Source: a virus. From it: a stretch of DNA of 28,029 nt. This document shows, one piece after another, positions 1-28,029 of the stretch. A program made the position numbers and the translations under genes. The notes below the pieces were generated by a model. The model was not told the DNA's origin. It did not search any database and was given only the letters and a program-made list of their open reading frames with translations. The stretch covers positions 1 to 28,029 of IMG/VR virus record IMGVR_UViG_3300028384_000032. One strand, 5' to 3'. The stretch's first letter is position 1. Each line of letters opens with the position of its first letter.

Positions 1-30
1 TTACAACGCTGCTTAATTAGCATAAACTTT

Positions 31-60
31 GGGGCTGGTCAAGTACTGGCCCCTTTGTGC
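31..60 (+). terminator. Terminator-like hairpin at left edge
   Basis: Bases 31-39 pair with 45-53 (nine pairs: GGGGC with GCCCC, then two G-T wobbles, then G-C and T-A) around a five-base loop, and TTTGTGCTTT follows. This fits a weak rho-independent terminator of rightward transcription. Just upstream, one frame reads Tyr-Asn-Ala-Ala-stop at 2-16 and another reads to a stop at 18-20, so a gene probably ends here, but its identity cannot be read. In T7 the analogous terminator follows the capsid gene; that parallel is only suggestive. Confidence 0.5.
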
Positions 61-80
61 TTTAACAAGAGGATAAACTC

Positions 81-518
81 ATGGCAATTACTACAGCAAT
101 GTGTAACAGCTTTAAACAGGAATTACTGCAGGGTGAGCATGATTTAGACAACCACACATTGAAGGTTGCCTTGATTAAGGATACACCTACAGGAACTTAT
201 GGTGCTGCTACAACAAACTATTCTGACGTTACAGGTAACTCAGATGAAGCTACAGGTACTAACTACACTGCAGGTGGTCAAGCACTAGATAGCCCTACTG
301 TTAGTCTTTCTGGTGGTGTGGCTTACGTTGACTTTGCAGACGAAGTATTTAGCAACTTAACTATTTCTGCTGATGGTGCTATTATCTACAACAGTAGTGT
401 TAGCAACAAAGCTATTGCAGTCTTTGACTTTGGTAGTACAGTGACATCAACATCTGGTGACTTCACTATTGTATTCCCAACCAACGACTCTTCTAGCGCA
501 GTAATAAGAATTAGTTAA
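81..518 (+). CDS. Small phage structural protein, function unknown
   Basis: A 145-residue Thr/Ser/Gly-rich protein. It opens with MAITTAMCNSFKQELLQG and ends in a beta-rich region with a FDFG stretch and a FTIVFPTNDSSSAVIRIS tail. From memory this layout matches a widespread family of uncharacterised structural proteins in marine and enteric tailed phages. No enzyme motif, signal peptide or membrane segment is visible. The ATG is preceded by AAGAGG at about eight bases, a good ribosome site. The giant fibre starts 16 bases downstream, so a virion surface or fibre-base role is plausible. I infer the structural role from family resemblance and position only. Confidence 0.7.
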   Translation: MAITTAMCNSFKQELLQGEHDLDNHTLKVALIKDTPTGTYGAATTNYSDVTGNSDEATGTNYTAGGQALDSPTVSLSGGVAYVDFADEVFSNLTISADGAIIYNSSVSNKAIAVFDFGSTVTSTSGDFTIVFPTNDSSSAVIRIS

Positions 519-534
519 ACCCAAGGTATAAGCA

Positions 535-3500
535 ATGGCATTAATTATTAAGGATCGTGTCAAGGAGATCACGACTACTACAGGTACAGGTGCTGTATCT
601 CTAGCAGGAGCCTCTGCGACATTCGACACATTTCAAAGTGTCATGTCAAATGGTGACACAACCTTTTATGCCATTGTGCATACCGCTTCAGGTACAGACG
701 AATGGGAAGTAGGACTAGGTACGTGGAACACAGGTAATACCCTGACACGTACAACTGTCTACGCTGGCTCAAATGGTACTTCTGCTGTTAACTTCAGCAG
801 TGGTAACAAAGACATATTTATGACATACCCTGCAAGCAAAGCTGCTGTAGCAGGTGAGGATGTCACGTTTGCAGACGTTACTGCAACAGATATTACAGCC
901 ACAGGTACGGTAACCCTATCAGGCGATCCGACTTCGGCATTACACGCCGCAAGTAAAGAGTACGTGGACACGATTGCTGCTGCAGGTATTCACTACCACA
1001 CACCTGTACGTGTTGAAGCACCAAGCAACCTAAACGCTACGTATGACAATGGTTCATCAGGCGTAGGTGCTACACTTACTAACGCAGGTACACAGGCTGC
1101 ACTAGTTATCGATGGCGTTACGCTGTCTACTAGTGATCGTGTACTTGTGTATAACCAAACTAACGCAGCACATAATGGTATCTATACTGTAACTAACACA
1201 GGTTCAGCTTCTACTAACTGGGTACTTACTCGTGCCACAGACGCAGATAGCTATGGTGCCTCTGACCCAGATGCTATGGGTGAAGGTGATGCATACTTCG
1301 TTAAAGAAGGTGACACAGGTGCTGGTGAACTATATGTGATGAACACAGCAGGTACTATTACCTTTGGTACTACTAACATCACATTCACAGTTATTGCTGA
1401 GACAGCCGTATATAGTGCTGGTACAGGTCTTACTCTAACTGGTACTACATTCTCTACTAACCAAGACATTAGCACATCAGCAAGCCCTACATTCAATAAC
1501 ATCACAGTTACAGGTACAGTAGATGGGCGTGATGTAGCTACAGACGGTAGTAAGCTAGATGGCATTGAAGCAGGTGCTACTGCTGATCAGACTGCTGCTG
1601 AGATTAAGACAGCTTATGAAAGTAACTCTGACACTAACGCATTTACTGATGCTGAACAGACTAAACTATCTGGCATAGAGACAGGTGCTACAGGTGACCA
1701 GACTGCATCAGAGATACTTACAGCTATCAAGACAGTAGATGGGGCAGCATCTGGCCTTGACGCAGACTTATTGGATGGACAACAGGGTAGCTACTACCTT
1801 AACACAGGTACTACATTCAGTGGTGACGTAAGTGGTACTTACAACAACATAGTCGTAGCTAATGATAGCCACACTCACGATGGTCGTTACTACACAGAGA
1901 CAGAAGCGGATAGTCGCTTTGTGAATGTCACTGGCGATACTATGAGTGGTACTCTTACACTCGCTTCTGGTGGTTTCGCAGATCAACTTACCGTTAATCG
2001 CAGTGATGGTGATTTCTATTCTGTTATTAAGTACACCAATACTGCTGGTGAACTGGGGCGTATGGGCTTCACTCATACAGGGGTGTTGCATTATCGTGTA
2101 GGTGCATCTGGTACTAACCAAAACATATTCCACGATGGCTACCACCCTAATGCAGACAAATGGACTACAGCTAGAACGTTGTCACTCTCTGGTGATGCAT
2201 CTGGTTCTGTCTCTTGGGATGGCTCTGCTAATGCTACACTGAGTGTGAGCGTTGGGGATGCTGACACTGTTGATAGTTTACATGCAAGCAGTTTCTTACG
2301 TAGTGATGCTAATGATACTTACACAGGTGTTATAACAGGCAACCAGCTACATTTAGGTGGAAGCCAAATTACTTCATCATCTGCCAAACTACAGGTAAAC
2401 GGCTTTCAACGAACAGGTACGATCTACTTACATGAAGGTTCAACAGCAGGTGCTACCAACTACGCTCTGGAAACAGTAGGTTCAGAATTAAGGTGGAACA
2501 GTAGCAAGATATGGACTGCCGCTAACGATGGCTCTGGTTCTGGCCTAGATGCTGATACAACTGATGGCTATCAGGCAAGTGAAAGCAATACGGGAAGCAC
2601 TTTAGCTGCGAGAAACAGTAGTGGCGATCTTTATATGAGGTATGGCGTTAGTTCGTATCTGAACATGACGCATGGGTCAGCTACTCGTAATTCTGATACA
2701 GTGTTTTACTCATCCACAGACAACTACATTCGCAAAAACAATGCGACAGGGTTTAAAACATCATTAGGCTTAAACTCTACGGATAGTCCATCATTCGCAG
2801 GATTAAACATCACCGGCAATGTAACTGTATCAGGCTCCCTCACAACAGCAGGGCCAGATGGCGGTGCTTTTGTTGGTACGTGGAATGGCAATAGCGGCTT
2901 CGCTATGTTTGGCACTGCTAATATGACAGGCTCAGAATACGCCGTAATTAGCGATGGGACAAGTACCTACATTAGTGGCGGTTCTGGCGGTAGTGCAACA
3001 ATACGTGGAGGCAGTAATGACAGTGACCCACAAATTGAAGTTACTACTAGCGACATACAATTCCGTAGGGTAACGACGACTGGGCCAGATAATGTTTACG
3101 TCAGATTTATAGATACATCAACAGAACATGGTGTTATTGGTACAAGTTACAATGATGATCTGTTTATCGCATCTACTGGCAAGATGGGGATGCGTTTTGG
3201 TTCTGATGCTGTTGGCTTTAGTAACGACACAGGTACAATTGTCAATAACACCTATGATTTGGGCTACAGCTCATACCAAATAAGACGGGGTTATTTCGGC
3301 ACTGATGTACGTGCACCTATCTTTTACGATAGTAACAACACTTCTTACTATGCTGACCCTGCTGGTAACTCACGTACTAACACAGAGCATACTAACTACC
3401 TTGGTCTAGGTACTGCAGCTAATACGTCAGGTGGCTACCGTCTAAACATGGGCGGCAGCATTGATATGAATGCTAATACTATTGACTACGTTAGCCAGCT

Positions 3501-4890
3501 TCACTTTAATGATAACGTCAGGTTCTACGATGATGGCAATGACAGCTACCTGAACTTCAAGTACGGTGACACTGGCGTAGGTGGCATTAGGTTTTACGAT
3601 GGGGATACCAGCCAGCAAGGCTATATTTATGCTGATGGTGGTGGAACTTTTGGTTTATTATCTTCTGATGGGACTTGGGCAGTACAAACTACAAATGCTA
3701 AAACTACTATCCATCATCGTCTTGATACTCCTATCATATATGATAGTAACGATACTGCTTATTACGTTGATCCTAGCAGTACATCTAACATCTATAAACT
3801 ACAGACCGCAAACCAAGTCGTTATTGGCGGTACGTTCGCTAACAACAGCTATGGTGCAGTAAGTAGTACACGTTTGACGTTTGGCGGGGGAGCGCAAATA
3901 AACGACTACTTTATAGGTACTAACCTAGAAGACTATGGAGGCAACTACACCAAGCTAGATTTACGTTGGCACACTGGTATCCGTATGGGTGCGCAGGCGC
4001 AATATGGCGGTATTCGTTTCTTTAACAATGAAGATTTGGGCTCTGTTTTGTTTTCTATTGGCAAAGGGGACGCACACACCAGAGTTGAAAGCGGTTTTCT
4101 CTATGCGCAGCGTATGTACGACATAAACAACTCATCTTACTACGTTGATCCTGCAAGTACCTCTAATATGAGTAGGGTTCAGGCAGCAGACTGGTTCTAT
4201 GCTTCTGGGAATAAAGGACTATACTTCAGCAGTTGGGGCGGCGGCTTCTATATGGAAGACAGTACATGGGTGCGTGTCTATAATGGTAAATCCTTCTACC
4301 AAGCAAGTGGCACACTTCGTTGTGATGGCGATATTCGTGCACCTATCTTTTATGATCAAAGCGACACAGCTTACTACGTTAATCCTGCAAGCACATCACG
4401 CTTGAACGCAATAGACTTTGGCGATAGTAGCCCAACACTACAACAAAGCGGTCATTATCTGAGGATAACAGGTACTAATGGTTATATTGATATTGGGCAA
4501 GGTAACACTTCTTATTCACACTTTTACACAGACAGAGGCCAATATTACTTTAATGTAGGTTTGACGGTGGATGGCTATGGCATCCGCATGTACGACACTG
4601 CTGCTGATGTTCGTTCATATATTTTCTACGATCAGGGTGATACTGCTTACTACGTTAATCCTAACGGCACATCTGTATTGAACAACCTAACGATTAACGG
4701 AACGGTTACAGGCATCTCTGCAGGTGCTAGTGGTGGTGGCTCAGATGAGATATTCTGGGAGAATGGACAAAATGTTACATCCAACTACACTATTACAAAT
4801 GGTAAAAACGCAATGAGCGCAGGGCCAATTACAGTCAACAGCGGTGTCACTGTAACGGTTGGCGATGGCGAAACATGGACGGTGGTATAA
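535..4890 (+). CDS. Giant tail fibre protein (1451 aa)
   Basis: This should form an elongated trimeric receptor-binding fibre. Residues 1-100 are a widespread virion-anchoring domain (MALIIKDRVKE start; VGLGTWN and IFMTYPASKA motifs). The next part has an HAASKEYVDTI segment and a long beta-rich stretch from about residue 153 (GIHYHTPVRVE). At about residues 325-425 come repeats of the type DGSKLDGIEAGATADQT and EQTKLSGIETGATGDQT. The distal half carries five copies of a YD..DTAYYV(D/N)P motif. The tail ends GGSDEIFWEN ... GETWTVV, a common fibre end. No C-terminal intramolecular chaperone domain is recognisable, which fits the chaperone-like genes downstream. The start has AAGG eight bases upstream. 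A fibre role is secure; the receptor is unknown. Confidence 0.9.
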   Translation: MALIIKDRVKEITTTTGTGAVSLAGASATFDTFQSVMSNGDTTFYAIVHTASGTDEWEVGLGTWNTGNTLTRTTVYAGSNGTSAVNFSSGNKDIFMTYPASKAAVAGEDVTFADVTATDITATGTVTLSGDPTSALHAASKEYVDTIAAAGIHYHTPVRVEAPSNLNATYDNGSSGVGATLTNAGTQAALVIDGVTLSTSDRVLVYNQTNAAHNGIYTVTNTGSASTNWVLTRATDADSYGASDPDAMGEGDAYFVKEGDTGAGELYVMNTAGTITFGTTNITFTVIAETAVYSAGTGLTLTGTTFSTNQDISTSASPTFNNITVTGTVDGRDVATDGSKLDGIEAGATADQTAAEIKTAYESNSDTNAFTDAEQTKLSGIETGATGDQTASEILTAIKTVDGAASGLDADLLDGQQGSYYLNTGTTFSGDVSGTYNNIVVANDSHTHDGRYYTETEADSRFVNVTGDTMSGTLTLASGGFADQLTVNRSDGDFYSVIKYTNTAGELGRMGFTHTGVLHYRVGASGTNQNIFHDGYHPNADKWTTARTLSLSGDASGSVSWDGSANATLSVSVGDADTVDSLHASSFLRSDANDTYTGVITGNQLHLGGSQITSSSAKLQVNGFQRTGTIYLHEGSTAGATNYALETVGSELRWNSSKIWTAANDGSGSGLDADTTDGYQASESNTGSTLAARNSSGDLYMRYGVSSYLNMTHGSATRNSDTVFYSSTDNYIRKNNATGFKTSLGLNSTDSPSFAGLNITGNVTVSGSLTTAGPDGGAFVGTWNGNSGFAMFGTANMTGSEYAVISDGTSTYISGGSGGSATIRGGSNDSDPQIEVTTSDIQFRRVTTTGPDNVYVRFIDTSTEHGVIGTSYNDDLFIASTGKMGMRFGSDAVGFSNDTGTIVNNTYDLGYSSYQIRRGYFGTDVRAPIFYDSNNTSYYADPAGNSRTNTEHTNYLGLGTAANTSGGYRLNMGGSIDMNANTIDYVSQLHFNDNVRFYDDGNDSYLNFKYGDTGVGGIRFYDGDTSQQGYIYADGGGTFGLLSSDGTWAVQTTNAKTTIHHRLDTPIIYDSNDTAYYVDPSSTSNIYKLQTANQVVIGGTFANNSYGAVSSTRLTFGGGAQINDYFIGTNLEDYGGNYTKLDLRWHTGIRMGAQAQYGGIRFFNNEDLGSVLFSIGKGDAHTRVESGFLYAQRMYDINNSSYYVDPASTSNMSRVQAADWFYASGNKGLYFSSWGGGFYMEDSTWVRVYNGKSFYQASGTLRCDGDIRAPIFYDQSDTAYYVNPASTSRLNAIDFGDSSPTLQQSGHYLRITGTNGYIDIGQGNTSYSHFYTDRGQYYFNVGLTVDGYGIRMYDTAADVRSYIFYDQGDTAYYVNPNGTSVLNNLTINGTVTGISAGASGGGSDEIFWENGQNVTSNYTITNGKNAMSAGPITVNSGVTVTVGDGETWTVV
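3313..4674 (+). repeat. Five spaced YD..DTAYYV(D/N)P repeats in the fibre gene
   Basis: Degenerate units of about 19-21 codons lie at 3313-3372, 3727-3789, 4111-4167, 4339-4401 and 4621-4674. Each encodes a variant of (A)PIFYDxxDTAYYVDPASTS. The units are separated by roughly 70-120 unique codons, which probably form separate fibre domains. The protein-level conservation exceeds the DNA-level conservation, so these look like old structural modules rather than recent tandem duplications. Confidence 0.85.
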
Positions 4891-5265
4891 ATGAGTACGC
4901 TTAAAGTAAACGATATTCAGGAAGCGACATCGGGTGGCGGTAAAATATTCCCAGCTAGAGTTTGGTTGAACTTTAACGGATCAGGCACAATAGCAATTCG
5001 TGATGATGATAATGTAAGCAGCCTTGTTGATCGTACTACAGGTCAATACACGGTAAACTTTACGAGTGCGATGCCTGTCACGCACTACTGTACGGCTGAC
5101 AGCTCGGCATACACTTATCAGAGTACAACCATCCTACCGTATTCTCGTGCAGCGTCTAATCCAAATACAACAACACAGTGTTATATGGCGAATGGGAACG
5201 AATATGAAGGTACTACGGTTTACCAAGACTACCCGTATATGAGCCTTGTGGCGTTTGGACAATAA
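4891..5265 (+). CDS. Fibre-tip-like protein, copy 1
   Basis: A 124-residue protein beginning MSTLKVNDIQEATSGG, then a core (PARVWLNFNGSGTIAIRDD ... VSSLVDRTTGQYTVNFTSAMP) typical of the distal modules of marine phage tail fibres. It begins immediately after the fibre stop codon with no gap. The N-terminal MST(L/I)KV(N/D) and core KxWxxFNGSG are shared with the gene at 5656, so the two are paralogues. The partner gene at 5267 starts two bases after this one stops. Likely an accessory adhesin or exchangeable fibre tip; no receptor can be inferred. Confidence 0.7.
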   Translation: MSTLKVNDIQEATSGGGKIFPARVWLNFNGSGTIAIRDDDNVSSLVDRTTGQYTVNFTSAMPVTHYCTADSSAYTYQSTTILPYSRAASNPNTTTQCYMANGNEYEGTTVYQDYPYMSLVAFGQ

Positions 5266-5266
5266 C

Positions 5267-5659
5267 ATGACCCAGTACCGTGTAATATTCGATGACCCAG
5301 ATGCACTAGATGAACCCACGAAAGTGTTAGTACCTAGTGACCGCTGGATGAAAGAAGCGATGGAGGGCAACTTGCCCCCTATCAGCGTCTATTGGGAACT
5401 CCAAGATGACGAACAGCAAGCTATTTCAGAAGGTCGCCACGATAAGTTTCAACATGACCCAGAGAAATACGAGCGTCAATTCACAGCCCCACGCATTGGG
5501 CCACTGACTGAGCAAGAAGCATTAGAGTATCTTATTATGAAAGACTTGCCACGCAAATGCTGGGCAGAACAACACAACCGTCCAATGTTTAAAATAGTAA
5601 CAGTCGATCAAGTTCCATCTGACAGGACGTTTAGGAATGCATGGGAGATGGCAGCATGA
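5267..5659 (+). CDS. Tail-fibre-assembly-chaperone-like protein, copy 1
   Basis: A 130-residue, mostly hydrophilic protein. Residues 116-126 read VPSDRTFRNAW, a motif shared with the gene at 6022 and common at the end of small genes that follow phage fibre genes. Residues 75-115 are predicted mixed helix/strand. I chose the ATG at 5267 over the in-frame TTG at 5246 because the TTG lies inside the preceding gene and would add only seven unrelated residues. Its stop overlaps the next start (ATGA at 5656). Position right after a fibre-tip gene supports a folding or assembly helper; direct evidence is lacking. Confidence 0.6.
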   Translation: MTQYRVIFDDPDALDEPTKVLVPSDRWMKEAMEGNLPPISVYWELQDDEQQAISEGRHDKFQHDPEKYERQFTAPRIGPLTEQEALEYLIMKDLPRKCWAEQHNRPMFKIVTVDQVPSDRTFRNAWEMAA

Positions 5660-6009
5660 GTACAATCAAAGTAGACAACCTGCAAACCTCTGGTGGTGTC
5701 GATATGTACACCTTAAAAGCGTGGGTTCACTTCAACGGTAGTGGGTCAATCACAATCGGTGCAGATGGTAATATCTCAAGCATAACAGATAATGGCACAG
5801 GTTATTACACCATGAACTTTACCTCATCTTTCAGTGACGCAAACTATGCATTGGCGGGGTGGGCAAAAGACAGCAACAATGGCGGCAACATCACAATCGT
5901 GGGAGCCTTGTCGGGGCATACACTGACATCATCAGCTTGCCCCATTTACACAAGGGAAACCTCTGCGCAATGTGACCCCGCAGATGCTTCGGTTCTTTGG
6001 ACTAGATAA
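5656..6009 (+). CDS. Fibre-tip-like protein, copy 2
   Basis: A 117-residue paralogue of the gene at 4891. It starts MSTIKVDNLQTSGGV and carries the core KAWVHFNGSGSITIGADG ... ISSITDNGTGYYTMNFTSSF. The second half differs (three cysteines, WAKDSNNGG segment), so the distal, presumably receptor-facing part has diverged while the N-terminal part is kept. I chose the ATG at 5656, overlapping the previous stop, rather than the in-frame ATG at 5641 inside the previous gene. A second chaperone-like gene follows 12 bases later. Confidence 0.7.
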   Translation: MSTIKVDNLQTSGGVDMYTLKAWVHFNGSGSITIGADGNISSITDNGTGYYTMNFTSSFSDANYALAGWAKDSNNGGNITIVGALSGHTLTSSACPIYTRETSAQCDPADASVLWTR

Positions 6010-6021
6010 AAGGATAATGCA

Positions 6022-6384
6022 ATGACAACATTTATTAAAATAGGCGCAATGTCCTACAACGCAGCAGACTATACATATCCTGCTGAAAGAACATTCCGTG
6101 ACGCATGGACAGCAGGGGCTAACCCTGAAGATGGCGTGATCAGTGTCAACATGGAGAAGGCAAAAGACATCTGGCGTGACAAGATACGTTTAGCCCGTGA
6201 GCCTGAACTAGAAAAGCTAGACACTGCGTTCATGAAGGCACAGGAAACAGGTGCAGACACTACAGCAATCGTAGCGCAGAAACAGGTTCTACGAGATGCA
6301 CCAGCACATGCAGACATTGATGCTGCAACAACGCCTGATGAACTAAAGGCAGTGCAGCCCATCCCTAACGTGACGGTCGAATGA
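6022..6384 (+). CDS. Tail-fibre-assembly-chaperone-like protein, copy 2
   Basis: A 120-residue protein. Residues 19-29 read YPAERTFRDAW, matching the end of the gene at 5267. A helical region follows (VNMEKAKDIWRDKIRLARE at 42-60, then LEKLDTAFMKAQETGAD and QVLRDAPA). This arrangement, strand plus (D/E)R.FR.AW and a long helix with DAP(A), is common in small proteins next to tail fibres of alphaproteobacterial phages. AAGGAT lies seven bases before the ATG. Likely a fibre-associated assembly factor; function inferred from context. Confidence 0.6.
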   Translation: MTTFIKIGAMSYNAADYTYPAERTFRDAWTAGANPEDGVISVNMEKAKDIWRDKIRLAREPELEKLDTAFMKAQETGADTTAIVAQKQVLRDAPAHADIDAATTPDELKAVQPIPNVTVE

Positions 6385-6385
6385 T

Positions 6386-6688
6386 ATGGTCAGTAATATA
6401 CGAGGCAGTGATAACTTTGACACCAGCGATGTGACAGGTTTTGGCATATCGGGTTGGGGTTCAACTAGATCAACAGGCACAAATTACACAAACAGCAAAA
6501 GCCACCCAATCATGGTGATTGTGTCTTTCAATATGTCATCTGGTATTTCCATAAACATTGATGGAACTTCATTCAGTACACATTCATATGCGAACTTTGC
6601 TAGTGTAACTTTCTTAGTACCAGCAGGCTCTTATTACAACGTATCGAACCCATACGGCAGTCAATATTATCTAAGGGAACTGGACTGA
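6386..6688 (+). CDS. Fibre-tip-like protein, third module
   Basis: A 100-residue Ser/Gly/Asn-rich protein, predicted all-beta. It has TGTNYTNSKSHPIMVIVSFN, then INIDGTSFS and VTFLVPAGSYYNVSNP. The N(T/S)...PI.V.V ... VPAGS.Y pattern recurs in the C-terminal tip domains of many tail fibres. It is not obviously homologous to the modules at 4891 and 5656 but sits at the same place relative to a chaperone-like gene. It starts one base after the previous stop and its stop overlaps the next start at 6688. Confidence 0.6.
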   Translation: MVSNIRGSDNFDTSDVTGFGISGWGSTRSTGTNYTNSKSHPIMVIVSFNMSSGISINIDGTSFSTHSYANFASVTFLVPAGSYYNVSNPYGSQYYLRELD

Positions 6689-7014
6689 TGGATTACTATA
6701 AAGACGCAGATAATCAGGTTTGGGCTTACGAAGAGGGACAGCCGATTAGAGAGGGCTTAACACCCATAGATAATGCTGAACGTGACACATTGCTTGCACA
6801 GCGACAGGAAGCAGATAGACAAGCCTTTATCGATAGTCTTGTCACAGAGGAACTTGTCAAACAACACCGTGACATCCTCCTCATGCAGACAGATTGGTGG
6901 GCTGTAGCTGACCGTACAATGACACAGGAACAGCGTGATTATCGTCAAGCACTACGAGATATTACAGATCAGTCTGGCTATCCCACAAATGTAACGTGGC
7001 CCACAAAGCCATAA
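6688..7014 (+). CDS. Phage tail assembly chaperone family protein
   Basis: A 108-residue protein with a clear C-terminal motif at residues 64-93: LLMQTDWWAVADRTMTQEQ followed by YRQALRDIT, then YPTNVTWPTKP. This matches, from memory, the family called phage tail assembly chaperone (Phage_tail_APC), whose hallmarks are (T)DW, YRQALRD and a terminal WP. The N-terminal part resembles the short DYYKD...YE elements found before this motif. It overlaps the preceding fibre-tip gene by one base. Likely helps fold or attach a fibre. Confidence 0.75.
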   Translation: MDYYKDADNQVWAYEEGQPIREGLTPIDNAERDTLLAQRQEADRQAFIDSLVTEELVKQHRDILLMQTDWWAVADRTMTQEQRDYRQALRDITDQSGYPTNVTWPTKP

Positions 7015-7042
7015 CTTAAGCCAATAACGATAGGAGATCAAA

Positions 7043-7396
7043 ATGGCATTAACACTTTCATGGGAAGTAACAGGTGTAAAAACCAAAAACGAAACTAATA
7101 CAGACGGTGACACTCTTGCCGATGCAGTTGTACAAACGTACTGGAAATGCACAGGTACAGATTCAGACGGTAATGAAGGCTCATTCTCAGGTGCTACACC
7201 TTTTACTGCAGCTAACGTACCAGCAGGTTCATTCGTAGCATTTGCTGATCTAACAGAGGCAACCGTACTAGGCTGGATTCAAGCAGTTGTTGTAGACGGT
7301 TATATGGATCATGTACAAGAGCAAATCCAGAAACAGATTGACTCTGCTACAATACAAGAACCTGCACTACCTTGGGCACCACCAGCAGAAGAGTAA
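7043..7396 (+). CDS. Conserved phage protein, probably structural
   Basis: A 117-residue protein opening MALTLSWEVTGVKTKNETN, with a beta-rich body (YWKCTGTDSDGNEGSF, VPAGSFVAFADLT) and a helical end (MDHVQEQIQKQIDSA, then PALPWAPPAEE). Similar short proteins are common in the structural clusters of cyanophages and other marine phages, but I know of no assigned function. The start has AGGAG at seven bases. The 28-base gap upstream is the longest in this part of the block and holds only the ribosome site. Confidence 0.65.
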   Translation: MALTLSWEVTGVKTKNETNTDGDTLADAVVQTYWKCTGTDSDGNEGSFSGATPFTAANVPAGSFVAFADLTEATVLGWIQAVVVDGYMDHVQEQIQKQIDSATIQEPALPWAPPAEE

Positions 7397-7400
7397 ATAA

Positions 7401-8507
7401 ATGCTAGGCTTTACTAGTTTCTCACAAAATGCTTTTTCATCTACTGCATCTGCGCTTGCTGCTCTTGGCTATCTAGCTACGACATCAGCGCAGCTTGCTG
7501 CAGGTACTATAATATCTAACGGTCAAGCAGGGCCAATATTACCCGCTGCTACTGCTACCTTTACAGCCAACGCCTTTGGTGATGTAGATGCACAAGCTAC
7601 AACAGAACTAGTAAATGCCCTAGCTTCGTTTAACATAGCTACCCTAGCTGATATAGATGCTCAAGCTAATACAACTATACCAGCAGCTACAGCTAGTTTT
7701 ACTGCAGTAGCATTTGATGACGTAGATGCACAGGCTAATACAACTTTATCAGGTGCAACATCTACTTTTGCTGCATCAGCACTTGACTTTGATGCACAGG
7801 CAAGTATAACTACTTCTAATGTAGTTGCTTCTTCTAGCATTAATGACTTTACTTCTGTAACAGGTAAAGCTAATATTACACCAAGTGGTGCTACAGCTAC
7901 CTTTGCATTAGATATAGACTTCGACGCTAAAGCAAACACAAGCATAGGTGGCTCTGTTACAGCTACACTTACTGCTGCAGATGTTGAGGGTGACGGTCAA
8001 GCAAGTGGCTTCTTAAGTACTACTGCAGCGTTCCTCTCTATCTACATCACAGACTTTGCAGATGAGGATGCACAAGCTAGAGCATTCATGCCAGTGGCAG
8101 CGTCTAGCATTACAGCAAGTGACTTCGGTGACGTAGACGCTAAAGCAAATACAACCAGTGAATCTGTAATAGCAGCACTAGCAGTATCAGCATTCGATGA
8201 TGTAGATGCTAAAGCTAACACAACACCCAGCGCAGTAACAGCTACGATAGCTAACGCAGCGTTTGACGATGTAGACGCACAGGCAACAGTAGTACCACCA
8301 TCAGCACTACTAACACAAGCTGTTAACCTAGATGACCCTATTGCTGTAAGATTTGACTTCACTCCATTTAGAGATGTCTACGATAGAAATAGAATTATTT
8401 ATGTAGTATCGTATGGTGGTAGCGATACAGCACACATTAAAGAAGAAAACAGAACAGTTTATATAGAAAAAGATACACAAAACAGAACTGTGTATATTGC
8501 AGCATAA
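7401..8507 (+). CDS. Repeat-built fibrous virion protein (23-residue repeats)
   Basis: A 368-residue Ala/Thr/Asp-rich protein. After an N-terminal MLGFTSFSQNAFSST segment, the middle (about residues 50-300) consists of around ten repeats with the core D(V/I/D)DA(Q/K)A(N/T)TT, most spaced exactly 23 residues apart. The last 60 residues are different: VRFDFTPFRDVYDRNRIIYV, then two NRTVYI elements, an end found in other marine phage structural proteins. No cysteines, membrane segments or enzyme motifs are seen. It precedes the fibre-tail adaptor and head-tail adaptor, so a whisker or fibre on the neck or tail is the best guess. Confidence 0.65.
   Translation: MLGFTSFSQNAFSSTASALAALGYLATTSAQLAAGTIISNGQAGPILPAATATFTANAFGDVDAQATTELVNALASFNIATLADIDAQANTTIPAATASFTAVAFDDVDAQANTTLSGATSTFAASALDFDAQASITTSNVVASSSINDFTSVTGKANITPSGATATFALDIDFDAKANTSIGGSVTATLTAADVEGDGQASGFLSTTAAFLSIYITDFADEDAQARAFMPVAASSITASDFGDVDAKANTTSESVIAALAVSAFDDVDAKANTTPSAVTATIANAAFDDVDAQATVVPPSALLTQAVNLDDPIAVRFDFTPFRDVYDRNRIIYVVSYGGSDTAHIKEENRTVYIEKDTQNRTVYIAA
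7581..8290 (+). repeat. 69-bp coding repeats (23-codon period)
   Basis: Copies of a core like GATGTAGATGCACAAGCTAA recur. The conserved GAYGC(A/T) element lies at about 7587, 7656, 7725, 7791, and again at 8136, 8205 and 8274, with period 69 (one step of 66). Intervening copies near 7923, 7990 and 8066 are more diverged. Third positions vary between copies, so selection acts on the protein period. Confidence 0.85.
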
Positions 8508-8516
8508 GGACTAGAC

Positions 8517-8846
8517 ATGTCTTATAAGTGGCCCAACAAAGATCCAGATGAACAGAACGTAGACTACAACGTTGATTGGTCACGCTTTCTAGGTGATGAC
8601 ACTATATCTTCTGTTGACTGGTATATCTATGATGCAGATGGAAACAAAGGTAGTACATTGTCTGACTCTGATGTAGTCAATGGGTTGCAATATGTTACTA
8701 GCTCTACTAACACAGCAAACACTGTTGCTACTATTAGACTTTCACTAGGTACAAATAATGTACGCTACAGAATCGTATGCAGAATAAATACATCAGATAA
8801 TGGATACTTTGAGCGTTCTATTTATTTGCGTGTTAAGGAAAAGTAA
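8517..8846 (+). CDS. Putative fibre-tail adaptor protein
   Basis: A 109-residue beta-sandwich-like protein. The N-terminus has WPNKDPDEQNVDYNVDWSRF, then LGDDTISSVDWYI, and the end has YRIVCRINTSDNGYFERSIYLRVKEK. The KDP(D)E..DY..DWS..L..GDTI.S..W pattern matches a small phage family I recall as fibre-tail adaptor. It sits directly before the head-tail adaptor and nozzle genes, fitting a connector that joins a fibre to the tail. The start is preceded by AAGGA. Confidence 0.65.
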   Translation: MSYKWPNKDPDEQNVDYNVDWSRFLGDDTISSVDWYIYDADGNKGSTLSDSDVVNGLQYVTSSTNTANTVATIRLSLGTNNVRYRIVCRINTSDNGYFERSIYLRVKEK

Positions 8847-8849
8847 AAG

Positions 8850-9539
8850 ATGGCGTATGATTATTTAGGTTTAGTTAATGATGTTAACCGTAGACTAAAC
8901 GAAGTAGAATTAACTACAGCAAACTTCGCTTCTACTACAGGCTATTACAGCTTTGCTAAGGATGCAGTAAATGCTTCTCTACGCCACATTCAACAAGAAG
9001 AGTATGAGTGGCCTTGGAATCACGTAGAAGAGACTGAAGCTCTTGTACCTGGTGTAGTAAGATACGGCTTTCCGTATGACGCTAAGACAGTTAATATGAA
9101 CACGTTTAGAATTAAGCGTGATAACTCTCTTAACGTATCTACACGTAAGCTAAAAGTAATATCCTATGAAGAGTATCTTAATAAGTATGCTGATCTAGAG
9201 TATGACACAAATACCAGTAACAGAAGCACACCTACTCATGTAGCACGTGCACCTAGCCGTGAATTTATGTTATACCCTAGCCCAGACGCAGCCTATGAGA
9301 TTGTGTATGAGTATTACAACGTAGGATTTGACTTAGAGAATGCTACAGATGTACCTAACCTACCTGAGCAGTATAAATATGTTATTGTAGACGGTGCTAT
9401 GTATTATGTTTATCAATTCCGTGGCGACATGCAAGCGGCACAATTAGCTTTAAATAAGTTTGAGCAAGGTATTAAGTACCTACGCAGTATCCATATTAAC
9501 CGTACCGACTATTTAGGTGATACAAGAGTTTACTTCTAA
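8850..9539 (+). CDS. Head-tail adaptor (SU10-adaptor / T7 gp11-like)
   Basis: A 229-residue, largely helical protein: YLGLVNDVNRRLNEVELT, then SFAKDAVNASLRHIQQEEYE, WPWNHVEE, YGFPYDAKTVNMNTFRI, and a helical end (YKYVIVDGAMYYVYQFRGD, QLALNKFEQGIKYLR). This order (N-terminal helices that bind the portal, central beta part, C-terminal helices) is that of adaptor proteins sitting below the portal, as in SU10 or T7 gp11. The next gene, a nozzle-like protein, starts within the stop codon (TAATG), as expected for an adaptor-nozzle pair. This supports a short-tailed virion. Confidence 0.75.
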   Translation: MAYDYLGLVNDVNRRLNEVELTTANFASTTGYYSFAKDAVNASLRHIQQEEYEWPWNHVEETEALVPGVVRYGFPYDAKTVNMNTFRIKRDNSLNVSTRKLKVISYEEYLNKYADLEYDTNTSNRSTPTHVARAPSREFMLYPSPDAAYEIVYEYYNVGFDLENATDVPNLPEQYKYVIVDGAMYYVYQFRGDMQAAQLALNKFEQGIKYLRSIHINRTDYLGDTRVYF

Positions 9540-11086
9540 TGGCTACACAATGGTCTACCTTTCCTATTGAGTTTAGAGGTGGTTTGATCTCTAACTTATC
9601 AGCCTTGCAGCACGGTACTAATGCTGTGGGTTCTGCTACTATTCTACAGAACTTTGAGCCTAACAAAGAAGGTGGCTACTCTAAGATCAAAGGCTACGAA
9701 AAGTTTAGCACTACTGAGGTTACAGGCAGTGGCCCTATACTAGCTCTTAAAGTTATCTCTTCAGGTCGTATTATTGTAGCACGTAAGAATGCTAGTAACT
9801 ACACTCAGTACTATTACGGTACAGGTACTACATGGACTAGCATGGCTACAAGTGCAGGTACTAATGGGGGCAAAGCACGGCACGTAGAGTACAACCTAGA
9901 CGGTGATGATAAAGTAGTTTTTGTAGACGGTACTAACTTTCCTGGTATCTACAATACTTCTGGTAACACTATGACGTTCCTTACTGCTGCAGATAGTGCA
10001 GATGTAAGTGGTGCAGAACATGTAGCTATATTTAAGAACACAGCATTCTACAGTAAAGGCAACAATATATTCTTTACTGCACCTTTTACTGTAGATGACT
10101 TCGATGTTGCTAACGGCGCAGGGAGTATCAATGTAGGTACAGACGTTACAGGCTTAGCAGTCTTTCGTGATCAACTTATTGTATTTACTACGAGCAGTAT
10201 CAAACGTTTAACTGGTAGTACCTCTGCTGACTTTCAGATGTCACCTATTACGGATCGTATTGGTTGTATTAATGGTGACACTATTCAGGAAGTCGGCGGT
10301 GATATTATCTACCTAGCTCCTGATGGCCTACGTCTATTAAGTGCTACTGATCGTATCGGTGACTTTGCTCTAGATGTTGCATCAGATAAAATACAAAAAG
10401 ATGCTGTAGATTTTCTTAACACTGCATCAATCTTTTCTTCTGTCATATTTAGAGAGAGCGCACAGTATCGTATCTTTGCTTATGTTTCATCTGAGCGTAG
10501 TGATACCTCTAAAGGTTTGCTTGCTACAAAGTTTATCTCTCAGGGTGCTTCAGGTTTATCGTGGGCTACTACTAAAGGCATCAAGGCATATGTAGCTGAC
10601 AGTAGATATGCTAATGATCAAGAGACTGTAGCGTTTGCTAATGAGGATGGCTACATCTATATCTTAAACACAGGTAATACTTTTGATTCAGATATTATTG
10701 AAGCTATCTATGAATCCCCTTTCATGCCTATCTCTGATCCACAGATACGTAAGACATTCTACAAGATGACTTTGTACGCTGAACCTACAGGTAGCATGAA
10801 CTTAGATGTTAACCTGAAGTACGATTTCGCATCGTCTACTAACACAAAGAAAGTACAACCTGCTACATTTAATATCACTAGTACAGGTAATACAGTTTTT
10901 GAGTTTGGTGCATCTAACTCTACTTTTGGCACAGCTACATATGGCGGTGAATTAGACACAGTATATGACTCTAATGTTATAGGCTCTGGTAAAACAGTAG
11001 CAATAAGAATTGAAGACAGTTCAACAAACCCAACCTTTACGCTCGACACAGCGTTATTAGAATTTAGACAAAACGATAGGCAGTAA
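9539..11086 (+). CDS. Tail nozzle / DNA-stabilisation protein (P22 gp10 / T7 gp12-like)
   Basis: A 515-residue beta-rich protein. It begins with FPIEFRGGLISNLSALQHGT and NFEPNKEGGYSKIKGYEKF, the opening of tail hub and nozzle proteins that read 'position, then gauge offset'. The centre suggests a beta-propeller: VDGTNFPGIYN, VGTDVTGLAVFRDQLIVFT, then DRIGCINGDTIQEVGGDIIYL and APDGLRLLSATDRIGD. The second half is beta-sandwich-like (YESPFMPISDPQIRKTFYKM). It likely forms the hexameric nozzle that closes the tail channel. It is translationally coupled to the adaptor gene. Confidence 0.75.
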   Translation: MATQWSTFPIEFRGGLISNLSALQHGTNAVGSATILQNFEPNKEGGYSKIKGYEKFSTTEVTGSGPILALKVISSGRIIVARKNASNYTQYYYGTGTTWTSMATSAGTNGGKARHVEYNLDGDDKVVFVDGTNFPGIYNTSGNTMTFLTAADSADVSGAEHVAIFKNTAFYSKGNNIFFTAPFTVDDFDVANGAGSINVGTDVTGLAVFRDQLIVFTTSSIKRLTGSTSADFQMSPITDRIGCINGDTIQEVGGDIIYLAPDGLRLLSATDRIGDFALDVASDKIQKDAVDFLNTASIFSSVIFRESAQYRIFAYVSSERSDTSKGLLATKFISQGASGLSWATTKGIKAYVADSRYANDQETVAFANEDGYIYILNTGNTFDSDIIEAIYESPFMPISDPQIRKTFYKMTLYAEPTGSMNLDVNLKYDFASSTNTKKVQPATFNITSTGNTVFEFGASNSTFGTATYGGELDTVYDSNVIGSGKTVAIRIEDSSTNPTFTLDTALLEFRQNDRQ

Positions 11087-11087
11087 T

Positions 11088-12905
11088 ATGGCAGGTTATA
11101 CACGTCAAGATACAGCAAACAACATTGCTAACGGTAACGTTATTGATGCAGATGATTTCGACGCAGAGTACAACGCTGTCGAAGCTGCCTTTAACGCATC
11201 ATCAGGACACAAACACGATGGTACAGCAGGTGAGGGTGCACCTATTACAAAGGTAGGCCCAAGCCAAGACATCATTGTATCAGCAACAAATGTCAATCCT
11301 AAAACAACTAACACACTAGACCTTGGTGTTTCAGCAGGTGTTAAGTTTAAGGATGGTTACTTTCAAGGTACACTTGTAGGTGAGACAGCAGTTAAAGCTG
11401 GCACTAACAGATACATGACATTGACAGACAACGAGCTTGATGTATCTACTGGTGATCTTACTCTTGATGTAGAGGGTAATATTGTTATTGATGCTAATGG
11501 CGGTGACATTACGCTGAAGGATGATGGCACTACGTTTGGCGGTATTTCAAACTCTTCAGGCCAGACAGTAATTAAGTCAGGTGCTACACCTACTACAGCT
11601 ATCACATTCTCTGATGCAGATGCTACACTAGCAGGTAATACCACACTATCAGGTACACTTGATGTAACAGGCGACATTAACTTCAATAGTACTACTACTA
11701 GTACCACTAAAACTACAGGTGCTGTAATTATTGACGGTGGCGTAGGTATTGCTGAGAATGTTAACATCGGTGGTGATGTAGCTATTGATGGTGACCTAAC
11801 TGTATCAGGTGTAGGTAAAAACATTACAGGTGACTTGATCGGTGACGTAAAGGCAGCAGATGGTACTAGCGTTCTTGATAGTGGTACTGATGGCTCAGAC
11901 GCTACATTCACAGGTGCTGTAACAGGTAATGCAGACACGGCTACTACATGGGCAACTGCACGTGAGATTGCACTCACAGGAGATGTCACAGGTACTGTAA
12001 CAGGTGTGAACGGCGGTGGTGACATTAGTATTGCTACTACTATAGCTGCAAATTCTGTTGCGCTGGGTACAGACACTACAGGTAACTATATGTCTGACCT
12101 GACTGAGGGTACAGGTGTTACTATTACACACACTGCAGGTGAAGGTTCTAACGCTACTATCGCTATTGGCCAGGCTGTAAGTACTACATCGAATGTTACA
12201 TTTAATGATCTCACAGTTTCAGGCGATCTTACTGTATCAGGTACAACCACTACAGTTAACACAGAGACAATCAACCTAGCAGACAACCAGATCGTACTTA
12301 ATAGTAATGAAGCTGGTACACCTACACAGAATGGTGGTATTGAGATTGAGCGTGGCACCGAAACAAACAAAACACTTGTATGGAATGAGACTACATATAA
12401 GTGGACAGTAGGAAGTGAAACATTTGTAGCTGGTACATTTGAGGGTGCGCTTACAGGGAATGTTACAGGGAATGTCACAGGCGATGTTACTGGTGATATC
12501 ACAGGCGATGTTACTGGTGATATCACGGGTAACGTTACAGGTAACGTCACAGGCAATCTAACAGGAGATACTACAGGTACACACACAGGTGCAGTTAATG
12601 CTACCAACGTAACAGTAACAGGTGTTGTTACAGGCGATGTGACAGGTGATGTGCTTGGCGATGTAAAAGCTAACAACGGCACCGTCATACTAGATAGTGG
12701 AACGAATGGTACAGATGCAGCATATACAGGTAACGTTTCTGTACCAGACAACATTACATTTACTGAAGGTGCGTCTGATTGGAAAGTAGAAGTTAATGCG
12801 TCTAATGAACTTATCATATCCTACGGTGGTACTGGTAAGATGAAGCTAGATGCGTCTGGCAACCTAACAGTAACAGGTAACGTCACAGCTTACGGAACAG
12901 TATAA
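11088..12905 (+). CDS. Second tail fibre protein (605 aa)
   Basis: Starts two bases after the nozzle gene. Residues 1-75 form a typical fibre base: GNVIDADDFDAEYNAVEAAF and SGHKHDGTAGEGAPITKVGP, then LDLGVSAGVKFKDGYFQGT. The long shaft consists of Gly/Thr/Val/Asp-rich stretches (SGTLDVTGDINF, GGVGIAENVNIGGD, GNVTGDVTGDITG). It ends with ELIISYGGTGKMKLDASGNL and NVTAYGTV. It lacks a distal receptor domain of its own; the glycine-rich adhesin downstream (TAATG overlap) is the likely tip. Its N-terminal anchor is unrelated to that of the giant fibre at 535, so the virion probably has two fibre types. Confidence 0.85.
   Translation: MAGYTRQDTANNIANGNVIDADDFDAEYNAVEAAFNASSGHKHDGTAGEGAPITKVGPSQDIIVSATNVNPKTTNTLDLGVSAGVKFKDGYFQGTLVGETAVKAGTNRYMTLTDNELDVSTGDLTLDVEGNIVIDANGGDITLKDDGTTFGGISNSSGQTVIKSGATPTTAITFSDADATLAGNTTLSGTLDVTGDINFNSTTTSTTKTTGAVIIDGGVGIAENVNIGGDVAIDGDLTVSGVGKNITGDLIGDVKAADGTSVLDSGTDGSDATFTGAVTGNADTATTWATAREIALTGDVTGTVTGVNGGGDISIATTIAANSVALGTDTTGNYMSDLTEGTGVTITHTAGEGSNATIAIGQAVSTTSNVTFNDLTVSGDLTVSGTTTTVNTETINLADNQIVLNSNEAGTPTQNGGIEIERGTETNKTLVWNETTYKWTVGSETFVAGTFEGALTGNVTGNVTGDVTGDITGDVTGDITGNVTGNVTGNLTGDTTGTHTGAVNATNVTVTGVVTGDVTGDVLGDVKANNGTVILDSGTNGTDAAYTGNVSVPDNITFTEGASDWKVEVNASNELIISYGGTGKMKLDASGNLTVTGNVTAYGTV
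12454..12590 (+). repeat. Tandem TGxVTG-coding repeats in the second fibre
   Basis: About eleven consecutive four-residue units of the form (T)G(N/D)(V/I/L) are encoded. A perfect 24-bp direct repeat ACAGGCGATGTTACTGGTGATATC occupies 12477-12500 and 12501-12524. Such exact tandem copies can expand or contract by slippage and change shaft length in frame. Confidence 0.85.
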
Positions 12906-13546
12906 TGGCTTTACAGTCTTCAGGTGCTATCAGTTTAAATGATATCCAGACAGAGTTTGGCGGTACTAATCCTATTAGTATGTCTGAATACTATCGTGGT
13001 GGCTCTTTTGTAACGGACAACAATACAGGTGTTCCTACTTCTGGTACTATAGATATGGGAGACTTCTATGGTTCAGCTAAACTATTTAGCTTTACTATTT
13101 CTACGAACACACAAGAAGCAAATTTAAGTACATTAGCTACTGCAGCAGGTTGGAATGGTACTGATTCTGTAAGTGCAACTATTTCTTCTGGTATTTATTT
13201 ATGGTCAGATGATACTTCCGTAGGTGGCTTGACTATACCTAGCAGCATGAATGGGTTAGTAACACTCACTAATAACGGCTACATTATGGGTCGTGGTGGT
13301 AATGGTGGTAGCACAAGTTCTCGCACAGGTACTGATGGTGGCCCCGCTTTAGTTAATAACGCAACAGGTGTGATTTTAGTTAACGCTGCTGGTGCCTATA
13401 TTGCTGGAGGCGGCGGCGGTGGCGGCTGGGGTGCTGCAGGTGGTAGTGGTAACGGTGGTTCTGGCGGTGCAGGTGGCGCAGCTATCTCTGGTACAGCTAT
13501 AGCGACATACACTAACAACGGTACTGTATACGGATCAGTAGCATGA
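12905..13546 (+). CDS. Glycine-rich fibre-tip adhesin
   Basis: A 213-residue protein. Residues 1-33 (MALQSSGAISLNDIQTEFGG ... ISMSEYYRGG) and GTIDMGDFYGSAK at 48-59 form an attachment segment found at the start of many marine phage adhesins. The middle is beta-helical (GLVTLTNNGYIMGRGGNGG). Residues 163-192 are glycine-rich with seven consecutive Gly at 168-174. The layout recalls T-even gp38-type adhesins, where polyglycine helices display variable loops. The preceding fibre stop overlaps its start, and its own stop overlaps the next start (ATGA at 13543). Likely the receptor-binding tip of the 605-residue fibre. Confidence 0.75.
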   Translation: MALQSSGAISLNDIQTEFGGTNPISMSEYYRGGSFVTDNNTGVPTSGTIDMGDFYGSAKLFSFTISTNTQEANLSTLATAAGWNGTDSVSATISSGIYLWSDDTSVGGLTIPSSMNGLVTLTNNGYIMGRGGNGGSTSSRTGTDGGPALVNNATGVILVNAAGAYIAGGGGGGGWGAAGGSGNGGSGGAGGAAISGTAIATYTNNGTVYGSVA

Positions 13547-13797
13547 GTATAAACTTGACACCAGAAGAGCTAGAAGATATGCTTGATCGTGCAGCAAGAC
13601 GTGGTGCTTGTGAGGCATTAAAGTCTCTTGGATTGCACACAGATGACGCACAAAAAGATTTCTATGAGATGCGTACTCTACTTGAAGCTTATCGCGATAC
13701 AAAGAAAAGTATATGGAACACAGTAGTAAGAATATCTACAGTAGCATTGCTATCATTTATAGCAGCATCTGTGTGGATGCAAATAGGGAATAAATAA
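13543..13797 (+). CDS. DUF6127-like small membrane protein, possible holin
   Basis: An 84-residue protein. Its N-terminal soluble part is EELEDMLDRAARRGACEALK and LGLHTDDAQKDFYEMRTLLEAYRD. A single membrane helix lies at about residues 60-80 (VVRISTVALLSFIAASVWMQ). The RGA.EAL..LGL.D..A..D..E.R.LL.A.RD pattern matches the DUF6127 family as I remember it, found in tailed phages and prophages of Alphaproteobacteria. One C-terminal membrane helix with a charged N-terminal domain could suit a holin or a virion membrane factor; neither is shown. Confidence 0.65.
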   Translation: MSINLTPEELEDMLDRAARRGACEALKSLGLHTDDAQKDFYEMRTLLEAYRDTKKSIWNTVVRISTVALLSFIAASVWMQIGNK

Positions 13798-13799
13798 TT

Positions 13800-15908
13800 A
13801 TGGCTAAAAGATTTGCAGGTTTCAAGACTGAGACACTACAGAATAAGATACTCCCAGCGCTGGGCTACAGTGGCCCCATGAGTGATAAATCTATTAACGC
13901 TTTCCTAGCATCTAACCCTGCAGCGGCAGCTAAGATGGGCAAGTACACACTAGCAGCTAGACGTGCTATTGAGGGTGAGCAAGTAAAGATGGCTGATGGC
14001 GGTACCATTTTACAAAGTCAAGTAACTGAAGTGTCTCAGCCCATGACACAATCTTTAGTTCAAGCACCAACAGCACAGCCACCACAACAACCGCAACAAG
14101 TACCACCACATAGTCACACAGTAAGCATGGCTAAAGGCGGTGTTGTGTATGCGGCAGATGGTGTTGATGTTCAGAACGAAGAAGAAGAAAACCAAGAAGA
14201 TACAACAGATACAACAACAACAAAGACAGACAGCCCGGCAAACGTATTCACTAAGGCTGTAACAACTGACCCAACTAAGCTTGTAACTACAGCAGATGTA
14301 CAGGCAGAGACAGGTACAGGCACAGGCATTGCTGAAGGAACAGGGCAGTTAGCTGATCCTGAAAAAGCTACAGGAACTACAGCAGAGGGTGGTCCAGATG
14401 TTGTAGCACCAGACACACCAGAAGCTAAGACTGTTGAGACTGCAACTGTATCTAAAGAAGTAGAAGATACGCTTAGCAAGATAGAAGCTGCTACTGGTAA
14501 AGTAGGACCAGACGCTCTTGCAGAAGCGGCTACTATGTCACCAGATCAACTAGCTTCTCTTGGTCTTACTGCTGCACAGATTAGTCAGGCACAGACAGTC
14601 AAAGCACCTGCTCCACGTAAGATAGAAGAAGGTGAAATGATTGAAGGCTCCACTGTTGATATGGAGCGTGTTAAGAAAGAGACTAACTTTGAAGCTGCTA
14701 CAGGTGCGCCATCTAGTGATGCTACTGTACAAGGGCAGCTTACTGGGTTGATGGAAGACTTTGAGGGCGGTGCTACACCTGCTTGGGCTGCTGGTGCTAT
14801 GCGTGGTGCTGCAGCTATGATGGCGGCACGTGGTCTATCTGCTTCATCTATGGCTGGTCAAGCTGCTATCCAAGCGGCAATGGAAGCTGCACTACCTATT
14901 GCACAATCAGATGCTTCAACCTTTGCACGGTTTGAACAGCAAAACTTAAGCAACCGCCAACAGGCCGCTATGTTTGCTGCAGAGAAACGCGCTGAGTTCC
15001 TTGGATTAGAGTTCAACCAAGAGTTCCAAACACGCGTAGCTAATGCAGCTAAGATCAGTGACATTGCTAATATGAACTTTAACGCTGAGCAAACTATTGC
15101 ACTAGAGAACGCACGACTAGCTCAATCTGTAGACTTAGCCAACTTAGATGCACGTAACGCTAAAGTACTAGCTGATGCTGCAGCTATGACACAAGTAGAC
15201 GTTACTAACTTAAACAACAGACAACAAGCGGCAGTAGAGAACGCTAAGTCTTTCTTGAAGATGGATCTAGCTAACCTAGACAATGAACAGCAGATGTCTG
15301 TGATTAGAGCACAAGAAGTAGCTCGTGCATTGTTAAGCGATCAGGCAGCAGAGAATGCTACACGTCAGTTCAACGCTACATCAGAAAATCAGGTAGAGCA
15401 ATTCTTCGCTTCACTATCTACACAGGTAGCTCAGTTCAACACAGAACAGTCTAACGCTATGTCACGCTTTAATGCTGGTGAAGCTAACGCTCTTGCACAG
15501 TTTAACACACAGCAGAAGAATGCACGTGACCAGTTCAATGCCACAAACCATTTAGTTATTGCACAGGCCAATGCTGCATGGGCGCAAGCAGTTACAACAG
15601 CCGACAATGCTGCACAGAACCAAGCCAACAGAGATGCAGCTTTATTCGCTAACAACTTAACTATGACAGCATATAATAATATTGTACAACGTGACCGTGA
15701 CGTATTAGCATGGGCATGGCAATCAGGAGAGAACGCAGCACAACGAGATGCTAATATACTTATTGCTAAGATTCAGGAAGAGAGTGCTAGGTACATCGCT
15801 GATGTCAAGGCTGCTGCTGATGATACCTCTGGTTCTGCTGGTTCTGCTGCCTTTGGTAAGTTCTTGGGTCAACTCGCAATCAACGCTGCAGATCTTATAT
15901 TCGGGTGA
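13800..15908 (+). CDS. Large Ala/Gln-rich internal virion (ejection) protein
   Basis: A 702-residue protein. It has a conserved-looking head (MAKRFAGFKTETLQNKILPA, then LGYSGPMSDKSINAFL), a Pro/Gln-rich and then Glu/Thr-rich linker (residues about 70-230), and a long alpha-helical region (about 330-670) with repeated segments such as RQFNATSENQVEQF, QFNTEQSNAMSRFN and QFNTQQKNARDQFN. Proteins of this design (internal core, very rich in Ala/Gln/Asn, heptad-like) are ejection or tape-like proteins. It sits among other internal protein genes after the tail genes, as in T7 (gp14-gp16). No cysteine or enzymatic motif is seen. A tape-measure role is less likely in a short-tailed phage. Confidence 0.65.
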   Translation: MAKRFAGFKTETLQNKILPALGYSGPMSDKSINAFLASNPAAAAKMGKYTLAARRAIEGEQVKMADGGTILQSQVTEVSQPMTQSLVQAPTAQPPQQPQQVPPHSHTVSMAKGGVVYAADGVDVQNEEEENQEDTTDTTTTKTDSPANVFTKAVTTDPTKLVTTADVQAETGTGTGIAEGTGQLADPEKATGTTAEGGPDVVAPDTPEAKTVETATVSKEVEDTLSKIEAATGKVGPDALAEAATMSPDQLASLGLTAAQISQAQTVKAPAPRKIEEGEMIEGSTVDMERVKKETNFEAATGAPSSDATVQGQLTGLMEDFEGGATPAWAAGAMRGAAAMMAARGLSASSMAGQAAIQAAMEAALPIAQSDASTFARFEQQNLSNRQQAAMFAAEKRAEFLGLEFNQEFQTRVANAAKISDIANMNFNAEQTIALENARLAQSVDLANLDARNAKVLADAAAMTQVDVTNLNNRQQAAVENAKSFLKMDLANLDNEQQMSVIRAQEVARALLSDQAAENATRQFNATSENQVEQFFASLSTQVAQFNTEQSNAMSRFNAGEANALAQFNTQQKNARDQFNATNHLVIAQANAAWAQAVTTADNAAQNQANRDAALFANNLTMTAYNNIVQRDRDVLAWAWQSGENAAQRDANILIAKIQEESARYIADVKAAADDTSGSAGSAAFGKFLGQLAINAADLIFG

Positions 15909-15912
15909 TATT

Positions 15913-17487
15913 ATGAGCTACAATAAAAACGCTATGGCTGCATATCAACAGTACGGTCAGACCATGACTGCATCTGGTGGTGGGCGTAACATGAGTGGGT
16001 TGGGTGCTAGGAGTTCAACGTCTAGTATGACTTCTGTTCCAGATGGACCTGTAGACTTTACTACTATTGACACAAAGACGGGTAAGCAAACTAAAGTAGC
16101 CACTATCACGGACTATGGCAGCGACAATGACGATGGTCCTACTGTGCTATATACAAAAGCAGCAAACGCCGCCACTGCTGCAGGTGTTGACTTAGTTAAG
16201 GCTGCAGCTAAACCTTCTGTAGACCCTAAGCGTTTGTATAGTGAGCCTAGATTTAACATAGAACAGCAAGCTACAAAGATAGAAGATTACCTACGTGGTA
16301 CAGCTATAGAAGATGCTCTGTATCAGGCACAGGGTTTTGAGAAGCCTTACTCGGGTCTTTACATTGCAGAAGATCGTCCCATGACTGAGGCAGAGCTACA
16401 GAAGTACAAGCCTCTTATTGATATGGCTGATGATGTCATGAATGAGAATATCACTGTAGAAGAACTAGGTGATATGGACAGAGAAGATCAAGAGGCATTC
16501 TTAAGAGCTATTGGTGTACAGGGTTTAGGCCCAGCAAAGCGTGAGTCTTCTTTTATTGGTGGAGACTTTGATGTAGCTACTACAGAAGAAGAGTTTGTGC
16601 GGGATCTTTTAAACCAAGGCTTAAGTAAAACAGATGCATCTTACTGGGATAAACTTGGTGAATTTAGAAGACAGAAAGAAGAAGCAGAAGATGTAGTAGA
16701 TCTAACCCCACCTGAAGGTGCAGATCAAGAGTTAATCCCTACTACAACAGCCAAGCCAGATGTAGCTCCTGCTATTGATACTACGCCTCCTAAACGTAAA
16801 GGTTTAATGTCTCGCCGCTTAGACGCTAAAGATGGCGATCTAGCAGAGTCTTATACTGAAATGGAAATGGACAGCTACTTAGACGACTTTATACCTGAAA
16901 TGGAGGCATTAGAAGGTCTAGGTGGAGATACTGTATTACAGGATTTAGAGCCTACATATAGCTACGGTATAACAGAAAGAAAAGCAAATGAGTATGGTTT
17001 AGAGCCTAGTCAGTTCGATACTATGGAAGACTTTGCAAGAGCCTTTGCTTCTAGATACAGAAAAGAAAAAGAAGAAGCGTATCCAGAAATCTTTACAGAA
17101 GAACTAGATAAGAACGTAGAACTTGGGTTGCAGAGCTATCTATGGAATGCTGGGCAATTCTACACAGGACAATTAAGAGCGTTACGAGAAGGGGATACGC
17201 TAGGCTTTATAGAACAGATGAAAGACGTTGTAAATACAAGAGATAGAGCTAATAATAATCAGAGAAGATCTATGTCAGGTCTTAGCAAACGACGAGCGGC
17301 AGAGGCAAATATTATAGGACGAAGCATAGAAGGTTATGTACCCATTGCTACAGTAGAGACAGTAGGAACAAGAGAAAATCCTATCTTTGTTTGGAAAGAC
17401 GCACAAGGAAACGAGCTTTATAGAGAGGTTGCTAGAAGACCACTACACTCTATGAGTTCCCTAGGTTCAATAGCGGTTCCTTTATAA
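15913..17487 (+). CDS. Internal virion protein with divergent GH24 lysozyme-like domain
   Basis: A 524-residue protein. Residues 1-300 are mostly disordered or helical and unrecognised. Residues about 330-470 resemble a phage-type (GH24) lysozyme. E334-G335 and D344 with T348 lie before YGIT at 351-354, in roughly the spacing of the T4 Glu11-Asp20-Thr26 triad. LQSYLWNAGQF at 406-416 matches the family's AL.sf.fN.G segment, and SGLSKRRAAEANII at 455-468 matches its GL..RR..E end. A 50-residue tail follows. I chose the ATG at 15913 because the longer frame from 15748 overlaps the previous gene in a shadow frame. It probably degrades peptidoglycan during entry or lysis; activity is uncertain. 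Confidence 0.6.
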   Translation: MSYNKNAMAAYQQYGQTMTASGGGRNMSGLGARSSTSSMTSVPDGPVDFTTIDTKTGKQTKVATITDYGSDNDDGPTVLYTKAANAATAAGVDLVKAAAKPSVDPKRLYSEPRFNIEQQATKIEDYLRGTAIEDALYQAQGFEKPYSGLYIAEDRPMTEAELQKYKPLIDMADDVMNENITVEELGDMDREDQEAFLRAIGVQGLGPAKRESSFIGGDFDVATTEEEFVRDLLNQGLSKTDASYWDKLGEFRRQKEEAEDVVDLTPPEGADQELIPTTTAKPDVAPAIDTTPPKRKGLMSRRLDAKDGDLAESYTEMEMDSYLDDFIPEMEALEGLGGDTVLQDLEPTYSYGITERKANEYGLEPSQFDTMEDFARAFASRYRKEKEEAYPEIFTEELDKNVELGLQSYLWNAGQFYTGQLRALREGDTLGFIEQMKDVVNTRDRANNNQRRSMSGLSKRRAAEANIIGRSIEGYVPIATVETVGTRENPIFVWKDAQGNELYREVARRPLHSMSSLGSIAVPL

Positions 17488-17930
17488 TGGGCGGCTTACC
17501 TTTAGAGCTTCTTACTATGCTTTTCTCCACAGTGCTTGGTGGAGTAATGTCTATATGGGGCCAGTCCATTAAGGCAAGACAAGCACAGAACGAGATGCTA
17601 CTACAACGCGCTAACTTCCAGAGAGAAGCAGTAGCAGATGCACGTGCCGCTGGTAAAACAGATAAACACTTTGCATGGACACGCAGACTCATAGCGCTAT
17701 CTGCAGTGTTCTCAATTATAGTACTTCCAAAACTTGTAGCAGTATGGTATCCTGAAGTAGGTGTTTACGTAGGCTACACTGAAGTTACAGGTGGGTTTAT
17801 GAACTGGTTGTTTGGACCAGATGAAGTAATCAAGTGGAAGTACGCACAAGGATTTGTAATAACACCATTAGACACACATATAGTTTCAGCCATTGTAGGC
17901 TTATACTTCGGCGCAGGATTTACAAAGTAG
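17487..17930 (+). CDS. Three-helix membrane protein, candidate holin
   Basis: A 147-residue protein with hydrophobic segments at about residues 4-24, 67-88 and 121-145. A basic, amphipathic stretch lies between the first two (IKARQAQNEMLLQRANFQRE ... TRR). Its start overlaps the stop of the lysozyme-like gene (TAATG), a placement typical of holin-endolysin pairs. The helix-charged-helix-helix layout resembles GTA/phage 3TM holins, but the sequence is not a recognisable member. It could equally be a virion membrane protein that helps form the DNA-entry channel. Confidence 0.6.
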   Translation: MGGLPLELLTMLFSTVLGGVMSIWGQSIKARQAQNEMLLQRANFQREAVADARAAGKTDKHFAWTRRLIALSAVFSIIVLPKLVAVWYPEVGVYVGYTEVTGGFMNWLFGPDEVIKWKYAQGFVITPLDTHIVSAIVGLYFGAGFTK

Positions 17931-17939
17931 GATAAAGAC

Positions 17940-18470
17940 ATGCCAATAGCAGGACCATTTGATGCACCTATCCCAGGGCAATCTCTTACAGCAGAACCAC
18001 GTAACAACCCTTGGGAGCAGCCACCAGAAATGGCTGACGTAAATGAGGTTGCTAAGTTCTACATCGACAAACTAGCTAACCCTGATGTCTTAGATGACTT
18101 TGCAGCTATGGCACAGGCAGGTGTAGCTATCGCTCCTATGGTAGAGGGTACATACTTACAGGGTGTGATGCGTGGACTTCACACACTAGACGCTGCCTTA
18201 GTTGTAGCGCCAGTCATGCATATGTTTATTAAGCAATCACTAGAAGAGATGGGCATCAAGACTAAAGACAGTAGTGATGATCCTCAAGCAAGAGCTACTG
18301 AAGCAGAGATGAATCGCTTCATGATGGTTGCTACTAAATATCTAGATGATAACAACATGGACGAGGGTGATCCTGGCATGGAACTACTAAGTGATGTAGT
18401 AGAGGATCAAGACACTGAGGAAGAGGCGACACAAGAAGAGAAGCCAATGGGCTTGATGGCGAAAGGTTAA
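17940..18470 (+). CDS. Conserved phage protein, probably virion-associated
   Basis: A 176-residue protein beginning PIAGPFDAPIPGQSLTAEP and RNNPWEQPPEM. A mostly helical centre (VAKFYIDKLANPDVLDDFAA, VAIAPMVEGTYLQGVMRGLH) leads to a moderately hydrophobic ALVVAPVMHMFI at about 85-96. The end is very acidic (DEGDPGMELLSDVVEDQDTE). Similar PGQSLT.EP...PWE.PP proteins occur in structural blocks of marine phages, with no assigned function that I know of. AGGATAAAGAC precedes the ATG. It lies between membrane and internal protein genes, so a packaged protein is likely. Confidence 0.55.
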   Translation: MPIAGPFDAPIPGQSLTAEPRNNPWEQPPEMADVNEVAKFYIDKLANPDVLDDFAAMAQAGVAIAPMVEGTYLQGVMRGLHTLDAALVVAPVMHMFIKQSLEEMGIKTKDSSDDPQARATEAEMNRFMMVATKYLDDNNMDEGDPGMELLSDVVEDQDTEEEATQEEKPMGLMAKG

Positions 18471-18474
18471 GACT

Positions 18475-19875
18475 ATGGCATTTGATAAAAACGCATTCAT
18501 GGCTGGCTTCTTTGAGCAAGCAGCATCAGGCATCGCTGAGAAACGTGAAGAAGCTAGGAAGTATAAAGAGCAGGAAGAACGCGCTTATGAGCGTAACATT
18601 CAGCTTATCCAACAGCGTGACATGAGAGCTAAGCAAGCAGCCGCCCTAGGTAAGCAAGCGCTAGAGCTACTACCTGAAGGTATGGACTCACAGGCTATGG
18701 TACGTAACGCTATGGCTTCTGGCATGACTGGTGTTGCTGATTTAGTTGATGCACTAAAGCAAGCGGCACAAGACGCACGACTAAGACCAGGCCAACGCCT
18801 ATCTGTGTTTGACGTAGAGGCTGCAATAAGTATGCCACGTATAGCTGCTATTGATCCTTCTCTTGTTGATATGTCCCTAGAAGAGTTCTCACGTAAAACA
18901 TATGGCGCACAAGGAACTGCTGCACCTGTAGAGGATGAACCTAGCGTACTAGGTAGGCTCTTTGGTGTAGGTGCACGTGAGCAAGCTAAGCGTGAGTTAC
19001 GTGAGGCACCTGCGTTTGGTGGTATGTCTATCGCTGATGTTAATGCTGCTGCACGTCAAGCAGAGTTTAACCAGCTTATTCCTAACGCTGTCATGACTAT
19101 TACAGACACAGATGTATTCCGTAAGAATGATGCTATCAAGTTCTCTAAAGAAGTACGTGATGCGTATGATGATGCTAAGACTAGTAAGGCTGCTACAGAC
19201 TTTGCAGAACGTGCAGTACGTAGAGCTTTAGATAACGCTGATAAAGCAGGACAAGAATTAGCTGCAGATCAGATAGACACTATTGAAGCTCAAGCTATGG
19301 AAGTTTATGCTAAGGCTGCAGCAGAGAAAGTAATTAACGTATATGCATATCAATACCCCGATGCATCAGGTGGTTTCTTTACTAATGACTTTGCTCAAAA
19401 GACTATCGAAGACTTGATGGGCATGGAGTTTGCTAACTCTCTTCGTGAAGACTACGACATGCCAGCTATGACGTTATCTCCAGATGAAGAGCCTGAACTA
19501 GAACTGCCACCTACCCCTGAAGAACCTACAGAGGATAGAGAAGAAGAGATAACACCTGAAGAACCCGCGACAGAAACAATAATAGTAGACGGTAAGAAAG
19601 TTTTAATACCCCCTGCCAGACCGTCAACAGGGCGCTCTAGAGGTTCCGCTAAAGACTTCAAGGAGTGGAATAAAGAGTATGGAAAGGCATATGATCCTGT
19701 AACACAAGAGCCTTTAAGAGTTGAGCCAAAACCTGCTGCAGGCGGCCCTAAAGATTGGGAAATCCGTACAGGAAGACGTAAGAGGAAGGTGACAAAACAA
19801 GAGTGGTGGATACATAATTACGGAGATGAATGGCGTGATGATGGCTACCATAAAAACATCAAGTTTGAGGAATAA
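18475..19875 (+). CDS. Internal virion protein, helical
   Basis: A 466-residue protein. The N-terminus is a long charged helix (FFEQAASGIAEKREEARKYK, EQEERAYERNIQLIQQRDMR). The middle is helical (residues about 60-330) with few hydrophobic patches. An acidic Pro/Glu/Thr-rich linker covers about 335-385 (PTPEEPTEDREEEITPEEPA), and the end is basic and Trp-rich (RRKRKVTKQEWWIHNYGDEW). The start ATG follows the previous stop by four bases, and the next gene follows by two. By position and composition it is a middle internal protein like T7 gp15; there is no direct homology signal I recognise. Confidence 0.55.
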   Translation: MAFDKNAFMAGFFEQAASGIAEKREEARKYKEQEERAYERNIQLIQQRDMRAKQAAALGKQALELLPEGMDSQAMVRNAMASGMTGVADLVDALKQAAQDARLRPGQRLSVFDVEAAISMPRIAAIDPSLVDMSLEEFSRKTYGAQGTAAPVEDEPSVLGRLFGVGAREQAKRELREAPAFGGMSIADVNAAARQAEFNQLIPNAVMTITDTDVFRKNDAIKFSKEVRDAYDDAKTSKAATDFAERAVRRALDNADKAGQELAADQIDTIEAQAMEVYAKAAAEKVINVYAYQYPDASGGFFTNDFAQKTIEDLMGMEFANSLREDYDMPAMTLSPDEEPELELPPTPEEPTEDREEEITPEEPATETIIVDGKKVLIPPARPSTGRSRGSAKDFKEWNKEYGKAYDPVTQEPLRVEPKPAAGGPKDWEIRTGRRKRKVTKQEWWIHNYGDEWRDDGYHKNIKFEE

Positions 19876-19877
19876 GC

Positions 19878-22800
19878 ATGGCCTTTTATAACTTAGATAA
19901 TTACCTAGACTCTATAGGTGCACCTAGTGAAGTTGAGTCTACTCCTGAGCCTATCTTTAGTGATGACGTAAAGCTAACTGTCAATGACCTAAAGAAGAAC
20001 ACTATGTACATGCAACCCATTCGTGACTACATGATTGAGCGTAAGGGTGTTGACTACAAGAAACTGTCTGATGAAGAAGTTGTAGACGACTTTGTACAAC
20101 ACATGCGTTACTTCAACGCTAACACAGTATCTACTGCTGGTGAGGTACGCTTTGTTAGTAAGGCTAATGACAGACAAAAGCAGACAGCACGTAGAGCGTA
20201 TGACATCTATGATCAGCTAGGTAACGTATTCCAAAACGATGGACTAATGGGTGCTGTATCTGGTGTAGGTGACTACGTATTTGCTGCAGCTAAAGATCCT
20301 ACCAACTATCTTGGCCTACTTACTGGTGGTTTAGGACGTGCTGCTGCAGGTGGTGTGTCCATTACAGGTAAGCAAGCGGTAAAGGCTGCTGTGCAACGCG
20401 CTGGGCGTGAAGCTCTTCAGTCAGGCGCTACTATGGAAACTGCTAGAAAGGCTGCTGAAGCGGCGGGTAGAGAAGCGGCAAGACGTGCTGCATCACAGGG
20501 CATGGGTAAACGTGCATCTAACAACGTGTATAAGAACGTTACAGATAAGGTGCAGAAAGAAGGTAGACGTGCTATAGCTAAAGACGCAATGAGAGCTAAG
20601 CAACGTGAATTGTTTGAGACTGCAGCCACACGATCTCTGTATCAGACTACAGCACTAGACTCCACTGCTGCTGTACTGCAGGATGTGATGGCACAACAGG
20701 CCCAGCTAGAAGTAGGATCTCAAGAGAAGTACAGCTATCTACAGACAGGGTTCTCTTCTTTGCTGGGTGGTGTTGCTGGTGCAGCGCAGCTAGGCTTTGG
20801 TAAGATGCGTGGTAAGTCAGGCTTAGAAGATACTACATCTGAGCTAGACAAACTTACCGCACGTACCATCGAAGAGTACTCTCCTATCATAAAAGAGAAA
20901 GACTCTGCTGAAGCTGCTAAGACTATTGGCGATGCTATTGATAAGTGGAATGCTAAGGTAGAAAAAGGTACACCAGGCTACAAAGACATTGATGAATCGC
21001 AACTTATTAAAGAGATGATCTTTGGTGAGCCTAATGATGAAGGTAAGATTGGTGGTCTTGCTGGTTTCTTTAGAGATAAAGGTTACCAGATCAGCAAAGA
21101 AGTACACGTATCAGATGTTATAACAAATGTTGCAAACTCTCTTACACAAGAAGAGCTACAAGGTATCAACAAAGTTATGGGTAAATACACATCCATGCAA
21201 TTCGGTAACCTGTCAGGCTCTCGTGTAAAGCTAGGTGATCTTATGGCTGCACGTTTGAGTGAGGCTGGTAAGACTTTGAACATGGCATCACAGTTAAGTA
21301 AGATGATGGACTCTGGATTACTTGCTGCATCTAAGAAGATCGACGATCAGGTAGGTGAGATCGACGCTAAAGAAGCTGCTAAAGCTAAGGGCGCTGACAA
21401 ACTACGCTATGGTCAATCAGTGTGGAAACGTTTACTTGTTTCATCTCCAGCTACAACAGCATTGAACGTTGCAGGTTTCGGTCAGTTCTACATTGGGCAG
21501 ACTATCGCTGATCTGTTTAGCTCTACAGCACTGATGACACAGGGCTTGGCTCAGTTAGCAACAAACAGAAAAGCTGCACAAGAAAGCTTTAGACAAGCCT
21601 CTGCGCTACGTATGGTACAGGCACAGAAGATCCGCAACCTTCTAGACCCTTACACTACGCACGATGCATACATGAAGTTCTTAGACGAGAACAAAGATGT
21701 AGAGAAGATCTTGTTTGAAACAATGGCGGGTGGCGTTGAACAGAAAGCTAGTCGCTATGGCATAAACCCTAACGATCCTACATACAGAAAGATTGAATCA
21801 GTAGCTAACGCAGCTAACCAAATCACTGGTGTTAGGATTCAGGATACCTTTACTAAGTCTCAGATGTTCATGACAGAGATGGACAAGTATCTACGCCTAG
21901 AGAAAGGTACGACTCTAAAAGAAGCTATGCTTTCTGATGATACAATCATTGATGAAAAAGTAATCCAAGCAGCACTAGATGGTACACTTAAGTCTGTGTT
22001 CGCTAAGGACTACACAACAGCAGAACAGCCAGAGCTTGTACGTACTGCAGCTAAACTTGTGGAGAACCTATCTAACACCCCAGGCATTGGTACACTGATA
22101 CCCTTTGGTAGATTCTTTAACAACGTTCTAGCTACAGCATATCAGTGGTCACCCCTAGCTGCGCCTGAGTTAATACTCAAGCCGTTCTACAAGAAGATTG
22201 CTAAACAGGAAGCTAGAGATATAACTGAGATGGAAGCCTACTCACGCATGGTAGTGGGTACCACTGGTATTTTACTTGCATCAGAGTACGACACCCAGCG
22301 CAGAGAACAAGGGCTTGGTGTGTATGAGGTAGACGTAGGTGGCGGTACTATTGTAGATGCTAAGAACACGTTCCCCTTCTCTGCATTCCTTGCAGCAGGG
22401 CGTATCTTTAACATGCGGCGTAACAACGAGACTGTACCCCCTGAGCTTATCCAAGAGCTAGGCACACAGGTGGCTATTGGTCAGGTGGCACGTGATGCTC
22501 AATTCGGCAATGACTTAAACAATCTTATCGACATCATGATTAACGCTGATGAAGGTGCAAGAGGTGCTACCTTTGATGCGTTTGCTAAAGCTGCAGGTAA
22601 CTTTGTAGCAGGTACTACACGTCCTTTGGATGCGTTCAATAAAGTTGTAGGCTTTGCTATGGGTACAGATGGAGCTAAGGATGTACGTCAAGCAGATGGA
22701 TTCAACATCTTTACTCAAACATCTACTAAGTACATCGACAATATCTTAGAAGCATTCATTGATAAGACTGATACCATCACTGGTGAAGACTTAGCTGTGG

Positions 22801-23327
22801 CTACACGTGAAGGAGAGATCTATGATCCTAACCCATTCGCTCGTCTGTTTGGTATTACTATTAAGCCAGGCCGTACTGCTACAGAGAAAACATATTCAAT
22901 GGCAGAGATGCAGCCTTGGACAGCCAATGAGCGTACCAAGGTACCAGCATACGACAAAGCTCTGAATGCTATGCTTGCTCCAGTATTAGAGCAGCAAACA
23001 AACAGGCTACTTGCTACTGAAGAGTTCACTAAAGGTAACCTCACCCAGCGCCGTGCAATGCTTAAGAAAGTAATGCGTGATGCTAAGAAGCAAATCAAAG
23101 AGCGTATGGAAAAAGGCTATGGTGGTGGCGAAAGCGTACACCTACGCATGGTTGCTAAAGCTAATAGCAAGTACAATAAAGAGATACGCAACGAAGCAGC
23201 AAAGGCTATGAAAGAAACCTTTGGCATAGAGGGTAGCTTAGAAGATTATAGCTTCGCTGAGTTGGATCTGTTTATGGAATACGCAGATTATCTAAACGAT
23301 ATGTATCAAGAGGCTGCTAGTTTTTAG
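19878..23327 (+). CDS. Very large internal virion (ejection) protein, T7 gp16-like position
   Basis: A 1149-residue protein. The N-terminus has MQPIRDYMIERKGVDYKKL and VQHMRYFNANTVSTAGEVRF. Next comes GDYVFAAAKDPTNYLGLLTG, with a Gly/Ala-rich hydrophobic stretch that may insert into membrane, then a long Ala/Arg/Lys-rich helical part (residues about 165-260). A second amphipathic region near 275-310 (TGFSSLLGGVAGAAQLGFG) and one near 515-560 (WKRLLVSSPATTALNVAGFG) are also hydrophobic. The rest is helical to the end. It is the last gene of the rightward block and overlaps the convergent gene at 23317 by 11 bases. Size and position match the largest ejection protein of short-tailed phages. No transglycosylase motif is evident. 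Confidence 0.65.
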   Translation: MAFYNLDNYLDSIGAPSEVESTPEPIFSDDVKLTVNDLKKNTMYMQPIRDYMIERKGVDYKKLSDEEVVDDFVQHMRYFNANTVSTAGEVRFVSKANDRQKQTARRAYDIYDQLGNVFQNDGLMGAVSGVGDYVFAAAKDPTNYLGLLTGGLGRAAAGGVSITGKQAVKAAVQRAGREALQSGATMETARKAAEAAGREAARRAASQGMGKRASNNVYKNVTDKVQKEGRRAIAKDAMRAKQRELFETAATRSLYQTTALDSTAAVLQDVMAQQAQLEVGSQEKYSYLQTGFSSLLGGVAGAAQLGFGKMRGKSGLEDTTSELDKLTARTIEEYSPIIKEKDSAEAAKTIGDAIDKWNAKVEKGTPGYKDIDESQLIKEMIFGEPNDEGKIGGLAGFFRDKGYQISKEVHVSDVITNVANSLTQEELQGINKVMGKYTSMQFGNLSGSRVKLGDLMAARLSEAGKTLNMASQLSKMMDSGLLAASKKIDDQVGEIDAKEAAKAKGADKLRYGQSVWKRLLVSSPATTALNVAGFGQFYIGQTIADLFSSTALMTQGLAQLATNRKAAQESFRQASALRMVQAQKIRNLLDPYTTHDAYMKFLDENKDVEKILFETMAGGVEQKASRYGINPNDPTYRKIESVANAANQITGVRIQDTFTKSQMFMTEMDKYLRLEKGTTLKEAMLSDDTIIDEKVIQAALDGTLKSVFAKDYTTAEQPELVRTAAKLVENLSNTPGIGTLIPFGRFFNNVLATAYQWSPLAAPELILKPFYKKIAKQEARDITEMEAYSRMVVGTTGILLASEYDTQRREQGLGVYEVDVGGGTIVDAKNTFPFSAFLAAGRIFNMRRNNETVPPELIQELGTQVAIGQVARDAQFGNDLNNLIDIMINADEGARGATFDAFAKAAGNFVAGTTRPLDAFNKVVGFAMGTDGAKDVRQADGFNIFTQTSTKYIDNILEAFIDKTDTITGEDLAVATREGEIYDPNPFARLFGITIKPGRTATEKTYSMAEMQPWTANERTKVPAYDKALNAMLAPVLEQQTNRLLATEEFTKGNLTQRRAMLKKVMRDAKKQIKERMEKGYGGGESVHLRMVAKANSKYNKEIRNEAAKAMKETFGIEGSLEDYSFAELDLFMEYADYLNDMYQEAASF

Positions 23328-23523
23328 TGCCGTGACATTCGGCTGACTCCTCTGCCCACAACGTACAAGCTTGCAAGTGTGTCTTAGCTTGATCTGTTTC
23401 GTGGCAGGGGTGTAAGCTATTATCAATGTACTCCTCTACATAAGTGATATACTCACGTAGCTGCTCTTTAAACTGCGCTCTCTTCTTGACTATGTGTTCC
23501 ATAGCTTCTTGTTCTAGTTTCAT
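23317..23523 (-). CDS. Two-helix hairpin protein resembling Acb2/Tad1 hairpin
   Basis: A 68-residue protein predicted as two long helices: residues about 4-36 (QFKEQLREYITYVEEYIDN) and 42-63, joined by a short HPCHET turn. The second helix reads QAKTHLQACTLWAEESAE. From memory this fits the hairpin of the Acb2/Tad1 group, whose second helix has A.T.L..A..W(A) after a short P/E-rich turn. Members bind cyclic nucleotides and block CBASS or Thoeris immunity. Its start overlaps the upstream stop (ATGA), so it is coupled to the GIY-YIG gene, and it is the last gene of the leftward operon. The assignment rests on a short motif, so treat it as a lead. Confidence 0.5.
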   Translation of the reverse strand: MKLEQEAMEHIVKKRAQFKEQLREYITYVEEYIDNSLHPCHETDQAKTHLQACTLWAEESAECHGTKN

Positions 23524-24134
23524 CCTAATCTCTCTGCGTAAGAAAACAAATCAAGGGGTTTGTCCTCAATCTGTTTAGGCTCTTCTTTAATTGTAACATG
23601 TACAACAATAGAGTCCAAGACTTTCTTTGCTTGATCTAAAGGTAGCTTGAACCACTCTCCTTGGACTTCACTAGCTAACTTTGCTGCTTTAGTATGTGCT
23701 TGTTGTTCTGCTTTACGTCTATCGTCAGAGTAAACGCTGTATTCTAAGACGTAATCTCTAAACGGGCTACCTGTTTGATAGCCTTTTAGTCTGTCTTCTG
23801 CATCAAAAGCCATACCTATTTTAACCCAACCAACCCAAGCTTTATTTGTTATAGCGTAGACATAACCTATCTTACTGTCGTTATTCTCTTTTGAAGAGAC
23901 AACACTATCGTCTAATATTTTATAATTCCCTGGCTTAAACATCTTGTAGCGTGGGTCTTTTCGTGAAATGTATTTACCATTTATGTATAAAGCTAGAGGG
24001 TTATTTACTTTATTATTCTTAGCGTTAAACTTAGTGTTAAAACATGTTCTGCATATTCTAATATTATTCTTTTTGTATGACTTGTTCCAGTTATCATCTG
24101 TTAGTTGTTCGGAACACTCGTAGCATATAGCCAT
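23520..24134 (-). CDS. Zinc-finger GIY-YIG / T5orf172-type nuclease-like protein
   Basis: A 204-residue protein. The N-terminal finger uses C4, C7, C28 and C31 (CYEC ... CRTC). After a Lys/Asn-rich linker, residues 89-185 match the T5orf172/MUG113 branch of GIY-YIG: GYVYAITN, WVKIGMAFDAEDRLKGYQTG with R115, a conserved AEQQAH Glu, and GEWFKLPLDQA. Such proteins cut or bind DNA and some are mobile. I chose the ATG at 24134 rather than the in-frame GTG at 24170, which would begin inside the hairpin terminator. An AGGGAA lies upstream. The part encoding the finger and linker (about 23880-24110) is visibly more AT-rich than its neighbours. Confidence 0.7.
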   Translation of the reverse strand: MAICYECSEQLTDDNWNKSYKKNNIRICRTCFNTKFNAKNNKVNNPLALYINGKYISRKDPRYKMFKPGNYKILDDSVVSSKENNDSKIGYVYAITNKAWVGWVKIGMAFDAEDRLKGYQTGSPFRDYVLEYSVYSDDRRKAEQQAHTKAAKLASEVQGEWFKLPLDQAKKVLDSIVVHVTIKEEPKQIEDKPLDLFSYAERLG

Positions 24135-24157
24135 TCTATATTTCCCTGCATAGTAAA

Positions 24158-24195
24158 GCCTAGCAATCACATCGACTGCTAGGCGTTTTTGTTTT
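24158..24195 (+). terminator. Rho-independent terminator, + direction
   Basis: GCCTAGCA (24158-24165) and TGCTAGGC (24177-24184) form a perfect eight-pair stem around an 11-base loop, followed by GTTTTTGTTTT. In the + direction this is a strong terminator. In the - direction only TTTAC follows the stem, so it would be weak there. It would stop rightward late transcripts that pass the last structural gene, about 830 bases downstream of it. Confidence 0.8.
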
Positions 24196-24343
24196 AAGCA
24201 TCTGGATTGATTTTATCTTCTACGTATTCGTAACCAGCTTTAGCTTTATCCCAGCCGTACTGTGCCGCTGGTTCTACTACTTCAGTAATTACGCCAATGG
24301 TTAAACCGAAAGCAGTAAGAGTAACTAAGATAGTCTCTAACAT
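24194..24343 (-). CDS. 49-residue membrane peptide
   Basis: A short frame starting at ATG 24343, overlapping the glutaredoxin stop (24337-24339), and ending at TAA 24194-24196 on the edge of the terminator. The sequence runs MLETILVTLTAFGLTIGVIT, then EVVEPAAQYGWDKAKAGYEY and VEDKINPDA. Residues 4-22 form one membrane helix; the rest is soluble and helical. Overlap with its neighbour and codon-clean reading support a real gene. AAGGAAT lies before the start. It resembles no family I can name; a small holin-like or membrane-anchored regulator is possible. Confidence 0.6.
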   Translation of the reverse strand: MLETILVTLTAFGLTIGVITEVVEPAAQYGWDKAKAGYEYVEDKINPDA

Positions 24344-24564
24344 GTAAGGTATTCCTTTAGTTCTGTGTACCCTCCAATGTGCGTCCCCTTGTCATTGAAG
24401 ATCTGTGGTACTGTGGTTATACTGGAACGCTTCAATAAGTATAGCAACCATGCACTAGACTTAGATTGAATATTGTATTCTGCATATTGAATGTTTTTAC
24501 CCTTCATCAGAGCCTTGGCATCGTCGCAGAAGTTACATTGATCACGTGTGATTATCACGTACAT
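24337..24564 (-). CDS. grx: Glutaredoxin
   Basis: A 75-residue thioredoxin-fold protein with the redox motif C10-N-F-C13, TVPQIF at 51-56 with its cis-proline, and GGYTEL at 64-69, the glutathione-binding end of glutaredoxins. It would use glutathione to reduce disulfides, here most likely the C-terminal cysteine pair of the ribonucleotide reductase encoded two genes upstream. GGAGA lies five bases before the ATG. It overlaps the end of the DUF1289 gene by 23 bases. Its short length is typical of phage glutaredoxins. Confidence 0.9.
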   Translation of the reverse strand: MYVIITRDQCNFCDDAKALMKGKNIQYAEYNIQSKSSAWLLYLLKRSSITTVPQIFNDKGTHIGGYTELKEYLTC

Positions 24565-24742
24565 CTTTTCTCCATTTCAGTTCATATAACAGTTTCTTCT
24601 GTTCGTATTCAGACATTATCATCCAATCACGTATCTCGTCAACTGTTCTCTTACACCCCACACACTCGTCGTTTTCAAGGCGACATATACGTATGCAGGG
24701 CGACGGTGTTTTACCTAAGCGGTGAGGTCTACGATTTCGCAT
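24542..24742 (-). CDS. DUF1289 four-cysteine protein
   Basis: A 66-residue protein with C16-x3-C20 (SPCIRIC) and C27-x2-C30 (ECVGC), then RTVDEIRDWMIMSEYEQKKL. This is the DUF1289 signature; bacterial relatives are annotated as predicted Fe-S proteins (YdhL-like), though metal binding is not established to my knowledge. It starts inside the reductase gene, overlapping it by 28 bases, and overlaps the glutaredoxin by 23, so the three are translated together. A role linked to redox or cofactor handling of the reductase is inferred from context. Confidence 0.8.
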   Translation of the reverse strand: MRNRRPHRLGKTPSPCIRICRLENDECVGCKRTVDEIRDWMIMSEYEQKKLLYELKWRKDVRDNHT

Positions 24743-26619
24743 GAGTCACCAGAGCAAGCCATTGTCTGCATCGCTACAGTATTATCCTCTTGCTCATACT
24801 CAGATAACCTAGTCCAGTCTACATTAGTTGGCATCTTAGCTAGTAGCTCTTCGTACTCTTCCTTAGTGCAGTCCTGATACGGTGCTTGCTGATAAGTATG
24901 ATCTGAGTGTGGCAAGAATGACACACCTGACATCTCATCGAAGTACTTATACACGAATGCACCTACCTCTAGCCACTCATGGTCACGTACTGAGATAGTC
25001 ACCGATGGTTTATGCTCACACCAGTGACGCTGATACGTTAACCACATCTCTAGCTGTTCGATAGCAGTCATATCATTACGTGTCACAGCACCTGCAGGTG
25101 ACTTCTGAGGGAAGCTGAAGACTGTAGTAGTATCCCCCTTGAATACACATGGCTCGTTAGGAATACCCTGATCAATCATCATCTGTGTTAGTGGGTCTTT
25201 GTTATCACCACGTACAGTGCGGATATAAAAGGGGCTATGACGAGCATGTATACCACTGGCGCTATCCACCAACTGCGAGACAGTACCGCTAGGCTTGACG
25301 CAGGTAATTGAAGCGCTATGAGGGATACCAAGACGATCAGCCCACTCAGCGTTAGTGGCGACAGCAATACTTCGTAGATGCTCAAGAGTTTTCTCCAATC
25401 CTCTGTTCTTAGCAGTCATAAGGGGATTATCCATAATACCTGTCAAAGACACACCAAGTAGACGTTCCTCTTCTGTGTTACGCTGCCAGTCTTTAGATAG
25501 GTACGGGAACTTTGTGTAAGTAGACTGAATTGTACCAATGATAGTAGCAAGTTTAACCTTACGCTCGATATCCTCAATACTGTCTGTAGCACGGATGATA
25601 CACTCAGAAAGGTTGCAAAACTGCGAATTTAACAAGATGATTTCACTACACGGATTTGTCCCGAAGTCTTTATCTGGATTACGTCTACCATTCTTTGCTG
25701 CTTGCTTCTGTGATGCTTGACGATTGAACACACCACGCTCACCAGATTTGGACTCTACAAGAGCAGTCCATTCACGCATAAATGTCTCAATGTCAGGCTT
25801 CTCTGTGTATGCTACAGAGTTATTAGCCAAGGCACGGTGTGCTGCAGTCTCCCACCACTGTCCTGACTTAGCGTGACGCATACGGTCATCTGACAAGTTA
25901 GACAAAGAGATCATAGCAGAACGGCGTACACCACCCACCACAACAATCTGACCAATGAAACACATCAGGTCATGACATTCCATGCTAGACAGCTTACGGC
26001 CTTGTGCATTCTTGAATGTAGCTACAGCGAAGTTAAACAGTTCTACCAAAGGCGCTGGGCCTGACGCACGTCCACCGAATGTCTTTAGTCGTGCACCTGC
26101 AGGGCGTACCTTTGATACATCCCACTTTGGAATCTCACCTGACCACAGCAATGCTAGTAGCTGACGGAATGCCTTAGCCCAACCTTCTTTGCTGTCTTTG
26201 ACTACAATGGTTGTCTCACTATCAAACAGTTGCTCTGGCACCTCTGGTAGCTTACTGATGTACTGGCGCTCTACAGAGAACCCTACACCTGTACCACACA
26301 GTAGGATGAACATAGCCTCATCAAAGCGTGTAGGCTTATCTACAGCCACGTAAGAGCAGTTGTACATACATGTGTTGTCACGTGCTGCTGCTGGTCCTGC
26401 TGTCATCATAGAGCGCATAGATGGCATAATGTCTAGGTTAAGGATAGCTTCTTCAATCTGATTAATGTAAGAGTCGTCACCTGCTACTGGGCGTACAACG
26501 TTATCCATATAACGCTCTACTGTTTCGTCCCAATTCTCACGTCCCTTACCATCAAAGTACTTAGCGTACCGTGACTTGTGAATGAATGACTGATAGTCTG
26601 TTGGTAATAGATTGCTCAT
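24715..26619 (-). CDS. nrdJ: Adenosylcobalamin-dependent (class II) ribonucleotide reductase, monomeric type
   Basis: A 634-residue enzyme that reduces ribonucleoside triphosphates to deoxyribonucleotides with a B12 radical. All five expected cysteines are present: C88 (MYNC) and C335 (SQFC) as the active-site pair, C324 in NPCSE as the thiyl-radical site with N322 and E326, and C622/C627 at the tail (ACSGDSC) that relay electrons. PSGTVSQL at 443-450 is the phosphate-binding loop. Length is shorter than the 739-residue Lactobacillus enzyme, as in many phages. Its start overlaps the stop of the small membrane peptide (ATGA). No B12 riboswitch is visible. Glutaredoxin downstream is the probable reductant. 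Confidence 0.93.
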   Translation of the reverse strand: MSNLLPTDYQSFIHKSRYAKYFDGKGRENWDETVERYMDNVVRPVAGDDSYINQIEEAILNLDIMPSMRSMMTAGPAAARDNTCMYNCSYVAVDKPTRFDEAMFILLCGTGVGFSVERQYISKLPEVPEQLFDSETTIVVKDSKEGWAKAFRQLLALLWSGEIPKWDVSKVRPAGARLKTFGGRASGPAPLVELFNFAVATFKNAQGRKLSSMECHDLMCFIGQIVVVGGVRRSAMISLSNLSDDRMRHAKSGQWWETAAHRALANNSVAYTEKPDIETFMREWTALVESKSGERGVFNRQASQKQAAKNGRRNPDKDFGTNPCSEIILLNSQFCNLSECIIRATDSIEDIERKVKLATIIGTIQSTYTKFPYLSKDWQRNTEEERLLGVSLTGIMDNPLMTAKNRGLEKTLEHLRSIAVATNAEWADRLGIPHSASITCVKPSGTVSQLVDSASGIHARHSPFYIRTVRGDNKDPLTQMMIDQGIPNEPCVFKGDTTTVFSFPQKSPAGAVTRNDMTAIEQLEMWLTYQRHWCEHKPSVTISVRDHEWLEVGAFVYKYFDEMSGVSFLPHSDHTYQQAPYQDCTKEEYEELLAKMPTNVDWTRLSEYEQEDNTVAMQTMACSGDSCEIVDLTA

Positions 26620-26708
26620 TTCTTTTTAGTCTCCCCTATGGCAATAAACATAAATCCTAACACAATAATAAGTAGGATAGATATAGCTGTAACTACTGAA
26701 GTTATCAT
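26616..26708 (-). CDS. 30-residue single-helix membrane peptide
   Basis: A minimal frame between mazG and nrdJ: MITSVVTAISILLIIVLGFM then FIAIGETKKK. Residues 3-23 are a membrane helix and the end is Lys-rich (positive-inside). Its ATG overlaps the mazG stop (ATGA, 26705-26708) and its TGA overlaps the nrdJ ATG. Without it there would be an 85-base untranslated gap in an otherwise overlapping operon, which supports its being a gene. No family recognised. It might anchor or regulate a neighbour, or act on the host membrane. Confidence 0.65.
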   Translation of the reverse strand: MITSVVTAISILLIIVLGFMFIAIGETKKK

Positions 26709-27085
26709 CGATTATCCCCGCTTCCTCTTAGTTTATTTCGTTTCTGTCTGTCGTCTAGCTTTTGGATGTTAAGCTCTAGTATTTCTTGTAGCCCACGCCC
26801 ATATATGTTACCCAGCGCAGTAGCATAGAACACTACATCGCCAAGCTCCTTCATGATCTCTTCATTAGAAAAGCGGCTACTGTCACGTACTAGCTTCTTC
26901 ATCTTCTCTGCTACTTCACCTGCCTCACCAACAAGGCCAAGTGTATTCTCATACAAACGCTCTTGTCCTTCCGTAAGTATCTTCTTTTCTACCCAACCAG
27001 AGTAAAAGTCTGCCCAATTAACGGGGTCGGCATTTGGGAACATATCATAGTATCCCATACTCTCTAAGTCTTTCTCACTTATCAT
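26705..27085 (-). CDS. mazG: MazG-like nucleotide pyrophosphohydrolase
   Basis: A 126-residue single-domain MazG-like protein. The metal-binding pattern is visible as E54-A-G-E57 (LVGEAGEVAEKMKK) and E80-L-G-D83 (MKELGDVVFYATAL), with a helical NIQKLDDRQKRNKL end. Family members hydrolyse NTPs or dNTPs to monophosphates, and phage versions have been proposed to lower alarmone levels or recycle host nucleotides. It is coupled by ATGA overlaps to the 56-residue gene upstream and the membrane peptide downstream. The substrate cannot be read from sequence. Confidence 0.85.
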   Translation of the reverse strand: MISEKDLESMGYYDMFPNADPVNWADFYSGWVEKKILTEGQERLYENTLGLVGEAGEVAEKMKKLVRDSSRFSNEEIMKELGDVVFYATALGNIYGRGLQEILELNIQKLDDRQKRNKLRGSGDNR

Positions 27086-27252
27086 CCTCTTTCCTTCACT
27101 ACTAAGTTCTCTATCTTAATGTCATCAACATCATACATGACATTCGTTATCAGATCATATATATCTTCCTCGTGATTATCTTCAAACGAAGAAAGTATAT
27201 TGTTATCATCATCAACCTCTACAAGGTATGTAACACTGAACTTCTTATTCAT
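27082..27252 (-). CDS. 56-residue acidic protein
   Basis: A short frame overlapping both neighbours: its ATG at 27252-27250 shares ATGA with the stop of the DUF3310 gene, and its TGA overlaps the mazG ATG. It reads MNKKFSVTYLVEVDDDNNIL, then SSFEDNHEEDIYDLITNVMY and DVDDIKIENLVVKERG. It is predicted beta-alpha-beta and rich in Asp and Glu. The DVDD(I/V)K.ENL.VKE end recalls small uncharacterised proteins of other phages. No function known to me. It fills what would otherwise be a 163-base gap. Confidence 0.7.
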   Translation of the reverse strand: MNKKFSVTYLVEVDDDNNILSSFEDNHEEDIYDLITNVMYDVDDIKIENLVVKERG

Positions 27253-27506
27253 TTGTGGTTCTCTTTGTATACCTCAATGAGTTTGTTTAGATACCACTGA
27301 GCCTTTTCTAAATCTTCAAGGCCATTCTTGTAACGGTAACGCCAGATATACTTCATGATATTACCTTGTAGATACCCTTCACTTTGCTCATTAGTTGCAG
27401 CTAAGATAGCTTCTATTGCTTCAATGCCACCTGCATTATAGTGTTGTGGTTTGTTTACTGGATCAATGTGTTCCATCTTACCATCTAGTCCTACTACTAT
27501 GTTCAT
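27249..27506 (-). CDS. DUF3310 protein
   Basis: An 85-residue protein with the DUF3310 signature: DPVNKPQHYNAGGIEAIE at 15-32 and GNIMKYIWRYRYKNG then LEDLEKAQWYLNKL at 48-76. The family is widespread in phages and often lies beside nucleotide-metabolism or replication genes; its function is unknown. The ATG at 27506 has GAGGG upstream and overlaps the previous stop (ATGA). An in-frame ATG at 27476 would leave the domain intact but lacks the overlap, so I prefer the first. Confidence 0.88.
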   Translation of the reverse strand: MNIVVGLDGKMEHIDPVNKPQHYNAGGIEAIEAILAATNEQSEGYLQGNIMKYIWRYRYKNGLEDLEKAQWYLNKLIEVYKENHK

Positions 27507-27850
27507 GCATTACCCTCTGTCTTTGTCCATCTGTGCAGCTTAATAATGTTATCTTCTTTTGAGTATTTGTTCTCGTTCTCTATCTCTTCTACAGTAGCCT
27601 GGTATTGCTTAGGGAACATCTCTTCTAACAGAAGCTCTTTGTAGTAATCATACTCATCTAAGAACTCAGGGTTGTCCTCTAAGAATCTCTCTGTTGCTGC
27701 CATAGTAATAGCCATGTCCATAGAGTGTGCCATTGCTTCACGTTCCTGTTCGTCACCAAACAACAAACCTGTGTGTATACTACCAGTCCAACCATGATCA
27801 TCTACAATAGGTGTAAACACTATTGCTATTTGCCCTGGATCTAATTTCAT
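27503..27850 (-). CDS. Unknown phage protein
   Basis: A 115-residue acidic protein, MKLDPGQIAIVFTPIVDDHG ... GWTGSIHTGLLFGDEQ, then a helical part (MAHSMDMAITMAATERFLED) and a Tyr/Glu-rich end. I do not recognise a family. I chose ATG 27850, which shares its A with the upstream stop (TGATG) and has GGAG six bases before, over the adjacent GTG at 27853, which sits too close to that site. It lies upstream of the DUF3310 gene in the same operon. Confidence 0.75.
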   Translation of the reverse strand: MKLDPGQIAIVFTPIVDDHGWTGSIHTGLLFGDEQEREAMAHSMDMAITMAATERFLEDNPEFLDEYDYYKELLLEEMFPKQYQATVEEIENENKYSKEDNIIKLHRWTKTEGNA

Positions 27851-28029
27851 CACACTCTCCTTTTGACTTTGAGTCTTTGTTCTTTTGAGCGATTACCTTT
27901 CTCAAGTAACCAACCTTCAGGTATGACACGATGCGCCCACTTGAAACCTTTCTGCTCACACCAATCACAATACCTAGACTTAGCTCCCTTGTAAAGCTTA
28001 GCGTTAGCGTTACTAAATACAAAGCGAAT
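27850..28029 (-). CDS. C-terminal end of a CxxC-containing protein, cut by the window edge
   Basis: The last 59 codons of a gene entering from the right edge, with no internal stop, ending in TGA at 27850-27852. The readable part is RFVFSNANAKLYKGAKSRYC, then DWCEQKGFKWAHRVIPEGWL and a basic end. The CDWC pair could be half of a zinc finger. It joins the next gene by TGATG overlap. The family cannot be told from this fragment. Confidence 0.7.
   Translation of the reverse strand: MRFVFSNANAKLYKGAKSRYCDWCEQKGFKWAHRVIPEGWLLEKGNRSKEQRLKVKRRV

Follow-up and report, generated by a model that had tools for sequence, protein, structure and literature searches.

A small phage protein that very probably belongs to the Acb2/Tad1 hairpin superfamily

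Results

The last gene of a nucleotide-metabolism operon in a viral DNA of 28,029 nucleotides (the whole stretch that was analysed, here called the window) encodes a protein of 68 amino acids that we assign with high confidence to the Acb2/Tad1 hairpin superfamily. By analogy with the characterised members of this superfamily, the protein is probably a sponge or sponge-derived. The coordinates of the gene and of its surroundings are given in Table 1.

Table 1. The hairpin gene, its predicted helices and neighbouring features of the window
Feature	Position	Strand	Remarks
Diverged Acb2/Tad1-hairpin-family protein, 68 aa	23317..23523	-	ORF, profile and model evidence
Predicted helix 1, residues 2-36	23416..23520	-	N-terminal third replaces canonical aromatic loop
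Predicted helix 2, residues 41-64	23332..23403	-	A46, C53 and A57 at Acb2 oligomer-interface positions; L50, W56
Nuclease-like gene, MUG113/T5orf172 domain	23520..24170	-	Start probably the ATG at 24137; cassette exchanged among relatives
Terminator-like stem, 12 pairs	24158..24184	-	Between a 49-aa ORF and the nuclease; within block common to L003
Convergent gene, probable virion protein, 1149 aa	19878..23327	+	Overlaps hairpin gene end by 11 nt
Glutaredoxin	24337..24564	-	Same operon, context
Ribonucleotide reductase	24715..26619	-	Same operon, context
MazG-like pyrophosphohydrolase	26705..27085	-	Same operon, context

The hairpin gene is conserved and keeps its place at the operon end

The hairpin ORF begins with an ATG that shares nucleotides, as ATGA, with the TGA stop codon of the nuclease ORF upstream, and its 3′ end shares 11 nt with the end of the convergent gene. 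Homologs of 66-69 amino acids are encoded in many IMG/VR contigs and in the isolated roseophages CRP-603, CRP-2 and CRP-207. Codon changes relative to the window gene are mostly synonymous in the closest relatives (7 synonymous and 0 nonsynonymous in L003, 5 and 1 in L006, 13 and 8 in L007); in L008 the ratio is 9 synonymous to 14 nonsynonymous, yet dN/dS is approximately 0.3. Because of this pattern the ORF is a real gene, coding for a conserved protein under purifying selection. The 68-residue ORF noted at the operon end in a preliminary description, which had been made from the sequence alone, is thus borne out by its ATG start, the length of its homologs and the excess of synonymous changes. 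A pattern scan of bacterial species genomes, which reaches close relatives only, did not find the family there.

CRP-603 and CRP-207 are counted among the HMO-2011-type phages (PMC9038755). The end of the convergent gene is 74% identical to CRP-207 and 50% to CRP-603, and the window therefore most likely belongs to the HMO-2011-type roseophage group. In these phages the hairpin gene has a constant position: it is the last gene of an operon with the genes for MazG, ribonucleotide reductase (RNR) and glutaredoxin, and is preceded by a PhoH or a nuclease gene. A gene for a DUF1289 protein (66 amino acids, 24542-24742) lies between the RNR and glutaredoxin genes of the window and is kept in many relatives.

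Genes for Acb2 are, like the window gene, found near genes of nucleotide metabolism. Such a neighbourhood recurs for Acb2-type hairpins (L048, L052, L011, L010): the neighbours are RNR in Aeromonas phage 25, ThyX in Gordonia phage Remus, thymidylate synthase in phiCB2047-B and the thymidine kinase region in T4.

The upstream nuclease is exchanged while the hairpin stays constant

The preliminary description had placed a nuclease-like gene beside the hairpin gene, where two convergent modules meet, and the adjoining gene indeed carries a MUG113/T5orf172 domain, which we take to be of the GIY-YIG type. In L003, L006, L007 and L008 this nuclease is replaced by an HNH endonuclease VII; the swapped region corresponds to positions 23536-24148 of the window, and its flanks are 77-97% identical. 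The alignment with L003 extends to the region of the terminator-like stem, is lost directly behind the conserved 5′ block, over the length of the nuclease, and picks up again 12 nt ahead of the hairpin ATG.

The ATGA overlap of the two genes and a weak match to an endonuclease VII profile (phrog_423, E 0.0078) could indicate that the hairpin protein is a small partner of the nuclease, either an inhibitor or an accessory subunit. However, the hairpin protein is 100% identical in L003 and 99% identical in L006 beside the unrelated HNH enzyme, and many relatives have PhoH in front of it in place of a nuclease. Since the identical protein of L003 stands beside an HNH endonuclease VII, the hairpin is not tied to one nuclease. 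A partner role is very improbable; we rejected it because the hairpin gene stays in place where the nuclease next to it is exchanged.

In L004 the DNA match is restricted to the 3′ part of the nuclease gene, suggesting a hybrid. The terminator-like stem, a strong one, is located just upstream of the probable ATG of the nuclease, and the mechanically listed GTG start (24170) falls inside it. Expression of nuclease and hairpin may depend on read-through of this stem.

Profile comparisons point to homology with the Acb2/Tad1 hairpin

In a single-sequence Pfam scan the window protein matched Acb2_Tad1_hairpin (PF24729) with 17.3 bits (E 0.0054), below the curated cut-off of 27 bits, and RasGAP_C scored slightly better. 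None of the 26 family members reaches the PF24729 cut-off (best E 0.0012); PF24729 is the sole recurrent Pfam match, found for 19 of the 26 at E≤0.05. A phmmer search of the PDB with the single window protein gave no match, and PADLOC and NCBIfam were uninformative on the protein. Taken with the fact that two-helix hairpins are common, the match below the cut-off and the slightly better RasGAP_C score might indicate convergence, that is, an unrelated hairpin resembling Acb2/Tad1 by composition only.

Against convergence stand the comparisons of whole profiles with their shuffle and reversal controls. Alignment of the family with 17 Acb2-type hairpins by hhalign gave a probability of 95 and a score of 43, whereas the best of 200 column shuffles scored 16.6 and the reversed profile 9.3. 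A HMMER profile of 17 Acb2-type hairpins assigned 16.8 bits to the window protein, compared to 13.5 for the best of 20,000 shuffled family sequences; the real members span 10.6-19.3 bits, some thus scoring below the best shuffle. When 177,635 PDB sequences were searched with the family profile, three matches were obtained at E≤10: Tad1 (8kbb, E 0.15), Acb2 homolog 43 (9ptq, 0.45) and T4 Vs.4 (7uq2, 0.92). Individually these matches are weak, but all three are sponges, and this agreement exceeds chance expectation. Adding canonical hairpins to the profile brings the match to 9ptq to 2e-8, a value that is partly circular because these hairpins are then part of the query.

In addition, a gapless alignment spans the helix-turn-helix, and the ungapped similarity to hairpins of phiCB2047-B and a Gordonia phage reaches z values of up to 18 for the family and of 4-7.5 for the window protein. 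PHROG 1454 (81 positions, function unknown) matches the CRP-603 homolog at 4e-6 and also T4 Vs.4, in the hairpin, at 7e-4; its match to the window protein is only 0.029.

Convergence is thus very unlikely. The kinship to the Acb2/Tad1 hairpin that had been proposed from the sequence is well supported by family profiles, shuffle controls and structural comparison, although single sequences stay below the Pfam threshold.

The protein is predicted to fold as two helices, the first one extended

AlphaFold2, run with an alignment of 19 sequences, predicts helices at residues 2-36 and 41-64 (mean pLDDT 90.7) with HPCHET at the turn, in agreement with the two helices and short turn described before. 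In a viral structure library the first match is an unnamed homolog of 68 amino acids (37% identity) and the second is likewise unnamed; the ten that follow all bear the name Acb2/Tad1 hairpin domain-containing, with probabilities of 0.94-1.0 and an rmsd of mostly 0.7-2.0 Å. A fold search of the PDB returned generic helical matches, with no solved Acb2/Tad1 in the best 50 of 62, which for the predicted model is a mild argument against close structural identity to solved Acb2.

The canonical stand-alone hairpin of L076 (67 amino acids; single-sequence model, pLDDT 80.8) is predicted to have helices at 15-37 and 42-64 and an N-terminal loop, modelled with low confidence. Since its first helix begins at residue 15 and that of the window family at residue 2, helix 1 of the family appears to be extended by approximately 13 residues, replacing the N-terminal loop of the canonical hairpin. 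With 68 residues the protein is hairpin-only, as had been suggested, but this does not make it special: hairpin-domain proteins of 61-72 amino acids exist, and hairpin-only members of similar length are already in UniProt.

Interface positions are kept, ligand positions are changed

Acb2 (T4 Vs.4, PaP2 p26 and homolog 43 of 9ptq) and the window protein are both small stand-alone phage proteins with a helix-turn-helix, and the pattern A-x3-L-x5-W-A of Vs.4 is also present in the window protein. Its second helix contains A46-K-T48-H-L50-Q-A52-C53-T-L-W56-A57. The motif A.TxLxxAxxWA, read in this helix in the preliminary description, is therefore correct for A46, T48, L50, W56 and A57, while the alanine placed at position 53 is a cysteine; Ala53 is present in 12 of the 26 members.

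Formation of the Vs.4 hexamer needs L29, A66, A73 and A77 (PMC10097602). A gapless alignment through helix 2 equates A66/A73/A77 with A46/C53/A57 and W76 with W56, and in the hhalign alignment of helix 1 L29 is matched by V29 and K23 by R23. V29 and C53 are conservative changes at the interface positions L29 and A73. Judged from these alignments, the hexamer-interface positions of Acb2 persist in the window protein. An earlier hand alignment with PaP2 K26 near residue 12 was dropped for the gapless alignment through helix 1.

The ligand contacts differ. Vs.4 holds cGAMP with Y8, H11, K23, R79 and F82 (PMC10097602). Acb2 proteins have an N-terminal GY segment and conserved K23/K26, R79 and F82, whereas the window protein has the extended helix 1. 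The aromatic segment (Y8/H11 in Vs.4, Y11 in PaP2) is without counterpart, residues 2-36 being helical, and R79 and F82 are replaced by E59 and E62. Position 23 is R in the window protein and R/Q/H/N/T/K across the family. Positions 23 and 59 are both basic (K/R) in none of the 26 members, and the residue pairs found there (R-E, R-L, K-L, N-L, Q-R, H-R, T-R) show no simple swap. With a helix extension in place of the N-terminal Tyr segment, and with Glu at the positions of R79 and F82, the window protein reads as a member of the hairpin superfamily and not as an Acb2 as defined by its pocket.

An arginine before helix 2 is common to Tad1 (KCRE) and many hairpins (GRE, NGRR); in the window protein this position is H41. 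Within the family the arginine is kept only in the clade of L085, L089, L099 and L100, and L094 has a lysine. This arginine may have a role in trinucleotide binding.

Across the 26 members the turn cysteine C40 is variable (C in 13, T in 11, S in 2). Neither C40 nor H41 is conserved, and for this reason we discarded the idea that the HPCHET turn binds a metal. Nearly invariant are E4, E6, A7, F18, L22, Y32, L37, L50, W56, A57, A61, H64, G65 and K67, and position 10 is F, Y or H (H in the window). From the alignment, E4, E6, the aromatic-type residue 10, H64, G65 and K67 would be located at the open end of the hairpin, the site of the Acb2 dinucleotide pocket.

Tad1 and a RyR fusion carry related hairpins

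The C-terminal hairpin of Tad1 (PDB 8kbb, 7uav) matches the family (Tad1 YKCRENAMAITKLQECLMW, family clade HDCREKERAREKLMEAKMW), whereas its N-terminal antiparallel beta-sheet domain is absent from the window protein, which is all helical over its 68 residues. Among canonical hairpins, the one nearest to the family forms the C-terminal part of SUFG_00048 from Sulfitobacter phage phiCB2047-B, another roseobacter phage. This hairpin and the 67-amino-acid hairpin of L076 and L077 align with family members without gaps over about 43 residues; against the SUFG_00048 hairpin, z is 18 for CRP-603, 17 for CRP-207 and 7.5 for the window protein. The SUFG_00048, L076 and L077 hairpins keep the aromatic D-x-F-N-P, the lysine in GIK and NGRRR before helix 2, in which they differ from the window protein.

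SUFG_00048 (L011:3575-4141) combines in one chain a RyR domain and an Acb2/Tad1 hairpin, each scoring above its Pfam cut-off, and possibly represents a two-part protein against nucleotide immune signals. The 67-residue hairpins (L076:2983-3186 and L077:2983-3186) are approximately 80% identical to that of the fusion, and no RyR match was found in the flanks searched. RyR proteins related to SUFG_00048 but without the hairpin are encoded in L066 and L068-L075; the RyR protein of L067 has a longer and different C-terminal part. In a search of the records of seven relatives of the window and of phiCB2047-B, the RyR domain (PF02026) was found in phiCB2047-B only, and the window protein has no RyR match. 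A pattern scan of bacterial species genomes, reaching close relatives only, did not find the RyR-hairpin protein. According to a 2026 preprint, phage RyR-domain proteins, one of them from a Ruegeria phage, degrade or sequester Thoeris cADPR signals (PMC13232231); a text search of it found no mention of Acb2, Tad1 or hairpin.

Discussion

The characterised hairpin carriers, Acb2 and Tad1, sequester immune nucleotides (PMC12043709, PMC10097602). From this activity of the relatives and from the conservation of the family, the case for a sponge function of the window protein, the role suggested in the preliminary description, is evenly balanced. The protein would form a small homo-oligomer via the conserved A-x3-L-x5-W-A face of helix 2, as the conserved interface positions suggest, and would bind, without enzymatic activity, a nucleotide-type alarm signal of the host (CBASS, Thoeris or similar). 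It would be made together with the nucleotide-metabolism operon, presumably early. If the protein is a sponge, its ligand site would be re-tooled, because the dinucleotide contacts of Acb2 are mostly missing; the residues E4, E6, 10, H64, G65 and K67 would then lie where Acb2 holds cyclic dinucleotides. This complete mechanism, in which a hairpin-only member of the superfamily acts as a small sponge that oligomerises and has a re-tooled pocket, is the most likely of the readings considered, and we likewise give it an even chance.

In the sequence the mostly absent nucleotide contacts, together with the lack of an arginine before helix 2, speak against a sponge. The main rival is an adaptor for oligomerisation or protein-protein contacts that lost nucleotide binding or never had it, for instance a scaffold for a nucleotide-metabolism protein of phage or host. 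Such an adaptor would fit the retention of interface positions beside the loss of known ligand contacts, the occurrence of the hairpin both alone and fused to a RyR domain, and the nucleotide metabolism of the operon. It would leave unexplained why E4, H64, G65 and K67, for which no role in packing is apparent, are conserved at the end that in Acb2 receives the ligand, and the characterised superfamily members act on immune nucleotides; we consider this reading possible but somewhat doubtful.

A more specific form of the sponge reading is that marine roseophages have a clade of hairpin-only sponges in which the dinucleotide pocket of Acb2 gave way to a helix extension with new conserved residues, directed at a signal outside the known Acb2/Tad1 range. 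We put this forward as a speculative and rather unlikely proposal.

With this family, the Acb2/Tad1 hairpin superfamily reaches into the HMO-2011-type roseophages, where present cut-offs fail to recognise it although its position in the operon is constant. Since the clade retains the interface positions and has altered ligand residues, it offers a natural test of the hairpin's primary role, as a ligand pocket or as a module for oligomerisation. It could also be a sign that marine Rhodobacteraceae use an immune signal not yet recognised.
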